Assembly: GCA_030537875.1 (NCBI GenBank)
Contig: JAUNVC010000002.1
Span: 1 to 64,000, forward strand
Direction of reading: 5' to 3'
Origin: Tissierellia bacterium
GTDB taxonomy: Bacteria > Bacillota > Clostridia > Tissierellales > Peptoniphilaceae
DNA: 64,000 nt
The first letter of the stretch is position 1. Each line of letters starts with the position of its first letter. The notes beneath the pieces are model-generated. The model had not been told where the DNA came from, made no database searches, and saw only the letters and a program-made list of their open reading frames with translations. Both the position numbers and the translations under genes were made by a program. Shown one piece after another: positions 1-64,000 of the stretch.

Positions 1-199
1 CATATTGATGGGAAACAACGTTCATGGATCTTTCTATAAATTTTTTCCCTCTACGTTCTTTGATTTCAGGGTTGTGAACTTTCTCATGAACAATGTTTCC
101 CAACGTGGTATGGTAGTTATTTGTCCAACAGTTGTCAAAGACCATTAGTCCCCATTGTCTCTCACAAAAGACAAAATGTTGCAGATGATTGATTTCAAT
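1..199 (-). CDS. cas4: Cas4, N-terminal part (runs off the window)
   Basis: Minus-strand reading frame directly after cas7. It encodes the Cas4 N-terminus: a conserved HLQHFVFCERQWGL block, in which the Cys is expected to be the first Fe-S cluster ligand, followed by GNIVHEKVH, the typical His motif of the RecB-like nuclease fold. Cas4 processes prespacers with Cas1-Cas2. The gene continues beyond base 1. Oddity: the frame is open only from base 217, after a TGA at 220-218, and has no ATG, GTG or TTG before the FCERQ motif. The best-placed candidate is ATT at 199-197, with a GAGGTG purine stretch inside the cas7 end about 14 nt upstream. The family assignment is firm; the start is unresolved. 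Confidence 0.75.
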   Translation of the reverse strand, partial: MEINHLQHFVFCERQWGLMVFDNCWTNNYHTTLGNIVHEKVHNPEIKERRGKKFIERSMNVVSHQY

Positions 200-210
200 A
201 TAGAGCTTTT

Positions 211-1044
211 CTACACCTCATAGTAGTCCAAATGAAGGTTTGGTAATTTTTCTTCAATGACTTCATAGTCCTCAATGGATTTGGGAATATCCACATTTTC
301 TTTTTTCTTCACAGTGATTTGTCTATGAACCTTGGATGACGGATAATCTCCCAGTTTTGAATTATGTGTCCACCAGTACAATCTTTCCATGGTCATGGAT
401 CCATCTGGGCGCGCAGAAGATGCGTCGTTATCAAAAATAGTTCGTATGGCTTCTTTGATTTTTTCTGCATCTTCTTCATTAAAGCCAGTGATTTCGGACA
501 ATTGACAATTGATGCTTCCTTTCAATAGATATATTCCAAAATCGACTCTATGTTTCATCCCCATGGTGTCCGAGGATTTTTTCCCATCACTTGGTTCAGA
601 GTTAACTGATTTCGTTATCTGAAGACTCGTGATATCTACTGGATCCACAGAAAATGCTGAATGAATAGAAACGGGACCACGGACTCCTAGGGACATATTT
701 TCTTTGTCTTTAAAAGCAAACACCTGTCCAAAGGAGCGAACGTCAATCCATTCTTCACAGACCATCTTGCTTACTTCATCTTTGTCCTTGTTTCCTTTCA
801 CCAGATTTTTCATACGATCACTCAAGGAATTACACCCATCATCAGATCTTTCTTCCATTTGCACAAAGATCTTTTCTCCCATGTCTTGTAGACGATTACG
901 GATTTTCCTCTTTAAGCAAACATCCGAGATTTCTCCGTATCCCTCATAGTTCTCACGAGGTCTATTTCCTGTCAATGGATCTCCATTGGGGTTGGCATTG
1001 GTAACAGAGATAATTCCTACAAAATCGATTTTTTTATTGATCAT
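211..1044 (-). CDS. cas7: Cas7 (Csd2), type I-C Cascade backbone subunit
   Basis: 277 residues, the usual Csd2 length. Cas7 polymerises along the crRNA to form the backbone of the I-C Cascade. The N-terminus carries the hallmark FVGIISVTNANPNGDP stretch of the Csd2/Csh2 family, and a GMKHRVDFGIYLLKG core follows. Start chosen at ATG 1044 with GGAGG about 9 nt upstream; a TTG two codons earlier is less likely. It overlaps the end of cas8c by 11 nt, so translation is probably coupled. Next downstream is cas4, whose reading frame opens within the last codons of this gene. Confidence 0.95.
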   Translation of the reverse strand: MINKKIDFVGIISVTNANPNGDPLTGNRPRENYEGYGEISDVCLKRKIRNRLQDMGEKIFVQMEERSDDGCNSLSDRMKNLVKGNKDKDEVSKMVCEEWIDVRSFGQVFAFKDKENMSLGVRGPVSIHSAFSVDPVDITSLQITKSVNSEPSDGKKSSDTMGMKHRVDFGIYLLKGSINCQLSEITGFNEEDAEKIKEAIRTIFDNDASSARPDGSMTMERLYWWTHNSKLGDYPSSKVHRQITVKKKENVDIPKSIEDYEVIEEKLPNLHLDYYEV

Positions 1045-2905
1045 TTTCAACTTCCTCCTTTTTATTGAAAAATGCGTTCATTTGGTGACTGTATCCTAAG
1101 AGATATTCTCCACTCAATCCCTTATATGAATTGAAATCTTCCATTTCAAATTTATCCATAATTTCTTGCATGGTTTTTTCAAAACCTACCTTTCGATTAC
1201 CAGATAGGCTATTGAGATAGGGTAAAATCCTTTCGTAAATTTGCTTCCAGGTTCTCAAGGGCCGCTTAGAAAAAGCTTCCATCAACCTTTTTGCCGTCGT
1301 GGGTCGATCGATTCCCTTATCCCAATTGCTTACTTGTTCAATCCTATCGGCCACGGCAAGCAGCCTTCCAAATAGATAAGATCTGTTGGTAACATCTTTG
1401 TTCAATGCCATTCCGTAATCCACTCCCTTCCTTTCAATATAAAATTTTCTTACCATGCTACATGCGATGGCTAGATTTCTATTCCAGTTATAATCCGATT
1501 TTGTCATTGGTCTCGATGCCGTACGTATCAACGACTGGACAATATCCAACGGAACTCTTTTTTTCTCCAATATGCATGGTAGAAGTCTTTTTAGATGAAA
1601 TTTCATCATTTTATCTTCCAATTCCATGAAATTTCTTTGAACTCCGAAGGCATACAAAACAATATCCTGGGGCAATGGCGCCCCAATGAAGTTGATCCAT
1701 TCCTTTTCTTCGACTTTTTTAGATTGATGCCATGCGGCAGTTTCTTGCCAATATTTTAATCGTTCCAAATATTCGTCAATGGAATATTCCTGATAATAGA
1801 GAGTTGCCAGTCTTCCAGGAGTTGCAGCATCAAAGGATATAATTCTCACTCGGTCTTTTGTGTCTAGTTTCATCCGATATCCATCGATTGAAGCTCTCAA
1901 TCTCCTAGCAAACTCTTCTCCTGTTTCAGCTTTTTTTGCACTTAGTTGTTCCTCTGGATCAACCAAGGAGTCAAAGAAATTGTCCGTGGGTTGGAGAATA
2001 TTCTGCGCTTCATCAGTCCAAGCCAGTATCACAAGCCCATCTCTATTGTAGGCCTGTTTTTGAATGAGCCATCGTAAAGCCGCATGAGCTTTTTCAGAAA
2101 CTTCATAGCTAATTTGCGCACATTCATCCGCTTTTTTGAACCGGCCTTTAAACGTGACGATACTACTGTCGTTGGAAGATATGACTTTTGCAGAGTCTCC
2201 TGCATTTCGTATATATTTTCCATGAAGACTTGTAATGTACGCTTCTTCCCCTTTGATATAACACATGCCATGGCCTTGTTCATTTAATTTGGATAGATAG
2301 TAGTCTCCGTATTCTTTCATCAATTCCCTATCATTCCATAGTTCGTGGCTTCGTCCGCCCACTAAAATTTCAAATCGGAAGAAAATTTTGGATTGTACAA
2401 TTGAAGAAATCTTGTCCTCTGTAAGCTTACCATCTTCATTTAAGGTGAGAATATTTGCATCAATTAAGTCTTTCGTCAATGTTTTTTTGCTTAAATACTT
2501 GAATAGAATTTCCAGATAGGGATTTCTCCCAAAGGTAAGCCATTCTTCTAATTGCTCCATATAGGGCACGAAATTTTTGTTATAAGGGTCGTCTTTTGCT
2601 TTTGTAGACTCATAATAGGTTTCAAAGTCACCTGCCATATACCATATATTGTCGAAAAGAGGATGAGGTACTGGGCCTGCTGTTCGGGCTGCAGATGATA
2701 TCGTCACAGGTATAATCGTTACGGCATCTTCCTTTGGAATCACATCGGCAGATACAAAATCCCCATCTTCATCAATGGTGACCTTCACCTGTGCATTCTG
2801 AGTGATAGTTCCCACGGGAAGTAATCTTGCCTTGCCTTCATAAGTAGCCTTCCCACTCTCCATCACATGATCATAGGTTTTGTATAAGTTATATAAGTAA
2901 CTCAT
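1034..2905 (-). CDS. cas8c: Cas8c (Csd1), type I-C Cascade large subunit
   Basis: 623 residues, beginning MSYLYNLYKTYDHV. This is the large subunit of the I-C Cascade, responsible for PAM recognition and R-loop formation. In many I-C systems an internal start in this gene also yields the small subunit (Cas11c); an internal site was not specifically identified here. Features typical of Csd1 include the N-terminal LPVGTITQNAQVKVTIDEDG segment and the later GRSHELWNDRELMKEY and YNRDGLVILAW motifs. It shares a 4-nt overlap with cas5c upstream and overlaps cas7 downstream, consistent with one transcript. Confidence 0.93.
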   Translation of the reverse strand: MSYLYNLYKTYDHVMESGKATYEGKARLLPVGTITQNAQVKVTIDEDGDFVSADVIPKEDAVTIIPVTISSAARTAGPVPHPLFDNIWYMAGDFETYYESTKAKDDPYNKNFVPYMEQLEEWLTFGRNPYLEILFKYLSKKTLTKDLIDANILTLNEDGKLTEDKISSIVQSKIFFRFEILVGGRSHELWNDRELMKEYGDYYLSKLNEQGHGMCYIKGEEAYITSLHGKYIRNAGDSAKVISSNDSSIVTFKGRFKKADECAQISYEVSEKAHAALRWLIQKQAYNRDGLVILAWTDEAQNILQPTDNFFDSLVDPEEQLSAKKAETGEEFARRLRASIDGYRMKLDTKDRVRIISFDAATPGRLATLYYQEYSIDEYLERLKYWQETAAWHQSKKVEEKEWINFIGAPLPQDIVLYAFGVQRNFMELEDKMMKFHLKRLLPCILEKKRVPLDIVQSLIRTASRPMTKSDYNWNRNLAIACSMVRKFYIERKGVDYGMALNKDVTNRSYLFGRLLAVADRIEQVSNWDKGIDRPTTAKRLMEAFSKRPLRTWKQIYERILPYLNSLSGNRKVGFEKTMQEIMDKFEMEDFNSYKGLSGEYLLGYSHQMNAFFNKKEEVENDQ

Positions 2906-3609
2906 ACCTCCACCTCCTCTTCTACGGATCGCAGATTCTGTCCTAGCACAAATTCCTTTTTGCTTCCCTTTTTAATCACCCGCCGCACGGAGCATTCTTC
3001 GGCTTTTGGAAAGGTGATGATTCCATATTCCATAGTGGGATGCCAAAAATGAGCTATAAGCTCGCCCTTCTCATTTTGATCTGGATAGGAGAAACTATGA
3101 AATGATAATCCATAACTTAGCTCTGGAGTTTGATCATAGGCCCCTTTCTGTTTTCCAAATTCTATGGGCTCCGCATAGCCCTGGCATTCTCTAGTTCCAA
3201 GGAACACATCTCTTCTTCCTCCCTTTTCAAGGGAACGTTGGGCCATGAAAAAATGTTTGTTTTCATTTCTATCATGACTCAAATCATCCCTCCAAAGATT
3301 CCATTCAAAATGTGCTTCCACTTCATACTCCACGTTCCGTAGATAGGTGTAGTAAGCGAGGTCACTTTTCCCGTCCAGCCTCCTTAACTTTGTTCCAACT
3401 GTTTCCGTTTGAATTGGTTGGATAATTCGTACCCTATCGATGATCCATTGGATGGTAGGTTTCCAATATATGGAGCTTGCCATACCAACCAAAGATTCAT
3501 AGGTTGGAATGTGGTAGGAAAATTTTTCCCCTCCAAGTTTACTTTCCGGTGTTGTAAAAAGTGCCCTTCTTCCAAAAACACTGAAAGTAATTTTATTTTC
3601 TTTCTGCAT
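2902..3609 (-). CDS. cas5c: Cas5c (Cas5d), crRNA-processing subunit
   Basis: 235 residues. In type I-C systems, which lack Cas6, the Cas5 protein cleaves the pre-crRNA and caps the 5' handle. The N-terminus (FSVFGRRALFTTPESKLGGEKFSYHIPTYESLVGMASSIYW, written here in pieces by motif: RALFTTPE, KFSYHIPTYESLVGM) matches the Cas5d RAMP fold. A HFFMAQRS segment sits in the mid-protein region where the catalytic Lys/His of characterised Cas5d enzymes lie; I cannot assign the exact residues. It starts 11 nt after the cas3 stop and overlaps cas8c by 4 nt. Confidence 0.92.
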   Translation of the reverse strand: MQKENKITFSVFGRRALFTTPESKLGGEKFSYHIPTYESLVGMASSIYWKPTIQWIIDRVRIIQPIQTETVGTKLRRLDGKSDLAYYTYLRNVEYEVEAHFEWNLWRDDLSHDRNENKHFFMAQRSLEKGGRRDVFLGTRECQGYAEPIEFGKQKGAYDQTPELSYGLSFHSFSYPDQNEKGELIAHFWHPTMEYGIITFPKAEECSVRRVIKKGSKKEFVLGQNLRSVEEEVEV

Positions 3610-3620
3610 ATTCGCCTCCT

Positions 3621-6020
3621 TTATAATACAATGGTTTCCATAAACCCTTTTTCAGTATTCAATCCAGTTTCTTCATCATAATAATTCTCTTTTAATATAT
3701 ACATTCCATACTCTTCTAAAAAGATAAGAGCACCCTTCTTACAGAGCTCCTGTATTGTATATTCATATACGTTAATTGAATAGTTTTGTACCTTTCGTAT
3801 CAATGCATATGCTTCATGTATACTCGTGGAATTGGACAAGAGATCGGCAATGATTTCTTTTCCTTTGCCATAGGGAACAATAACTCCATGGCCTGCGTTT
3901 TCAATGGCTTGAAATGACTCCCCGGCCGTTAAAAAACTTTGTTGTAATACATGGTTGATGTTGGAAGCCATCTGGCATTCGGCTAACAAATTTAAAATTG
4001 TAGTTTGTTTCCCTTCATAATGTGTCACACCTTCTATGTTTTTATAATAATCTTTAAAATACATATCCAACATAATGTCACTTAACATTCTCTTATATCG
4101 CTCTGGATGTTTTTGAAAGTCTATTAATTTGGCTTTGGCTTTTTCTTTCCCTCTACGAACTTCCATAAGCTTTTCTGTATTTTCCAAATGAGAATCTAAT
4201 TCCACAAGGTAGAGATGTCCACCACCCTTCAGTTCGTTGTGACGATTGCATCTACCACCTGCCTGCACGAGAGAATCCATTTTTGAAAGAGACCGAATCA
4301 CCGTACCTACGGATAGATCAACTCCTGCTTCAATTAAATTGGTGCTAATAATTATATGGGGCTCAGAGATTTTATGTCCACGAATTTTTTCTAAAATTTT
4401 TCTTCTGTGAGCTACACACATGTTATTAGACAAATGATATAGAGGAATATCCGTTTTTTTACATAGAGAATCGTATATTATCCTCGCGGCTTTCCTCGTG
4501 TTGACAACACATAGAACACTTAAATGTTCCTTTTGTTTTTTCATGAGAAGCTCTGATAATGTATCTTCCGTGTAAGGAGGATGTTGTAAGAGAGAATGGG
4601 TCTGAAATCTTTGGAACACAACCTCTTCTCTATAGTCTTTCGTTAGATAGGGATTGTCACTATATTGGATGAGCGCCAATTGTTTTTCCTGTGTTCTATT
4701 TTCCTCCGCTGTTGGAATGGTGGCTGAACAAATGACAAATGTAGTATCAAAGAACTTGTTCAAAGCATTGATCGCCAAATGGAGAAGGGAGAGAGATTTT
4801 AAAGGTGCTGACTGAATTTCGTCGATGATAATCACAGAGTTCTGAAATCTATGCAATCTACGCAAGGCCTGTTTTGAGGATGAGAAAAGTGAATTTAAGA
4901 ATTGGACAAAAGTGGTCAAAATAACGGGAGCCGCAAAATTCTCTGAAATATATTTTTTCGCTTCCGAATCACAATCATGGGTTCCACCGGTGTCATCTTG
5001 CACCAAATTGCTATGGTATTCTAAAATATGGGGTTGAATACTCTTGGAAGAAAACATGGCATGATATGTGTCGGCATTCTGCTCTAGAATACTGATATAG
5101 GGAGATAGATAAAAGATTCTTTGCTTCTTATGTTTTTTGGCATGATGCAATGCAAATCGCATGGCGGCAACGGTTTTCCCTGCACCTGTTGGAACGTTCA
5201 GTTTATAGACTCCCGTTTCTCTGCCAGCACTCTCCTTGCATTCATCTGATATTTTTGTTCGTAGTGTATTCATATCATTGTTGGCAGAAAAATTCTTTTC
5301 AATATAACCCTCAAAGTCTTCAACGGCTTTTTCCCAAGAAAAGTTGTTTCTTAAACGAGTGTACGCTTCTTCATAAGAACCTTGTAGGGAAGCCGAATCG
5401 GTCCAGTCCGCATCAATAAGCATAGACAAAAACATTCTTGTGATAAAACTCATATCAAAACCCATCACATCTGGTTTTTCTTTTTTGTCTTTAGGATATT
5501 TTTTTGCAAAACTAAAAGCGACTTTCTTCATAGTATCATCATAGAGATTTTCTAATCTATCCCTTTGCTTAATAGAAAAGTAATTCCCTAGAGTTTCTTC
5601 CGTTGTTTCTAAACTTTTTTCTCTAAAAATCTTTTCATCTAAACAATGAATTTTCTTCTCTTTATCCTGACAGTCAAATAATCCATGATGTGCTCCTATG
5701 GCATATTCCATCATATCTTGAAACAGTAAATTCCCAAGATGTTTTTTCTCGTCTGGAAGAGCTTCCCAAAATTTTCGCAAAATAAACATGCCCGTCCTAG
5801 AATGTGGTGGTAGTTTCGACTTCCCATTAAGCAAATCTCTTTGCCAGTCTGGGTTGGCTTTCCCCGCATCATGTAAAAGACCCAATAATTCCAACAAAGG
5901 CTTACATTCTTCCCATTGACAAAAGTCTCTAGCTCTACGCCCTACTCCTTCCAAATGACTCTCTAAACTTTGGATTAAAATTTCATCTTCATATTCAATT
6001 CTTCTCGCTATAAACTCCAT
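3621..6020 (-). CDS. cas3: Cas3, HD nuclease-helicase of type I-C
   Basis: 799 residues. Cas3 is recruited by Cascade to nick, unwind and degrade target DNA. The HD nuclease domain is N-terminal: His22, His50-Asp51 in LLHDAGKANPDWQ, then a GAHHGLFDC motif near residue 116. The SF2 helicase follows, with Walker A PTGAGKT near residue 275, the Walker B variant IIIDEIQSAP, CSATIP (motif III), ISTNLIEAGVDLS and QAGGRCNRH (motif VI). All expected catalytic motifs are present, so the protein looks active. cas2 ends 12 nt upstream and cas5c follows after 11 nt. Confidence 0.97.
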   Translation of the reverse strand: MEFIARRIEYEDEILIQSLESHLEGVGRRARDFCQWEECKPLLELLGLLHDAGKANPDWQRDLLNGKSKLPPHSRTGMFILRKFWEALPDEKKHLGNLLFQDMMEYAIGAHHGLFDCQDKEKKIHCLDEKIFREKSLETTEETLGNYFSIKQRDRLENLYDDTMKKVAFSFAKKYPKDKKEKPDVMGFDMSFITRMFLSMLIDADWTDSASLQGSYEEAYTRLRNNFSWEKAVEDFEGYIEKNFSANNDMNTLRTKISDECKESAGRETGVYKLNVPTGAGKTVAAMRFALHHAKKHKKQRIFYLSPYISILEQNADTYHAMFSSKSIQPHILEYHSNLVQDDTGGTHDCDSEAKKYISENFAAPVILTTFVQFLNSLFSSSKQALRRLHRFQNSVIIIDEIQSAPLKSLSLLHLAINALNKFFDTTFVICSATIPTAEENRTQEKQLALIQYSDNPYLTKDYREEVVFQRFQTHSLLQHPPYTEDTLSELLMKKQKEHLSVLCVVNTRKAARIIYDSLCKKTDIPLYHLSNNMCVAHRRKILEKIRGHKISEPHIIISTNLIEAGVDLSVGTVIRSLSKMDSLVQAGGRCNRHNELKGGGHLYLVELDSHLENTEKLMEVRRGKEKAKAKLIDFQKHPERYKRMLSDIMLDMYFKDYYKNIEGVTHYEGKQTTILNLLAECQMASNINHVLQQSFLTAGESFQAIENAGHGVIVPYGKGKEIIADLLSNSTSIHEAYALIRKVQNYSINVYEYTIQELCKKGALIFLEEYGMYILKENYYDEETGLNTEKGFMETIVL

Positions 6021-6032
6021 CTTCCACTCCTG

Positions 6033-6326
6033 TTAAAATATAAATGCATCGTTTTCTGGATCGTAGCTATCATCTTTCCCCATGGTTTCCAGTTTAACTT
6101 GCCAATTCTTACCTAAGCGATAAAAGCGCAAGCTATCCTTTTCTTCATCCATGATCTGCCGCAATTTTTCTTTAAGTATAAGATATTCTGAAGGACTAAC
6201 CAAGCATTCAAACACTGAATTCTGAACTCGTTGCCCCACATCTTCACAAGCTCTCGCTACTTGTCGCAACCGTTTTTTTCCAGCTTGATCTTCTGTATTC
6301 ACATCATAGGTAACTAATATCATCAT
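6033..6326 (-). CDS. cas2: Cas2, spacer-acquisition subunit
   Basis: 97 residues, a typical I-C Cas2 in full length and sequence: MMILVTYDVNTEDQAGKKRL at the N-terminus (first beta strand with the conserved Asp), the RVQNSVFECLV core and the EKDSLRFYRLG strand. Cas2 forms the dimeric centre of the Cas1-Cas2 integrase. Position is unusual: it is the first gene of the operon, upstream of cas3, whereas I-C loci normally end cas4-cas1-cas2. cas4 is at the other end, so the adaptation genes are split. No strong Shine-Dalgarno site is visible. An AT-rich stretch with TATATAAAAT at about 6340-6350 may be the operon -10 region. Confidence 0.93.
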   Translation of the reverse strand: MMILVTYDVNTEDQAGKKRLRQVARACEDVGQRVQNSVFECLVSPSEYLILKEKLRQIMDEEKDSLRFYRLGKNWQVKLETMGKDDSYDPENDAFIF

Positions 6327-6386
6327 AATTTTATGCCTATTTTATATACAAATATAACTTCTGCATCTATCATAGCACATCAAATT

Positions 6387-6623
6387 TTACTTTGCAAGCC
6401 TTTTCCCAAAAAAATTCTTAAAAAAATATTGCCTTAGAATTTGAAGCACCCAAATCTTCCTTTCATCAGCAATATATTCTGTCCTAATGATTCTTTTAAA
6501 TTTAAAGCAGCCAAAAACTTGTTGAATCTTCTGAGTGATTGTAGGCTGTACAAATTTATTCCATACTGCAACGGTATCATCCCACACCTTCATACAAAGT
6601 TCATAAACTTTCACACAATACAC
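6387..6623 (-). CDS. Uncharacterised short ORF upstream of cas2 (doubtful)
   Basis: About 75-78 residues from a GTG start at 6623 or 6614, the latter preceded by AGAGGTG. The product is basic and aromatic-rich, with no motif I recognise, no signal peptide and no clear membrane segment. It lies where a leader or CRISPR array might be expected, upstream of cas2, but no repeats are present. It may be a decayed gene or a chance ORF. The rest of 6327-6840 also shows nothing recognisable. Confidence 0.2.
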   Translation of the reverse strand: MYCVKVYELCMKVWDDTVAVWNKFVQPTITQKIQQVFGCFKFKRIIRTEYIADERKIWVLQILRQYFFKNFFGKRLAK

Positions 6624-6840
6624 CTCTTTCTTGTTAGTATAAGTTCCATGATATCTATACCCTTTTTTCCACTAAAATAACAAATTGTTTTTTCTCCTCT
6701 TCTTCTATCTTTTGCTGTCCACCTACATTCCATGGCTGAATCACCTTCTCTGCCATCCATTGAATACCACAGGGATCTATTGTGAACATCATCCATCGCA
6801 ATCATTTCTTTTCGCACACTTTCGCTTTTCTGTCCTGTTA

Positions 6841-6870
6841 TTGACAATGGCTTGTTTTTTTGTTTATCTC
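6841..6870 (+). promoter_or_regulatory. Possible sigma-A promoter of sodN
   Basis: A perfect TTGACA -35 box at 6841-6846 is followed after 18 nt by TATCTC as a mediocre -10. It lies about 60 nt before the sodN start, which has its own AGGAGG site at about 6917. The -10 match is weak; TAATAT at 6885-6890 is an alternative. Confidence 0.4.
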
Positions 6871-6928
6871 CAAGAACCTCTGGGTAATATATAGGAGAAG
6901 CAAGAAGATTTACAAATAGGAGGAAAGT

Positions 6929-7408
6929 ATGTTAAAAAAATTATTTGGACTAAAAACAATCAAGGCTCATTGCGATATCCCCTGTGGTATTTATGATCCC
7001 ATTACAGCGCAAATCGCGGCCATCACCACGGTTCGTATGATGGATCAGATGAAAGATATTTTGGAAAGCGATCACACAGAAATGGAAAAGAGAAATACCT
7101 TTGCCCGTTTGGTCGCCGTAAAAGAAGAACACGCCGAGAAGGCAAAGCATGAGATTCGTGTCATCTGGGGTGATTTCATAAAAGCCCCCCAATTGGAAAA
7201 GTATCCCGAGCTCCACGAGCTGACCCATGATATTATGATGCTCGGTTCCAAGGTCAAGCAGGGCGTCAATCGGGAAGATGCTGTCAAGTTCTTAGAGAAG
7301 ATCAATGAATTTGCAAAAATATTCTGGGAAATCAAAGGAGAGGAAACGGTCACCGCTGAGGCTCCCTATCCTCCCAAGCTCCCCATCGTATATAGAAAAG
7401 TAAAATAG
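6929..7408 (+). CDS. sodN: Nickel superoxide dismutase precursor (SodN)
   Basis: 159 residues. Ni-SOD converts superoxide to O2 and H2O2 in a homohexamer. The N-terminal nickel hook is unmistakable: after a 13-residue leader comes HCDIPCGIYDP, giving His14, Cys15, Cys19 and Tyr22, equivalent to His1, Cys2, Cys6 and Tyr9 of the mature Streptomyces enzyme. Cleavage between Ala13 and His14 by a SodX-type peptidase is required in the family to expose the His1 amine; no sodX is visible next to this gene. The rest is helical, ending with a PYPPKLPIVYRK tail. Start supported by AGGAGG 7 nt upstream. Monocistronic, with its own terminator. Ni-SOD is best known in actinobacteria and cyanobacteria, so its presence in a Firmicute suggests transfer. 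Confidence 0.93.
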   Translation: MLKKLFGLKTIKAHCDIPCGIYDPITAQIAAITTVRMMDQMKDILESDHTEMEKRNTFARLVAVKEEHAEKAKHEIRVIWGDFIKAPQLEKYPELHELTHDIMMLGSKVKQGVNREDAVKFLEKINEFAKIFWEIKGEETVTAEAPYPPKLPIVYRKVK

Positions 7409-7412
7409 CAAA

Positions 7413-7440
7413 GAGAAGGCCACGGGCCTTCTTTTTATTT
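7413..7440 (+). terminator. Rho-independent terminator of sodN
   Basis: AGAAGGCC-ACG-GGCCTTCT hairpin followed by a T-rich run, immediately after the sodN stop codon. Confidence 0.9.
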
Positions 7441-7465
7441 TTAGAGTTCTTCTTCCATTCCCAAT

Positions 7466-7495
7466 AAAAAATGTTGGATTCCTCCAACATTTTAG
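7466..7495 (-). terminator. Terminator of the arsM-like gene
   Basis: Inverted repeat ATGTTGGA-N4-TCCAACAT with an A run on the plus strand (T run on the minus transcript). It sits directly after the TAA at 7501-7503. This position supports the view that the gene extends through the internal UGA to 7501 rather than ending at 7672. Confidence 0.85.
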
Positions 7496-7500
7496 GTCTC

Positions 7501-8253
7501 TTATTTCTTCCCAATGCATAGGGCTTTTCCGATATAGTCTTTCAGTCCCAATCCATATTCCCATTTGAGAGCATAGGCATCGGTGACTTCTTCGTTCTTG
7601 ATAAACACTGTTTCAAATCCAGCCGCCCCCATGAGTTCTTCTAACTCTTCCAACTGAAGAGCTCCTCCCACTCATGTGCCGTAGAGGTTCTTCGCCTCCC
7701 TCAACTCTTTGGAGAGTTCTTTTTTTAAGATCACATCCGAAAGAATACAAGTTCCTCCCGGTTTTAGTACGCGATAGATTTCTTTATAAACGGATTGTTT
7801 GTCCGGCTCCAAGTTGATGACACAGTTGCTGATGACATGGTCCATGGTGTTCTCCTGAAATGGTAGGTCCACCAATGTGCCCTGTCGAAATTCCACCCTT
7901 TCAAATCCTTTTTTCTCTGCCACATTCCTTGCTTTTTCAACCATTTCTTCCAACACATCCACACCATAAAACACCCCACCCTCGGGGAATTTTATCCTTG
8001 CAAGAAATACGTCCATTCCTGTACCCGATCCCAAGTCAAGGAGCGTTTCTCCTTGTTTTACAATGAGGTTTTCCAAAGGGTTGCCACAGGAAAGACCTAG
8101 TTTGACCTCCTCTGGCAATAACGCCAATTCGGTTTCATCATATCCAAGGGAGCGATAGAGTTCATCGGCGGTGATACTGGTTTTTTCTTCTCCGGTGGAT
8201 ACCTTCTTGTAAAATTCCTTCACTTCTTTTCGTATTTGATCTTTCTTTGTCAT
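7501..8253 (-). CDS. arsM: Arsenite S-adenosylmethyltransferase (ArsM-like), probable selenoprotein with UGA at codon 194
   Basis: 250 codons if UGA at 7674-7672 is read through. It is a Rossmann SAM methyltransferase with LDLGSGTGMD (residues 72-81), GVDVLEEMVEKAR, SNCVINL with Cys144, and VLKPGGTC. Cys56 (SCGNP) and Cys144 are two of the three conserved ArsM cysteines. The third, normally in a C-[VI]-x-G-A motif 50 residues later, is here the UGA codon: YGT-UGA-VGGALQLEELEELMGAAGF. The frame continues for 56 sense codons with family-like sequence to a TAA just before a terminator. A SECIS-like hairpin lies right after the UGA. Start at ATG 8253 with an AGGAGG-like site; a longer upstream frame would run into the divergent ArsC-like gene. 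ArsM methylates As(III). The alternative is a nonsense mutation. Confidence 0.85.
7643..7671 (-). promoter_or_regulatory. SECIS-like hairpin after the arsM UGA
   Basis: Immediately 3' of the UGA the message folds as an 8-bp stem, AGCUCUUC pairing with GAAGAGUU, closing a five-base AGUUG loop. The loop G lies 18 nt after the UGA. Bacterial SECIS elements bound by SelB have a small apical loop with a G in the first two positions, about 16-37 nt downstream of UGA, which fits. Confidence 0.75.
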
Positions 8254-8325
8254 ACTTCCTCCTTTTTTTATTATATCACTCCCATCCATGGGATAAAAGG
8301 GTATAAGAAATAAAGGAGGTAGATC

Positions 8326-8673
8326 ATGAACATATTGATTGGATATAAAAAATGTTCCACTTGCAGAGATGTAGAGAAATTGCTGGAACAAAAGAACTGG
8401 GACTATACCTTTCGTTCCATTGTGGAGGATACCCCTACAAAAAAGGAATTGAAACAATGGCACCAAGCATCGGGGCTTCCCATTGGACGTTTTTTTAATA
8501 CTTCGGGTATTCTCTATCGAGAGATGAACTTGAAAGATAAAAGACCCCACATGCGTGATGAAGAAGCCTATGCCCTTCTTGCCACCGATGGAATGTTGAT
8601 AAAGCGGCCCATCCTACTGCATGATGACGAAATCTACGTCGGTCCCGATGTAAAGAAATTTTTGTCCAAATAA
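8326..8673 (+). CDS. ArsC/Spx-family thioredoxin-fold protein
   Basis: 115 residues. The N-terminal YKKCSTCRDVEKLLEQKN motif (CxxC at residues 10 and 13) and the RPILLHDDEIYVGPD segment place it in the ArsC/Spx/YffB family of thioredoxin-fold proteins. Members include glutaredoxin-coupled arsenate reductases and Spx regulators. The length and the CSTC motif fit the Spx/MgsR-like YusI subgroup of Firmicutes as well as ArsC. Divergent from the arsM-like gene with only 72 bp between starts, so the two probably share a promoter region. A link to arsenic is suggested by that neighbour but not shown. Start supported by AAAGGAGG. Confidence 0.8.
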   Translation: MNILIGYKKCSTCRDVEKLLEQKNWDYTFRSIVEDTPTKKELKQWHQASGLPIGRFFNTSGILYREMNLKDKRPHMRDEEAYALLATDGMLIKRPILLHDDEIYVGPDVKKFLSK

Positions 8674-8674
8674 A

Positions 8675-8703
8675 AAGAACTCGCTCCTTGGCGAGTTCTT
8701 TTT
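8675..8703. terminator. Bidirectional terminator between convergent genes
   Basis: AAAAAGAACTCGC-N6-GCGAGTTCTTTTT, a symmetrical hairpin with A and T flanks. It serves the plus-strand ArsC-like gene and the minus-strand DUF3160 gene. Confidence 0.92.
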
Positions 8704-8707
8704 ATGT

Positions 8708-10969
8708 CTAATATTCTATACTTGGTAGGGCAATTTCCACGGGATCTTCTTCAATGAGCTCTTGCCACCAGTCTTCCTCTTGAGGAATTTCCCCTTGTTT
8801 TACCATTTCTTTCCATTCATCATCATTGAGCCGCTCATCTGCCAAGAATTCATAGACAGAAAATACGGAACCCCGTCCAATGTAAAGTTCATCCCCTAGA
8901 GGGAATAGGGCAAAGATGGCTCTCGGGGAGGCTAATCCCACCGTCCAGATAGCATCTTCTGGAATCCCCCAAGTGTTTTCCGGCGTCATCATGAGATCTG
9001 CCACAATGTACATATTCTCATCAGAAAAATCAAAGACCCACATATCTTCATCCATGGGGAAGAAATTCATGATGATTCGTTCCATGATTCCTGCAATGAA
9101 ATCCAATGTATGGCTTTCATCCTCGGTAAATTCTTTTCCTTCTAATTCCTTTATAGAAGCGTCTCGTATAATCTCCAAAGTTTCTTGGAAATATTTTAAG
9201 TTTTCCACAAGTCGTTCATTTAATAAGCCCCTCATATCGAGGTTTTCCCTTGAAAATTGAACCAGCCAAGCAAGTTTATTATACAGGTTCACATTGGGCT
9301 CCACATAGTTGACTCTTTCTGGAAAGAATCCACCTTTTTCCGCCATGGTCTGCTTTCCATAGAGTAGGGTATCATGTTTGAGTTCAGCCCAAGAACCAAG
9401 TCCTGCATTTAGGTCCTTATACTTCCATTCCTTACTCTGCATAAAATGAGGGTATCCCTCTCCCCACGCAGGGGTTAGTTCCATAAGAGTCCAGAGCCAT
9501 CCACGGTAGAGGTTTTTCTTCCAGTCTTCCTCTTTCATGGAAGCGACCTTTTCCTTGGTTTCTTTATATCTCTTTTCATATAAATCCCACTTTTTATTTC
9601 TCTCATCGGCCATTTGCAACTCTTCTGCGGCCTTCATCCCAAAGACCCCGAAGAGGTCTTTTCCACTATAAATGGGGCGATTGGACGGTTTTCCCGGCTC
9701 TGCAATGTCCAAGAGTTGTTGCATCCACACGTTGTCGATGACCGCCCTCTGACTCATAAATCGGAAAGACTGACCTTTGAAATCCCCAATGCTTGGTTTG
9801 GGAAGTCTATCAAGTCCGCTATACGCAGCATCCATCTTTTTATCATCAAAGAGTTCATTTAAATTTGGATCTTTTCCATAGACTCCATAGAGAAGGGTGG
9901 CAAAATCCTTCACCTCCAAGTCATCGGAGGTTTCCACCAAAAAGTCGATGGGGTCGTGGACAAGACTCCACATACGATAGGAATATTCATTGTTGGTAAT
10001 TATATGTGTCATGAGAAGGGCTCTGACAAGGGCATCCTCATCTCTTTGTCCCGTATTCATATCCACAGGGAAAAATCCAGCCTGTCCCATGTACATCACG
10101 GCCCTGAAATATTTTTCGAGGTCTTCACTCTTGGTGTAATGGCCCCTGGGTTTCATTTGACTAAAATCCATGTCCATATCCATCACATCGGAATAGGTGG
10201 GAGTCTGTGCTTCAATTTTTTCTATTTCCTCTTCTGCCATGGCAATGGCTTCATCGGGGATGGTCGGGAAATCAGGCACGCCTCCCGTGACAAGTCCTTT
10301 GATGGTAACAAAGTATCCAATATTTTTTAAAGCCAAATCCTTGGTTCTTTCATCTTCCAAAGCCTCATATTGGTTGATTGCATCGCCCATCATTCCATCG
10401 GCAAGCTCTTCCAAGGCCGGTAAAAGCTGATTGGCTTCCAAGTCCATGAGGAAGTTATCATAAAAGAGGTGGAACACATGGAGAAGAGAATCTGTGGTAA
10501 TAAAGTTGGGTACACCACTGTATTCGTTCTCATCATACACCTCATGCATATGTTTATGAAGATTGCTCTCAAAACCATAGTCATTGGAAAGTTTCTCTCC
10601 GATGAAAAATCCTCTATCCACCAAGGCTTTCTTTTGGGCCGCTGTCAAACTTGGGAATAAACTTATGTTGGCCACATCGGATAAATCTGCCTTGGGGGTC
10701 CGGTCCTTCAAATTGGGTTGAAACTTTGCCGGGGTGTAGGGCACCTCCACCGATACATCATAGTCATCGAGAAAGGCGCTGGCTGCATCGTCAATTTCTA
10801 TCGCATCGATATCTTCTTTTTTCTCATCCTCCCTTTGTTTTGAATCTTCTTTCTGTTCTTCCTCTTGCTTTGTTACATCTTCCTTATCCTTGGGTTTTTT
10901 ACACGCAGTGAGTGGAAAAACAAGCGCCATCACCATGAGGATGGCTAGCAGGATACTTATTTTTTTCAT
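8708..10969 (-). CDS. DUF3160 family lipoprotein, copy A
   Basis: 753 residues. A lipoprotein signal peptide (MKKISILLAILMVMALVFPLTACKK, lipobox LTAC with Cys23) is followed by a charged Lys/Glu/Asp-rich linker to about residue 55, then a large globular domain. Segments such as PNFITTDSLLHVFHLFYDNFL, DMDFSQMKPRGHYT and GRGSVFSVYEF are typical of DUF3160 proteins, whose function is unknown. It is probably anchored to the outer face of the membrane. A paralog (copy B) and a remnant of a third copy lie directly upstream, so the three arose by tandem duplication. Start ATG 10969 with GGAGGG 6 nt upstream. Confidence 0.88.
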   Translation of the reverse strand: MKKISILLAILMVMALVFPLTACKKPKDKEDVTKQEEEQKEDSKQREDEKKEDIDAIEIDDAASAFLDDYDVSVEVPYTPAKFQPNLKDRTPKADLSDVANISLFPSLTAAQKKALVDRGFFIGEKLSNDYGFESNLHKHMHEVYDENEYSGVPNFITTDSLLHVFHLFYDNFLMDLEANQLLPALEELADGMMGDAINQYEALEDERTKDLALKNIGYFVTIKGLVTGGVPDFPTIPDEAIAMAEEEIEKIEAQTPTYSDVMDMDMDFSQMKPRGHYTKSEDLEKYFRAVMYMGQAGFFPVDMNTGQRDEDALVRALLMTHIITNNEYSYRMWSLVHDPIDFLVETSDDLEVKDFATLLYGVYGKDPNLNELFDDKKMDAAYSGLDRLPKPSIGDFKGQSFRFMSQRAVIDNVWMQQLLDIAEPGKPSNRPIYSGKDLFGVFGMKAAEELQMADERNKKWDLYEKRYKETKEKVASMKEEDWKKNLYRGWLWTLMELTPAWGEGYPHFMQSKEWKYKDLNAGLGSWAELKHDTLLYGKQTMAEKGGFFPERVNYVEPNVNLYNKLAWLVQFSRENLDMRGLLNERLVENLKYFQETLEIIRDASIKELEGKEFTEDESHTLDFIAGIMERIIMNFFPMDEDMWVFDFSDENMYIVADLMMTPENTWGIPEDAIWTVGLASPRAIFALFPLGDELYIGRGSVFSVYEFLADERLNDDEWKEMVKQGEIPQEEDWWQELIEEDPVEIALPSIEY

Positions 10970-10980
10970 TTACATCCCTC

Positions 10981-11240
10981 CTATTCGTATTCATATTCTT
11001 CAACCTTAAAGTCCACTGGATCGTCTAAGATAAGATCTTTTATCCAATTTCCTTCTTCCGGTACATCCCCAGAGTAGATTTTCTCTCGCCACTCTTCATC
11101 TTGGAGTCGCTCTGGTGAAATGAATTCATAGACTGAAAATACGGATCCTCGTCCGATATAAAATTCATCTCCTATGCATTCAAAAGCGTTGTTAGAATTA
11201 CCAAAAGCACTGCCCTTCCCAAAAGGAAGTCTCTTTTCAT
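10981..11240 (-). pseudogene. Remnant of a third DUF3160 lipoprotein gene
   Basis: Bases 10981-11185 encode, in one frame, a near-complete DUF3160 C-terminus: GDEFYIGRGSVFSVYEFISP, EWREKIYSGD and EEYEYE-stop, clearly homologous to the ends of copies A and B. Upstream, an ATG at 11240 with a good AAAGGAG site starts a different frame reading MKRDFLL and a hydrophobic stretch, which stops after 22 codons at the junction. This is what an internal deletion would leave: translation start and signal-like sequence fused out of frame to the last 65 codons. Confidence 0.85.
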
Positions 11241-11250
11241 GCGTTCTCCT

Positions 11251-13557
11251 TTAATATTCGAAATATTTGCTATCAGGCTCTTCAAACTCAAAGGGTTCTT
11301 CCTCTAAAATTCCATCCAGCCAGTCTCCCTCTTCCGGCAAGTCCTCTGCTCTGGCTTTCTTTCTCCATTCTTCATCATTCAAACGAGTGGGAGAAATAAA
11401 TTCATACACCGAAAATACGGAGCCTCGTCCGATGAAAAACTCATCTCCCACGGGATAGACCACATAGATAGAACGAGGTGTGGCCAAACCAATGGAATAA
11501 AATTCTCCTTCTTTCAGTCCCCATGTGTTTTCAGGTACAGTCATAAGGTCGGCGACCAAACACATATCTTCATTGTAATCCAACATGGTCCAATTCTCAT
11601 CCGACAAACGTAAGAAATCTAAGATGATATATTCCATCTCTCCACCAATATAGGCAATCCTTTGATAGTCTTCCTCCGTTACTTCTTCACCTGTAAGTTC
11701 TTTGATGGATACATCTCGCAAAAATTCCAATTGATCCATGTAGCGTAACAGTCGTTCTCTGGTACTTTCTCTCAAAAGGCCTCTTGCGCTTAAATTCTTC
11801 TCTGTATAATCGGTTAGCCAAATCAATTTATTGTACAGTTCCACATTGGGCTCCACGTATCCTTTTTGCAATTCTAGCACAAAAGATGGTCCACCCATTT
11901 GTGCTACCACCTGTTTCCCATAGAGAAGGGTATCATGTTTGATTTCAGCCCAAGAGCCGAGTCCAGCGTTTAGGTCCTTTTTCTTCCATTCTTCGCTCTG
12001 CATAAAGTGAGGATATCCTTCTCCCCACTCGGGGGTCAGTTCCGTAAGAGCCCAAAGCCATCCACGGTAAAGATTTTTCGTCCAGTCTTCCTCTTTCATG
12101 GAAGAGGCCTTTTCCTTGGTTTCTTTAAATCTCGTTTCATATTGATCCCATTTTTTATTTCTTTCATCGGCCATCTGTAAATCTTCTGCAGCCTTCATCC
12201 CAAAGACTCCGAAGAGGTCTTTCCCACTATAAATGGGGCGATTGGATGGTTTTCCTGGTTTCCATATCTCCACTAGATTTTGCATCCATACATTATCTAT
12301 CACAGCGCGCTGGCTCATAAGGCGGAAAGAATACCCTTTAAAACTTGCAATTTTTGGAGCTGGCAAAGACACTAAGTAGTCATAGGCCTTGTCCATTTTG
12401 TCTTCTTCCAACAATTGATTCAGGTCGGGGTCCTTTCCATAGACTCCATAAAGTATGTTGGCAAAATCTTTAATTTCTAAATCATCGGCCGTTTCAACAA
12501 GAAAATCAATGGGATCGTGGGCACGACTCCAAAGCCGATAAGATTCTTCATTATTGGTCGTAACATGGGTCATGAGAAGGGCTCTAGCGAGGACATCCTC
12601 ATTTCTTTGTCCCGTATCCATATTCACAGGGAAAAATCCTGCCTGTCCCATGTACATCACAGCTTTAAAATATTTCTTAAGGTCTTCACTCTTGGTGTAA
12701 TGGCCTCTGGGCTTCATTTGACTGAAATCCATGTCCATATCCATCACAGCGGAATAGGCGAAAGACTGTGCTTCAATATTTTGTAGTTCTTTTTCCGCCA
12801 TGGCGATGGCCTCGTCGGGAAGGATTGCAAGGTCGGGAGTCCCACCTGCGAGAATTCCCTTGATCGTAGCAAAGTAGGCCAAATTGTACATTGCCAATTC
12901 CTTCAACTTCTCATCCTTTACATTCTCGTACTGCTTTGCCCCGTCAGCAATCAAGTGATCGACTAACTCTTCTACGGCCGGCAATAGTTCTCTTGCTTCC
13001 AAATCCATGAGGAAATTATCATAAAACAAGTGGAAAATTTGAAGAACAGAGTCCGTGGTAATAAAGTTGGCAACATTTGCATATTCGTTTTTATCATAGA
13101 CTTCATGCATGTGACGATGAAGAGGATCGTCCATGGAATATCTAAATTTTAGTCTTTCTCCAATGAAAAAGCCCTTATCCACCAAAGCCTTCTTCTGATC
13201 TTCACTCATATTGACGAAAAGGTCTCTGTTTTTGACATTGGATAAATCCTGATTTGGGCCTTGGTTGGGAAGACTTGGAGAGATTTTAATGGGAGTATAG
13301 GGAACCTCAACGGCCTCGTCATATTGATCTAAAAAATCTCCTGCTCCCTCATCCATTGTATTCCCAGTATCTTTTGAATCCTTGTCCTTGGAATCCTCTT
13401 TTTGGGAGTCATCTTTCTTCGCTTCGTCATCCTTTGTATCGACCACGGTGGAGTCTTTTGTAGGATCATCCTTCTCCTTGGGTTTCTTACATGCCGAAAG
13501 CGGCAACACCACTGATGCAATCAAGACGACAACGAGTAATAAGCTTATTTTCTTCAT
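11251..13557 (-). CDS. DUF3160 family lipoprotein, copy B
   Basis: 768 residues, paralogous to copy A over its whole length. Lipobox LSAC near residue 23, then an acidic/Lys-rich linker with Asp-Ser-Lys repeats (residues 26-66), then the DUF3160 domain with the motifs NFITTDSVLQIFHLFYDNFL (19-mer core), MDMDFSQMKPRGHYTKSEDL and GRGSVFSVYEF. Conservation with copy A is high in the central third and low in the linker, as expected for a spacer. Function unknown; extracytoplasmic location inferred from the lipobox. The next gene upstream overlaps by 4 nt, suggesting cotranscription. Confidence 0.88.
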   Translation of the reverse strand: MKKISLLLVVVLIASVVLPLSACKKPKEKDDPTKDSTVVDTKDDEAKKDDSQKEDSKDKDSKDTGNTMDEGAGDFLDQYDEAVEVPYTPIKISPSLPNQGPNQDLSNVKNRDLFVNMSEDQKKALVDKGFFIGERLKFRYSMDDPLHRHMHEVYDKNEYANVANFITTDSVLQIFHLFYDNFLMDLEARELLPAVEELVDHLIADGAKQYENVKDEKLKELAMYNLAYFATIKGILAGGTPDLAILPDEAIAMAEKELQNIEAQSFAYSAVMDMDMDFSQMKPRGHYTKSEDLKKYFKAVMYMGQAGFFPVNMDTGQRNEDVLARALLMTHVTTNNEESYRLWSRAHDPIDFLVETADDLEIKDFANILYGVYGKDPDLNQLLEEDKMDKAYDYLVSLPAPKIASFKGYSFRLMSQRAVIDNVWMQNLVEIWKPGKPSNRPIYSGKDLFGVFGMKAAEDLQMADERNKKWDQYETRFKETKEKASSMKEEDWTKNLYRGWLWALTELTPEWGEGYPHFMQSEEWKKKDLNAGLGSWAEIKHDTLLYGKQVVAQMGGPSFVLELQKGYVEPNVELYNKLIWLTDYTEKNLSARGLLRESTRERLLRYMDQLEFLRDVSIKELTGEEVTEEDYQRIAYIGGEMEYIILDFLRLSDENWTMLDYNEDMCLVADLMTVPENTWGLKEGEFYSIGLATPRSIYVVYPVGDEFFIGRGSVFSVYEFISPTRLNDEEWRKKARAEDLPEEGDWLDGILEEEPFEFEEPDSKYFEY

Positions 13558-14324
13558 TCATCTACCCTCCTTATGTCCTTTGGACATACCTTTATCCCGT
13601 GGATATAGTATTCTCCTTCCACGATGTTCCAATGATCCCCTCGAGGATACACTTCACTTTCATGGGTGAGGATAAAACCAAACCCATCTTTCTTATAAAT
13701 CCGTACTTTTCTTTGATTGTCCTCTGTCCGTTCAATGGACATCGGTGCGTCATATCCCCCCATATCCACAAATTCAAAATCATAATAGGGCGATATGAGT
13801 CGAGATGCCCTGAAAATTGGAAAGAGGATCTGCTTTTCCTTTTTTAACTCATAGAAAAAGAGTCGATTGTCCATTCGATGATGAAAGGGAGTCGTTTTAT
13901 ACACTCCCAGAGCCACTTCATCTTTCCCGTCGCCATTGATATCTCCAAAGCGAATCTTCCAAGGTCGAATGGACGTCATATCTACATCGAAGTGGATGTT
14001 GACAGTTTCTTCTTCATCCACACTCAGTATGATGGTACGATTCCCTCGCTTAGAAAAAATTTTTCCCATGACGATGCCCAACTCTTCTCTTCCATCGCCA
14101 TCCGTGTCCCCTATATCAAAGGAATGAAATTTCCCCCATCTGCGAAGAATTTCTTTTTCTGTTCCCAGCGGTTCTATAAAGTATACTTTGGTTCGAAAGC
14201 CATTGCTCTTAATCTTGTAGCTGCCCTTTTCACATTCTTGAAAGCTCAGCAGTCCATAGAGCAAAATAGATATACTAAAAATAATACCAAATAAAACGCT
14301 TAATACAACAGCTCTTCTAGTCAT
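13554..14324 (-). CDS. FG-GAP/VCBS-like membrane-anchored repeat protein
   Basis: 256 residues. One N-terminal membrane segment (residues 6-26, VVLSVLFGIIFSISILLYGL) is followed by an extracellular domain with two calcium-binding DxDxDG loops, DTDGDGREEL and DINGDGKDEV. These are typical of FG-GAP/VCBS beta-propeller blades; only two or three blades are obvious, so it is shorter than a full propeller. Function unknown. It overlaps the HAD gene upstream and the DUF3160 copy B downstream by 4 nt each, so the three are probably translated as a unit. Confidence 0.7.
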   Translation of the reverse strand: MTRRAVVLSVLFGIIFSISILLYGLLSFQECEKGSYKIKSNGFRTKVYFIEPLGTEKEILRRWGKFHSFDIGDTDGDGREELGIVMGKIFSKRGNRTIILSVDEEETVNIHFDVDMTSIRPWKIRFGDINGDGKDEVALGVYKTTPFHHRMDNRLFFYELKKEKQILFPIFRASRLISPYYDFEFVDMGGYDAPMSIERTEDNQRKVRIYKKDGFGFILTHESEVYPRGDHWNIVEGEYYIHGIKVCPKDIRRVDE

Positions 14325-14938
14325 GCTGAGGTACCGCTGGTATCGTTCAAGGTCACATACCCCTCGGCAGTTTTATTGATCACAAACCGCTGATTGGTAA
14401 AGGAACACATGGGTCCATCCTTCTTTGGATTGTCGGTGTAGCTCTTAGATAGAGTCGGGTCTACATCCATATCCATGGTTTGAAAAAGCTCCCTCAGTCT
14501 TCGCGCTTTCTCCTCTCCCGTGTTGTTCTTCCCAGTGAGCTTACCTCCCTGATGTTCCGTAGCGATGAGGTAATCAAACCCCAATCGTTGGGCAACAAGC
14601 TCCATATAGGCTTTGGGAGATGCACTACATAAAATGGTGACATATCCCTCTTCTTCAATGGTGGAAAGAATTGCAGGAAATCCCTTTTCTCTCAATAGAT
14701 CCTCCACGAAAGCATCCATCTCTTCCTGGCTCAACTTGGGTAAAAGAGCAATCATCCCTTCTTTCATTTTTTCAAATCGACCGGTCATACAATAGAAAAT
14801 CCCCCCTTTGAGAAAGGATTTGATGGCAAACCAAGGGCTCACCCACCCTTTTTTGAGGGCATATTTCCAAAGAAGAAAGATGCTGTCCCCATCTACCAGC
14901 GTATGATCAAAGTCATATATTTTTACCTTTACCTTCAT
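14321..14938 (-). CDS. HAD-superfamily (HAD-IB, SerB-like) phosphatase
   Basis: 205 residues. Motif I is YDFDHTLVDGDS (nucleophile Asp9, acid/base Asp11), motif II is LCSASPKAY, a conserved Lys lies in GKNNTGEEKARR, and motif III is SYTDNPKKDGPM. The arrangement matches the HAD-IB group, which includes phosphoserine phosphatases and small-molecule phosphatases such as PNPase-like YfhB/PAP2-associated enzymes. Substrate cannot be assigned. Cytoplasmic. Cotranscribed with the two downstream envelope genes by overlap, but no functional connection is visible. Confidence 0.82.
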   Translation of the reverse strand: MKVKVKIYDFDHTLVDGDSIFLLWKYALKKGWVSPWFAIKSFLKGGIFYCMTGRFEKMKEGMIALLPKLSQEEMDAFVEDLLREKGFPAILSTIEEEGYVTILCSASPKAYMELVAQRLGFDYLIATEHQGGKLTGKNNTGEEKARRLRELFQTMDMDVDPTLSKSYTDNPKKDGPMCSFTNQRFVINKTAEGYVTLNDTSGTSA

Positions 14939-14950
14939 AATTCACCCTTC

Positions 14951-14975
14951 AAAAAAATGCCCCCGAGGGGGCATT
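14951..14975 (-). terminator. Terminator of hpf
   Basis: ATGCCCCCTCGGGGGCAT stem followed by seven T on the minus transcript, directly after the hpf stop codon. Confidence 0.92.
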
Positions 14976-14977
14976 GA

Positions 14978-15520
14978 TTATACATCTGCTTGCAAAACTC
15001 CGTAGTGGCCATCTCCCCGTTTGTAAATTACGCTGACTTGATTGGTCGCTTCATCCAGAAATAGGAAGAAATCATGAGTAACAAGTTCCATCTGCAATGC
15101 GGCTTCGTCCTTGGACATGGGCCGTAGAGCAAAGGTTTTCTCACGAACAATTTTCGGTGTGTCTATCTCGTCTTGTACTTCTTCTTTGTACTCCTCTATG
15201 CGATCAAAACGGATGGTGTCAGAATTTCTGTATTTCTTCTGGAGTTTTGTTTTATGTTTGCGAATTTGCCGATCCAGCTGAGCAACAGCTCTATCGATGG
15301 AGTTATACATATCATTGGTGCTTTGCTCACTCCGAAGCACGGCACCGTCGGGAAGATAAATCGTGACCTCTAAAATCTTATTATTCCGAATGGTTTTAAA
15401 AACCGCATCTCCCTTGATGTCCTCCGAGAAAAACTTGTTGAGTTTTTCCAGCTTCTTGTTGGCAACCTCTTTTAGGTTATCATTCACATCCATATTCTTA
15501 CCGATAATATTCAGTTTCAT
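14978..15520 (-). CDS. hpf: Long-form ribosome hibernation promoting factor
   Basis: 180 residues, the long HPF form of Firmicutes. The N-terminal domain (MKLNIIGKNMDVNDNLKEVA start, then QIRKHKTKLQKKYR) binds the 30S decoding site. The C-terminal domain (from IVREKTFALRPMSKDEAALQMEL to the end, with FLFLDEATNQVSVIYKRGDG) mediates 70S dimerisation into 100S particles. An acidic linker joins them. Monocistronic, divergent from the S9 peptidase. Start at ATG 15520 with AGGAG upstream. Confidence 0.95.
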   Translation of the reverse strand: MKLNIIGKNMDVNDNLKEVANKKLEKLNKFFSEDIKGDAVFKTIRNNKILEVTIYLPDGAVLRSEQSTNDMYNSIDRAVAQLDRQIRKHKTKLQKKYRNSDTIRFDRIEEYKEEVQDEIDTPKIVREKTFALRPMSKDEAALQMELVTHDFFLFLDEATNQVSVIYKRGDGHYGVLQADV

Positions 15521-15637
15521 AGGCTTTCTCCTTTCGGTTATTGTACTTATTTTATACCCAATTTCATTTTTTTTATGCGTTTTTCTCTATCTTGGTGTAT
15601 ACTATAGGTACCAAAAAAAATATTTAGGAGGTATATC

Positions 15638-17614
15638 ATGGAAAAAATAGGATTGAAAGATTTTTTCAATTACAAATTTTTAGGAAACCCCACCTATTCC
15701 CCTAAGGGAAAAGAAATGCTCTTTACCTTAGCTCGCATAAAAAAAGACGGCAAGAATTACGAGCGTTGTATCGCTCGGCTCAATGAAGATAAGGCTCAAG
15801 AACTGACGGCTTGGAATGTGGGCTCTTTTGTCTTCCTCAACGAAGACGAAATTCTTTTCCTCTCTGTGCGGAGTGATGAAGAAAAAGAAGCACAAAAAAA
15901 TGCTGCTCCCCTCTCAACCATCTATAAACTAAATCTCCGCGGAGGAGAGGCCCAGCCACTTTTTACCCTCAATCGTTCCATCAGCGCCTTAAAGGTTGTT
16001 GACGAAACCCATCTTGCCCTCATTGAAAATTATGACCCTCATTTCAAAGACTATGCCAAGGCCACAGAAGAAGAACAAAAGAAAATGGTGGAAGCAAAAA
16101 AAGAAGAAGCCGATTATCATGTCTTTGATGAAATTCCCTTCTGGAGTAACGGTGCTGGCGTAACCAACAAACAAAGAAGTAGGCTTCTCTTATTCAACAT
16201 GGAAACAGAAGAAGTGAAAGAAATCACCGATACCTTTACCAACGTGGGATCTTTAGATATACATCCCAAAACCAAAGATATTCTGTTTATTCAAGAGGGC
16301 TACACCGACAAGGCACCCCTCACCAACTCCATTATGCTCTATTCCATGGAAAAAGGAGAAACGGAAGAAATCACACCCCTCTTCGGAAATTCCTACGCCT
16401 TTGCCAAATTCTTTGGGGACGATGTAATCACGCTCTATACAGATATGTTAAATCACGGTGTCAATGAAAACGGATCTTTCCTCCTCTTTGAGCCAGTCCA
16501 TAAGAGAATTTTGAAGAAAGAATTTTATGATCTGTCCTGCTGGAGTTCTGTGGGAAGTGACGTTCGACTGGTCGGCGGAAAAAATGCCGTGGCCGATGGA
16601 AAGTATTTCTACTTCATTTCCACCAAGGAATACAATTGCCAACTCTTCCGTTTGGATAAAGACTTGGAATTAAAACAAGTCACCACCATTGAAGGATCTG
16701 TGGACTCCATTGACGTAAAAGATGGAAAGATCATTTCTGTAGCTCTCACAGAACAAAAGTTACAGGAGCTCTATGAAATCAAAGATGGAAACCTACATCA
16801 GATTTCTCAAATCAACGATGGATTGAAAGAAAAATATGTGGCCAAACCCCAAGAAATCACTTGGGAAAAGGACGGCTACACCTATCATGGTTGGGTGCTA
16901 CTCCCCGAAGACTTTACGTCCAGAGAAAAGGTTCCTGCCATATTGGATATCCACGGCGGACCAAAAACCGTCTATTCCACCGTATTTTATCACGAAATGC
17001 AATATTGGGCCGGTCTCGGATATGCCGTATTTTTTACCAACCCCAGAGGTTCTGACGGATGGGGCAATGACTTCATGGACATTCGCGGCAAATATGGTGC
17101 CATCGATTATGAAGATTTGATGGAATTTACCGACAAAGTCTTGGACAAATACCCCACCATTGATACAGAAAGACTCTTTGTCACCGGCGGAAGCTATGGC
17201 GGATTTATGACCAACTGGATTGTGGGCCACACCAAGAGATTCCGTGCAGCTGCCAGCCAAAGATCTATCTCCAACTGGATCTCCATGTGGGGTACCACCG
17301 ATATTGGATACTACTTTGCCGATGACCAAACCGATTCGGACATTTGGGAAAGCCATGACAAGATGTGGGCTCAATCCCCCTTGAAATATGCCAACCAATG
17401 TACCACTCCTACCCTCTTCATCCACTCCGATGAAGACTTCCGTTGCTATATGGCGGAGGGAATTCAGATGTTTACCGCACTCAAATATCATGGATGTGAA
17501 TCTCGCCTCGTCCTCTTTAAAGGAGAAAACCACGAACTTTCCAGAAGCGGAAAACCCCATCACAGAGTTCGTAGATTAGACGAAATCACCCAGTGGTTTG
17601 AAAAACATAAATAA
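15638..17614 (+). CDS. S9 family serine peptidase (acylaminoacyl-peptidase/DPP-like)
   Basis: 658 residues, no signal peptide, so cytoplasmic. The N-terminal 400 residues form the beta-propeller typical of S9 oligopeptidases. The C-terminal alpha/beta hydrolase domain carries the oxyanion motif DIHGGPKT and NPRGSDGWGNDF, the nucleophile Ser519 in TGGSYGGFM, an acidic residue near Asp600 in SDEDFRC, and His632 in GENHELSRSG. All catalytic residues are present. It likely cleaves short peptides during amino-acid use. Start ATG with AGGAGG 7 nt upstream; separate terminator downstream. Confidence 0.92.
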   Translation: MEKIGLKDFFNYKFLGNPTYSPKGKEMLFTLARIKKDGKNYERCIARLNEDKAQELTAWNVGSFVFLNEDEILFLSVRSDEEKEAQKNAAPLSTIYKLNLRGGEAQPLFTLNRSISALKVVDETHLALIENYDPHFKDYAKATEEEQKKMVEAKKEEADYHVFDEIPFWSNGAGVTNKQRSRLLLFNMETEEVKEITDTFTNVGSLDIHPKTKDILFIQEGYTDKAPLTNSIMLYSMEKGETEEITPLFGNSYAFAKFFGDDVITLYTDMLNHGVNENGSFLLFEPVHKRILKKEFYDLSCWSSVGSDVRLVGGKNAVADGKYFYFISTKEYNCQLFRLDKDLELKQVTTIEGSVDSIDVKDGKIISVALTEQKLQELYEIKDGNLHQISQINDGLKEKYVAKPQEITWEKDGYTYHGWVLLPEDFTSREKVPAILDIHGGPKTVYSTVFYHEMQYWAGLGYAVFFTNPRGSDGWGNDFMDIRGKYGAIDYEDLMEFTDKVLDKYPTIDTERLFVTGGSYGGFMTNWIVGHTKRFRAAASQRSISNWISMWGTTDIGYYFADDQTDSDIWESHDKMWAQSPLKYANQCTTPTLFIHSDEDFRCYMAEGIQMFTALKYHGCESRLVLFKGENHELSRSGKPHHRVRRLDEITQWFEKHK

Positions 17615-17619
17615 TACAA

Positions 17620-17645
17620 TAGGGCATCCCTTGGGATGCCCTTCT
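17620..17645 (+). terminator. Terminator of the S9 peptidase gene
   Basis: GGGCATCCC-TTGG-GATGCCC hairpin followed by TTCTT; the T run is short. Transcription may partly read through into the VOC gene starting 20 nt later. Confidence 0.75.
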
Positions 17646-17662
17646 TACAAGAAAGGAGTTTT

Positions 17663-18280
17663 ATGCGTATTGGACACATCATTTATAAAACCCCCAATCT
17701 AAAACAGACGGTGGAAGAATGGAGAGAAAAAGGCTTTGAAGTAGAATATGGCACCAAGGGAAAATCCCACAACGCCCTCATCTACTTCACAGAAGGCCCC
17801 TTCATCGAACTCCTCGGACCCGTCCATATTCCATCACCTGTTCAGTTTCTCATGAAACTCTTTGGGAAATATGCCCTCCATCGATTCAAAAAACTCATTG
17901 ACGCCCCCTATGGATGGGTGGATATGGCCATTGAAAAAGATCCGGGAGACCTGACAGAAGAAATCAACTATTTAAAAAGCCGAGGCATGAAAGGCACCTA
18001 TCTTCGCCATTCTTACCGAAAAGACACGAAGAATCGGAAATTGAAGTTTAAAAACTTCTTCCCCGAAAATAACGAGATGCCCTTCCTCATGAGTTATTAC
18101 ACCATGGATCCCAAACCCAAAGACTTCACCCAACCCAACGGGCTTCGTAGAATCAAATCCATCACCTATCGAGTGCACCCATCCTGTAAAGAGGAACTGG
18201 AGCACTTGGTGGACGATCCCACCTTGCGATTGGTATGCGATGGTCAAGATAGCAAGATACTTGAAGTGGAATATGAATAG
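17663..18280 (+). CDS. Glyoxalase-like (VOC fold) protein
   Basis: 205 residues from ATG 17663, which has GAAAGGAG 6 nt upstream; an upstream ATG at 17636 lies inside the preceding terminator. The opening MRIGHIIYKTPNLKQTVEEW and the metal-site-like HNALIYFTEGPFIELLGP match the Glyoxalase_3-like group of the VOC superfamily. His4 and the Glu of FIELLG are candidate metal ligands. Substrate unknown. Ends at a bidirectional terminator. Confidence 0.75.
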   Translation: MRIGHIIYKTPNLKQTVEEWREKGFEVEYGTKGKSHNALIYFTEGPFIELLGPVHIPSPVQFLMKLFGKYALHRFKKLIDAPYGWVDMAIEKDPGDLTEEINYLKSRGMKGTYLRHSYRKDTKNRKLKFKNFFPENNEMPFLMSYYTMDPKPKDFTQPNGLRRIKSITYRVHPSCKEELEHLVDDPTLRLVCDGQDSKILEVEYE

Positions 18281-18282
18281 AA

Positions 18283-18320
18283 AAATACCTCTAAAGTCTA
18301 AAAGGCTTTAGAGGTATTTT
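18283..18320. terminator. Bidirectional terminator
   Basis: AATACCTCTAAAG-N9-CTTTAGAGGTATT with A and T flanks between convergent genes. Confidence 0.93.
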
Positions 18321-19466
18321 TTATTGTTCTCTCCTGTAAAAATAGGTGGTTGGTTGGGCATTTTTCACAATCATGACAAAATCACACCAATGTTCCAAAG
18401 GTTCATCGTATAGATTTTGAGGAAGCCCCTTGGTCTGATACCATACAGTTGACTCTCGACGTTCCAAGGCATGGTCAATCAAAAGCTCCCCCTTTGGAAT
18501 CTCTGCATAAATTTTCAAGCTCCGACCATCTACATCCATCCCCGCGGAATCCACATAGTACATATTGCCTATGACAAGTCGATCCGTGTAGATAGAATCT
18601 TCCACGAGATACTGTCCCAGAGTTTTTTTCGCATCAGGGATAAGCGTTTTATAAGGGGGACTCACCTTCTTGGCCAAATGGGTACTTCCAAAAATACCAA
18701 AGGTGGGAAGTTCTGGATTCACCCGTTCATTAAATCGCTGAAACATGGCTTCATCCCTAAAATGACTTTCTCTTTTCGATGCATCGATAGCATCCTCCAT
18801 GCCTTCAATGATTCTCTCCAACTCCTCATCCTCCGAAGAATCGGTGAGAGTTTCCCGCCATTTTCTAGCATAATACTCCATCATTCGATAGGCAGAGGTG
18901 ATAGCATCTTTTTGTGCCTGTCGGAGCTTTTCTATTTCTAAAGAAAACCGGTCTTTATTCAAAAGCTCCAAGGCCAAGATTACATCCAATGCTGAAAACT
19001 CCTGATCTATGCCGATCAAGTGAAGACTTATTCCTTTCTCATGAAACTCTCGAATTTTTTGAAAAAATTTCTGATAGTCCCCATGAAAGGCGTAGCTTCC
19101 TTTGGAGTTTTTTACGCTCTCCAAAAGAATGTCCTCATCCCCTGTCTCTATGTATTGTTTCAAGGCAAAGATTTTGCATGGAGAAAATTCTAAGACGATC
19201 TGAATTTCTGTATGCTCCTTGGCCATGGCCTCTAAAAAAGCCAGCTCAATCTCAAAACTCTCCTTGACTCCATGCATTTCGCCCAGCAAAAATATATTTT
19301 TCTCAGGAAAACGAGACAGTACTTCCTCTGGCCCGTTCATTTGTAGAGCATCTAGTTGTGAAAACCGTTCTTCTTTTTCCGTTTTCGAATATCCCTTTCC
19401 AGCTCCACAACCACAGAAAAAGAGGAGAGCAACCAACATAATAGCAATCCAACATCTCTTTTTCAT
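18321..19466 (-). CDS. EreA/ChaN-like lipoprotein, intact copy
   Basis: 381 residues. Lipoprotein signal MKKRCWIAIMLVALLFFCGCGAGKG with lipobox FCGC (Cys near residue 20). The mature part has FLLGEMHGVKESFEIELAFL and IVLEFSPCKIFALKQYIETG, the paired Glu/His motifs of the erythromycin-esterase-like and ChaN haem-uptake fold (Tiki/EreA superfamily), then GISLHLIGIDQEF and FGIFGSTHLAKKV. Hydrolase or ligand-binding activity is possible, substrate unknown. A second, mosaic copy lies at 24060-25192, on the far side of the ABC/two-component genes. Confidence 0.7.
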   Translation of the reverse strand: MKKRCWIAIMLVALLFFCGCGAGKGYSKTEKEERFSQLDALQMNGPEEVLSRFPEKNIFLLGEMHGVKESFEIELAFLEAMAKEHTEIQIVLEFSPCKIFALKQYIETGDEDILLESVKNSKGSYAFHGDYQKFFQKIREFHEKGISLHLIGIDQEFSALDVILALELLNKDRFSLEIEKLRQAQKDAITSAYRMMEYYARKWRETLTDSSEDEELERIIEGMEDAIDASKRESHFRDEAMFQRFNERVNPELPTFGIFGSTHLAKKVSPPYKTLIPDAKKTLGQYLVEDSIYTDRLVIGNMYYVDSAGMDVDGRSLKIYAEIPKGELLIDHALERRESTVWYQTKGLPQNLYDEPLEHWCDFVMIVKNAQPTTYFYRREQ

Positions 19467-19504
19467 AATCCACCTCCATCACGACTATCTTCATCTTACT
19501 ATGG
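19136..19504. repeat. Near-identical direct repeat, left copy
   Basis: A 369-nt block covering the 5' part and start region of the first EreA/ChaN-like gene. It matches 24863-25230 with only a few differences, including one base deleted from a homopolymer. Outside the block the two genes diverge strongly, then become near-identical again for about 60 nt at their 3' ends (18386-18447 and 24122-24183). Confidence 0.9.
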
Positions 19505-19530
19505 ATTGATTCTGTGGTCAAATCCCCTAA

Positions 19531-19566
19531 AAAGTAAAAACCATACACCCTCTCGGTGTACAGTTT
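19531..19566 (-). terminator. Terminator of the ABC/two-component operon
   Basis: ACTGTACACC-GAGAG-GGTGTATGGT stem followed by TTTTT on the minus transcript, 25 nt after the last permease gene. Confidence 0.88.
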
Positions 19567-19589
19567 TTTCAATGGTTTTAAGGTGACAT

Positions 19590-20210
19590 CTATTTCCGAC
19601 GACTGTGTATGAAGATGGCACATAAGTTCAAGGTACCTCCTATTAGAAGATAGTAGGCATCTCTGCCACCCCTTCCCTTGCTCCATGTGTAAAGATAGAA
19701 AACCCTTAAGATCCTATCATCCAACATCCATTGAATGATCATATAGAAAAGGATGAGCATATAGGATAAAATCTCCCCCCATCTTATGGATTGCAGAAAT
19801 AGTGTGGCTCCGCCAACCAAAGTTCCAATGCTTAGAGCATGCATCCACATGGGTAAGAATTCTAATTGTCCCGATTTCTGACGTATCAAAAAACAATACA
19901 AAGCAAGTAGCAGTCCAAATATAATCCAACGAATGGCCCAGCGCAAACCCCATAAGGACACAATGCTCGTTTTTCTCAATCGTAAAACATCGATACTCTC
20001 CGAATCCTCTGGACGAAAGATGGAACCCATTAGGATGATACCCATTAGAGGTAGAAGTCGTTCTACGATTAAAATTTCATCGGTTTTTCTTAGATTGCCT
20101 ATGCCAAACAGAAATGCTATGGCTCCGAGAAGGACTACTGTCAAGCACAGTGGAAGAAAGATGTGGTACCGAAATTCCATCTTACCTATGGAGCTTAATT
20201 TTCGTAACAT
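19590..20210 (-). CDS. ABC-2-like membrane protein, small subunit
   Basis: 206 residues, about six predicted membrane segments (for example LCLTVVLLGAIAFLFGIG and WIIFGLLLALYCFLI). No enzyme motif. It overlaps the end of the larger permease gene by 29 nt and is probably the second permease of the ATPase encoded at 21333-22205. The layout, one ATPase plus two unequal permeases next to a two-component system, resembles peptide-antibiotic resistance exporters. Confidence 0.72.
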   Translation of the reverse strand: MLRKLSSIGKMEFRYHIFLPLCLTVVLLGAIAFLFGIGNLRKTDEILIVERLLPLMGIILMGSIFRPEDSESIDVLRLRKTSIVSLWGLRWAIRWIIFGLLLALYCFLIRQKSGQLEFLPMWMHALSIGTLVGGATLFLQSIRWGEILSYMLILFYMIIQWMLDDRILRVFYLYTWSKGRGGRDAYYLLIGGTLNLCAIFIHSRRK

Positions 20211-21333
20211 ATTTTCCCTCTCTTTTCTGTTTCAATACATAGATGGCGATAAGACTCAGAAAGATACCTACTCCAGTCCATAGCAACCGATTCAAAATCA
20301 ACTGTTTGTAATGTTCTAGAAAAAAGACTTCATTACCAAACTCATTATGTCGAGGAATCAATTTCCATCCATATTTATAAAGCGAACCTCTCACAGATAA
20401 AAACCATGTCAATACTATGACAGGTATCGCCAAAGGACTATCGGTGGCAATAGTTATCAAAGATGAAAGTGCGGTGATTACAAAAACAGTTGGAAGTAAC
20501 CAATATAAAGCCATCCAATATAAGCTATATGTATCAATCGCTTTCCAACCAAAGGCATGGATTGCTTTCCATTGATAGAAGGTTACAAAAAGGAATACTA
20601 CACCGATGAAAGCTAGGAGATATGCCATTGTTCTCGCACAAAATAAAGATACATCGGATACATTTTTTACATAAATGATGTCCGTCACCCTTCGTTTCCG
20701 ATCCTTATACCAAAGAAAAACGGGCATAAAACCGGCTAAAAGACCTGCAAAGACACCTGCATAATCACAAAAAATTCTTGCAAAATCTTTTGTGAATCCC
20801 CTCGATAGAATATTCTCATACTCTTCCAGCGCCATCGCATATGTTTTTTCAATCCTGCCATATTTGTCCATCCATGTATTTTTATCAAAATATCCACCAC
20901 CGAGAAGAGCATCTACCTTGTAAAATAATGCAAACAGCATTTCTTTTTCTGGAAGAATGTATCCCCCTTGAAATATGTCCTGTGGTGCCATTTGTTGTAT
21001 GGTATCTTTCGAAAAGCCCGTAAGCTGCATAATAATTTGGGACATAATATCTTGTTCTTCGGTATTTAATTTTCTGTGACGATAAAATGCCATGGGATAG
21101 GTCGTATAGCCGTTATTTTGATAACTTTGTAAAAGCTCAAACATGGCATTTTGGTAAATGATCTCAAAATCATCCGTGCGCATGGTTCCATAGCTATCTT
21201 CTCCAGGCTTGGGTCTTGAGAAAAAATCTTCCTCCGCCAATTGAGAATGAACCGAAAAAATAAATAAAACCATGACCACCCAAAAAAACCAGGATTTTAT
21301 AATCCGTTTCCATTCCATACATAGAAGTTCCAT
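20182..21333 (-). CDS. ABC-2 type permease
   Basis: 383 residues. An N-terminal membrane segment (WFFWVVMVLFIFSVHS), a long extracytoplasmic loop to about residue 170, then five or more membrane segments, including GVFAGLLAGFMPVFLWY and LLAFIGVVFLFVTFY. This is the common architecture of ABC-2 exporter permeases with one large external loop. Its start ATG overlaps the ATPase stop (TAATG), so translation is coupled. Confidence 0.8.
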   Translation of the reverse strand: MELLCMEWKRIIKSWFFWVVMVLFIFSVHSQLAEEDFFSRPKPGEDSYGTMRTDDFEIIYQNAMFELLQSYQNNGYTTYPMAFYRHRKLNTEEQDIMSQIIMQLTGFSKDTIQQMAPQDIFQGGYILPEKEMLFALFYKVDALLGGGYFDKNTWMDKYGRIEKTYAMALEEYENILSRGFTKDFARIFCDYAGVFAGLLAGFMPVFLWYKDRKRRVTDIIYVKNVSDVSLFCARTMAYLLAFIGVVFLFVTFYQWKAIHAFGWKAIDTYSLYWMALYWLLPTVFVITALSSLITIATDSPLAIPVIVLTWFLSVRGSLYKYGWKLIPRHNEFGNEVFFLEHYKQLILNRLLWTGVGIFLSLIAIYVLKQKREGKYVTKIKLHR

Positions 21334-22205
21334 TATCTGTTGCCCTCCCCATATAAAACATTTAAATAGGCTGCTTCTAAAGAGGGTCTTGTTGGTGTAA
21401 AACCAGATCCAACAGGCCTACCTGATAAGAGCTTAACCCGGATGCCCTCTAGTGTATCCTGTTGCTCATATACATGATAGGCTTGATCCAGATCATGAAA
21501 ACTATCCCTGGACACAATTCCTTCATAGGTATAATTTTTTGTATTTTCTAAAATATCGTCGATGGTTCCTCTATAAATCATCTTTCCTTGATTTAAAATG
21601 GCCAAGTTCCTAGTGCTGCTTTCGATATCCCCCGTAATATGAGTGGAAAGAAGAACCGTTTTCTTCGATGCCAATTCTCCCAAAAGTTTTCGCAGTCGAA
21701 TCCTTTCCTCTGGATCCAGTCCTGCCGTGGGTTCATCCACAATGAGTACAGAAGGATCGTTAAGAAGAGCCTGGGCTATTCCAAGTCTCCTCTTCATTCC
21801 ACCAGAAAGTGCCTTTACTTTATCACGTGAGACATCCCTTAAATTGACCAAATCTAAAAGCTCTTCTACTCTTTTCTTCGAAATCTGTCTAGGTATATGA
21901 TCCAACACGGCCAAATAATGTAAGGCTTCCAACACATTCATATCGTGATAAAAATCAAAGTCTTGTGATAAATACCCAATGTTTTTTCTTAACTCTCTAA
22001 TATTGGTTACAGAAACCCCCTCCACTTTTATAGTCCCACTTTGCAAGGGTAAAAGCCCTGTAATAAGCTTCATCATCGTTGTTTTTCCAGCGCCATTTCT
22101 TCCCAACAAACCAAACATACCAGAAGGAATTTCCACCGATATATTCTTTAATACCTTTTTATTTCCATAGGAATAACACACATCTTTCAATATAATTCCA
22201 TGCAT
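21333..22205 (-). CDS. ABC transporter ATP-binding protein
   Basis: 290 residues from ATG 22205, which has AAGGAGG 8 nt upstream; a more distant upstream ATG lacks a site. Walker A GRNGAGKTT, Q-loop YLSQDFDFY, signature LSGGMKRRLGIAQAL, Walker B VLIVDEPTAGLDP, and H-loop LLSTHITGD are all intact. The C-terminal 80 residues are accessory. It should power the two permeases encoded directly downstream. Cytoplasmic. Confidence 0.92.
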   Translation of the reverse strand: MHGIILKDVCYSYGNKKVLKNISVEIPSGMFGLLGRNGAGKTTMMKLITGLLPLQSGTIKVEGVSVTNIRELRKNIGYLSQDFDFYHDMNVLEALHYLAVLDHIPRQISKKRVEELLDLVNLRDVSRDKVKALSGGMKRRLGIAQALLNDPSVLIVDEPTAGLDPEERIRLRKLLGELASKKTVLLSTHITGDIESSTRNLAILNQGKMIYRGTIDDILENTKNYTYEGIVSRDSFHDLDQAYHVYEQQDTLEGIRVKLLSGRPVGSGFTPTRPSLEAAYLNVLYGEGNR

Positions 22206-22259
22206 ATTTTCTACCTCCTTATAGGAAGTATACAATCTAATTTCCAAAAAATTTCCAAG

Positions 22260-23321
22260 TTACAAGGGAATATGAATGATGACTTTAGCTCCTTTTACAT
22301 TTTTAATTTCCATTGTACAATCCATTTTCCGTAAGAGTATATCAGCAATATATAGGCCAAGCCCTGCATTTCCCACACCGGGATTATCAGAATAATAGCA
22401 TTGATTGAAACATTGGAGCGCCTCCTTAGAAAAGCCAGGTCCATCATCTTGGATGGAAAAAAGGATTTCATCCTCTCCTTTTTCCGCTCGAAACATCACC
22501 ATAGAGCGAGCAAATCGAAAGCTATTTTGTATCACATTTTCAATGGCCTCAAAAAAGAAATCCTCATCTAAAAGAACCTCATCCTCTACAAAAAAAGATT
22601 CCCAAATAACTTTCATTCCATCTCCCTTTGAAATTTGCTCCTTCAACTTCTCAACCACTTCTGCAAAGGATTGTTTCCGCATATCCGGTGCAACACATTC
22701 CAGTCTTTCTTTTTCTCTCATTCTCTTAAGATATCTTTCCATTCTGTCTTCGGTTCGCTTCATCCTCTGGATAATCTCTTGGTTGATATCATCTTTTATC
22801 CTCATCTCTAAAATCTCTGTATCTCCCTTCAATATGGTCAAGGGATTGTTGAAATCATGAAAAATAGTGTCCAGTTTACGATTTAAAAAATGAGATTCCA
22901 TAAGCACGGTATTTCTTGATATATCCAATTGCATAAATTGTTCTTGTAGTTTCATACAGGCCGATGAAAGCTCATCCTCATTTTCCAAGAAAAACTCTTG
23001 CTTTGCTTCCAGTGTATTTAAAAGCTCCACTGGTTTTTTCATCTTGTGCTTGTAAAATAACGATATACCAAAAAGTAGAAACATGATAAAAATAATTCCA
23101 TGGACTATCCCATAAAAAGACTGGGATAAAATGACTTTTTCAAAGATACGAGGATCTCTATTTTCTAGAATCATCCTTTTGAGAACCGAGATTTTGTATT
23201 GTTCAAGAAATAGCTGAAAAACAAATCCCATCAGAACTCCTATACACAAAAATAAGAACTCATAAAGGATGAAACTATATTTTAATTTCCATCGTGAAGT
23301 TAAGTGATTTAACCATTCCAT
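22260..23321 (-). CDS. Sensor histidine kinase
   Basis: 353 residues from ATG 23321 (a TTG 18 nt upstream is an alternative). Two N-terminal membrane segments (about residues 14-36 and 70-92) flank a short external loop of about 35 residues. The dimerisation region carries an unusual H-box, FHDFNNPLTILKGD, in place of the normal HELRTPL. The ATPase domain has N-box AIENVIQNSFRFA, G1 DDGPGF and G2 GNAGLGLYIA. The very short sensor loop resembles intramembrane-sensing kinases that act with ABC transporters. It overlaps the regulator gene by 13 nt. Confidence 0.88.
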   Translation of the reverse strand: MEWLNHLTSRWKLKYSFILYEFLFLCIGVLMGFVFQLFLEQYKISVLKRMILENRDPRIFEKVILSQSFYGIVHGIIFIMFLLFGISLFYKHKMKKPVELLNTLEAKQEFFLENEDELSSACMKLQEQFMQLDISRNTVLMESHFLNRKLDTIFHDFNNPLTILKGDTEILEMRIKDDINQEIIQRMKRTEDRMERYLKRMREKERLECVAPDMRKQSFAEVVEKLKEQISKGDGMKVIWESFFVEDEVLLDEDFFFEAIENVIQNSFRFARSMVMFRAEKGEDEILFSIQDDGPGFSKEALQCFNQCYYSDNPGVGNAGLGLYIADILLRKMDCTMEIKNVKGAKVIIHIPL

Positions 23322-23956
23322 GAATATCCAATCCCCCAAATTGTCTTAATGTATTCCCGATTCGTCACTTCTTTGATTTTATTTCGAATATTCCGTATAT
23401 GCTCTGCCACTACCAGCGCATCGCCATCGGAATCATATCCCCAAATATTCTCATATATTCTCTCTTTATCAAACACTTGCTTTGGATGACGAAATAGCAA
23501 TTCCACAATATCAAACTCTATTCTCGTTAGGATAATCTCATGACCTTGATAGGATAGAGTCCTTTTGCCATAATCTATCTTTATCACTTCCTCTTGAAGT
23601 CTCTCCTCCCGATATAAATTCGTATGGATTCTTGCATAGAGTTCCTCCAAAGAAAAGGGCTTTACAATATAATCATCTCCTCCGATCATCAATCCATGGA
23701 TTCGATCCTTTTCACTTCCACGTGCACTTAAGAATAGAATGGGAATGTTATAGTTTTTTCGAATCATTTGGCAGATATGAAATCCATCATCTCCTGGCAT
23801 ATTAATATCTAAAAGAACCAAATCAATTCCCTCAAAATCATCAGGGAGATCCTTGACAGAATAAGCAGGTTCCACACACAAGTCCTTCATTTCTAAAAAG
23901 GTACTCAGCATAGCAACCAAATCGTGATCATCATCTACAATTAAAATTTTCTTCAT
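23309..23956 (-). CDS. OmpR/PhoB-family response regulator
   Basis: 215 residues. Receiver domain with the acidic pocket DDD at residues 8-10, phospho-acceptor Asp in LVLLDINMPGDDG, Ser in LFLSARGSEKD and Lys in IVKPFSLEEL. The C-terminal winged helix has ILTRIEFDIVELLFRHP and VAEHIRNIRNKI. It pairs with the kinase directly downstream and probably regulates the following ABC genes. First gene of the operon, with a 100-bp upstream region. Confidence 0.93.
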   Translation of the reverse strand: MKKILIVDDDHDLVAMLSTFLEMKDLCVEPAYSVKDLPDDFEGIDLVLLDINMPGDDGFHICQMIRKNYNIPILFLSARGSEKDRIHGLMIGGDDYIVKPFSLEELYARIHTNLYREERLQEEVIKIDYGKRTLSYQGHEIILTRIEFDIVELLFRHPKQVFDKERIYENIWGYDSDGDALVVAEHIRNIRNKIKEVTNREYIKTIWGIGYSWNG

Positions 23957-24027
23957 GATCCTTGTCCCCCTTTCCCTTATACTAATCGAAAACCACTATT
24001 TTTTCAATAAACTATTTTCTTGAACAT

Positions 24028-24057
24028 AAAAACACCCCCCATAGGAGGGATGTTTTC
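24028..24057 (-). terminator. Terminator of the second EreA/ChaN-like gene
   Basis: AAACATCCCTCC-TAT-GGGGGGTGTTT hairpin with a T run, directly after the stop codon. Confidence 0.88.
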
Positions 24058-24059
24058 TA

Positions 24060-25192
24060 TTATTTGTTAAAAAAGGTGGCAGCTTTGCCATATTTGACAA
24101 TCATAACAAAATCACACCAATTTTCCAAAGGTTCATCGTATAGATTTTGAGGAAGCCCCTTGGTCTGATACCATACAGTTGACTCTGAAGATTTCAAGGC
24201 ATGGTCAATCAAGGGTTCGTTTCTTGGAATCTCTGAAAGAATTTCGTCTTCTCCACCATCTCTGGTCATACCCACAGTATCAATATAGAACATATTTGCA
24301 AGTGCTACCCTCTCTTGAAAAATCTCATCTTCTATAAGGCACTCTCCTAAGGTTTTTTGCAGATAAGGAATCATATTCTTATACGTAGGATTCACTTGTT
24401 TGCACAAATGGTAGACTCCAAAAATCCCTAGGGTTGCTAGCTCGGGATTTACCCATTCTTTAAATCGCTGAAACATAGGAACATCTCGATCATCTCTCGC
24501 AGTTCTCACCGCTACACAATAATCCTCAATACCACCAATTATCTTTTTGAGTTCTTGGTCTTCCTTGGATTCTGTCAATATTTTCTTCCATTTCCTTGTA
24601 CAAGAATCTAGTTGATAAATCAATTCTGAAAGATTATTCTGAACCAATTGAATCTGTTCAATTTCTTGCTTAAAACGTTCTTTATTCAAAAGCTCCAATG
24701 CAGAGATTATGTCCATCGCTGTGAATTCCTGGTCTACGCCAATCAAGTGAAGACTTATTCCTTTCTCATGAAACTCTCGAATTTTTTGAAAGAAGTTTAC
24801 ATAATCATTACTAAAAGTATAGCTCCCCTCGGCATTTTTTATTGTGTTTAAAAGGATTTTTTCATCCCCTGTCTCTATGTATTGTTTCAAGGCAAAGGTT
24901 TTGCATGGAGAAAATTCTAAGACGATCTGAATTTCTGTATGCTCCTTGGCCATGGCCTCTAAAAAAGCCAGCTCAATCTCAAAACTCTCCTTGACTCCAT
25001 GCATTTCGCCCAGCAAAAATATATTTTTCTCAGGAAAACGAGACAGTACTTCCTCTGGCCCGTTCATTTGTAGAGCATCTAGTTGTGAAAACCGTTCTTC
25101 TTTTTCCGTTTTCGAATATCCCTTTCCAGCTCCACAACCACAGAAAAGAGGAGAGCAACCAACATAATAGCAATCCAACATCTCTTTCTCAT
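24060..25192 (-). pseudogene. EreA/ChaN-like lipoprotein, second copy with frameshifted signal peptide
   Basis: Paralog of the gene at 18321-19466. The natural start is ATG 25192 (MRKRCWIAIMLVALLF), but a run of five T in copy 1 is four T here, so the frame breaks within the signal peptide just before the lipobox. The mature part stays open to 24060 and keeps the motifs LLGEMHGVKESFEIELAFL and VLEFSPCKTFALKQYI. In its own frame the region upstream gives a hydrophilic leader with no usable start site. It may be a recent pseudogene, a slippage-prone on/off switch, or a sequencing error. The mature coding region has not decayed further. Confidence 0.75.
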
Positions 25193-25230
25193 AATCCACC
25201 TCCATCACGACTATCTTCATCTTACTATGG
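24863..25230. repeat. Near-identical direct repeat, right copy
   Basis: 368-nt partner of the block at 19136-19504, same orientation, separated by about 5.4 kb that carries the ABC and two-component genes. Such repeats could recombine to delete or exchange that cassette. Confidence 0.9.
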
Positions 25231-25270
25231 AATTGCCCAAGGGTCAATGGTTCGTATAATGGAAATTTCT

Positions 25271-25297
25271 AAAAAAATAGGGCTACGCCCTATTCAT
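25271..25297 (-). terminator. Terminator of the tsaD operon
   Basis: AATAGGGC-GTA-GCCCTATT stem followed by a run of seven T on the minus transcript, about 35 nt after the tsaD stop. Confidence 0.88.
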
Positions 25298-25330
25298 TAC
25301 TTACATACAAATATTCAAATACTCAACATT

Positions 25331-26395
25331 CTATAACTTCATATTGGGGTCAGCGGTAAACCGCAAATCCGATGGTCCATGGAGGGCATACTCAATTTGA
25401 GCCGCTGCTCCAATCATGGCTGCATTGTCTGAGATATATCCACGGGCTGGCACATAGACTTCCACCCCTTCTTTGGATGCTACTTCTTCCAATGCCTTTC
25501 GAAGAGCAGTATTGGCCGAGACCCCTCCTGAGATGGCAATGATCTTCCTTCCCCGACGGTGAAGAGCATCCATGGTTTTGTCTCGAACCACTTCAATGAT
25601 GCTATCTTGGAAAGAACGGGCAATGTCTGGGCTATTGAGTGAATGTCCTTTCATTTTTTCTGTATTGATATGATTGATGACCGCCGTTTTTAGTCCAGAA
25701 AAAGAGAAGTCCAAACTCCCCTTTTCAAGATACACCCTGGGAAAATCAATGGTGGGGCTTCCCTCCAAGGCATGTTTTTCCAAAGCAGACCCTCCTGGAT
25801 ATCCGAAGCCAAGCACTCGAGCAACCTTATCATAGGCCTCTCCCATGGCATCATCTCTCGTTTCTCCCAGTTTTTCCATGTGGTCATAGTCGATGACGTC
25901 CATGATATAGCTATGTCCACCGCTCACCACAAGAGCGATGTAGGGCGGTTTCAAATGGGGATGGGTGATATAGTTGCTGGCAATGTGACCCTTCATGTGA
26001 TTGACTCCCACAATATCTTTTCCCGTGGCAATGGCCAACCCCTTGGCATAACTTACACCCACCAAAAGAGCACCTACAAGACCGGGGCCTTGGGTGACGG
26101 AGAGAAAATCAATTGCATCCAAAGTGGTGTCGGCTTCTGCTAAAGCCCTCTCCACCACATGGTGAATCGCTTCAATATGCATTCGGCTAGCAATTTCTGG
26201 CACCACACCACCATAGGTCACATGGGTCGCAATTTGACTACTGACCACATTGCTTCGCACCGTCCGAAGTCCTTCTACCACTGCGGCAGAAGTTTCATCA
26301 CAGCTACTTTCAATGGCTAAGGTCAGCGCCTTTGTATTTTCTATTCTATGTTCCATTTCCTTCACCTGCTCCATTTCCCTAGCTTCTTCAATCAT
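25331..26395 (-). CDS. tsaD: tRNA N6-threonylcarbamoyladenosine transferase TsaD
   Basis: 354 residues from ATG 26395; ATG 26374 or 26355 are also possible, since the conserved protein begins only at TLAIESSCDETSAAVVE. TsaD transfers the threonylcarbamoyl group to A37 of ANN-reading tRNAs, together with TsaB and TsaE encoded just upstream. Seen: ASKHA fold motifs, the metal-binding His pair in SRMHIEAIHHVV, VTQGPGLVGALLVG, VSGGHSYIMDV, and ISGGVSANTALRKAL. Overlaps rimI by 8 nt from the chosen start. Confidence 0.95.
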   Translation of the reverse strand: MIEEAREMEQVKEMEHRIENTKALTLAIESSCDETSAAVVEGLRTVRSNVVSSQIATHVTYGGVVPEIASRMHIEAIHHVVERALAEADTTLDAIDFLSVTQGPGLVGALLVGVSYAKGLAIATGKDIVGVNHMKGHIASNYITHPHLKPPYIALVVSGGHSYIMDVIDYDHMEKLGETRDDAMGEAYDKVARVLGFGYPGGSALEKHALEGSPTIDFPRVYLEKGSLDFSFSGLKTAVINHINTEKMKGHSLNSPDIARSFQDSIIEVVRDKTMDALHRRGRKIIAISGGVSANTALRKALEEVASKEGVEVYVPARGYISDNAAMIGAAAQIEYALHGPSDLRFTADPNMKL

Positions 26396-26792
26396 ACCTT
26401 CTTTCCATGGTGATGGCATCCAATCCCACCCCATAATAATCCACTCTTCGTCCCATGGCGCAAAACCCCTCTTTCCGATAAAAGGAAAGAGCTTCCTCGT
26501 TGGTTTCTCTCACTTCGAGAAAAATACTCTCTGGTCCATATTGGCCAACAAATGTTTCCATCATGGCTCGAGCCATTCCTTGTCTCCGAAACGATGCTTC
26601 CACAGCAAGGTATAGAATTTCTGCTTCCGGGGGGATCCATTGGAGAAGAAGATAGGCTTTCCCTTCTATTCCCAAGGCAATATGGTGCTCTCCCAGAAAA
26701 TCTTTCAAAGAAATACCATATCCAAAAATATCTCTATGCAAGGTCTCCACCCAATCTCCATCGGATACTTGTAGGGGTCTTACTTGAGACAT
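26388..26792 (-). CDS. rimI: Ribosomal protein alanine N-acetyltransferase RimI-like
   Basis: 134 residues, GNAT fold. The acetyl-CoA-binding loop is RRQGMARAMMETFV, preceded by AEILYLAVEASF and followed by IFLEVRETNEEALSFYRKEGF, the classic RimI C-terminal pattern. RimI acetylates the N-terminal Ala of ribosomal protein S18; the locus, between tsaB and tsaD, is the normal one in Firmicutes. Overlaps tsaB by 13 nt. Confidence 0.92.
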   Translation of the reverse strand: MSQVRPLQVSDGDWVETLHRDIFGYGISLKDFLGEHHIALGIEGKAYLLLQWIPPEAEILYLAVEASFRRQGMARAMMETFVGQYGPESIFLEVRETNEEALSFYRKEGFCAMGRRVDYYGVGLDAITMERRYD

Positions 26793-27433
26793 ACCACTTG
26801 TTCCTTGGTCTTCAAATAATTTAAATCTCCTTCATAGGCTCTTTGGTACTTTTCTTTGGGTAACTGAAAGGCCGCTTTTTCTAGGGCCGATACGTCCAAA
26901 AAGATATCTTTTTCAAGGGTAAATAGATAGTTTTTCTCTTTCAATAAATCCTTGTATTTCAAAAGTCCCTCTCCGAAGACATAAACCTCCCCAGAGGCTT
27001 CCGGTAGGGAGTCCATCTCCCATACCCTTCCTTCCTCATCCCAAGTTCCGTCTTTGTGAAAATATTTTCCATAGCAACGATTCTTCCTCGCATCCATCAG
27101 TACAAGAACATCGGCTGATACATCGGTCTTGGCATAAATGGCATCGAGGGTGTCAATGGGTAGAAAGGGAATGTCCTTGGCAAAAGCAATGGCTTTGGCC
27201 GCTGCAAAGCCCACCCGAAGCCCTGTAAAGCTTCCCGGTCCTTGGAGTACGGCCACCCCATCCACATCATCCATGGTGAGATCCACATATTGAAATGCAT
27301 CCTTCACCATGGAAAAAACCGTTTCCGATTGGCGGATTCCTCCCTCAATGGATAGAGAGATGAGACTCTCCCCATCTCTTCCTAGACTCACTCCCGTGGA
27401 CGCTGTTCCCGTCAATAAAGATAAAAGAATCAT
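26780..27433 (-). CDS. tsaB: tRNA threonylcarbamoyladenosine synthesis protein TsaB
   Basis: 217 residues. An inactive ASKHA paralog that scaffolds TsaD and TsaE. Recognised by GVAVLQGPGSFTGLRVGFAA, AKAIAFAKDIPFLPIDTLDA and the LVLMDARKNRCYGKYF strand. The extreme N-terminus reads LLSLLTGTASTGVSL, where most TsaB proteins have an Asp-Thr-Ser motif; the aspartate appears to be missing. Overlaps tsaE by 4 nt. Confidence 0.93.
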   Translation of the reverse strand: MILLSLLTGTASTGVSLGRDGESLISLSIEGGIRQSETVFSMVKDAFQYVDLTMDDVDGVAVLQGPGSFTGLRVGFAAAKAIAFAKDIPFLPIDTLDAIYAKTDVSADVLVLMDARKNRCYGKYFHKDGTWDEEGRVWEMDSLPEASGEVYVFGEGLLKYKDLLKEKNYLFTLEKDIFLDVSALEKAAFQLPKEKYQRAYEGDLNYLKTKEQVVCLK

Positions 27434-27840
27434 AGTGCCCCCCGTTCCAAGAATGGCCCCGATAAGGTTACGCTCCTGCCCTCTCCCTCATAGGAGAAAA
27501 CCAGAAGAAGATCTGGTTCTTCTCCCTCTAAAATCTCGGGCCACTCAATGATTTTGATGGTATCATCCTCTAAAATATCTTCAATACCAATGTTGAGAGC
27601 TTCCTCGTAGGTTTCCAATCGATACAGATCCATATGGGTAATTCCCGGATAGAGATTGACAATACCAAAACTAGGGCTCTTGGCATCGGCGCCTAGAGCC
27701 TGGGCAAAAAACTTGGTAAAGGCCGTCTTCCCCGTACCCAAATCCCCCCGCAGAAAATAAATATCTCCCGGCTTGGAATGTTTGGCAATTTTATAGGCAA
27801 GGGCCTTGGTCTCTTCTATCTTTGAAATATCCCGTTTCAT
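27430..27840 (-). CDS. tsaE: tRNA threonylcarbamoyladenosine biosynthesis ATPase TsaE
   Basis: 136 residues. P-loop ATPase with Walker A RGDLGTGKTAFTKF, SPSFGIVNLYPG and HMDLYRLETYEEALNIGIEDIL, then IIEWPEI, all typical of TsaE. It is needed for turnover of the TsaB-TsaD complex. First gene of the tsa group, starting 1 nt after the prfB stop, so likely cotranscribed with secA-prfB. Confidence 0.95.
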   Translation of the reverse strand: MKRDISKIEETKALAYKIAKHSKPGDIYFLRGDLGTGKTAFTKFFAQALGADAKSPSFGIVNLYPGITHMDLYRLETYEEALNIGIEDILEDDTIKIIEWPEILEGEEPDLLLVFSYEGEGRSVTLSGPFLERGAL

Positions 27841-27841
27841 C

Positions 27842-28940
27842 TTACTCCCTCAACAAATAGGCTTTGATAAATTCATCAATGTCCCCATCCATGACCGACT
27901 TTGTGTCTCCCGTTTCCATGTCGGTTCGATGATCTTTGACCATGCGATAGGGGTGGAACACATAGGAGCGGATCTGACTTCCCCATTCAATCTTAGAATA
28001 GTTTCCAGCCAAATCTTCAATTTTCTCCTTCCGTTCCTCTTCCTTGAGTGCAATGAGCTTTCCTTTAAGAATTTTCATTGCCACTTCCTTATTTTTTAAC
28101 TGACTTCGTTCATTCTGACAGCTGACCACAATCCCAGTTGGAATGTGGCGAATCCTCACAGCCGAGTCCGTGGTATTCACCGACTGACCACCGGCTCCAC
28201 TGGAACGATAGGTGTCAATTTCCAAATCATTTTCATTGATTTCCACTTCTATATCATCATCCAGCTTGGGCATCACATCAACAGAAGCAAAGGATGTGTG
28301 TCGTTTGCCGGCCGTATCAAAAGGTGAGAGCCGAACCATGCGATGGACTCCCTTTTCACTTTTCAAGAATCCATAGGCATTGCGACCGGCAACAGAAAGG
28401 GTCACACTTTTAATCCCTCCAGCGGTGTCGTTGAGCATATCTAAAATCTCGACCTTATATCCCTTGTCCTCTGCCCATCGTGTGTACATCCGCATCAGCA
28501 TCTCGGCCCAGTCTTGCGCCTCCAATCCTCCCGCACCGGCATGAATCTGAAGAATCCCATCCAAGTGATCATATTCTCCACCGAGCATGGTGCGCAAGGA
28601 ATACTTTTCCACTTCCTTGGCCAACCGGCGAATATTTTTCTTGCATCGTTTGGCCTCTTCCTCATCATCATAGTCATTGGCCATCTCAAGGCAAAACTTG
28701 GTGTCTTCCAGTTCCTTTAAAAGGGATTCGTAGTCTTCCATTTCCCCTTCCAAATCCGATATCTTCTTCAAAAGAGAGGAGGCATAGTCACTGTCATCCC
28801 ATAAATCCGGTGCCAAACTTTTTTTCTTTAGCTCCTGCAATTCCCTGTCTATCCCCTCCGGGTCAAAGGGACTCACCCAGCTTTTTTACCGTCTCAATCA
28901 ATTCGTTAATTTCATTAAAATCCGTAGCAATCAATTCCAT
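27842..28940 (-). CDS. prfB: Peptide chain release factor 2, with +1 programmed frameshift
   Basis: 365 residues once the frameshift is counted. The first reading frame starts at ATG 28940 (AGGAG 5 nt upstream) and encodes about 25 residues ending at UGA 28865-28863. The main frame then begins at the same site with SFDPEG-like sequence (PFDPEGIDRELQEL). RF2 recognises UGA and UAA; the GGQ peptidyl-release motif is present in SSGAGGQSVNTTDSAVRI. Total span is 3n+1, exactly as expected for +1 shifting. Starts 9 nt after secA. Confidence 0.96.
28861..28878 (-). promoter_or_regulatory. prfB +1 frameshift site
   Basis: GGGTGAG-TCC-CTT-TGA-C. The CUU-UGA-C slippery stop is preceded at the standard 3-nt distance by a GGUGAG Shine-Dalgarno-like stretch. 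Low RF2 lets the ribosome shift from CUU to UUU and continue, giving autoregulation. Confidence 0.95.
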
Positions 28941-28948
28941 AGTATCTC

Positions 28949-31663
28949 CTAGTTGTTTCCACAACAATTCTTAAATTTCTTTCCACTGCCACAGGGACAG
29001 GGATCGTTTCTTCCCACACGGGGTTTGTTGCGTTTAAAAGTTGTCTGTTTGACGGGGCCGAGAGTAATCTTTCTCTCCTTCTGACGTTTTTGTACTTTCT
29101 CAGGATCTTCCACACTGAGTAGCACCTTCAAGAAATCTTCCCGGATGGCACGGTTCATCTCGTCAAACATATTGGAACCTTCTAACTGATAGGCTCTGAC
29201 AGGATCTGATTGACCATAGGCACGAAGCCCAATGCCCGTTTTCAGCTGATCCATGGCATCGATGTGGTCCATCCACTTGTCATCCACCACTCTCAGCAAG
29301 AGGATTCTCTCAATTTCACGGAGTCGCTCCGCCGTAAATTCAGTTTCTTTTTCTGCATAGAGACTCTGGACCGCTTTTTCCAGCAACTCCTTCGCCTCGT
29401 AGGGATCTTTTTGAATTCCGGGATCCACACGGAGATGGCTCATGGCCTCTACGCGGAATCCTTCCGCATCCCATTCGCCAATTTTTTCATAATCACCCAA
29501 GTGGCCTTGGAAAATATCTTCCACGGTGGCATCCATCATGGTCAAGATTCTTTCTTTAAAATCTCCCCCCTCTAAGAGTTTCTGCCGTTCCGTATAAATC
29601 ACGTTTCTTTGCTGATTCATGACATCGTCATATTGGAGCACATGTTTACGGGTGCTAAAGTTGTTGGATTCCACCCGTCTTTGGGCCCCCTCAATGCGCT
29701 TACTGATCATGGAGTGACTGATGGGCTCGTTCTCATCTACATTGAGTCGTTCCACCAATGTCTTAAACCGTTCTCCTCCGAAGAGCCGCATGAGATCGTC
29801 CTCCGCAGAAATATAGAAACGGGAAGATCCCGGGTCACCTTGTCGTCCAGAACGACCACGAAGCTGGTTATCGATACGTCTTGATTCGTGGCGTTGAGTT
29901 CCAATGATATGAAGTCCACCGGCAGATAAAACCTTTTCTTTTTCTTCCCGAATATCATCGGCGTATTGATCAATCAAATCGGCATACTTCTTACGGTAGG
30001 CAATGAGCTCCGGCTCCTCCGTATCTTCATGGCCTTGAATCCGAGACAAAAGCTCTTCATCCTCTACTTCTTTGCGAATATCCTTAAGTGCCATATATTC
30101 CGGATTTCCGCCCAGCATAATATCGGTACCACGTCCTGCCATGTTGGTGGCAATGGTTACCGCCTTATATCGACCGGCCTGTGCCACGATTTCCGCTTCC
30201 TTGTCATGATGTTTGGCGTTTAGAACCATGTGGGGGATCCGCTCTTTCTTCAAAAGGGAAGAGAGATGTTCCGAATCCTCAATGGTTACCGTACCCACAA
30301 GAACCGGCTGCCCCTTCTCATAGCAATCCTTAATATCCCGTAAAATGGCTCGATCCTTGGCTGCCATACTAGCATAGATTTCATCTTCCGCATCAATACG
30401 TATCACCGGTTTATTGGTGGGAATATCGATGACATCCATATGGTAAATCTCTCTAAATTCAGCTTCCTCGGTCATGGCCGTACCGGTCATACCGGAAAGC
30501 TTATCATACATACGGAAATAGTTTTGGAAGGTGATGGTGGCCAAGGTCTTGGATTCATTTTGCACATGGACATTTTCCTTGGCTTCAATGGCTTGGTGTA
30601 AACCATCCGAATATCTCCGTCCATACATCAAACGCCCCGTAAATTCATCAACGATGATAATCTCTCCATCCTTGATGACATAATCCTTATCTCGGTGCAT
30701 GAGGGCCCGAGCTTTCAGTGCAATTTGAATATGGTGCATAATGTCCAAATTGTCTATATCGGCCAAATTTTCAATGCCAAAATAACTCTCAGCCTTGGCC
30801 GTACCTTTTTCCGTGATACTGACTGAGTTTCCCTTTTCGTCCACGAGAAAATCCACCGTTTCTTCGGGAATATCTCGATCAAAATCCAAGGGACTATAGG
30901 GTTTCTCATCCGGGTCTAACTTTCTAAAAGAAAGGGTCGCTGCAAAATTCTTAGCCCTTGTGTAAAGATCGGTGGCCTCATCGGCTTGTCCACTGATAAT
31001 CAGAGGCGTTCTTGCTTCGTCGATGAGAATGGAGTCCACCTCGTCGACGATGGCATAGTTCTGTCCTCTTTGGACCATGTTTTCCTTGTAAATAACCATA
31101 TTATCCCGAAGATAATCAAAACCATACTCATTGTTGGTTCCGTAGGTAATGTCGGCGGCATAGGCCTCCCTCCGTTCGGGATTTTTCATACCATTGACAA
31201 TGACACCAACCGATAAATTCATAAATTCAAAAACCTTGCCCATCCACTGGCGGTCACGCTTTGCCAAGTAATCGTTGACCGTGACAATATGGACTCCTTT
31301 TCCGGTGAGGGCATTGAGATAGGCTGGCATGGTTGCCACCAAAGTCTTTCCTTCTCCGGTACGCATCTCGGCAATCTTGCCTTGGTGAAGGACAATTCCC
31401 CCGATGACCTGTACACGGAAGGGACGCATATTTAGCACCCTGGCATCGGCCTCGCGGATAGCCGCAAAAGCCTCCGGCAAAATATCATCCAAGGTTTTTC
31501 CCTTGGCCAATTCCTCTTTAAAATAGGCCGTCTTTCCCTTTAACTCCTCGTCACTCAAAGCCTTGTACTCATCTTCCAGAGCCATGACCTCGTTGACCAA
31601 GGGTTCAATTTTCTTTAATGCCTTTGAAGAGGGATCTCCAAAGATTTTCTGAAACAGTCCCAT
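28949..31663 (-). CDS. secA: Preprotein translocase ATPase SecA
   Basis: 904 residues. The SecYEG motor for protein export. Walker A is [20 protein letters not shown], the DEAD-type box is [18 protein letters not shown], and the second nucleotide-binding fold has [14 protein letters not shown] and [15 protein letters not shown]. The C-terminal zinc tail, [15 protein letters not shown], for SecB/ribosome contact, is complete. Followed by prfB after 9 nt, the usual Firmicute order, although hpf, often upstream of secA, lies elsewhere here. Confidence 0.98.
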
Positions 31664-31783
31664 AGTACTTCCTTTCTTTCTATAAAAAACAATATTCTAC
31701 CATTTTAAAAATACAATCTCTAAACACTTAATTATACCCCAAATTAGCCATTTTTTCAACTTTTGAAACCTGTCGTCCCAATG

Positions 31784-31811
31784 AAAAAGAGTAGCTTCCA
31801 AAGCTACTCTT
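31784..31811 (-). terminator. Terminator of the phn operon
   Basis: AAGAGTAGCTT-TGG-AAGCTACTCTT followed by TTT on the minus transcript. Its 5' arm overlaps the last codons of the nucleotidase gene. Confidence 0.88.
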
Positions 31812-33252
31812 CGCCCATCCGGGCGATGGCTTCTATGAGGATTTCTTGTACATCTCTTTGAATGTCTTTCACTAGGGGGCAGGTGGTATACATATCAAAT
31901 CCTCCCGCTCCCGTGGCTCGGTAATTGTTCATGGCGAGGGTCAACCTATCTTCTGCTTCGATGGGTTTCCCCCCTCTACGTAAGTTTGTGATCCGTTTTC
32001 CTATGGCCTTCGTAAAATCTATATCGTACTCCAGCCCATAGAAAAAATCGAAATTATAATGTTCTTCTTTGGGTGTAGTGAAACGATCGTTGATGGAGAA
32101 GGTTCCATTGTCATAGACCACATAGCTATAATTTTGTTCCAATGCTTCTTTTAGCTTTGCCCCTGTGATTTCAAGAACGACCAGAGTGTTGGGATAGGGG
32201 TAGGTGAGCATCACGTTCCGTAATGTCACATCTTTTTTCAATCCCGTTATTTCATTGGCAAAACTGGTGATGGATAGGTCGCTTTGGGCATAGTCCTTCT
32301 GAATGCCATTGATAAAATCCGCCAACTTCGATCCTTTGAGTGCCATTTCCAACCGATCTTCAGGAAGGAGATCTTGGGGAAGTTTTGCCACCGGTCGATC
32401 CAAGTAATCCTGCACTTCTTGGTCGAAGGATGCATAGGTTTGGGCAAGAATTGAGCTGGATTTTTTCGGGTGGATGATGCGAGATTCTATCTTTTCTTTT
32501 TGCCATAGAATTTCCACGGCTCCCTCGCCATGGGCCGGGGCTTGGACAATATGGGTTCCGTAGGCCATCTTATTGGCAAAGGGCATATGTTGATGGCCCG
32601 TCAAGAGAATATCTAGATCCAATTCTCTTGCAAGTTCGGCTCCAATGTTTTCGTCATTGTTCACCAATTTTTCTCCCGTATCCAAATCTTCTTCTATCCC
32701 ACCATGATAGATGAGTACGGTCACGTCGCATTGGTCTTTGATTTCGTTGAGAGCCTTTCGAAGAGGCTCCAAGGGATGCCGGATGCGAAAATTTTCAATG
32801 TGTTCCTTTCGCTCCCAAAGATTGACCCAGTGGGTGACCGCACCAAGAAGTCCCACCCTCGTTCCATCTTCCAAGGTATGAATTGCGTGGGGACGAATCT
32901 CCATCTGTCCCGTCACATCTTCCACATTGGCACAAAGAAGGGTGGCCTTGGAGTTGGTCACATAGCGACGGAGAAATTCATATCCATAGTTGAAATCATG
33001 GTTTCCCAAGGTGTAATATTGGCAACCACCAAGATTAAAGAAGTTCCCCATCATCTCAGGAGCGTTCTTGTCTTTGTAATAGAAGAGGAAGGGAGATCCT
33101 TGCAAGGTATCTCCCCCGTCTATCATCAATGTATTTCCGTCAATTTCATACTCTTGCCACACTTGAAAGAGACCGATCTTCTTAGGTTCCCGGTCCAAGT
33201 AGTCCGTGGGGAATAAAAATCCATGGCTGTCGGAAGTAAAATAGAGTTTCAT
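31804..33252 (-). CDS. 5'-nucleotidase / UshA-family metallophosphoesterase, no signal peptide
   Basis: 482 residues. The N-terminal calcineurin-like phosphoesterase domain starts at once with TSDSHGFLF (metal ligands Asp and His), then MIDGGDTLQGSP, LGNHDFNYG, and ILLTGHQHMPF. The C-terminal 5'-nucleotidase domain has ITSFANEITG and NNYRATGAGGFDMY. Homologs of this family are usually exported; here the mature domain begins at residue 1, so the enzyme should be cytoplasmic. It is the last gene of a phosphonate-type importer operon (2-nt spacing), suggesting that it dephosphorylates an imported ester. Confidence 0.9.
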   Translation of the reverse strand: MKLYFTSDSHGFLFPTDYLDREPKKIGLFQVWQEYEIDGNTLMIDGGDTLQGSPFLFYYKDKNAPEMMGNFFNLGGCQYYTLGNHDFNYGYEFLRRYVTNSKATLLCANVEDVTGQMEIRPHAIHTLEDGTRVGLLGAVTHWVNLWERKEHIENFRIRHPLEPLRKALNEIKDQCDVTVLIYHGGIEEDLDTGEKLVNNDENIGAELARELDLDILLTGHQHMPFANKMAYGTHIVQAPAHGEGAVEILWQKEKIESRIIHPKKSSSILAQTYASFDQEVQDYLDRPVAKLPQDLLPEDRLEMALKGSKLADFINGIQKDYAQSDLSITSFANEITGLKKDVTLRNVMLTYPYPNTLVVLEITGAKLKEALEQNYSYVVYDNGTFSINDRFTTPKEEHYNFDFFYGLEYDIDFTKAIGKRITNLRRGGKPIEAEDRLTLAMNNYRATGAGGFDMYTTCPLVKDIQRDVQEILIEAIARMGEE

Positions 33253-33253
33253 A

Positions 33254-34081
33254 TTATCCTCTCACCAGCTTGGTCCGCAGTTTGGTGGAAAACCATTCAA
33301 TGAACATGACCAGTATAATAAGGCCCAGGAGAATGGCTCCCACTTCTCTCCAACGATAGGCATTCATGGCAAAGATGAGGGGAGCACCAATTCCACCGGC
33401 TCCCACCAATCCAAGGACGGTGGCATCCCGAAGGTTGATATCAAAACGATAAATCACCGTCGATGCAAAGTTGGCAAAGAGTTGGGGTAAAATTCCATAA
33501 CGAATTTTTTCAAAGGTGGTACACCCTAGGGAAGAGAGACTTTCCAAAATATTTTTATCCAATACGGCAATGGATTCGGAAAAGAGTTTGGTGAGCATCC
33601 CCACCGAAGTGAGGCTCATGGTAAGAAGTCCGGCAAAGGGTCCCGGTCCTGTGACACGGATAAACATAAGTCCATAGACAAAACTGGGAATGGTGCGGAC
33701 CAACATAATAAAGAGTTTAACCACCCATGCCACTGGCTTTGGTACCACGTTGGAACTGGCAAGAAAGGCCACCGGCGTCGATATGATGGCACCGATAATG
33801 GTTCCCAAAAAGGCAATACTCAAGGTTTCTAACAAGAGATAGGGGACGCCCTTGCTGGTCAAGTTAAATAACAGTTCTCCATCGGGGTTAAAAATACCCC
33901 GTAAAATACTCCAAGCGACTTCAAATCCCTTGCCCTTGCTGCCCTGTTGGATGGCCGTGGAGCTCCAAATGAGCATTCCCAAAATTAAACTGACCATCAT
34001 GAAGATATAGAGATGGCGATGGGGTTCTTCCCCTAGTTTCTTTTGAATTTTAGGTTCATAGGTTCGATTCATTTGTTCCAT
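33254..34081 (-). CDS. phnE: Phosphonate-type ABC transporter permease (PhnE)
   Basis: 275 residues with about six membrane segments. The binding-protein-dependent permease signature region is RYGILPQLFANFASTVIYRFDINLRDATVLGLVGAGGIG (core: DATVLGLVGAGGIGAPL). Second of two PhnE-like permeases, which should pair with the one encoded just upstream. Starts 8 nt after it. Confidence 0.93.
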   Translation of the reverse strand: MEQMNRTYEPKIQKKLGEEPHRHLYIFMMVSLILGMLIWSSTAIQQGSKGKGFEVAWSILRGIFNPDGELLFNLTSKGVPYLLLETLSIAFLGTIIGAIISTPVAFLASSNVVPKPVAWVVKLFIMLVRTIPSFVYGLMFIRVTGPGPFAGLLTMSLTSVGMLTKLFSESIAVLDKNILESLSSLGCTTFEKIRYGILPQLFANFASTVIYRFDINLRDATVLGLVGAGGIGAPLIFAMNAYRWREVGAILLGLIILVMFIEWFSTKLRTKLVRG

Positions 34082-34089
34082 GTTTCACC

Positions 34090-34911
34090 TCAATTCAATT
34101 TCTTTCGGAAGTGGGTAGAGATGCTTTCAATGACAAAAACCGTGCCAAAGACAGCCAAGAGAATCGTCCCCACATTGTCCCATTGACGCCAAGAGATATT
34201 CTCACTGAGCATGAGTCCGATTCCACCGGCTCCCACATACCCAAGGATGGCTGCATAGCGTACATTTCCTTCAAAGTTATATAGAGAAACGGAAAGATAA
34301 TTGGGAAGGATTTGAACCAAAATCCCGTGATAAAAGGCCCGGGGCTTAGAAAATCCCATGGACATCATGGCTTCAAAGGGGCCCATATCCACCGTTTCAA
34401 TTTGTTCATACATGAGTTTTCCCACATAGGAAAAAGAAAATAGAAAAATAGCAATGGTTCCTGCCAAGGTTCCCAAACCAAAAATATAGGTGGCAATCAA
34501 AGCATTGACAAGGGTGGGTATGGTACGAATCAAGCTAAATAAAAATCGTACGGGCATGACCACAAACTTGCTCTTTATCATATTGGTGCTGGCAAGATAA
34601 GCAAAAAACATGGCGAAAAATGCACCGCAAAAGGATCCGAGAAAACTCATTTTAATGGTATCAAAAAGCGGTCCCCAAATATGTTTCATAAAACTCAAAT
34701 TGGGGTGAAAAATCTTGCCTAAGATGTTGAAAAACTCAACGCCTCGCTCCTGCAATGTATATAAACTAAAGCCTGTCATCCGCATGGAACCATAGGTGAG
34801 TAAAAGAAGTATGAGCAATACCAAAGGTGTTCGACTGCGCTTCTCATAGACCACTTTTCCATTGGACAAAGTCATGGGGCGAGGTTTAAAGATACGATCA
34901 TAGAGGTTCAC
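34090..34911 (-). CDS. phnE: Phosphonate-type ABC transporter permease (PhnE), first copy
   Basis: 273 residues, six predicted membrane segments. EAA loop HGILVQILPNYLSVSLYNFEGNVRYAAILGYVGAGGIG (core: RYAAILGYVGAGGIG), as in PhnE. Overlaps phnC by 14 nt. Together with the second permease it forms the heterodimeric channel. Confidence 0.93.
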   Translation of the reverse strand: MNLYDRIFKPRPMTLSNGKVVYEKRSRTPLVLLILLLLTYGSMRMTGFSLYTLQERGVEFFNILGKIFHPNLSFMKHIWGPLFDTIKMSFLGSFCGAFFAMFFAYLASTNMIKSKFVVMPVRFLFSLIRTIPTLVNALIATYIFGLGTLAGTIAIFLFSFSYVGKLMYEQIETVDMGPFEAMMSMGFSKPRAFYHGILVQILPNYLSVSLYNFEGNVRYAAILGYVGAGGIGLMLSENISWRQWDNVGTILLAVFGTVFVIESISTHFRKKLN

Positions 34912-35677
34912 CTTGGACCTCCTTTAGGTTGATTTCGTCAATTTTATCTTCATAAATGGTTTCCAAAACAGAAGCATCCACCGCAGATGCCGGACCATCA
35001 AAGACAATCTCCCCATCCTTGATTCCAATCACACGACGGGCATATTCCAAGGCCAAATCCACATGGTGAATGTTGATGATGACCGTAATGTTAAGTTCTT
35101 GGTTGATTTTTAAGAAATAGTCCATGGCCTGCCTTGCTGTCACCGGATCAAGAGAGGCCACCGGTTCATCGGCCAATATGATCTGGGGGTTTTGTGCCAA
35201 GGTGCGAGCAAGGGCCACCCTTTGTTGTTGTCCGCCGGACAATTGGTCGGCCCGTACATAGGCCTTCTCCAATATATCCACTCGGTCCAAACTCTCCAAG
35301 GCTTTTAGCTTATGCTCCTTGGGGAAAATACCAAGCACAGAACGGAAAAAATTCAGTTCTGGTACAAAGGCTGTCAGAGTGTTTTTCATCACCGTGGTTC
35401 GTTTCACCAAATTGAAGGATTGGAAAATCATACCAATATCTCGACGAAACTGGCGCAACTTTTTCCCTTTGAGTTGACTTACATCGATGCCATTGACTTT
35501 CAATTCTCCGCCATTGATATCGTGCATCTTATTGATGGTCCGTATGAGGGTACTTTTCCCTGCACCGGAACGGCCAATGATGGCCACAAACTCTCCCTGC
35601 TCAATATTCAAGGTCACATCTTTCAAGGCCTTGAATCCACCGGGGTACACCTTATCTACATGTTTAAATTCAATCAT
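34898..35677 (-). CDS. phnC: Phosphonate-type ABC transporter ATPase (PhnC)
   Basis: 259 residues. Walker A IGRSGAGKSTLIRTI, Q-loop MIFQSFNLVKR, signature LSGGQQQRVALARTL, Walker B IILADEPVASLDP, H-loop IINIHHVDLAL. Full match to PhnC. Located between phnD and the permeases; a hairpin upstream may lower expression of the ATPase and permeases relative to the binding protein. Confidence 0.95.
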   Translation of the reverse strand: MIEFKHVDKVYPGGFKALKDVTLNIEQGEFVAIIGRSGAGKSTLIRTINKMHDINGGELKVNGIDVSQLKGKKLRQFRRDIGMIFQSFNLVKRTTVMKNTLTAFVPELNFFRSVLGIFPKEHKLKALESLDRVDILEKAYVRADQLSGGQQQRVALARTLAQNPQIILADEPVASLDPVTARQAMDYFLKINQELNITVIINIHHVDLALEYARRVIGIKDGEIVFDGPASAVDASVLETIYEDKIDEINLKEVQGEPL

Positions 35678-35693
35678 AGTACATCCTTTTCAT

Positions 35694-35721
35694 AAAAAAG
35701 GGCGGGATTTCTCCCGCTCCT
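35694..35721 (-). terminator. Intra-operon hairpin between phnD and phnC
   Basis: AGCGGGA-GAAA-TCCCGCCC followed by TTTTTT on the minus transcript, directly after phnD. Partial termination here would give an excess of binding protein over membrane components. Confidence 0.8.
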
Positions 35722-35723
35722 GT

Positions 35724-36770
35724 TTACTTCTCTTTCAGTTCTCTTAGGAGTTTTTGTGCTTCTCTTTCCGAATCATAATCGGAAGGTTTGGCTTTTTGAT
35801 ATCCGTCGTGGTTATAAATTTTGATGACCTCTTTTCCTTCGGTGGATTCACCAATTTCAATAAAGGCTTCGGTGAGAGCTTTTTTAAATTCATCAGACAT
35901 AATAGATGAATTTTTAGAAACAGAAATGGTATCGTTATAGACCTTATCGGTCACTGCAATAACATTGGTTTCATCCCAAATGGATTCGGTTCGACCAAAT
36001 TCGGAAGTCCATTTTTCGACATTGTCCATCCGAGCGTCGGCATAGCAAACCAAAACATCCACCTGCTCAGAAGCAAGTCTTGCCATGGAGCTACCATAAC
36101 TATCGGCCTGTACCACATTGGCCAAATCCGTGATGGCCTTGCCATACTCTGCACGAAGATAGAGATAGGGATAGATATATCCAGAGGAAGAGGACGATCC
36201 CATGACGGACCAATTCAAACTATTCATATCTTCCCATGTGAGTTTTTCTCCCGCATTGACCTTCGCTGCAACTGCACGCCCCTTTTCGGAGGGACCGGCA
36301 ATGAATAGACTCCGATAGAACGTAACTTGTTCATCGGTCTTGGTGGTGGGCTTGTTGTCGTTCCATTCTTTGGGGTCCGTACTCTCCACGGAAACGCCCT
36401 TTCTTGTGGCGGTCAAAATGACCTCAGCGCTATCATCATAGAGTACATATGTACCACCGGGAATAAATCCTACATCAACGGTACCTGCGGACATGGCCTC
36501 TCCCACTGCTTCATAGCTCGTTCCAACAGTGATGTTGACTTCCTTGACCTCGAAGCCTCTTTTTGCCAATTGATTCTTCAAAATGTCTTTCAATGGCTCT
36601 GTTGCCGTTACAATTTCATCGGGATCTCTGGAAGGCACAAACGCCACATTTAGTTTTTCAATCACCGTTTTTCCATCTTCTGTTTTCGTCGTCGTATCAT
36701 CTTTTTTTCCACATCCAGCGAAAACGCTTAGCACCATAACAAGTGCCAATACCAACGCAATTTTTTTCAT
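35724..36770 (-). CDS. phnD: Phosphate/phosphite/phosphonate-binding lipoprotein (PhnD)
   Basis: 348 residues. Lipobox FAGC (Cys20) after MKKIALVLALVMVLSV. The PhnD fold shows FVPSRDPDEIVTATEPLKDIL, VGTSYEAVGEAMSAGTVDVGFIPGGTY (split here by motif: TSYEAVGEAM, VDVGFIPGG), and MGSSSSSGYIYPYLYL, the Ser-rich oxyanion-binding loop. Ligand may be a phosphonate, phosphite or a phosphate ester. First gene of the operon. Confidence 0.93.
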   Translation of the reverse strand: MKKIALVLALVMVLSVFAGCGKKDDTTTKTEDGKTVIEKLNVAFVPSRDPDEIVTATEPLKDILKNQLAKRGFEVKEVNITVGTSYEAVGEAMSAGTVDVGFIPGGTYVLYDDSAEVILTATRKGVSVESTDPKEWNDNKPTTKTDEQVTFYRSLFIAGPSEKGRAVAAKVNAGEKLTWEDMNSLNWSVMGSSSSSGYIYPYLYLRAEYGKAITDLANVVQADSYGSSMARLASEQVDVLVCYADARMDNVEKWTSEFGRTESIWDETNVIAVTDKVYNDTISVSKNSSIMSDEFKKALTEAFIEIGESTEGKEVIKIYNHDGYQKAKPSDYDSEREAQKLLRELKEK

Positions 36771-36982
36771 ATTTACCTCCTATGTTTGTACCACTAAGTA
36801 CATTTTAAGTATATCAATTGCGCCTCTTCTTTTCAATAGAATTCTTTACCATGGCATTGTTCTTTTCCAATGGAAAGTCCAAAAGACATGGAACCCATCC
36901 TCTGTGTTCAAGAAGCCATCCTGATTCTGTAAAAAATACTTTTCCCTGAATATCTTGTATCAAACCTTTCTATATCTAGTAT

Positions 36983-37010
36983 TAAAAAAGATGGATTGCT
37001 CCATCTTTGT
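36983..37010 (-). terminator. Terminator of the MATE gene
   Basis: AAAGATGGA-GCAA-TCCATCTTT followed by TTT on the minus strand. Confidence 0.88.
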
Positions 37011-37021
37011 CATCTTTATTT

Positions 37022-38386
37022 CTAGATTTGTGCCAATTTTTCTTGGGGGAAAAGAGTTTTTTTGCGTACCACCAAGTACATCACCCCATGCATGAGGAAG
37101 GTCAGCGCCCATGAAATGGGATAGGATACATAAAGTGTAAACAAGGAGCGATACATGGCAAATACGGTAAAAATCCATATGATTCTGAAAAGACAAGCTC
37201 CCACCAAAGATATGATCATGGGACCAATGGAATATCCCATTCCCCGTAAGCTCCCCACCATGACATCCATCATGCCACAAAGAGCATACATGGAACAAAT
37301 GAGGCTCATCCGTAAGATACCATAGGAGATGACCTCCGGATCCGAGTTATATATGCCAAGAAGCGTTTCTCCGGCATAATAGGCTCCCAATCCCATGACA
37401 ACACCCACGGCGATGACAAGACCCAAACAGCGTACAAGGATTTTATCCACCCGATGATATTTTTTTGCTCCCATATTTTGACTGGTAAAGCTAAGGGCCG
37501 TCTGATAGATGGCGTTCATGGACATATACACAAAACCCTCGATATTGGAAGCAGCCGTGTTTCCTGCCATGACCGTATGACCAAAAGAGTTGACCGAGGA
37601 CTGAATCAACACATTGGAAATATTAAAGATGACCCCTTGCAATCCAGCGGGGATTCCAATTTTAAGCATGGCCAAAACCTTGTCTTTGGAAACATGGAGC
37701 TTTCGAATATTGAGTCGCATAAAATGATCCCCTTGGCGTAGGGCAGTGATGACCAACGTTGCAGAAACAACTTGGCTGATGACCGTCGCCAAAGCAACAC
37801 CGGCCACACCCATGTGAAAACCAATGACAAATAAAAGGTTAAAGGCCACGTTGATCACGCCGGCCACAATCAAAAAATAAAGGGGTCTTCTCGTATCTCC
37901 CACGGCACGAAAAATAGCAGCACCAAAGTTATATACCATAAAGGCTGGCATGCCACAGAAAAAAATTCTCATATAGCGTATGGAAAGGGGCAACACTTCC
38001 TCTGGTGTGCCGGTCATCAAAAGAAGGGGCTTGGCTAAAAAGACGCCCACAAATACCATGATAACTCCACCGTAAAATGCCAATGTGATGGCTGTATGTA
38101 GTGTGTCCTTTGCATTCTTAAAATCCCCAGCACCAACGAAGCGTCCCATGATAACAGAGGCTCCGATGGAAACCCCCATAAACATATTGATGAGTAAGTT
38201 AATCAAAGAAGAGGTAGCTCCCACGGCTGCCAAAGATTCTTTTCCAGCAAATCTTCCCACCACCACAATGTCGGCGGCATTGAATAAAAGTTGTAAAATA
38301 CCCGATAAAATTAAGGGAATAGCAAAACTAATCAGTCGACCCAATAGAGGGCCATGTAACATATCAATTTCTCTTGCACGTTTCAT
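37022..38386 (-). CDS. MATE family efflux transporter
   Basis: 454 residues, twelve predicted membrane segments. Typical MATE motifs: PLILSGILQLLFNAADIVVVGRFAGKESLAAVGA (core: NAADIVVVGRF and ESLAAVGA), and a second half beginning GIPAGLQGVIFNISNVLIQ with NTAASNIEGFVYMSMNAIYQ. Cation-driven export of drugs or metabolites; substrate unknown. Monocistronic. The 163 bp downstream of its upstream neighbour and the 250 bp between phnD and this gene's end hold no further gene. Confidence 0.92.
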   Translation of the reverse strand: MKRAREIDMLHGPLLGRLISFAIPLILSGILQLLFNAADIVVVGRFAGKESLAAVGATSSLINLLINMFMGVSIGASVIMGRFVGAGDFKNAKDTLHTAITLAFYGGVIMVFVGVFLAKPLLLMTGTPEEVLPLSIRYMRIFFCGMPAFMVYNFGAAIFRAVGDTRRPLYFLIVAGVINVAFNLLFVIGFHMGVAGVALATVISQVVSATLVITALRQGDHFMRLNIRKLHVSKDKVLAMLKIGIPAGLQGVIFNISNVLIQSSVNSFGHTVMAGNTAASNIEGFVYMSMNAIYQTALSFTSQNMGAKKYHRVDKILVRCLGLVIAVGVVMGLGAYYAGETLLGIYNSDPEVISYGILRMSLICSMYALCGMMDVMVGSLRGMGYSIGPMIISLVGACLFRIIWIFTVFAMYRSLFTLYVSYPISWALTFLMHGVMYLVVRKKTLFPQEKLAQI

Positions 38387-38550
38387 ATCGATCTTCCTTC
38401 CGTTCTCATATAGTACTCTATATTAAGAAAAATGTAAAGATACAAAATCTCTGCATAGAACCCTCCCTTTGGCAAAGGGGCATAAACTCTCATGATTTCC
38501 CATGTATCATACCTATATATTCCAACCATAGAAGAAAGAAATAAAATATT

Positions 38551-39522
38551 TTACTTCCCTCCCTTTCTGTATCCGGCTTTGATGGCCTCCTCTTCCGTAT
38601 CAAAATAAACGGCATTTTTGGCCTTGACTTTTTTGTAGCCCTCTCCGTCGGGTAAGTGATAATACTTGGACTTTTTGTTTCCGATGATTCTTCCCTCGGC
38701 CTTCACAAAGGCTAGCTCATCCCCATCCATGGTGGTCACTTCATCCCCTACGTCACCCTCTTCTGTCTTTTTCCCCTGATCCTCACCGTGGTCAGAAGCC
38801 TTATCCAAGGCCTGGGCTTTTTTCAAATTGGTGACGTCTGTGAGAGCATAAAGACCTCGATCTTCCTTTCTCGCATCCTTGGAAAGGGCGAGAAAAAAAT
38901 CCTTTTGGCTCACATCCGGCGGAAAGGTCACCACATTGGCATATCCCTCATAGAGCATGATGGCATTGAGGCTATCCTCCAACCAAGTAAGCACATCATC
39001 TTTTTTTGGCTCTTTCAAAAATACATAGCGCAGCAACCGACCGTACTGGTCCCTGTCACTGACATCCTTCACCAAGTAGACCGTGCCATTTTTCCCAATT
39101 CTTTCCTCCATCAGAGCCTTGGCAAATTCCGAGGCCATTTCTCCGAAACGACCATTTTTCTCTGGATCCTCATGGACACATTCCGGCGTATCAATCATGA
39201 GCAAACGGAGCCGCTCCTCTCTCTGGCTTCCTTCCAGCTTCACTATCATGGTATCGCCGTCGACCATGCGCACAAAGGTGGCTTGTTCCACTGTCGGAAA
39301 GGTTTTCCACTGAGATTTTTTAAACTTTTTTGACTCTTCTTCCATGGAAACTTGATCCACGTCATGGTTTGAAACATCTTGATCTACCTCTACAGAAGAA
39401 GATTTATTTTCCTTTGATTGCTCATTCAGTGGCATACAGGCCACCATTTGAACGAGTATAAGCCCCATGGCCAACATGAGCCATCCCTTTTTCATTGAAA
39501 TTCTGTTCATTCTATTTTTCAT
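38551..39522 (-). CDS. Thermonuclease-family (SNase-like) lipoprotein
   Basis: 323 residues from ATG 39522, with AAGGAG directly upstream. Signal peptide ends in the lipobox QMVAC. The SNase domain (about residues 80-215) has VRMVDGDTMIVK, the Arg/Glu pair in RLRLLMIDTPEC, and DQYGRLLRYVFL, so the three catalytic residues are present. The C-terminal 50 residues (GRIIGNKKSKYYHLPDGEGYKKV, core SKYYHLPDG) resemble the Ada-type zinc-binding domain often attached to these nucleases, but lack its cysteine. Extracellular nucleic-acid degradation is likely. It is the last gene of the RloAB-like operon, 55 nt after the small membrane peptide. Confidence 0.85.
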   Translation of the reverse strand: MKNRMNRISMKKGWLMLAMGLILVQMVACMPLNEQSKENKSSSVEVDQDVSNHDVDQVSMEEESKKFKKSQWKTFPTVEQATFVRMVDGDTMIVKLEGSQREERLRLLMIDTPECVHEDPEKNGRFGEMASEFAKALMEERIGKNGTVYLVKDVSDRDQYGRLLRYVFLKEPKKDDVLTWLEDSLNAIMLYEGYANVVTFPPDVSQKDFFLALSKDARKEDRGLYALTDVTNLKKAQALDKASDHGEDQGKKTEEGDVGDEVTTMDGDELAFVKAEGRIIGNKKSKYYHLPDGEGYKKVKAKNAVYFDTEEEAIKAGYRKGGK

Positions 39523-39577
39523 GTCTCCTTCTTTCATCCTCATAGGCCGATGCATCCCGTGCATCATTGTCGAAGGA

Positions 39578-39682
39578 TCATCCTCCTCCACTTCCAGAAA
39601 ATATCCACTTCAAAAAGGTATATCCTCCCAAAAAGATGAAACCCCATATAATAATGCCCAAGATTCCCTTGATAAGATCCAT
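39578..39682 (-). CDS. 34-residue single-span membrane peptide
   Basis: Small gene starting directly after the RloB-like TAA, with a strong AAGGAGG 6 nt before the ATG (the site lies in the end of the RloB gene). Product MDLIKGILGIIIWGFIFLGG followed by a short aromatic/basic stretch and a Gly/Ser-rich tail SGSGGG: one hydrophobic helix of about 20 residues. No family recognised. The good ribosome site and tight spacing argue that it is translated with the two upstream genes. Confidence 0.65.
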   Translation of the reverse strand: MDLIKGILGIIIWGFIFLGGYTFLKWIFSGSGGG

Positions 39683-40372
39683 TTAGTCCTCCTTTATATA
39701 CTTCCGAAGTTCTTCCACCAAGAGATGAACTGTGGTTCCTGGATTGAATCCCGAGGGCCAAGACACTCCCTTTTTGTAGGCTTTCATCCTCTCTTTGGCA
39801 TTTTGAATGGCCCGATCCAATCCACCGTCTTTGGCTACCATGTCAAAGAGTCGATCATAATTTTTCTTATATAAACCCTTCCCCAATTTTTGTTTGCGAA
39901 ATTCTTCATGTAGCAAACGATACCATGCATACCTGGTCTGGGCTCTTTGACTATATCGAAAATGTAAATAGAGCCAATACTCAAAACATTCATTGCTCCA
40001 TGCGGCGTGAAATCCTCTCTTTTCCGCTTCTTCCACCGCCTCATCAAAATCATGAAAATCATCCTTGTCAAAGACGACCCATACCTGTTGATAGAAAATC
40101 TTCGCACGATGCAAAATCTCCGAGGTTCGATCCACCAGTTTTTGGGTTGCCCTTCCTTCACCCTCGATATCTACAATGGGCTCCACACCGTGGATATGGA
40201 TGTTTCCACCACGGGTCTTTTCAATTTTTTCAGCCAATCCTTGAAAATAATAGGGCTCCGTCTTCGTTCCCTCTGTCACAATAAGGAAGGAATTGGCCTT
40301 GGGCTCTCGGGTATGTCCCTTTCTCGGTTCTCTCTTTTTTCGTTCTGCCTTCCGTCTATCTCTGTGATTCAT
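39683..40372 (-). CDS. RloB-like TOPRIM-fold protein (AbiLii-like)
   Basis: 229 residues. After a basic N-terminus, the core begins with FLIVTEGTKTEPYYF (Glu34) and continues to WVVFDKDDFHDFDEA (Asp102, Asp104), the acidic constellation of TOPRIM nucleases. SNECFEYWLYLHF (residues 126-138) is the hallmark RloB segment. RloB proteins occur with an AAA ATPase (RloA/AbiLi), as here, in candidate abortive-infection systems related in plan to PARIS and OLD nucleases. Overlaps the ATPase gene by 4 nt. Confidence 0.88.
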   Translation of the reverse strand: MNHRDRRKAERKKREPRKGHTREPKANSFLIVTEGTKTEPYYFQGLAEKIEKTRGGNIHIHGVEPIVDIEGEGRATQKLVDRTSEILHRAKIFYQQVWVVFDKDDFHDFDEAVEEAEKRGFHAAWSNECFEYWLYLHFRYSQRAQTRYAWYRLLHEEFRKQKLGKGLYKKNYDRLFDMVAKDGGLDRAIQNAKERMKAYKKGVSWPSGFNPGTTVHLLVEELRKYIKED

Positions 40373-41565
40373 TTTCTCACCTTCAAAGAAAAATCTTTCA
40401 GGGCGGGAATGCCACCATAGACACCGGCCAAGTAATTGGACTGCAAGGCCTCTTCCGGCAACATTTTATAATCGGACAGGGCCACCAATTGGGATTCACC
40501 GCTTTGATTTTTCTCCACAAACCAAATCTGATCCCGACGGAAAAACCTCTTATCCAAAAGACTGGTGTCATGACTGGTGTAAATTAATTGGGCCGTGGAA
40601 CTGGGGGCATAAAATAAATCAATGATAAACTTCAACATCAAGGGATGAAGCTTCACATTGAGTTCATCAATGAACATGGTGTTTCCCTCACGAACTGCCT
40701 TTTTGGCAAAGAGATAGAGGGCCATGCTTTTTAGCGTTCCGTCCGATTCTCGGTGGAGGGGGAGAGTGAAATCTTCCCCTTCCGGTCCCCGATGGATGGT
40801 GTAACATATATCGGCTCCCCCCATCTGATCCAAACGAAGGTCAATGATGCCCGTATCCATGGCCTCCAAAAATTCCAATAAGCCCCTTTTATCTTGTCGA
40901 ATCTCTTCGGGAAGTCTTTTCTCCAAAAGACTCTTGGCCTCATAAAAGTCCGTTCCCATGACCTGCGTTTTCTGTATGAAAGAAAACATTTCTCGCAAAG
41001 GGCCATGGACCTCTTTTAAAGTATTAAAAAAAGTCAAAGCCAACACATGGTCGGGAATGGCTGTGGCCATGGACTTCCACCGACTGGGAACGCTTCGATG
41101 AAATTCCATCTCTCCATTGGAATACCTCTCTAGGATGGTCCTTTGTCGATGGGTCGTATCATTTCTTGCATATAGCCACTCTCGGACAATTCGCTCTCCA
41201 TTATATTCAAAGCCATAGGTGTATTCATTCTCACCCACCTTTGCCACCATGCGAAAAGAAGTATCTCCACCATCTCTTTTCAATGAGAAGGGTGTATAGT
41301 TTTGTTGGATGGTGGAAGACGCTACGTTGGTATAAATATTGGCCGACTCCAACACAATAGAACGAAACGTTTCAAAGGCAAAGCAAAGATTACTCTTCCC
41401 ACTGGCGTTGGCCCCATAGACCGCTGCCACACGAAGCACATTTTCCTTTGCATTTAAGGGCATCAAGGTATAGGGATGATCCCTATAGCAATCCATGGCC
41501 GTCATATTAAGAGATGACTCATCTTTAAAAGACAAAAAATTTGAAAATTCAAATAACAATAACAT
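40369..41565 (-). CDS. RloA-like AAA ATPase (AAA_15/21, AbiLi-like)
   Basis: 398 residues. Opens LLFEFSNFLSFKDESSLNMTA, typical of this ATPase group, with Walker A VYGANASGKSNLCFAF (residues 49-64). A long coiled/SMC-like insertion follows, then a signature near LHRESDGTLKSMALYLF, Walker B TMFIDELNVKLHP and the H-motif IYTSHDTSLLDKRFFRRDQI. The partner is the RloB-like protein directly downstream. Likely senses a phage or nucleic-acid trigger and activates the TOPRIM effector; this role is inferred from the family. It starts 1 nt after the mgtC stop. Confidence 0.88.
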   Translation of the reverse strand: MLLLFEFSNFLSFKDESSLNMTAMDCYRDHPYTLMPLNAKENVLRVAAVYGANASGKSNLCFAFETFRSIVLESANIYTNVASSTIQQNYTPFSLKRDGGDTSFRMVAKVGENEYTYGFEYNGERIVREWLYARNDTTHRQRTILERYSNGEMEFHRSVPSRWKSMATAIPDHVLALTFFNTLKEVHGPLREMFSFIQKTQVMGTDFYEAKSLLEKRLPEEIRQDKRGLLEFLEAMDTGIIDLRLDQMGGADICYTIHRGPEGEDFTLPLHRESDGTLKSMALYLFAKKAVREGNTMFIDELNVKLHPLMLKFIIDLFYAPSSTAQLIYTSHDTSLLDKRFFRRDQIWFVEKNQSGESQLVALSDYKMLPEEALQSNYLAGVYGGIPALKDFSLKVRK

Positions 41566-41566
41566 A

Positions 41567-42250
41567 TTAATCCTTTCGATTGAACACGAGTTTTCTCTCG
41601 TAAATAGCCCGTTCCAAACCGCTCATTTCCTCAATCTCTTGAATAAAGATACCCTCCTCCAAGTCGAAGGGCATAAACAATTCATAGTGTAACATCATGG
41701 GACTTTTCCTACGAGGATCCTCCGGCTCCAAACGAACACTCTTGATTCGAATATTGAGATTTCGAACGATGCTGGTCATTTGGGTGAAGGTCAATTTTTC
41801 ATCCCTCGTATATAAAATAAGTTCACGGTAAGATTTATGCATCATTCTATTTTCCAGCTTCCCTAGGAAAAAGAGAGCGATGAGAACGATGATGGAAGCC
41901 ACCACCGAACCTAAATAAAAACCAATACCGATTCCCAAACCAATGCCAGCGTTGACCCAAAGAGAGGCCGCCGTAGTAAGTCCCTTAATATCAAATCCAC
42001 GAACCATAATTGTTCCCGCGCCAAGAAAACCCATGCCGCTGACAACTTGGGCCGCTATTCTTCCCGGATCTCCTGCCCCCAAAGATTGATGAACATACAC
42101 GCTCACCATCATAATCAAAGCTGATCCAACACAAACTAAAATATGGGTACGCAAACCGGCCGGCTGATTCTGTGCCTCCCGTTCCATCCCAATGAGTCCT
42201 CCCACCAAAGCGGCAAGACATAATCTCGTAATGATTGCTGCTGTATTCAT
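41567..42250 (-). CDS. MgtC/SapB-family membrane protein
   Basis: 227 residues from ATG 42250, preceded by AAAGGAG; a GTG two codons upstream is less likely. Membrane half: RLCLAALVGGLIGMEREAQNQPAG, HILVCVGSALIMMVSVYV, QVVSGMGFLGAGTIMV, GLTTAASLWVNAGIGLGIG, all MgtC motifs. A C-terminal cytoplasmic ACT-like domain of about 75 residues follows. MgtC proteins affect Mg2+ adaptation and F1Fo ATPase; local role unknown. Only a TAATATG junction separates it from the defence-like ATPase. Confidence 0.9.
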   Translation of the reverse strand: MNTAAIITRLCLAALVGGLIGMEREAQNQPAGLRTHILVCVGSALIMMVSVYVHQSLGAGDPGRIAAQVVSGMGFLGAGTIMVRGFDIKGLTTAASLWVNAGIGLGIGIGFYLGSVVASIIVLIALFFLGKLENRMMHKSYRELILYTRDEKLTFTQMTSIVRNLNIRIKSVRLEPEDPRRKSPMMLHYELFMPFDLEEGIFIQEIEEMSGLERAIYERKLVFNRKD

Positions 42251-42310
42251 ATACACTCCTTTGGTTATTTATACCCAATCCTCGACTTGGAATGGCCCTC
42301 TTTCTTTCAA

Positions 42311-42336
42311 TAAAAAAAGCCCCTTGGGACTTTTTT
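42311..42336 (-). terminator. Terminator of the flavodoxin gene
   Basis: AAGTCCC-AA-GGGGCTT followed by TTTTT on the minus transcript, touching the stop codon. Confidence 0.8.
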
Positions 42337-42742
42337 AGATAGATGCAATGGCATCTTTCAATTCTTGAACCACAGAATCATCCGGCTCTTCTAGGCAAAC
42401 CACCGGCTCTGCTGCCATGATGGCACCTTTTCCTTCCATTTCGGATCTCCATGTTTCCATGTACTCTCCGCCACCCCATCCATAGGAGCCGAATAAAAAT
42501 ACCTTTTTATCAGCAAAGTCATCGATGGAATCAATGGTGGGTACAATTATGGACTCATCCACTTCCTCTGTTCCACAGGCCGGGCTTCCAAAGACCAACA
42601 AGTCTGCATCGGCAAATTCCGAACCCTGTTCGTCGGTGTACACCTCTACATCATACCCCTTTTCTTCCAATGCCTCTTTTACCACATCGGCCATGGCCTC
42701 TGTATGCCCCGTGGAGCTAAAATAAATAAGATTCGCTTTCAT
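42335..42742 (-). CDS. Short-chain flavodoxin
   Basis: 135 residues from ATG 42742 with AGGAGG upstream; an ATG 54 nt further up gives a non-conserved extension. FMN phosphate loop YFSSTGHTEAMA, the 50s loop LVFGSPACGTEEVD, and the 90s loop FGSYGWGGGEYM. A low-potential one-electron carrier of anaerobic metabolism. Monocistronic with its own terminator. Confidence 0.92.
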   Translation of the reverse strand: MKANLIYFSSTGHTEAMADVVKEALEEKGYDVEVYTDEQGSEFADADLLVFGSPACGTEEVDESIIVPTIDSIDDFADKKVFLFGSYGWGGGEYMETWRSEMEGKGAIMAAEPVVCLEEPDDSVVQELKDAIASI

Positions 42743-42823
42743 AATTTCCTCCTCTATAAATTGTTCATGGTCTATTTTTAATATGCCCAATTTCATCCAT
42801 TCTTAATCGTAAATAGAATTTTT

Positions 42824-44806
42824 TTATAAACGATCTGAATAGATCCCTTTCACTCCTTGGTTCAGAAGCTCCGTGGCTTGGGTTCGATCATTGATCGTGT
42901 GAACAAAAACCCTTATTCCCTGATCTATGAGCAATTTCCCCAAGCCTCCATCGTACCTCCTCTTCTCCATGGTCACTGCCCGGAGAGGGTGATCTTTGGC
43001 AAAGGAAGAAACTTCTTCGTCACTATCTCCACTCATATACAGAGTATAAATAATATTCTCATACCCCAGTTGCTTCACTGGAAGATATTCTTCTTGGGCA
43101 TAAATCTGAGGCCAAATGCGATCCAATAACTCTGGAGCCTTTTCTTTTATATAGGTAAGGGTTTGGATGGTATTACGTTTGCTGTCGGTGACGAGGATGG
43201 CATCTTCATGTTCTTGAAACCATTGTATCAGAAGATTCAAATCCATTTGTGTAAAACCATGGACTTCTTCCGCATCCATAAATTCCGATTTCGTCAAGAG
43301 CCGATGGGGCTCCTTTTTGAAAAATTTATATACGAAACCATCCCATGAATGAAGACAGACTCCCTTGCCATCTGCCGTGGTTTCGATATCCACCTCGAAG
43401 ATTCTCTTGCCACGGTCGTAGTTTTCATCTAGGGCTTCTTTCATGTTGGTATAAGTCATACCACATAACTCACCGCCTGCATGGGTGATGGTGTACTTGG
43501 GATGGAGCATCATCTCTCCGCCCCTTTGTTTCATCTCGATGAATTCTTTCACCGTCCCTCGCTCCAAAAGCCCCTGACAAAGATCAATCTGACGATGGGC
43601 CTCCTGATAGAATTCCATATTCTCTCTTGCACCCACCGCAAGTTCCATCCCATCTGCGGTTTTCCTACGATACACATAGGTTCCCTTGGGTAAGGGGCGT
43701 TGCAAATATACCCTCTCCTGCCCCGATGATTTTGAAAATAAATCTCGACCGAAAAGAGGTACCACCTCCTCATTCCAACCCATGAGATTGAGTATCGACG
43801 GCAACACATCTAACGATGAACAAAGACTTTCATCGGACTCGGCCTTCTCTTTGGTGCCCATGGAAAAAAACAGAGGAAAAACCATTCTCTCCGGAAGATC
43901 GTCCGATATGGTTTCAAGTCCTGGCAAGCTACCCATCAATTGAGTAAATATGCCATCCTCCACCGGCCCATAATCTCCGTAGAGAACAATGAGCGTATCC
44001 TCAGCCTTCTCCTCCACCTTACGAAGAAATTGAACCAAACTCCGATCCATGGCCTCCAACTCTTGCCGCACCATTTCTTTTCTGTCATCCGCTGATGATT
44101 TTCTAAATTCCCAGGGCATATGCTCTCCGAAAAGATCTACAGAAACATAGGAAAAAGATTTACTTTTTTGTTGAAGGGAGGAAAGCACGTCTGAAAGAAA
44201 ATCATCCACTCCTTGGGTTGGATCAGAACACAGGACCATTTTCTCAAATCCCATCTCCGGGAAAAAACGTTCCTTTCTCTTTTTATTCTTGGGGTGGTGA
44301 AGATAGGCGCTGGCCGAATATCCATGGTGACTTGCAATCTTGGCAAGTCCATAGAGCCCCTCCCCCTCATATTGCTCCATGGAGCTTTTTTTATCATAGG
44401 GATAAAGACTATGGAAGGTAACAAATTCACCATCATCATTGGGATCGGCACCCACCAAGGGTACACAATGGGGCATAAAACGTTTGCCCTTTTCCTTACT
44501 CCATTGTCTCAAAGCCGGCATCCCGTCCATGGCTTCCGACAAGAAAAGAGATTTTAAACCACCGACCCGCACCAACAACAGGTGATGATTTTTGGCCTTT
44601 CCTGTCCCATCGTTGATATCATGCAGCTTGTCAAAGAGAAATTCATACCGCAAAGAACCCAGAGAAAAATATTCTTCCTCTTGAGATGATTTTTCCTCCC
44701 ATTGTTCTTTGGTTGTACGCTCTGTATTTATATCCTCGGCTCCGATCCTATGACTTGCTAAAAAAAGTACCAACAGGAGGAGCAATAGTCTCTTTTTCAT
44801 GTCCAC
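42824..44806 (-). CDS. LtaS-like sulfatase-fold domain fused to glycerophosphodiester phosphodiesterase domain
   Basis: 660 residues. Signal peptide (LLLLLLVLFLASHRIGA), no multi-span membrane domain. Residues about 70-370 align in order with the extracellular domain of lipoteichoic acid synthase: EFVTFHSLYPYDK, GYSASAYLHHP, DLFGEHMPWEF, LIVLYGDYGP, SLDVLPSILNLMG. Several catalytic positions look lost: the Thr before the EF motif is Pro-Asn, the first metal Glu region is VRVGGL, and the YGDH motif is YGDY. Residues about 435-660 are a GDPD domain with ITHAGG, TYTNMKEAL, FEVDIETTADG, HSWDG and IYTLYMSGD, apparently intact. A role in teichoic-acid or glycerophosphodiester turnover at the cell surface is inferred. 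Confidence 0.75.
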   Translation of the reverse strand: MDMKKRLLLLLLVLFLASHRIGAEDINTERTTKEQWEEKSSQEEEYFSLGSLRYEFLFDKLHDINDGTGKAKNHHLLLVRVGGLKSLFLSEAMDGMPALRQWSKEKGKRFMPHCVPLVGADPNDDGEFVTFHSLYPYDKKSSMEQYEGEGLYGLAKIASHHGYSASAYLHHPKNKKRKERFFPEMGFEKMVLCSDPTQGVDDFLSDVLSSLQQKSKSFSYVSVDLFGEHMPWEFRKSSADDRKEMVRQELEAMDRSLVQFLRKVEEKAEDTLIVLYGDYGPVEDGIFTQLMGSLPGLETISDDLPERMVFPLFFSMGTKEKAESDESLCSSLDVLPSILNLMGWNEEVVPLFGRDLFSKSSGQERVYLQRPLPKGTYVYRRKTADGMELAVGARENMEFYQEAHRQIDLCQGLLERGTVKEFIEMKQRGGEMMLHPKYTITHAGGELCGMTYTNMKEALDENYDRGKRIFEVDIETTADGKGVCLHSWDGFVYKFFKKEPHRLLTKSEFMDAEEVHGFTQMDLNLLIQWFQEHEDAILVTDSKRNTIQTLTYIKEKAPELLDRIWPQIYAQEEYLPVKQLGYENIIYTLYMSGDSDEEVSSFAKDHPLRAVTMEKRRYDGGLGKLLIDQGIRVFVHTINDRTQATELLNQGVKGIYSDRL

Positions 44807-44853
44807 ACTCCTTTATCCTACCCATTATACCATAGGAGGGACACATTTAATAG

Positions 44854-46047
44854 CTAAGAAAGAAGACTTTTGCCTTTCCTCAAACACTTCTTATACATTC
44901 GATCAATGGCAAAGGCTCCCAGAGGTGCCGTAAGTAAAATGGAAACCACAGCCACCGTGAGGATGGTCTTTCCACCGGGAAGGCCCATGGCAAGAGGAAT
45001 CCCTCCAATAGCCGCCTGCACCGTGGCTTTGGGGGTATAAGCAATCATCGAAAAGAGTCGTTCCTTTTTATTCAATTTGGTATAAAGTGTGCAGCAATAA
45101 ACACCCATCATACGGGTCACTAAGACAAGAGCAAGCAACAATACCACCGTCAAACCCGACTCCATGGCATAGCGCACATCCACTTCCGCACCGACCAAAG
45201 CAAAGAGAAGAATTTGTGCGATAAACCAAATCTTTCCATAGGTGCGGGAAAGAGTAAGCGCCACCCCGTCATGGATCTTTTTCATGGTAATTCCCATGGC
45301 CATAATCGCCAAAAGCCCCGAAAAACCAATAATACCCGTAGCATGGGCTTCCACACTCACGAGAAAAAATGCACCGGCTAAGGTGAGCAATAGTTTCGCC
45401 ATATCCTCCATGGGAAAGCGTTTGAAAATCTTCGCAAGAATATATCCTAAGAGCACTCCCCCCAACACTCCCAATACAATCGCCGTGGGAATTTGTAACA
45501 GTCCAATGGCGGAAAAAGTACCCGTCTTTGCCAGCCCTGTGAAGGAGGTAAATAATACGATGACAAACACATCATCCACCGACGCCCCCGCAAGAAGCAT
45601 CTGAGGAATACTTTGATCCGTGCCGTAGCCTTCTTCCATGATTTTTAACATGGTCGGTACAATGACCGCCGGAGAAACGGCCGCCACCACCGTACCCAAA
45701 ACCATGGCCTGTAAGGTGGTGATATTCAAAATCATCGGTGCAAAAATGGTCATCCCCACTATTTCAAAGGTAGCAGGCAAAAAGCAAAGCAATAACGCCG
45801 GACGACCCACCTTTTTCAAATCGGCCAAATCCAAATTTAAACCCGCTCTTGCCAAAATGACAATGAGGGCGATTTTGCGAAGATCGGCTGAAATGGAAAG
45901 CAAATCTCCATCCAAAACATTGAGGACATAGGGCCCCAAGAAAATCCCTGTGAGAAGCATTCCCACCAATGGTGGCAATTTCAATTTACGAAACACTTCT
46001 CCTGCGAGAAATCCAACCAACAATAAAATACCTAAACTAAGTAACAT
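44854..46047 (-). CDS. Cation:proton antiporter (CPA2 family), fluoride-riboswitch controlled
   Basis: 397 residues, eleven to twelve membrane segments. CPA2 features: LPPLVGMLLTGIFLGPYVL, ARAGLNLDL, AVSPAVIVPTMLKIMEEGYG, GASVDDVFVIVLFTSF with the double-Asp-like site, and TPKATVQAAIGGIPLAMG. The gene is preceded by a fluoride riboswitch, so fluoride should induce it. It may export or buffer against F-/HF-related acid or Na+ stress; the exact ion is unknown. Ribosome site GAGGAGG before ATG 46047. No crcB/fluc or eriC-F gene lies in the window. Confidence 0.88.
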   Translation of the reverse strand: MLLSLGILLLVGFLAGEVFRKLKLPPLVGMLLTGIFLGPYVLNVLDGDLLSISADLRKIALIVILARAGLNLDLADLKKVGRPALLLCFLPATFEIVGMTIFAPMILNITTLQAMVLGTVVAAVSPAVIVPTMLKIMEEGYGTDQSIPQMLLAGASVDDVFVIVLFTSFTGLAKTGTFSAIGLLQIPTAIVLGVLGGVLLGYILAKIFKRFPMEDMAKLLLTLAGAFFLVSVEAHATGIIGFSGLLAIMAMGITMKKIHDGVALTLSRTYGKIWFIAQILLFALVGAEVDVRYAMESGLTVVLLLALVLVTRMMGVYCCTLYTKLNKKERLFSMIAYTPKATVQAAIGGIPLAMGLPGGKTILTVAVVSILLTAPLGAFAIDRMYKKCLRKGKSLLS

Positions 46048-46067
46048 TTTGAACCTCCTCGGAGCCT

Positions 46068-46163
46068 AACAAAAAAGCCAATGCTCCTATAAAAAATTTA
46101 TAGAAGTCATCAGCTTGTGTAAGCGGTTTCGGCTGTTGCCGGGGGAGAACTTCATTCCCATTA
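46068..46163 (-). promoter_or_regulatory. Fluoride (crcB-type) riboswitch with overlapping terminator
   Basis: On the minus transcript: GGGAATGAAGTTCTCCC, then an optional CGGC-AACA-GCCG hairpin, AAACCGCTT-ACAC-AAG and CTGATGACTTCTA. These are the conserved parts of the fluoride aptamer (GAUG-like 5' stem with UUC, AACCGC, GAUGACUUCUA). The last aptamer bases, CTTCTA, also begin a 10-bp stem CTTCTATAAA-TTT-TTTATAGGAG (46084-46106), followed by a T6 run. Ligand-bound aptamer would therefore block the terminator and switch on the antiporter gene. Confidence 0.88.
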
Positions 46164-46185
46164 GAAAAGTATAACAGGAAAAGAT

Positions 46186-46776
46186 TTATTTTTCAAGCTC
46201 CTCTGCAAGAGAAAAAGATTCCAATCCCTCTTCTCCGAGAGAAAGAAGAATTGCATAGATCCTCCTCTTGTCTTCCTCCGACAAACCTTGCTCTATCATC
46301 TCTTGCCGAATCTTGGCCAAAAGCTCCATCCTGCCATGGCTCCATGGCAAAAGAGCCTTCCTCACATCTTCCCCGATGGGTCGAAGCGCAAAGGGAATCC
46401 CGTGGGCCGTCGAAAGACCGACCTGCACCCCACCGGCATCCAATTCCTTCACCAAGTGGACATCTCCCAACTCCCGATCATCGGCCACATTGACAAGAAT
46501 CTCCTTTTCCAAACACCAAGAAGCAATCTCTTCGTTGACATTTTTTACGTTGGTGGCAGCTATGACGAGAAACATCCCCTCCACATCTCTTTTTTCCACC
46601 TCTCGCCGATGCAAACGAAAAAGACCCTCCAGATCATATGCCATGGTGGGACTTACAAGAGTAACTTCTGCCCCCAACTCCATACATTTTTTTGCCTTCC
46701 GAAGGCCCACAGGCCCTCCGCCTACGACCAAGACCCTCTTACCGGTCCAGTCGATGCGAAGAAAACCATAGGCCAT
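46186..46776 (-). CDS. Precorrin-2 dehydrogenase/sirohydrochlorin ferrochelatase-like (CysG N-domain)
   Basis: 196 residues, matching Met8/SirC/YlnF-type stand-alone enzymes. NAD-binding loop KRVLVVGGGPVGLRKAKKC (residues 13-31), then VISLV-type strands, VIAATNVKNVNEEIASWC, ILVNVADDRELGDV and GLSTAHGIPFALRPIGEDVRKAL. It oxidises precorrin-2 to sirohydrochlorin in siroheme or cobalamin synthesis. Other heme/cobalamin genes are not in the window. Start codon overlaps the stop of the upstream unknown gene. Confidence 0.9.
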   Translation of the reverse strand: MAYGFLRIDWTGKRVLVVGGGPVGLRKAKKCMELGAEVTLVSPTMAYDLEGLFRLHRREVEKRDVEGMFLVIAATNVKNVNEEIASWCLEKEILVNVADDRELGDVHLVKELDAGGVQVGLSTAHGIPFALRPIGEDVRKALLPWSHGRMELLAKIRQEMIEQGLSEEDKRRIYAILLSLGEEGLESFSLAEELEK

Positions 46777-47462
46777 TATTTTTTATACACCTTATAATCG
46801 GTGCCGGAAATCATCTCCACCCCGTAACCTGCCGGCTCCATAAATCCACGCAACAATGCCAATCGACAAGTATAAAAGACAGACTTGGGTGTAGCATCTC
46901 CCTCTTCTTTCACCCTAAGATTTGCTTCTCTTTGCACATCAAAAGCCTCATGATGGTCATGATCATGACCTCCGTGACAGGTCTTGGTCAAACTAAGACT
47001 GGGATCTGTGGCAAGAGGATTCTTCTCATAGGGCGCGTGAACATCTTCCACTTCGATAAGATAGAGATTCCCCTCCTCATCCCCCTGTGCCTCCAAAGCG
47101 CCATCACAGGGCATGCCGTCGAGCAAAATTCCGTGAATGGCCTCAAACACATCATCGGGCGAGTCGTAGGAATACCCCTTACCCATCTTCTTTCCAAAGG
47201 CATATAACTTTTCCTCTGCATTTTCTGTGGCATGAAGAGCATAACTCAATCGAGATTCCACCACATCAATCCGAGCGGAAAGCCATCCGTGAATATTGGG
47301 CGTGTCGATGAGGGTGGCCAAGTCTTCCCGAGAAACCGGGGGCATGACCTCGTTTAATCTATGAAAAGCGGGGTTATCCCCCAGCAAATATTCTGTAATG
47401 CGATCTTGAAATTGGATCTTGTCGTACATAAGATAATGAATTGGTCCAAGTGTGTGACTCAT
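46776..47462 (-). CDS. Unknown protein with His-rich loop, coupled to precorrin-2 dehydrogenase
   Basis: 228 residues. I do not recognise the family. It begins MSHTLGPIHYLMYDKIQFQD, a conserved-looking His-containing helix start, and carries a metal-ligand-rich segment CHGGHDHDHHEAFD near residue 165, plus a Cys at GMPCDGAL and another at FYTCRLALLRGF. No signal peptide or membrane segment. The gene sits directly upstream of the siroheme/cobalamin enzyme and overlaps it by one base, so a role in metal (Ni, Co or Fe) handling for tetrapyrroles is possible but unproven. Confidence 0.75.
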   Translation of the reverse strand: MSHTLGPIHYLMYDKIQFQDRITEYLLGDNPAFHRLNEVMPPVSREDLATLIDTPNIHGWLSARIDVVESRLSYALHATENAEEKLYAFGKKMGKGYSYDSPDDVFEAIHGILLDGMPCDGALEAQGDEEGNLYLIEVEDVHAPYEKNPLATDPSLSLTKTCHGGHDHDHHEAFDVQREANLRVKEEGDATPKSVFYTCRLALLRGFMEPAGYGVEMISGTDYKVYKK

Positions 47463-47565
47463 AGGTACCTCCTTTTTTTCTACCCCTAGTATATCATGAG
47501 AGAAAAGTGAAACACAAGAAATCCATTTCTTTTTCTATACGAAAAAGAAATCTTCCATTCCTCCA

Positions 47566-47595
47566 ATAAAAAAGACGAGAAACCCCGCCTTTTCT
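47566..47595 (-). terminator. Probable terminator of the ECF-controlled ABC operon
   Basis: AAGGCGGG-GTTT-CTCGTCTT, a stem with two G-U pairs, followed by TTTT on the minus transcript, about 90 nt after the ATPase stop. Confidence 0.6.
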
Positions 47596-47686
47596 TTCTA
47601 ATGAATCAATATCCATACTGTTTTTTTCATACCTATAAATTCCTAATTTTTTGATTCAATCTTTTTTCTTACAACTGTACAGTATC

Positions 47687-48361
47687 CTACTTCTCAATCA
47701 ACTTTCCATCTCTCAATCGATAAATAGTATAAAGAGAGTGGTCAAAAACCGACAAATCGTGGGTCACTATAATCAAGATACTATCGGAGCCCATGATCTT
47801 TTCTGTGTAATCAATGATTTTTTCCTTCATTCTAAGATTCAAGGAATTGGTCGGCTCATCCATGAGCAAAATCTTGGGACCGTTTACCAAGGCTCTTGCA
47901 ATCCCCACCTTCTGTTTTTCTCCCCCAGAGAGCCTCTTGACCTTTTGCTTAAGTAAACTTTCTATCTCCAACAGTGCAGCGATTTCATCTATGCGTTTTC
48001 TTCTCTCTTTTCTTTTATACTTCTTAGAATAGATCAAAGGAACTAAAATATTATTGTAGGCCGTTTCCTCTTCCAATAAATGGTAATCTTGAAAGACAAA
48101 ACCAAAGACTTCATTGCGCAATCGTGCAATCTCCCGTTCCCTTCTATCGCCTATCTTTTTTCCCTCAATGAAATAGGAGCCTTCGAAATTGCGATCTTGC
48201 AATCCGAGGATTTTAAGAAAGGTGGTCTTTCCTGCACCATTTTCTCCTTCAATGAGTATTTTCTCACCCTTTTTAGCAGAAAAGCTCAAATCATCCAAAA
48301 TGGATTGATCCTTCACTTGCCCCCTATACTTTTTCGTGAGATTGTCAATTTGAATCATCAC
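47687..48361 (-). CDS. ABC transporter ATPase of the secreted-protein locus
   Basis: 224 residues (second Met at 48358 is an alternative start). Walker A GENGAGKTTFLKI, Q-loop FVFQDYHLL, signature LSGGEKQKVGIARAL, Walker B ILLMDEPTNSLN, H-loop IIVTHDLSVF. It belongs to the MacB/LolD-like ATPase group, including those found beside lactococcin-972-type bacteriocins. It should energise the two FtsX-like membrane proteins encoded upstream, overlapping the nearer by 4 nt. Confidence 0.92.
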   Translation of the reverse strand: MMIQIDNLTKKYRGQVKDQSILDDLSFSAKKGEKILIEGENGAGKTTFLKILGLQDRNFEGSYFIEGKKIGDRREREIARLRNEVFGFVFQDYHLLEEETAYNNILVPLIYSKKYKRKERRKRIDEIAALLEIESLLKQKVKRLSGGEKQKVGIARALVNGPKILLMDEPTNSLNLRMKEKIIDYTEKIMGSDSILIIVTHDLSVFDHSLYTIYRLRDGKLIEK

Positions 48362-49413
48362 ATGTCTCCTTTAATCTTTGTGCCTATACTCTTGGAACCA
48401 AGCATTGCCATGGTGGCAATTCCCAAGGCCACCATCCAGAGCAAGGTAATTGCCAAGCCCCACTGCGCCATTTCATTCCATTGAAAACGATTTAAATAGT
48501 TCATTATCAACAAACTTCCAAGTCCCATGGCTAGAATAAAAATACAATTCCGACCAAGAATGCTTCTCATGGTTGCCCCACAAATTAAATGGATTCTATA
48601 TTCTTCACATAATTTACTATACAAATATTTTAGAAAGAGAAAAAAGCAAACCAACATTGATAAGACACTAAGAATTCCATACACATACATATAATGACGC
48701 ATAAAATACATCTCATCCTTGCATTTAAAATCCAAAGATTGCTTATAAAGTCGGATAGGGCCCTGCTGAAAAATCTCTTCCATTTTGGTGTCCAGTCCCG
48801 TCTTTCTATCTTCCTTGGAAAAATAAGAACTTTCAACCAATTCGCACCATTGACTTACATCCGGAGAAAAAGATGCAATATCCCTAAATTCATGGGAGGT
48901 TAATTCAAAAAACACATCTCCTTCCTCGGGTAATTTATTCCAATTGATTCGTTTAACAATATCCAAATCAATATTTTCGCGGTTTACAATGCGAATATCT
49001 TCCGATCTTACGGCATGAACCTGAGAGAACATTTGGGATGGCATGCACCAAAGAATGCGATTGTCTCCATATTTCTCCAATTCACCCACAAATATTGTGG
49101 AGAACACATCAAATTTTTCGCCTACCAAATCGGAACCATTTATATTAAAGCTGCCATAACCCCCCTCTTGGAAAAGCTGATTCAATTGTTCCTCTATTCG
49201 GTCCATCTCCTCAAAGGAGTAGGAAATGGGTACCGTTTCATAGTATCTCTTCACCTCCAAACTATCCGTCGGTTGCCGATACAAGCGTACCAATGTTGCC
49301 CCTATGGCGGCGAGAACAAGCGAAACCGTCAATATGAATCCGACAAAACAAAGAAAAATCCATTTATTTCTCCATATATCTTTTAAACCAAGTTTAAAAA
49401 TATCCATCAACAT
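48358..49413 (-). CDS. FtsX-like ABC permease, second subunit
   Basis: 351 residues from ATG 49413 (GGAGTAAG upstream). One N-terminal membrane segment (WIFLCFVGFILTVSLVLAAIG), an external domain of about 190 residues, then three C-terminal segments (VLSMLVCFFLFLKYL, FILAMGLGSLLIMNYL, WGLAITLLWMVALGI). This is the MacB/FtsX topology, used for mechanotransmission rather than classical transport. Partner of the following ATPase. Confidence 0.78.
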   Translation of the reverse strand: MLMDIFKLGLKDIWRNKWIFLCFVGFILTVSLVLAAIGATLVRLYRQPTDSLEVKRYYETVPISYSFEEMDRIEEQLNQLFQEGGYGSFNINGSDLVGEKFDVFSTIFVGELEKYGDNRILWCMPSQMFSQVHAVRSEDIRIVNRENIDLDIVKRINWNKLPEEGDVFFELTSHEFRDIASFSPDVSQWCELVESSYFSKEDRKTGLDTKMEEIFQQGPIRLYKQSLDFKCKDEMYFMRHYMYVYGILSVLSMLVCFFLFLKYLYSKLCEEYRIHLICGATMRSILGRNCIFILAMGLGSLLIMNYLNRFQWNEMAQWGLAITLLWMVALGIATMAMLGSKSIGTKIKGDM

Positions 49414-49415
49414 AC

Positions 49416-50447
49416 TTACTCCATTCTCGCTTTTGAACGAAGATACATTCCGTGTGTAGCACATATAACAACTAAGCTATAACCCAATAATAGAAAGACT
49501 TGTAGTTTGCCATAAATGATTAGGGTTATATAGTGACCAACTGTACATCCAAGAAACAATACCATTAGAGCAGAGGATATAAGACTAGCCATCACACCCA
49601 CCGCCAAGAGAGGCCAAAGATAGAGTTTCCAAATGTGCCCCATGGTGGCACCAAACATGCGATAGGTATGCAAATATTCATAGTATCCGATGATATACAT
49701 TGCCAACACATAGAGAATGAGGGGGGAGAGAAATAGAGCGCATGAATATATTATCTGGGTATATAAGGTGGCTTCGGTAAAAGCAAAATGTGTTGCATCT
49801 ACAAAAGAATTCCTATTTTCACGTTTTGTCTCTACATATCCTAGACCCTTCAATCGATCCCTCGCTTCTTTTGCAGATTGTCCATTGGGGGATTGCAAAT
49901 AGATGGTCCGTATATCTTCAGCTGGAATGGAAAAGAAATTCCGGACCAATTCATGGTTCATTCCTCTTCCTATATCTGAATGAATGTCCAACATATGGAT
50001 AATTTCCGTAGTATAGACTGATTCTTTCCATCGGCGAAGAGCGTCAATATATTCTAAAGAGTTGCCTGAGTTCATTATTTGATCAATGGATGTGATCAAT
50101 ATACTGACATTCTTCTTTTCCCTATAGTCTTCCTCAGAAAAATATCGTAAAACGGTTCTTACAATGAGTTTAGTTGCCTTAGCATAGTACCGGAACGTGG
50201 GGTCATATACTCCGATTTCCTGATTTTTATCCGTTTCTCCAATAACCGTCAAATCCTCATATTGATTTAAAAAGTCAAGACCTATGTCTTTCTCAGAATC
50301 CTTCCCCTTCCTTAGGGTTATATAATCGTACTCCAAGTAATAGGGTGTATCATACAGGAAAGACCCGAACACATGATTTAGTGCCATTACCCATATGCAA
50401 TTGAGTAAAGCCAATAGTAAAACGATTGGCATAAGTTTTCGAAGCAT
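49416..50447 (-). CDS. FtsX-like ABC permease, first subunit
   Basis: 343 residues. Same plan as its neighbour: an N-terminal segment (LMPIVLLLALLNCIWVMAL), a large external domain, then three membrane segments (SCALFLSPLILYVLAMYII, WKLYLWPLLAVGVMASLI, LLLGYSLVVICATHG). Two dissimilar FtsX-like subunits with one ATPase imply a heterodimer. Starts 17 nt after the small secreted protein gene. Confidence 0.78.
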   Translation of the reverse strand: MLRKLMPIVLLLALLNCIWVMALNHVFGSFLYDTPYYLEYDYITLRKGKDSEKDIGLDFLNQYEDLTVIGETDKNQEIGVYDPTFRYYAKATKLIVRTVLRYFSEEDYREKKNVSILITSIDQIMNSGNSLEYIDALRRWKESVYTTEIIHMLDIHSDIGRGMNHELVRNFFSIPAEDIRTIYLQSPNGQSAKEARDRLKGLGYVETKRENRNSFVDATHFAFTEATLYTQIIYSCALFLSPLILYVLAMYIIGYYEYLHTYRMFGATMGHIWKLYLWPLLAVGVMASLISSALMVLFLGCTVGHYITLIIYGKLQVFLLLGYSLVVICATHGMYLRSKARME

Positions 50448-50464
50448 GCTACACCCCTCTCTAG

Positions 50465-50956
50465 TTATTTAACGATTTTTAGAATCTCCCCTATAACGGG
50501 AGTACTTCCCTCTTCTAAAAGTCCTGTATATACTCTGGTTTTGTTGAGGATATTACGTTTGTAATTGGATGTCACAGGTTCTGTTTCATAGCTATAATAG
50601 GCTCTAGTTTTTGGACCATTATTGGGCTTATCATAGGCAGTTAACTCTTTTATAACTTGCCTAGAATCATGTTCGTTTTTTGAACGAGCTCTAGCAAATG
50701 AGATATCACCTTGTACATCATATGTTATTTTCGTTGAGGAATAATATATGAGTTGTCCGTAATCATCTACTCCTCGATCCGTTCCTTTTACAGAAGCTAC
50801 TCCGTAATATGGAAACGAAAGCCCATCTTTATGTTCACTTGAAACATACGTGTAGTCTGACGCTCTCCATAAGATGGTAACTTTTGCGAATGCGGTTGTT
50901 GTTAATATCAACACTAGTGCCAGTGTTAATACCATCGTCAGTTTACAATTCTTCAT
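50465..50956 (-). CDS. Small secreted protein of the ECF/ABC locus (bacteriocin-like candidate)
   Basis: 163 residues from ATG 50956 (AAAGGAG upstream). Sec signal peptide MKNCKLTMVLTLALVLILTTTAFA, cleaved after AFA. The mature 140 residues are Tyr/Ser/Lys-rich with no cysteine pair and no known enzymatic motif. Gene order (secreted protein, FtsX-like proteins, ATPase) mirrors lactococcin-972 family loci, but the sequence lacks an obvious match to that family. It is directly preceded by an ECF-type promoter, so it is probably made under envelope or peptide stress. Confidence 0.7.
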   Translation of the reverse strand: MKNCKLTMVLTLALVLILTTTAFAKVTILWRASDYTYVSSEHKDGLSFPYYGVASVKGTDRGVDDYGQLIYYSSTKITYDVQGDISFARARSKNEHDSRQVIKELTAYDKPNNGPKTRAYYSYETEPVTSNYKRNILNKTRVYTGLLEEGSTPVIGEILKIVK

Positions 50957-51086
50957 TGTATTCTCCTTTCTTTCGAAATTCATAAGTCTTGACTTTAAAT
51001 CACGAATTTTATGGCCATTTCTTTATTATTAGAAACAGCTTCAGAGATATTATAGATTGTTGAATCTATTTTACCCCTTCACTTAT

Positions 51087-51115
51087 AATCCGTTTTACAA
51101 CCACATTTTGTGACA
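51087..51115 (-). promoter_or_regulatory. ECF-type promoter of the secreted-protein/ABC operon
   Basis: Minus strand TGTCACA (51115-51109), a 16-nt spacer and CGGATT (51092-51087). Same boxes and exact spacing as the promoters at 52809-52837 and 54803-54831. It lies 130 nt upstream of the ATG at 50956 and after the end of the preceding gene. Confidence 0.85.
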
Positions 51116-51164
51116 CTTTATTATTATTTTTTTAATAATAATAATCTACTTTGGATGAACCCTA

Positions 51165-51560
51165 TTAATAGCTATCTGTGTACGAATATCCTGTTTTCGT
51201 GGATCCATTATGAGTTATGGTATATTTGAACCGATAGGTTCCACGACTGTTTAAATTTTTTGTTTTAGAAAAAACAATCCATGTTGATCTAGAATAGCGT
51301 TCACTAAACGTGGCAACCGAAACCCAACTGCTACCACTCTTTTTTTGTAGTACCGCTGACAAGGTCCAAGATCCAGACTCTGAAGAACTAGCACTTATAA
51401 TTAGAGTGCTTTTTCCATCATTATCTATATAAAATTCCGCTTCTTCACCAATTAATTCATTATAAAAAGGTACTACTTCTCCACCCATGGCCATACATTC
51501 TGTTGCGCCCATAAATATCACAGCAACTATGATAATTGCTGCTATCCCTTTATTTAACAT
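51165..51560 (-). CDS. Small secreted beta-rich protein
   Basis: 131 residues. Signal peptide MLNKGIAAIIIVAVIFMGATECMA, then about 105 residues rich in Ser, Thr and aromatic residues in alternating beta patterns (TLIISASSSESGSWTLSAVL, YRFKYTITHNGSTKTGYSY), likely an immunoglobulin-like sandwich. Similar short secreted proteins of unknown function occur in Firmicutes. Located after the anti-sigma gene (15-nt gap), so probably cotranscribed with sigma and anti-sigma. Confidence 0.75.
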   Translation of the reverse strand: MLNKGIAAIIIVAVIFMGATECMAMGGEVVPFYNELIGEEAEFYIDNDGKSTLIISASSSESGSWTLSAVLQKKSGSSWVSVATFSERYSRSTWIVFSKTKNLNSRGTYRFKYTITHNGSTKTGYSYTDSY

Positions 51561-51575
51561 TTTATAATAACCTCC

Positions 51576-52268
51576 TTATTTTATTGATTGAATAATTTTT
51601 TTATTTTCTTCTAAGGACTCATTGGATGTGATCCGATAGGCCCATCTCCCATCTAACCATAAAAATGCATAGGTATCTCCCCTATGAATATAGTCTATAT
51701 GTTTTCCATTGATCTCCATGGAATGGCGCGTGGAATATTCATTATCCCATCCAATTTTAGCTGATTTGGCAATGGAAACGGTAATCATAATGAATTTATC
51801 CCCCTTCTCAAAACACTTATCAACACGGAAACCATGGTCTTGATCCAATTCTATGGTATAGCCTTCCGGAATATAGCCCACCTCTAGGGAAACTTTTTCA
51901 TCCCTCCTTTCCTGAGATTCCCCTACCTCCACTTCTCGAAAGGTGACTTCATCATGATCGTCGTAGGTTTTCCATACTGCAATTACAGCCTGTTTAATGT
52001 GGGCCCATGTTTTTTGTACAGGAAATATGATGGTGGAAAGAAGAAGCAATGACAGGCAAAGGGTCGCCACTCCCACTCTCCAGTTCATCCACCCAAAGGT
52101 CTTTTTTCTTTTTTGGGGGAGGGGATCTTGGTCTGCCAGCATTTTTTTCAATTCCAATGTGAGCCCATCAGAAAGTTCCATAGTTTCCGGTCCATCGATT
52201 TTATTTTCTTCTAAAAGCTCTTTAAATAATAGGGCTTTCAATTGATGGTCATCCAACTTATTCTTCAT
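51576..52268 (-). CDS. Membrane anti-sigma factor (DUF4367-like)
   Basis: 230 residues. A cytoplasmic N-terminal part of about 60 residues, one membrane helix (residues 65-84, VGVATLCLSLLLLSTIIF), then an external domain with VSLEVGYIPEGYTIELDQDHGF and FIMITVSIAKS, resembling the DUF4367 domain of Firmicute ECF anti-sigma factors. It starts inside the end of the sigma gene (11-nt overlap), the usual arrangement for a sigma/anti-sigma pair. Signal unknown. Confidence 0.85.
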   Translation of the reverse strand: MKNKLDDHQLKALLFKELLEENKIDGPETMELSDGLTLELKKMLADQDPLPQKRKKTFGWMNWRVGVATLCLSLLLLSTIIFPVQKTWAHIKQAVIAVWKTYDDHDEVTFREVEVGESQERRDEKVSLEVGYIPEGYTIELDQDHGFRVDKCFEKGDKFIMITVSIAKSAKIGWDNEYSTRHSMEINGKHIDYIHRGDTYAFLWLDGRWAYRITSNESLEENKKIIQSIK

Positions 52269-52773
52269 AGATTCCCTTCTTTCTCAATAGTATTTGCAAT
52301 CTTCCCCTTGCCCGTTCATATCGTTTCCGGGCATTGGCTTCGCTAATATCCAATTTCTTGGCAATCTCTTGGTAATCCAAGTCTAGGGCCAAACGCAATA
52401 AAAGAATAACCCGATCCCTTTCTTTCATGGTTTGGATGATTTGATAGATTTGGTTGGTCTCACAGATTCCCACTTCCTCACAATGAAACCCCAACATGGA
52501 TTCCTCAAATTCTTCCACCAAAACCAGGTTTTTTCTCGCTCGGATAATGTCAATGGCTTTGCATTTTACGATAAATCCAATGAGGGTGGGCATCTTCCCT
52601 CCCTTCTCAATGGAGATTTTATCGATGGAATGCATGATGTCTATGAAGGCTTCTTGGGTCGCATCTTCTGCCAAATCCATATCCTGTACATATTGATATG
52701 CAATGGCCTTCATCCGCGTGGAATAGGTTTGACAAATAAAAGCCATTTTTTCATTTCCAGATTCAAACTCCAT
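52258..52773 (-). CDS. ECF sigma factor
   Basis: 171 residues. Region 2: MAFICQTYSTRMKAIAYQYV and DLAEDATQEAFIDIMHSI. Region 4: LDLDYQEIAKKLDISEANARKRYERARGRL, a helix-turn-helix. It looks like the ECF group paired with DUF4179/DUF4367 anti-sigma factors in Firmicutes. Autoregulation is likely because a TGTCACA-N16-CGGATT promoter lies just upstream. Start ATG 52773 with GAGGAGGG. Confidence 0.93.
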   Translation of the reverse strand: MEFESGNEKMAFICQTYSTRMKAIAYQYVQDMDLAEDATQEAFIDIMHSIDKISIEKGGKMPTLIGFIVKCKAIDIIRARKNLVLVEEFEESMLGFHCEEVGICETNQIYQIIQTMKERDRVILLLRLALDLDYQEIAKKLDISEANARKRYERARGRLQILLRKKGIYEE

Positions 52774-52808
52774 TTTCCCTCCTCATCCATATATAACCTA
52801 CCATATAG

Positions 52809-52837
52809 AATCCGTTTTGAGACCATCTTTTGTGACA
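52809..52837 (-). promoter_or_regulatory. ECF-type promoter of the sigma factor gene
   Basis: TGTCACA (52837-52831), 16 nt, CGGATT (52814-52809), about 36 nt before the sigma start codon. The spacer also matches its sister promoter at 54803 closely (GATGGTCTCAAAA here, CGTGGTCTCAAAA there). Confidence 0.88.
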
Positions 52838-52930
52838 GTTTTTAGAAAAATATTTTTATGTATTTTATGTATCATATCACGTTGGGTGTTAGGAAACAAG
52901 ATATATACTTTTTGATTGTTTGCTCCAAAG

Positions 52931-52964
52931 AAAAACCTCCACCTTTGCTGATGGAGGTTTTTTT
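52931..52964 (-). terminator. Terminator of the exporter gene
   Basis: ACCTCCA-N10-TGGAGGT followed by TTTTT on the minus transcript, directly after the stop codon of the 592-residue ABC protein. Confidence 0.92.
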
Positions 52965-54741
52965 ATTTCTCTTGGGCTTTGGCTTGGGCATCGTAGAGTT
53001 GTCGGAATACGCCTTCCACTTCATAGACATCCTCAAAGGTTCCCTGTTGTTCCAGCACCCCTTTATTGAGTACGAGGAACCAGTCGGCCTTTTGAAGTCC
53101 ATGGAGCCGGTGGCTGGTGAACAGGGTCAGTTTATTATCTGACCAAGCCAAGAGCCGATCCCAAAAATGTTTCTCACTCAAGGGGTCCAGAGCCGCACTG
53201 GGTTCATCAAACATTCTTCCGTCCCCTTCTCGGTAAAAGGCTCTCGCCGTGGCAATCTTTTGCCATTGCCCACCGGAGAGTTCCACTCCCTCATCGTAGA
53301 GTTTGCCGAGATAGGTTTCTTCGTCATGGGGAAGTTCTTCCATGACTTCTTTTGCGCCGCTGGTTTTTAGGGCCATCTCATAGGAAGCCATGTCTTTTTC
53401 CTTGGTTTCCGGTCTGGCGATGGTGATGTTTTCTTCTGCGCTCCAGGAGAATCTTCCAAAGTCTTGGAAGAGGACTCCGAAGGCTTTTCTCGCATCTTCT
53501 ATTTTATAGGCGCTGATGGGATGGTCATTGACGAGGATTTCTCCTTGGTCGGGGTCATAGAGTCGGAGCAATAGCTTGAGGAGGGTTGTCTTTCCGCTCC
53601 CATTGACACCCACTATGGCCACTTTCCATGGGGCTTCAATGTGGAAGTTGAGGTCTTTGAGGGCCGGCTCTTTTCGCCCCGGATAGGTAAAGCTCACACC
53701 CCTACATTCGATGGTTTTGATGGATCTGAGGGGGAGATTTCCTTCTTTTAGATTGCGGTCTTCGCCCAAAAAGTCGAAGTAATGGTCCATGAAGAGCATG
53801 GTGTCCATGAGGAGTGCTCCTTCCTGGATGAGTTGGAAGGAGGAGAGACTGGCAAGGCGCATATATTGGAGGAACATGGCCAAGGCACCTAAGCTAAAGA
53901 CTCCCACTAGGACCTGTCGGAAGAAATAGAGGGTGAGGAGAATGAGGGCGATGACCGATCCCAATGCGATCCATTCGCTGGCAATGGTGATTCTTCGCCG
54001 ATCTCTCTTGGAAGCCTCATAGATGGTTTGGAAGGTGTCTCTATATTTTTTTCTCACAGTGTCCGCAAAGCGATAGACCAATCTCTCTTGGGCATAGTTT
54101 CGCTTGAGGAGCACTTCTGAAAAGTAGTGGAGTCGTCGTGCAAGGGGGCTTCGATAGACGGTGTTTTCAAAGGCCTCCACCTGAAGTTTATAGAGGGCCA
54201 CGCTTTGGGGGAGTAGGCTGATGAATAAGATGACGGGGATGAAAAAGGAATAGGATGCCAACTGGATAAAAATGACGAGCAACGTAATACACATGCGAAA
54301 GATGCTCATGGAATAGATCAAGAGATTCACCGGTCGATAGGCGATTTCTTGTCGCAAGAGTTCCAGTCGGTGGTATGTGGTGGGATCATCTAAGACAGCT
54401 AGGGTATTGATCTTGTCGATGGCTCCATGAAGTTCATCGTTCATGGTGCCTGCCACCAGGTCGGTCAATTCTCCCTGAATCATCATGACCAGCGGACCCA
54501 CCATGGCATCCAGTGCCAAGGCGATGAAGAGGGGGAGTAGAATTGGTAGGCTATCCCCGATTCCTGTGAAGGTCATCGCTCCGTCAATAAATCTCGTGAT
54601 GGCCGTGGTGACCACAATGGGTACCAAGGCCTGCACACCGAGGAAGAGGAGCAGTAAAAGCAGGAGTTTGGGTGCGGTTTTCATTAGAAAACCCATGGTC
54701 CGCAGCGCTGTGCGAAGATAGTTCTTTTTCTTAACTTGCAT
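52963..54741 (-). CDS. ABC exporter, fused permease-ATPase, under ECF control
   Basis: 592 residues. Six membrane segments in the N-terminal 330 residues (type IV exporter fold), then an ATPase with Walker A VGVNGSGKTTLLKL, Q-loop VLFQDFGRF, signature LSGGQWQKIATARAF, DEPSAALDP and the H-loop LFTSHRLHG. The strand before Walker B reads REGDGRMFDEP, less hydrophobic than normal. It resembles half-size exporters of peptides found near bacteriocin loci. Its own TGTCACA-N16-CGGATT promoter puts it in the ECF regulon. Confidence 0.9.
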   Translation of the reverse strand: MQVKKKNYLRTALRTMGFLMKTAPKLLLLLLLFLGVQALVPIVVTTAITRFIDGAMTFTGIGDSLPILLPLFIALALDAMVGPLVMMIQGELTDLVAGTMNDELHGAIDKINTLAVLDDPTTYHRLELLRQEIAYRPVNLLIYSMSIFRMCITLLVIFIQLASYSFFIPVILFISLLPQSVALYKLQVEAFENTVYRSPLARRLHYFSEVLLKRNYAQERLVYRFADTVRKKYRDTFQTIYEASKRDRRRITIASEWIALGSVIALILLTLYFFRQVLVGVFSLGALAMFLQYMRLASLSSFQLIQEGALLMDTMLFMDHYFDFLGEDRNLKEGNLPLRSIKTIECRGVSFTYPGRKEPALKDLNFHIEAPWKVAIVGVNGSGKTTLLKLLLRLYDPDQGEILVNDHPISAYKIEDARKAFGVLFQDFGRFSWSAEENITIARPETKEKDMASYEMALKTSGAKEVMEELPHDEETYLGKLYDEGVELSGGQWQKIATARAFYREGDGRMFDEPSAALDPLSEKHFWDRLLAWSDNKLTLFTSHRLHGLQKADWFLVLNKGVLEQQGTFEDVYEVEGVFRQLYDAQAKAQEK

Positions 54742-54802
54742 AGTGCCTCCTTAGGAGACTCATAAGAGTATTCATCCCATTCCTTCTTATCCCTCGTATA
54801 GA

Positions 54803-54831
54803 ATCCGTTTTGAGACCACGTTTTGTGACAG
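54803..54831 (-). promoter_or_regulatory. ECF-type promoter of the ABC exporter gene
   Basis: TGTCACA (54831-54825), 16 nt, CGGATT (54808-54803), about 60 nt before the exporter ATG. Confidence 0.88.
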
Positions 54832-54849
54832 GTTTGGGAAAAATTTTAC

Positions 54850-56115
54850 TTAGGAATCTCTTTTTTCTAAAAGGGCTACCGCTTCCATATGTTTGGTGGC
54901 GGCGAAATTATAAAATCCTTTCAAACGGCAGACTCGATACTGGGTCATCTCTTGCATGTCGATGTGCATGGTTTTGGGGTTACAGCTCACATAGAGAATC
55001 TGTTTTACTCCAGATTGATTCAAACTCTCCCTCACCTTGGGATGAAGTCCCATACGGGGCGGATCGATGACAATCATGTCGGCCTTGTCTTCTCTTTTTA
55101 CGAATTCTTTGCAATCGGCAAGAACCAATTCCACATTGTGGATGTCGTTGATTTCCAAAACTTGTTTCCCGTCTTCAATATTGGCGGGGTTGATTTCCAC
55201 AGAATAAATTTTCTTTGCTTTAGGGCTTAGGATGGATCCTAGGACAGCCGAGCCTGCGTAGAGGTCCCATAGCAAGTCGACGGATTCCACCTGTTCTCTT
55301 ACATAGGTATAGAGTTCTTCGGCAGCTTTACTATTGGTCTGAAAAAAAGAAAAGGGACCGATGGGAAAGCGAAGTCCCACCACTTCTTCTTGGATGGTTT
55401 TTGCTCCATAGAGATGATAGACTTCTTCCGCTGTGATGGCATCTCCCGTGGAGTCGTTGATGGTGTGGTAGATGGATTTGATCTCACCCTCCATGGAGAG
55501 AGAAAGCATATGATCTACAAAGTCTTTGGGGAGGGCTTCTTCGGAGGTGGTGACGAGATTTAAGAGGTAGGCATCCTCTGCCACACTGTGTCGGATGACC
55601 AAATGACGCAGGAGGCCTTTGTGGTTCCATCGATGATAGAAGTCTAGGTTTCGCTTCGCAAAAAATTTTCTCACATGACGACGGATACGGATGAAGTCAT
55701 AGGGTATGAGGGGCCAATCTGTGTCTTCGATGATGTTGTGAAACTTCCCTTTTTCATGGAGTCCCAGTTGCAGGGGCCCCCCCTTGACTTGATCACCAAA
55801 AGTATATTCCATTTTATTTCGATAAAAGAGAGTGGCCTTGGGGATATGGAGCCCTCGGTAGTCCACGCCGGGATACTTGGACGCCATGGATTGGAGGGTT
55901 TCTTCTTTTTTCTTTTGGTCTTCGAGGAGGATGTCTTTTCTGCAACTTCCCATGGTGGCAATGGATGCCAAGGAGTGCTTCGCTCCTTGGACAATGAGTG
56001 TATGTTTCCCGGCGATGGCTCTTTCTTTGGACAAAGAAAGAGGGGTGAATTGCTTCTCCCCCAACCATTCTTTTGTATGGTTCCCCGAACGTAAGATATT
56101 GATTTCTTTGTTCAA
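54850..56115 (-). CDS. 23S rRNA (uracil-C5)-methyltransferase, RlmD/RlmCD family
   Basis: 421 residues. Catalytic domain with DLYAGSAVLGSIL, YSVEINPANIEDGKQVLEIN, VLADCKEF, IDPPRMGLHPKV and YVSCNPKT, whose Cys is the nucleophile of the RumA family. The N-terminal region lacks the TRAM domain and also the C-x5-C-G-G-C Fe-S cluster of most RlmD proteins; only GSCRKDI remains there. It may be a divergent, cluster-free member. Upstream of it, the WG-repeat lipoprotein ends 10 nt away. Confidence 0.82.
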   Translation of the reverse strand: MNKEINILRSGNHTKEWLGEKQFTPLSLSKERAIAGKHTLIVQGAKHSLASIATMGSCRKDILLEDQKKKEETLQSMASKYPGVDYRGLHIPKATLFYRNKMEYTFGDQVKGGPLQLGLHEKGKFHNIIEDTDWPLIPYDFIRIRRHVRKFFAKRNLDFYHRWNHKGLLRHLVIRHSVAEDAYLLNLVTTSEEALPKDFVDHMLSLSMEGEIKSIYHTINDSTGDAITAEEVYHLYGAKTIQEEVVGLRFPIGPFSFFQTNSKAAEELYTYVREQVESVDLLWDLYAGSAVLGSILSPKAKKIYSVEINPANIEDGKQVLEINDIHNVELVLADCKEFVKREDKADMIVIDPPRMGLHPKVRESLNQSGVKQILYVSCNPKTMHIDMQEMTQYRVCRLKGFYNFAATKHMEAVALLEKRDS

Positions 56116-56124
56116 GTCTTCCTC

Positions 56125-57717
56125 CTAGTAGTTTATCTTGGGGGCAAGTTTTGCTTTGAAAAAATCCCCGCTTTGATGTTTAATCATAGATTCCAATTCT
56201 TCATAGGGAAAGATCTCATGGATAGGATTGTCCCCTTGGAAGACGACTTCCAAATTTCGATCGTAGGCGAAGGAGAGGATTTCTCCATACTCCATGTCCC
56301 CATGGCGCTTTTCCATTTGTTCTTTCAAGTAGGCATTTAATTCTTCCATATGGAAGATATCATCCAGTCGAATTTTCATTCCATTGGCAATGTTCATCAT
56401 GAAGGGAAAGTCCTCTTCTTCCATGACACGAACATAGAGGATATCCCCCATGAGATCCAATCCATAGGTTGTAGTTTTTGTTTGGGCCAGTGCATCAATG
56501 TATTCTTTTAATTTTTCATTGATGGTTTTTTCAACTTTGGGGTGGATAAGGAAGGGATAGGTTCTTTCTCCTTCTGCCACAAAGGTCACTTTCAGCTGAC
56601 CTAGGGGCTGGACGATGGGCACTCGGAAGACAAGGGTGTCGTCTTTGTAATATTCTTTCCCATACTCTTTTTCCACCATGACAAGATGGGTATCTTTTTC
56701 CATCGATAGGGCGCCATTCGTTGGTCCCGGGATCTCTTTTCCCTCTTGGTCGATAAAGAATGTTTTCCCTTCTCGTATAGCACACAAGAATCCGCCATTT
56801 TCTTCTCTATGTTTTGCATTGACACTGGAGTATCTCTCTTGGTTCAAGAGTTGATTTTCCATGGTATAAATTTTCCATGCTCCCTCTTCTCCCGAGAGAA
56901 AATAGGTTCGATCCAATATGCGAATCTCATCATGGACGGGAGGTACCAATTCTTTGCCTTGAATGTCATAAATTCCTTTTTTTAATTTTCCTCCACTTCG
57001 GATAAAGAGAACCATGCGATCATCCTTGAGTTCGGTCAGATCTCCCGGCATTTCTTCAATCAATATGTTTCCGGACATATCCAAGAGGGAGGTTTTTTCA
57101 CCGGCGGCGATGAAATAGGGGGTGTCTTCGATTTTTACCACATGTGAATAGGGGAGCTCTTCCATGTCCCCTTCTCGGCTCAAACGAAAGACTACACCAT
57201 CTTTCATGACCACGGCGCCGTCTTTTCCAAAGGGATAGGCTTCATCAAAGGGGCCGTCGATTTTCTTCTCTTCCTTCTCCCCTCGATAGCTCCACCGTTG
57301 GCCTTCCAATACGGCATACAGGTTTTCCGTTTTCATGCGGATATAGTCATATCCTCCAAAGATTTCTTCTCCATTGGATAGGTCCACCACGTAGGTTTTT
57401 CCATCTCTTTGGGCGATGGCTCTCTTATGCTGAATGTCCAAGATTGTTTGATAGGTTTTTTTGGTTACTTCACGTCCCTTTTGATCTATGATCATAGGTC
57501 TTCCTTCGCTTTGCACCACTCCATATCCTTGGTCAAAGGTTCGGAGTATCTCCTCATAGAGCGCATCACTTGCAGGGTTTCCCTCTTCATCCACAAAGCC
57601 ATAGAGGATGACACCTTCCACCACTTCGGCACTGGGATAGAGATCTTTTTCTTTCTCTTTGCATCCGAGAAGACCCAAGAGAAGCACTACGATACATACA
57701 AGTAAACTTTTTTTCAT
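56125..57717 (-). CDS. WG-repeat lipoprotein
   Basis: 530 residues. Lipobox LLGC (Cys19) after MKKSLLVCIVVLLLG. The mature protein has WG/KWG-like repeats of about 45-50 residues: GFVDEEGNPASDALYEEILR, GYGVVQSEGRPMIIDQKGRE, VVDLSNGEEIFGGYDYI and others up to about residue 340. A C-terminal domain of about 160 residues, with VTFVAEGERTYPFLIHPKVE and MNIANGMKIRLDDIF, resembles RsiV/DUF3298-type domains. Surface lipoprotein of unknown function, between gltX and the RlmD-type gene, 9 nt after gltX. Confidence 0.75.
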   Translation of the reverse strand: MKKSLLVCIVVLLLGLLGCKEKEKDLYPSAEVVEGVILYGFVDEEGNPASDALYEEILRTFDQGYGVVQSEGRPMIIDQKGREVTKKTYQTILDIQHKRAIAQRDGKTYVVDLSNGEEIFGGYDYIRMKTENLYAVLEGQRWSYRGEKEEKKIDGPFDEAYPFGKDGAVVMKDGVVFRLSREGDMEELPYSHVVKIEDTPYFIAAGEKTSLLDMSGNILIEEMPGDLTELKDDRMVLFIRSGGKLKKGIYDIQGKELVPPVHDEIRILDRTYFLSGEEGAWKIYTMENQLLNQERYSSVNAKHREENGGFLCAIREGKTFFIDQEGKEIPGPTNGALSMEKDTHLVMVEKEYGKEYYKDDTLVFRVPIVQPLGQLKVTFVAEGERTYPFLIHPKVEKTINEKLKEYIDALAQTKTTTYGLDLMGDILYVRVMEEEDFPFMMNIANGMKIRLDDIFHMEELNAYLKEQMEKRHGDMEYGEILSFAYDRNLEVVFQGDNPIHEIFPYEELESMIKHQSGDFFKAKLAPKINY

Positions 57718-57725
57718 TCTCCCTC

Positions 57726-59180
57726 CTATCCTTTGACACGACGAAGGATTTCGTCTTTTCCTAGGAGATATAGCACATGATGAAATTCTGGTCCATGGGC
57801 AGCCCCGGTGAGTAGGGAACGGACGGGCATAAAGAGATTCTTTCCTTTGATTCCCGTTTTCTCCTTCAATTCCTTCATGAAGGTGCCTGCTCTTTCCAAG
57901 GTCATATCTCCCTCATCCAACAATTCAATGATGGCCTCTTTGAGTGTCGGAAGATCTTCGCTCTCCAGCCATTCCTTGGTGTCTTCTTCGTAGGTGACGG
58001 GTCCTGGAGAAAAGAGCTTGCATTTATCTGCCAACACTTTCAAGGTTGCTGCATTTTCTTTAAAGGCTTCCATCATAATCTCATAATACTCTCTACGTTC
58101 TTCTATCTCTTCCATGGAGTATCCCAAGGCTTCCACCATAAAGGGCTTGGCACGATCGAGGAGTTCCCCATTTTCTAAATGGCGAATGTAGTGGGCATTG
58201 ACCCAGTTTAGTTTTTCTACGTCAAAGATACCGCCAGTTTTGCTGACCCGATCAAAGTCAAAGAGTTCCACCATTTCTTCCAAGGTCATAAACTCATCTT
58301 CCTTGTCCGGACTCCAACCGAGAAGTGCCAGATAATTGACCAAGGCTTCGGGGAGATATCCTGCGGATTTAAAATCTTCCACACTGACGTCTCCTTGACG
58401 CTTGGATAATTTCTTTCGATCCTTGTTGAGCACAGTGGGTAGGTGAACATAGGTGGGTTTTTCCCATCCAAGGGCTTGGTAGAGATAGACATGTTTCGGT
58501 GTGCTGGGGAGCCATTCTTCTCCTCGCACGATATGGGTGACTCCCATGAGATGGTCATCCACCACCACCGCCATATGGTAGGTGGGGAATCCATCGCTTT
58601 TCAAGAGGACTTGATCGTCCATGTCGTCGGTATTGATGGTGATTTTACCGCGGACCAAGTCTTGGAATGTGATGTCCTCTCCTGCGGGCAATTTCATACG
58701 AACCACATAGGGTTCTCCCGCTTCAATTCTCTTCTTCGCTTCCTCTTGGGGTACGCTCCGACAAAATCCATCGTACTTGGGGACCAATCCTTTGACTTCT
58801 CTTTCCTTTCGAATATCATCCAGGCGCTCCTTGGTACAAAAACAATAATAGGCGTGGCCCGATGCAATGAGCTGATCTACATATTTTTTATAAAGTTCCA
58901 ATCGTTCCGATTGGATATAGGGACCTCTATCCCCCACCTGTTGCAATGCTCCATCAATGATTTTCGGTCCTTCATCGAAGTCCAATCCACTCCAATGAAG
59001 AGCTTCGATCAAATTCTCAATGGCACCTTCCACATAGCGTGTTCGATCCGTATCTTCAATCCGGAGGATGAAACTTCCCCCGTGCTTTCTCGCATAGAGA
59101 TAATTGAAGAGGGCCGTACGCAGTCCTCCAATATGGAGCCAACCTGTGGGCGAGGGTGCAAAACGTACTCTAACGGTCAT
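57726..59180 (-). CDS. gltX: Glutamyl-tRNA synthetase
   Basis: 484 residues from ATG 59180 with GGAGG upstream; the frame runs further up but the conserved protein starts at MTVRVRFAPSPTGWLHIGG. HIGH motif LHIGGLRTALFNYL, KMSKS equivalent KKLSKRQGDVS. The four-Cys zinc motif is reduced: FCTKERLD has one Cys and a few positions are missing. Class I synthetase charging tRNA-Glu (and tRNA-Gln in organisms with GatCAB). Overlaps proS by 11 nt, so under the same T-box. Confidence 0.97.
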   Translation of the reverse strand: MTVRVRFAPSPTGWLHIGGLRTALFNYLYARKHGGSFILRIEDTDRTRYVEGAIENLIEALHWSGLDFDEGPKIIDGALQQVGDRGPYIQSERLELYKKYVDQLIASGHAYYCFCTKERLDDIRKEREVKGLVPKYDGFCRSVPQEEAKKRIEAGEPYVVRMKLPAGEDITFQDLVRGKITINTDDMDDQVLLKSDGFPTYHMAVVVDDHLMGVTHIVRGEEWLPSTPKHVYLYQALGWEKPTYVHLPTVLNKDRKKLSKRQGDVSVEDFKSAGYLPEALVNYLALLGWSPDKEDEFMTLEEMVELFDFDRVSKTGGIFDVEKLNWVNAHYIRHLENGELLDRAKPFMVEALGYSMEEIEERREYYEIMMEAFKENAATLKVLADKCKLFSPGPVTYEEDTKEWLESEDLPTLKEAIIELLDEGDMTLERAGTFMKELKEKTGIKGKNLFMPVRSLLTGAAHGPEFHHVLYLLGKDEILRRVKG

Positions 59181-60885
59181 GTTTGTCCTCCTTTGCTTTT
59201 TCTTCTTGTAAAATTTGGGCAATGTCTGAAACGGACACTTCCCGTACTTCTTTCGGGCTACGACGATGGCTAAATTCAACTATTTGTTCTGCGGCGCCTT
59301 TTCCCACAGTGATGCGTAGGGGGATGCCAATTAAATCTCGGTCATTGAATTTTACGCCCGGTCTTTCTTTTCTATCGTCCAACAGCACTTCCCAATCCTT
59401 GGAGAGGTCCTTATATAATTGTTCTCCCAAGGCCAACTGTGCCTCATCTTTTACGTTCATAATGGAAATGATCACGTGATAGGGTGCCACCACCAGGGGC
59501 CATATGATGCCATTGTCGTCATGGTTTTGTTCAATGACAGCCGTGATGGTACGAGAAATTCCGACTCCATAGGATCCCATGTAGAAGGGTTTCTTTTGTT
59601 GGTTTTCATCCAAGTATCCGGCGCCTTGGCTCTCGGCATATTGGGTACCCAAACCAAAGATTTGCCCCACTTCAATGCCTCGGCGGATGTGCAAGGTTCC
59701 CTTTCCATCGGGAGACATATCTCCTTCTCTTGCGGTCAATAAATCTCCTGCTTTTTCCGCTTGGAAATCCCTCGGTACATTGACATTTTTTATGTGGATA
59801 TCTTCTTTGTTGCCCCCGACCACCATGTTTTTCATTTGGAACACACGATCATCGGCAATGAAGCGACCCTTCATGTGGACCGGTCCTGTAAATCCAGGGA
59901 AACTACCGCATTTCACGATGGTGTCGTGATCCATCATCTCCACGTCATGTTCAGCCACATCCAAGTAATTGATGAGCTTGGTCATGTTGAGTTCTCGATC
60001 TCCCGGAATAAGAGCAAAGACAGGTTCTCCCTTAACCAATAGGTCAATACATTTCACTGTTTGTTCCGGTTGTATGGAAAGCTGTTGGCATAGGGCGGCA
60101 ATGGTCTTTGCCCCCGGCGTTTCCACCTCTTCCATGGGAAGCTCTTCTGCAGTATCTTCAATGGAATAGACCACCGCACATTTTTCAATGCTGGCAGCAA
60201 AATGGAAATCCTCCGTATAGAGGAGTTCTCCCTCTCCCGTATCGGCCAAGGCCTGAAACTCGGTGGAAAGATTTCCTCCCATTTGTCCGGAGTCACTATC
60301 GACCTTGACATAATCCAATCCAATCTCAGTAAAAATGGCGTCATAGGCTTTTTCCATCTCCTTGAAGGATTGGAGCATCCCCTCATAGTCGCGATCATAA
60401 CTATATGCGTCCTTCATTAAAAATTCCCGACTGCGATTGAGTCCAAAGCGAGGTCTTTTTTCATCTCGATACTTGATTTGAATTTGATAAAGATTCAAGG
60501 GAAGTTGCTTATAACTATTCAATTCGTCTTTAACAAGGAAGGAAAAATACTCCTCCGCCGTGGGTCCCAAGGAAAATTCTCGGCCGTGACGGTCTTCCAA
60601 CTTAAACATTTCTGGTCCGTATTTTTCCCAGCGACCGGATGCATCCCAAATTTCTCTGGGTTGGACTACGCTCATCCGCACCTCTTGGCTACCAGCAGCA
60701 TCCATATGTTTTCTTACAATGTTTTCAATTTTACTCAATACCCGTAACCCCAATGGGAGGTAGGAATAGATTCCCACCACTGTCCGCCGGATCATACCAG
60801 CACGTAACATCAACTGATGGCTGGCGATTTCTGCATCGCCGGGGACCTCCCGTAATGTGGGAAGATACAATTTTGATAAACGCAT
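59170..60885 (-). CDS. proS: Prolyl-tRNA synthetase (bacterial type, with editing domain)
   Basis: 571 residues from ATG 60885 with AGGAGG upstream. Class II motifs: motif 1 region VVGIYSYLPLGLRVLSKIENIV, motif 2 FRDE-like YRDEKRPRFGLNRSREFLMKDAYSY (core: RSREFLMKDAYS), motif 3 GSYGVGISRTITAV. The YbaK-like cis-editing insertion spans about residues 230-390. Regulated by a proline T-box leader. gltX follows in the same transcript. Confidence 0.97.
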   Translation of the reverse strand: MRLSKLYLPTLREVPGDAEIASHQLMLRAGMIRRTVVGIYSYLPLGLRVLSKIENIVRKHMDAAGSQEVRMSVVQPREIWDASGRWEKYGPEMFKLEDRHGREFSLGPTAEEYFSFLVKDELNSYKQLPLNLYQIQIKYRDEKRPRFGLNRSREFLMKDAYSYDRDYEGMLQSFKEMEKAYDAIFTEIGLDYVKVDSDSGQMGGNLSTEFQALADTGEGELLYTEDFHFAASIEKCAVVYSIEDTAEELPMEEVETPGAKTIAALCQQLSIQPEQTVKCIDLLVKGEPVFALIPGDRELNMTKLINYLDVAEHDVEMMDHDTIVKCGSFPGFTGPVHMKGRFIADDRVFQMKNMVVGGNKEDIHIKNVNVPRDFQAEKAGDLLTAREGDMSPDGKGTLHIRRGIEVGQIFGLGTQYAESQGAGYLDENQQKKPFYMGSYGVGISRTITAVIEQNHDDNGIIWPLVVAPYHVIISIMNVKDEAQLALGEQLYKDLSKDWEVLLDDRKERPGVKFNDRDLIGIPLRITVGKGAAEQIVEFSHRRSPKEVREVSVSDIAQILQEEKAKEDKHDR

Positions 60886-60894
60886 ATACTCCTC

Positions 60895-61095
60895 CTTACA
60901 AAAAAAGCAACCGCCATGAGGCGATCGCCGCGTTACCACTCAAATAAATACTCTATCGGACGTAACGAGTGCCTCACGCTCCAATGGAGAAAAAGGAAAT
61001 CGGGTTCACCTTTGTGGTTCACAACTTCTTTCACCAACCGAAGTCTCTCTGAAGTGCCTACAAAAGCTACTATTTTTCTGTACCCATGATATCAC
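60895..61095 (-). promoter_or_regulatory. T-box riboswitch (proline specifier) of proS-gltX
   Basis: Leader with an AGAGAG segment and distal loop (about 61030-61050), a specifier loop GTGAACCCGATTT (Pro codon CCC at 61004-61002), the T-box core GAGTGGTAACGCGG (around 60929-60942), and a terminator hairpin GGCGATCGCC-TCATGGCGGTTGC followed by a T7 run (60900-60928). Uncharged tRNA-Pro would stabilise the antiterminator. Confidence 0.93.
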
Positions 61096-61205
61096 ACTCC
61101 ATTGTTTCTGTCAAGGTCTCCCCTTTGAAAAAAGAGGGGATACACCTTCCTTTGCACAGGTATCTTGGCTACAATGGACGGGTTCACCGCTCCTTTGAGA
61201 TTGTT

Positions 61206-62030
61206 CTATTTCTTCTCCATGTGCACCTTCAAAAGTAGGGGAGCATAGTCTTTCACCCAAGGTAGACGATAGGCCATGCGGAAGAATCCCTTCTTCCATC
61301 CATAGGGGAAGTAGAAATGAATTTCTTCTATGGTTTGAATCTCTTTGCACCATGAGGAAAGGATCTTCTTTGCATCTTTGCGATTGATGCCCCAGGGCAT
61401 GGGAGGTGCCATATAGTCTTTGGTGATTCGATAGCCTTTCACGGTCTGTTTGGAATAGCGCTCATTGATGACATCAAAGACCATGGTGGCTCGATCAAAA
61501 TAGTGACCAATTTCTTGGATGAGATTTTTTACCTCATCTTCTTTGAAATACATCAGCAGTCCTTGGGCATTGATGAGGGTGGGAGTCTTGGGATCCAACA
61601 TCTCCATCCAACGCCGATCCAACGCCGAACAAGCCAAGTGAATATGCCTTGCATCAGGTGTAATAAACATCTCTCGGATGCGAATGGCTTCCGGTAAATC
61701 CACCGTAACCCAAAGATTGCCATTGGCTTTCACCCGGAACCGATGAGTTTCCAATCCTTCTCCCAAATTTACAATCACCCCGTCGGGGTATTGTTTTATA
61801 AAGGATTCGATTTCCTCATCAAAAATACGGGAGCGAATGGGATGGAATAGATTGTTGGGTGCTCCAAATTTTTGTTCATAGGGATAGTCGATTTGGTCAA
61901 ATATTTCCTCTGCCATTGGATCTTTCAAGACGGGAGATTTTCCTTTGGATTCCATGGCTCGATTATAAAGAGTCCATAAAAAGGTTTCTGCAACTCCCTG
62001 GAGTTGAATTTTCTTTTTTTCTCTGTCCAT
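61206..62030 (-). CDS. Leucine carboxyl methyltransferase (LCM/TcmP)-family methyltransferase
   Basis: 274 residues. It begins KKKIQLQGVAETFLWTLYNRAM and has the family features RSRIFDEEIESFIKQYP, VNLGEGLETHRFRV (SAM-binding loop; the usual GxGxxT is GEGLET), TVDLPEAIRIRE and LINAQGLLMYFKEDEVKNLI. Bacterial members act as O-methyltransferases on unknown small molecules. Cytoplasmic. Nine nt after the racemase-like gene stop. The 109 bp between it and the T-box contains no gene. Confidence 0.8.
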   Translation of the reverse strand: MDREKKKIQLQGVAETFLWTLYNRAMESKGKSPVLKDPMAEEIFDQIDYPYEQKFGAPNNLFHPIRSRIFDEEIESFIKQYPDGVIVNLGEGLETHRFRVKANGNLWVTVDLPEAIRIREMFITPDARHIHLACSALDRRWMEMLDPKTPTLINAQGLLMYFKEDEVKNLIQEIGHYFDRATMVFDVINERYSKQTVKGYRITKDYMAPPMPWGINRKDAKKILSSWCKEIQTIEEIHFYFPYGWKKGFFRMAYRLPWVKDYAPLLLKVHMEKK

Positions 62031-62038
62031 TGAACCTC

Positions 62039-62695
62039 CTATTTAGAAAATAACCTTGGTGGTTCCAAACCATAACGTGCGGGATACTGGACTCTTCGCA
62101 TGACGGCCTCGGCTTGATATTTCCCAGGATAAAGAAGTTCCAAATGGGGATACATCTCTCGAATCATATAATCCACCAGCTCATAATGGGTGCATCCCAA
62201 AATCAGTCTTTTTACACGGCGACGTTTCAACGGTTCGATGATTGCTTGAAGCTCCACTTGTATCTTTTCCTTATCTCCCTCCTCAATGAGTTTTGCCAGA
62301 CTACTAGAGGGCATGGACAAAGCATGAAGGCTCTTGGAATACATCCGTGAACGGTGGGTATAGTAGGTGGAGATAACTCCCAAATTTCTAAGATGCTGCC
62401 GTGACAGAACTCGAATGGTGGGAGTGATGATATCCACCACCCTAGGCCCCGTAAGCCCCGCTCCCAACAGAGCCACACTCATGGTGTTGCAGGCCGGCAC
62501 CAGCACATCATACTCACCCTTGTGAGCTCCTATCAATTGTTTTGTGAGTCGGAGAATCTCGCTTCCCGACTTTTCTCCATAGGGCATATTTTTTTCATCG
62601 GAGGCGTATTGAATCTCTAAGGATGGTTCCATACTCCGTAGATAGCGTTCCACCACCCGGCCTCCTTTGCCCGAATCAATGACTAATATTCTCAA
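62039..62695 (-). CDS. Glutamate racemase-like (MurI family) protein
   Basis: 218 residues, shorter than classical MurI (about 260). N-terminal VIDSGKGGRVVERYLR (Asp7, Ser8), first catalytic Cys69 in VPACNTMSVAL, second Cys in LILGCTHYELV. All key residues are present. It might supply D-glutamate for peptidoglycan or act on a related substrate. The start overlaps the AlgX-like gene end by 20 nt. Confidence 0.85.
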   Translation of the reverse strand: MRILVIDSGKGGRVVERYLRSMEPSLEIQYASDEKNMPYGEKSGSEILRLTKQLIGAHKGEYDVLVPACNTMSVALLGAGLTGPRVVDIITPTIRVLSRQHLRNLGVISTYYTHRSRMYSKSLHALSMPSSSLAKLIEEGDKEKIQVELQAIIEPLKRRRVKRLILGCTHYELVDYMIREMYPHLELLYPGKYQAEAVMRRVQYPARYGLEPPRLFSK

Positions 62696-63779
62696 AATAC
62701 TCTAAATACTCCTCTCCTAATCGGAATGCATTTTCCGCTGCAATAAGAACCACCACATCGGCCTTTCTTTCCGGTGCTTTTACGCGACCAAAACGTATAT
62801 CATAGGAACGCAAACGTCCCAACCTAGGTGCCAAAAGAGCCTCAAAAACATTGGTAAAAGAATCTCCATAGATAACCATATAAGGCCCTTCTCCGTCCTC
62901 CGCTTCAATCAATGTTTCCCTATGATCTCCGCCCATATAGGACACATAGCTTGTCATGGTTTCAAAATCATTGATGGTAGATAGGCCATCGATGGAACGT
63001 TTCATCTTTCGCTGATAGATGGGCTCTTCAATGGGTTCATCTTCCGTGAGATAAGCCATCATCTTGGATCTTGAACCCTTAAACCGATGGGTGCGAAAGC
63101 GGATGGGTGAATGGACAAGGGAAAGGTTCTGCTCTGCCAATATAGTTTCCAGCTGGGAAATGATTTTTTCTGCACCGCTGACTTTGATATGATGGTCCGT
63201 GGAAAAAAAGTCTTCTTTTGTCAACAGCTCTCTGGGATTGATGATGTGGATGCCGGCTTCTTGGAGGCCATGGATAAGCCTTTCTTGGGCTGGTTGGTCT
63301 ATGGTTTCTGGATTGAGTATTCCCTTGGGATACTCCCACACCGAAGAAATCATGGGGACGGGCACAACGATAAATTCCGTGCCTTCCTTCTCCAACTCTT
63401 TCTTGATGGCAATGAATTTGGCAATGGTTTCCTCCGTTTTATCTTCTGCTCCCACATACTTTTCATGGTCGGAAAAGTCATAAAAGTGAGGTGGTTTGAC
63501 ATGGATATGATTGATGAAGGGACGACGATAGAAATACCTATCAAGATAGGCCTCCCACAAAACCAAATCGTCACGAAAGAGCCGATCTTTCAATGCCAGT
63601 TCAACTTCTGGCGATGCTCCTTGTGCGAAAAATGAAACAAAACTTGTGGGGGGCATATCCACGGGCTTTCGATTTTCGTACTTTAAAATCTCCTCCTTTG
63701 GGTGACTCAAGTGCCAAGCCCCAAAGAGGAGTGTTCCTAGAAATATGATACTGTAGATCCATCTTCCCCACTGTTTCAT
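62676..63779 (-). CDS. AlgX/AlgJ-like SGNH O-acetyltransferase-type protein
   Basis: 367 residues from ATG 63779, with GAGGTGG upstream. Signal anchor WIYSIIFLGTLLFGAWHL. The SGNH-type catalytic residues are visible: FFSTDHHIKVSGAEKI (Asp-x-His of the triad) and VIYGDSFTNVFEALLAP (Ser in GDSF). Family members acetylate exopolysaccharide with an AlgI-type partner, not seen in the window. Extracytoplasmic. Confidence 0.78.
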   Translation of the reverse strand: MKQWGRWIYSIIFLGTLLFGAWHLSHPKEEILKYENRKPVDMPPTSFVSFFAQGASPEVELALKDRLFRDDLVLWEAYLDRYFYRRPFINHIHVKPPHFYDFSDHEKYVGAEDKTEETIAKFIAIKKELEKEGTEFIVVPVPMISSVWEYPKGILNPETIDQPAQERLIHGLQEAGIHIINPRELLTKEDFFSTDHHIKVSGAEKIISQLETILAEQNLSLVHSPIRFRTHRFKGSRSKMMAYLTEDEPIEEPIYQRKMKRSIDGLSTINDFETMTSYVSYMGGDHRETLIEAEDGEGPYMVIYGDSFTNVFEALLAPRLGRLRSYDIRFGRVKAPERKADVVVLIAAENAFRLGEEYLEYFENISH

Positions 63780-63888
63780 AGGTCCACCTCTTTGTTCCAT
63801 TATACCATAGCTGGTGGTCCTTGCCCATTCCTATTATTTTTATTCCAACTGGGTATAGTATATGTATGAATATTTGAAAGGAGATTTT

Positions 63889-64000
63889 ATGAAAGTAATT
63901 GTTGTGGGTTCCTCCCACGGAGGCTATGAAGCCCTAGAAGAATTGTTGCAATCAAACCAAGACTATGAATTGCAGTGGTACGAAGCAGGAGATTATCTCT
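63889..64000 (+). CDS. NADH oxidase/peroxidase-like flavoprotein, N-terminus only
   Basis: First 37 residues, cut by the window end. [20 protein letters not shown] is the FAD-binding Rossmann start of the pyridine-nucleotide-disulfide oxidoreductase family, in the Nox/Npx/CoA-disulfide-reductase group, followed by WYEAGDYL, which normally leads to the redox Cys near residue 42 (outside the window). Start ATG with GAAAGGAG upstream. Confidence 0.75.

Follow-up and report, generated by a model that had tools for sequence, protein, structure and literature searches.

A UGA codon at the third conserved cysteine of an ArsM-family methyltransferase gene in a Tissierellia bacterium, probably decoded as selenocysteine

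Selenocysteine forms of the arsenite methyltransferase ArsM belong to the described selenoprotein families. One of them (WP_011987699.1) is entered under experimentally verified in the tables seen of PMC9312934 and PMC13188914, both entries referring to Fomenko 2007. The available text of PMC5029168 gives 41 such selenoproteins in 39 organisms, and that of PMC2398784 gives eight in four ocean samples and also places the family in eukaryotes, where the available portion of PMC2375036 has it as a methyltransferase. Fusions with an ArsM-like domain (NF041537, NF041536 and NF047649) carry two or three selenocysteines according to the accessible part of PMC13188914. With regard to the arsenic site, the available part of PMC3877260 names C72, C174 and C224 as the arsenite ligands and describes the C174A and C224A variants as inactive. 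The earlier note on the window, i.e. the whole 64,000-nucleotide stretch of DNA analysed here, implied that a selenocysteine ArsM would be new; this could not be upheld, since the form is a listed selenoprotein family and full-length members are annotated in public records. The new points are modest: a single origin of the form among the sequences sampled, and the extent of mis-annotation in its vicinity.

The arsM-type methyltransferase gene of the window is located on the minus strand (8253-7501). Its ATG (8253-8251) is preceded by a Shine-Dalgarno-like AAGGAGG (8258..8264, minus strand, by direct reading of the sequence). The frame consists of 193 codons, a single in-frame UGA at codon 194 (7674-7672) and 56 further sense codons up to a TAA (7503-7501), which makes 250 codons if the UGA is read. 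Directly past the TAA lies a terminator-like hairpin with a T run (7493-7468, minus strand) of -12.4 kcal/mol, a value reached by 1 of 200 shuffles; a consensus terminator scan did not return this hairpin and reported three other terminators in the stretch. Alignment to the solved CmArsM of Cyanidioschyzon places Cys56 (8086..8088), Cys144 (7822..7824) and residue 194 on the cysteines of YGCG, SNCV and YGECLGGAL, that is, on positions 72, 174 and 224 (C174 and C224 were counted along the alignment, and C72 was taken for the first site). Both Cys56 and Cys144 are cysteine in 121/121 aligned rows, and the UGA stands 50 residues past Cys144 in the context YGT-U-VGGAL. All three arsenic-site positions are present if selenocysteine is counted as the equivalent of cysteine. 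The predicted fold is that of a SAM-methyltransferase, nearest to ArsM structures. The earlier note had placed the UGA exactly at the third conserved cysteine of ArsM, 50 residues after Cys144, followed by 56 family-like codons in frame, a TAA and a terminator; each of these statements was borne out, and the alignment with cysteine-containing homologs that it had proposed confirmed the assignment of residue 194.

The best explanation, to which a probability of about 0.92 is given, is an ArsM-family gene whose third conserved cysteine codon is a UGA, likely decoded as selenocysteine by the SelA, SelB, SelD and tRNA-Sec of the host. By the sequence tests run, it is a selenoprotein gene. The host genome (G000; 1.19 Mb, 72% complete) encodes selD, selA, selB, a response-regulator-like ORF and selC in this order on one contig (locus L127, G000:C42:11400-19000). 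The tRNA-Sec has the anticodon UCA, and selD itself carries an in-frame TGA, at SGUAAK. The search for these four genes, with the absence of selB and selC named by the earlier note as the outcome that would count against its reading, thus found all of them present and clustered. A selA match is present in 163 and absent in 86 of the 249 genomes of the order, so that its presence in the host is informative. During translation, a hairpin located eight bases behind the UGA would retain SelB and the Sec-tRNA at this codon, and the ribosome would proceed for the remaining 56 codons. In the finished enzyme, As(III) would be bound between Cys56, Cys144 and Sec194, methyl groups would be taken from S-adenosylmethionine, and a reductant would then reset the enzyme. 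By analogy with the cysteine enzymes, the selenolate would take the role of CmArsM Cys224 as an arsenic ligand, and Sec194 may perhaps be the partner of Cys144 in a selenylsulfide. The earlier note's suggestion was that selenium at this site could alter affinity or rate.

The predicted SECIS hairpin (7663-7643, minus strand) has a stem of eight pairs and the loop AGUUG, which begins at the 17th base past the UGA. Its free energy is unremarkable (z -1.51, a value reached by 16 of 200 shuffles; synonymous shuffles give p 0.225), and folding energy proved to be a weak SECIS test in general (mean z -0.87 for UGA loci and -0.06 for cysteine loci, p 2e-5). By a score for hairpins whose loop bears a G at its first or second base and starts at SECIS spacing (position 18-26), the window hairpin reaches p 0.022 against synonymous shuffles. 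The score reaches 10 in 28/29 non-redundant UGA loci versus 14/93 cysteine loci, and p < 0.05 against such shuffles is obtained in 14/29 and 2/93 of them, respectively. For this set, L127, L128, L047, L060, L137, L129 and L130 were excluded by name, rows of fewer than 66 bases and rows whose site could not be read dropped out, and removal of near copies reduced 131 rows to 122. The loop and spacing limits were fixed after the sequences had been viewed and subsequent to the energy test, hence the result is support and not proof. The hairpin with a GU-containing five-base loop that the earlier note had described at SECIS spacing is present, and by energy alone it is weak.

Arsenic as the substrate would follow from the family, the fold and the clade, and not from the locus in the window, where no ars genes adjoin arsM and no ArsR gene lies upstream of it; acr3 was not found in the host genome. 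The match to NF008823 (arsenite methyltransferase; 235.4 bits, E 8e-70) is below the curated cut-off of 263, which governs naming and does not define the enzyme; near relatives P0014 (a cysteine form), P0026 and P0003 miss it as well, and P0122, P0107 and P0119 pass. The lack of adjoining ars genes and of acr3, as well as the low score, favour a selenoprotein methyltransferase whose natural substrate is another metalloid or an organometal, a reading considered improbable in view of the three arsenic-site positions, all of which are kept, and of the position of clade members in ars operons. No family is matched more often than ArsR, with ten members, among 111 ORFs in the flanks of 35 UGA loci (111/112 were scanned, the omitted one overlapping the arsM region of L018; the flanks extended over 1.5 to 3 kb, and the set includes closely related loci). 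Ten of these 35 loci have arsM preceded, on its own strand, by an ArsR-type ORF, which is the direct neighbour in nine and is separated from arsM by one gene in the tenth. On three plasmids of Paraclostridium, arsM is accompanied by arsR and by a metallophosphoesterase or phosphodiesterase gene, and on two of them by acr3 too. Divergent from the arsM of the window, a Spx/MgsR-type (arsC-related) protein with CxxC is encoded (8326-8673, plus strand); it scores over its own cut-off and far below that of arsenate reductase.

Other genes of the window were identified as well. Just past the end of arsM lies a nickel superoxide dismutase gene (6929-7408, plus strand; TIGR02753, 166 bits) with a short leader ahead of HCDIPCG. 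Genes at 211-6326 on the minus strand match Cas2, Cas3, Cas5, Csd1 and Cas7, a set which we take to be of type I-C make-up; as the window begins at a contig end, additional cas genes may be missing from it. Two adjacent and similar lipoprotein-like proteins are encoded at 8708-10969 and 11251-13557 (minus strand), the former with a DUF3160 match across most of its length.

The decoding of the UGA as selenocysteine is further supported by its recurrence. An ArsM match was found in 57/249 genomes of the order, and in 37/249 the gene has exactly one in-frame TGA. The TGA is at the third-cysteine site in 29/29 loci whose DNA was read, the other eight of the 37 genomes being known from the count alone. 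A chance UGA is excluded because the codon recurs across genomes of the order. A recount of the site in 140 rows, made without a pre-filter for cysteine or UGA, gave 98 cysteine codons and 41 TGA, the latter from 38 distinct genes; the remaining row is a partial locus that could not be read. With respect to the machinery, selA is present in 37/37 UGA-ArsM genomes, none of which has the UGA form without it, versus 126/212 others (Fisher 3e-8, with kinship ignored). ArsM matches without TGA occur in 24 genomes, four of them also with the UGA form; the 20 remaining ArsM carriers have selA in 20/20, so that selA does not tell the two forms apart within the carriers. It is also present in six named UGA genomes (Falseniella ignava, Clostridium magnum, C. 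senegalense, Paraclostridium benzoelyticum, a Clostridium MAG and Faecalicatena contorta) and in 1/4 of the cysteine-form genomes compared beside them. In the Bacilli, a match was found in 24/398 genomes, with the UGA form in one, Falseniella, the genome used as centre. A contig scan with a single protein as query found no match; the scan with an alignment as query kept the best 80 of 582 relatives and is for that reason no census. Thirteen genomes of the family, each of which has selA (G026-G029, G032, G044, G045, G056, G076-G078, G093 and G106), encode a longer ArsM-like protein in open frames of 355-377 codons, and several selA-less genomes of the same genera are without it. In the two such genes that were read (L129 and L130), the third site is cysteine.

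Were the UGA a true stop, the gene would be a pseudogene or would encode a methyltransferase of 193 residues, as the databases carry it. Of 7,563 hits that were scored, the best 120 were listed; leaving aside the window's own entry, 90 of these 119 closest relatives stop exactly at the position of codon 194, 20 have W and 9 have Cys, a split read from the entries as given and not from their stop codons or DNA. In addition, conservation is somewhat lower in the tail than ahead of the UGA. This termination is nevertheless very improbable on several grounds; (i) a tail of 56-65 codons up to the next TAA or TAG is kept in 35/35 UGA loci; (ii) tail substitutions in close pairs fall mostly at third codon positions; (iii) short-form ArsM matches in the order have no stop or one TGA, the sole TAA being in a long-form relative; (iv) the tail forms two strands in the predicted structure; (v) the host has a complete Sec gene set. 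Relatives with random stops and decay past the codon, which the earlier note regarded as speaking against selenocysteine, were not seen, and a plain stop or decay is rejected by the tail data together with the recurrence of the UGA. A tryptophan at the site (code 4 or suppression), suggested by the 20/119 W entries, which are likely the product of table 4 gene calling, is scarcely credible and is rejected because the codon in the DNA is TGC, TGT or TGA in 139/139 readable rows and never TGG, and Sec genes are present in the genome.

Decoding as selenocysteine also bears on annotation. With 90/119 of the closest listed relatives ending at the UGA codon, the selenocysteine form is often mis-called as truncated; the gene corrects one truncated database entry and gauges how frequent the same error is among these relatives. 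Separately, a database ArsM named Gemella sanguinis (P0113) was observed to stop at the UGA194 position as well. Gemella is absent from the available part of PMC5029168, and the literature search returned no title on Gemella and its selenocysteine genes.

The 38 UGA rows of a 136-row tree all fall into a single clade (100/98), with one change from cysteine, although the bootstrap is not fully settled. U was coded as C, so the site column does not drive the clade. When nine database cysteine proteins were added in a quick tree of lower support, run with no bootstrap, four changes were counted, at least three by starred branches. Of these nine proteins, two join the cysteine outgroup; the others, e.g. 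P0014, are placed among the UGA rows and are therefore read as a return to cysteine. The switch from cysteine to selenocysteine thus occurred once in the sampled tree, with an apparent return to cysteine in some branches. One selenocysteine clade with cysteine forms nested inside, as in the quick tree, provides an ordered test set. A phage origin was rejected, as 50,697 phage records contained no match at E 1e-20. Five relatives lie on viral contigs, of which four stand in the tree as cysteine rows and one is a partial locus.

It is conceivable, and put forward tentatively, that one ancient switch from cysteine to selenocysteine founded a Bacillota ArsM branch (Tissierellia, Clostridia and an Aerococcaceae member) and tied arsenic methylation in many strict anaerobes to the supply of selenium, and that the cultured Paraclostridium methylators use the selenocysteine enzyme, unnoticed as gene callers cut at the UGA. 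UGA was found in 4/4 Paraclostridium loci examined; U196 was read in one of the plasmid arsM genes, and the other two are UGA rows in the tree. In the text available, PMC9213503 describes ArsM expression confined to Clostridiales fermenters and leaves the reason open; according to PMC12124457, what drives methylation is poorly understood. The stem selen is absent from the available part of PMC12124457 and has four occurrences in PMC9213503, those displayed being Selenomonadales; no title or opening abstract was found that ties Paraclostridium methylators to selenium. If the isolates of these two studies carry the UGA too, selenium supply would be a direct and testable control.

Compared with the known selenocysteine ArsM, the protein of the window likewise belongs to the ArsM family and has one selenocysteine, predicted here, in a UxxG motif; it differs in sequence only, with its score below the NF008823 cut-off. 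The fold and the three arsenic-site positions are shared with the solved cysteine enzymes CmArsM and human AS3MT, whereas the gene has a UGA where these have the codons of Cys224 and Cys206, and the protein of 250 residues ends at about CmArsM residue 279, the remainder of CmArsM being missing. The ArsM fusions are selenoproteins with an ArsM-like domain as well; in contrast to their further domain, the window protein is formed from one domain with one UGA, and its 146, 147 and 135 bits against NF041536, NF041537 and NF047649 lie far below the cut-offs of 575, 510 and 460, respectively. The plasmid arsM of Paraclostridium bifermentans has Sec196 at the same site and is already annotated at full length. 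Unlike the gene of the window, it is located in an ars operon with arsR and a metallophosphoesterase-type gene, accompanied by acr3 in two of the three records.
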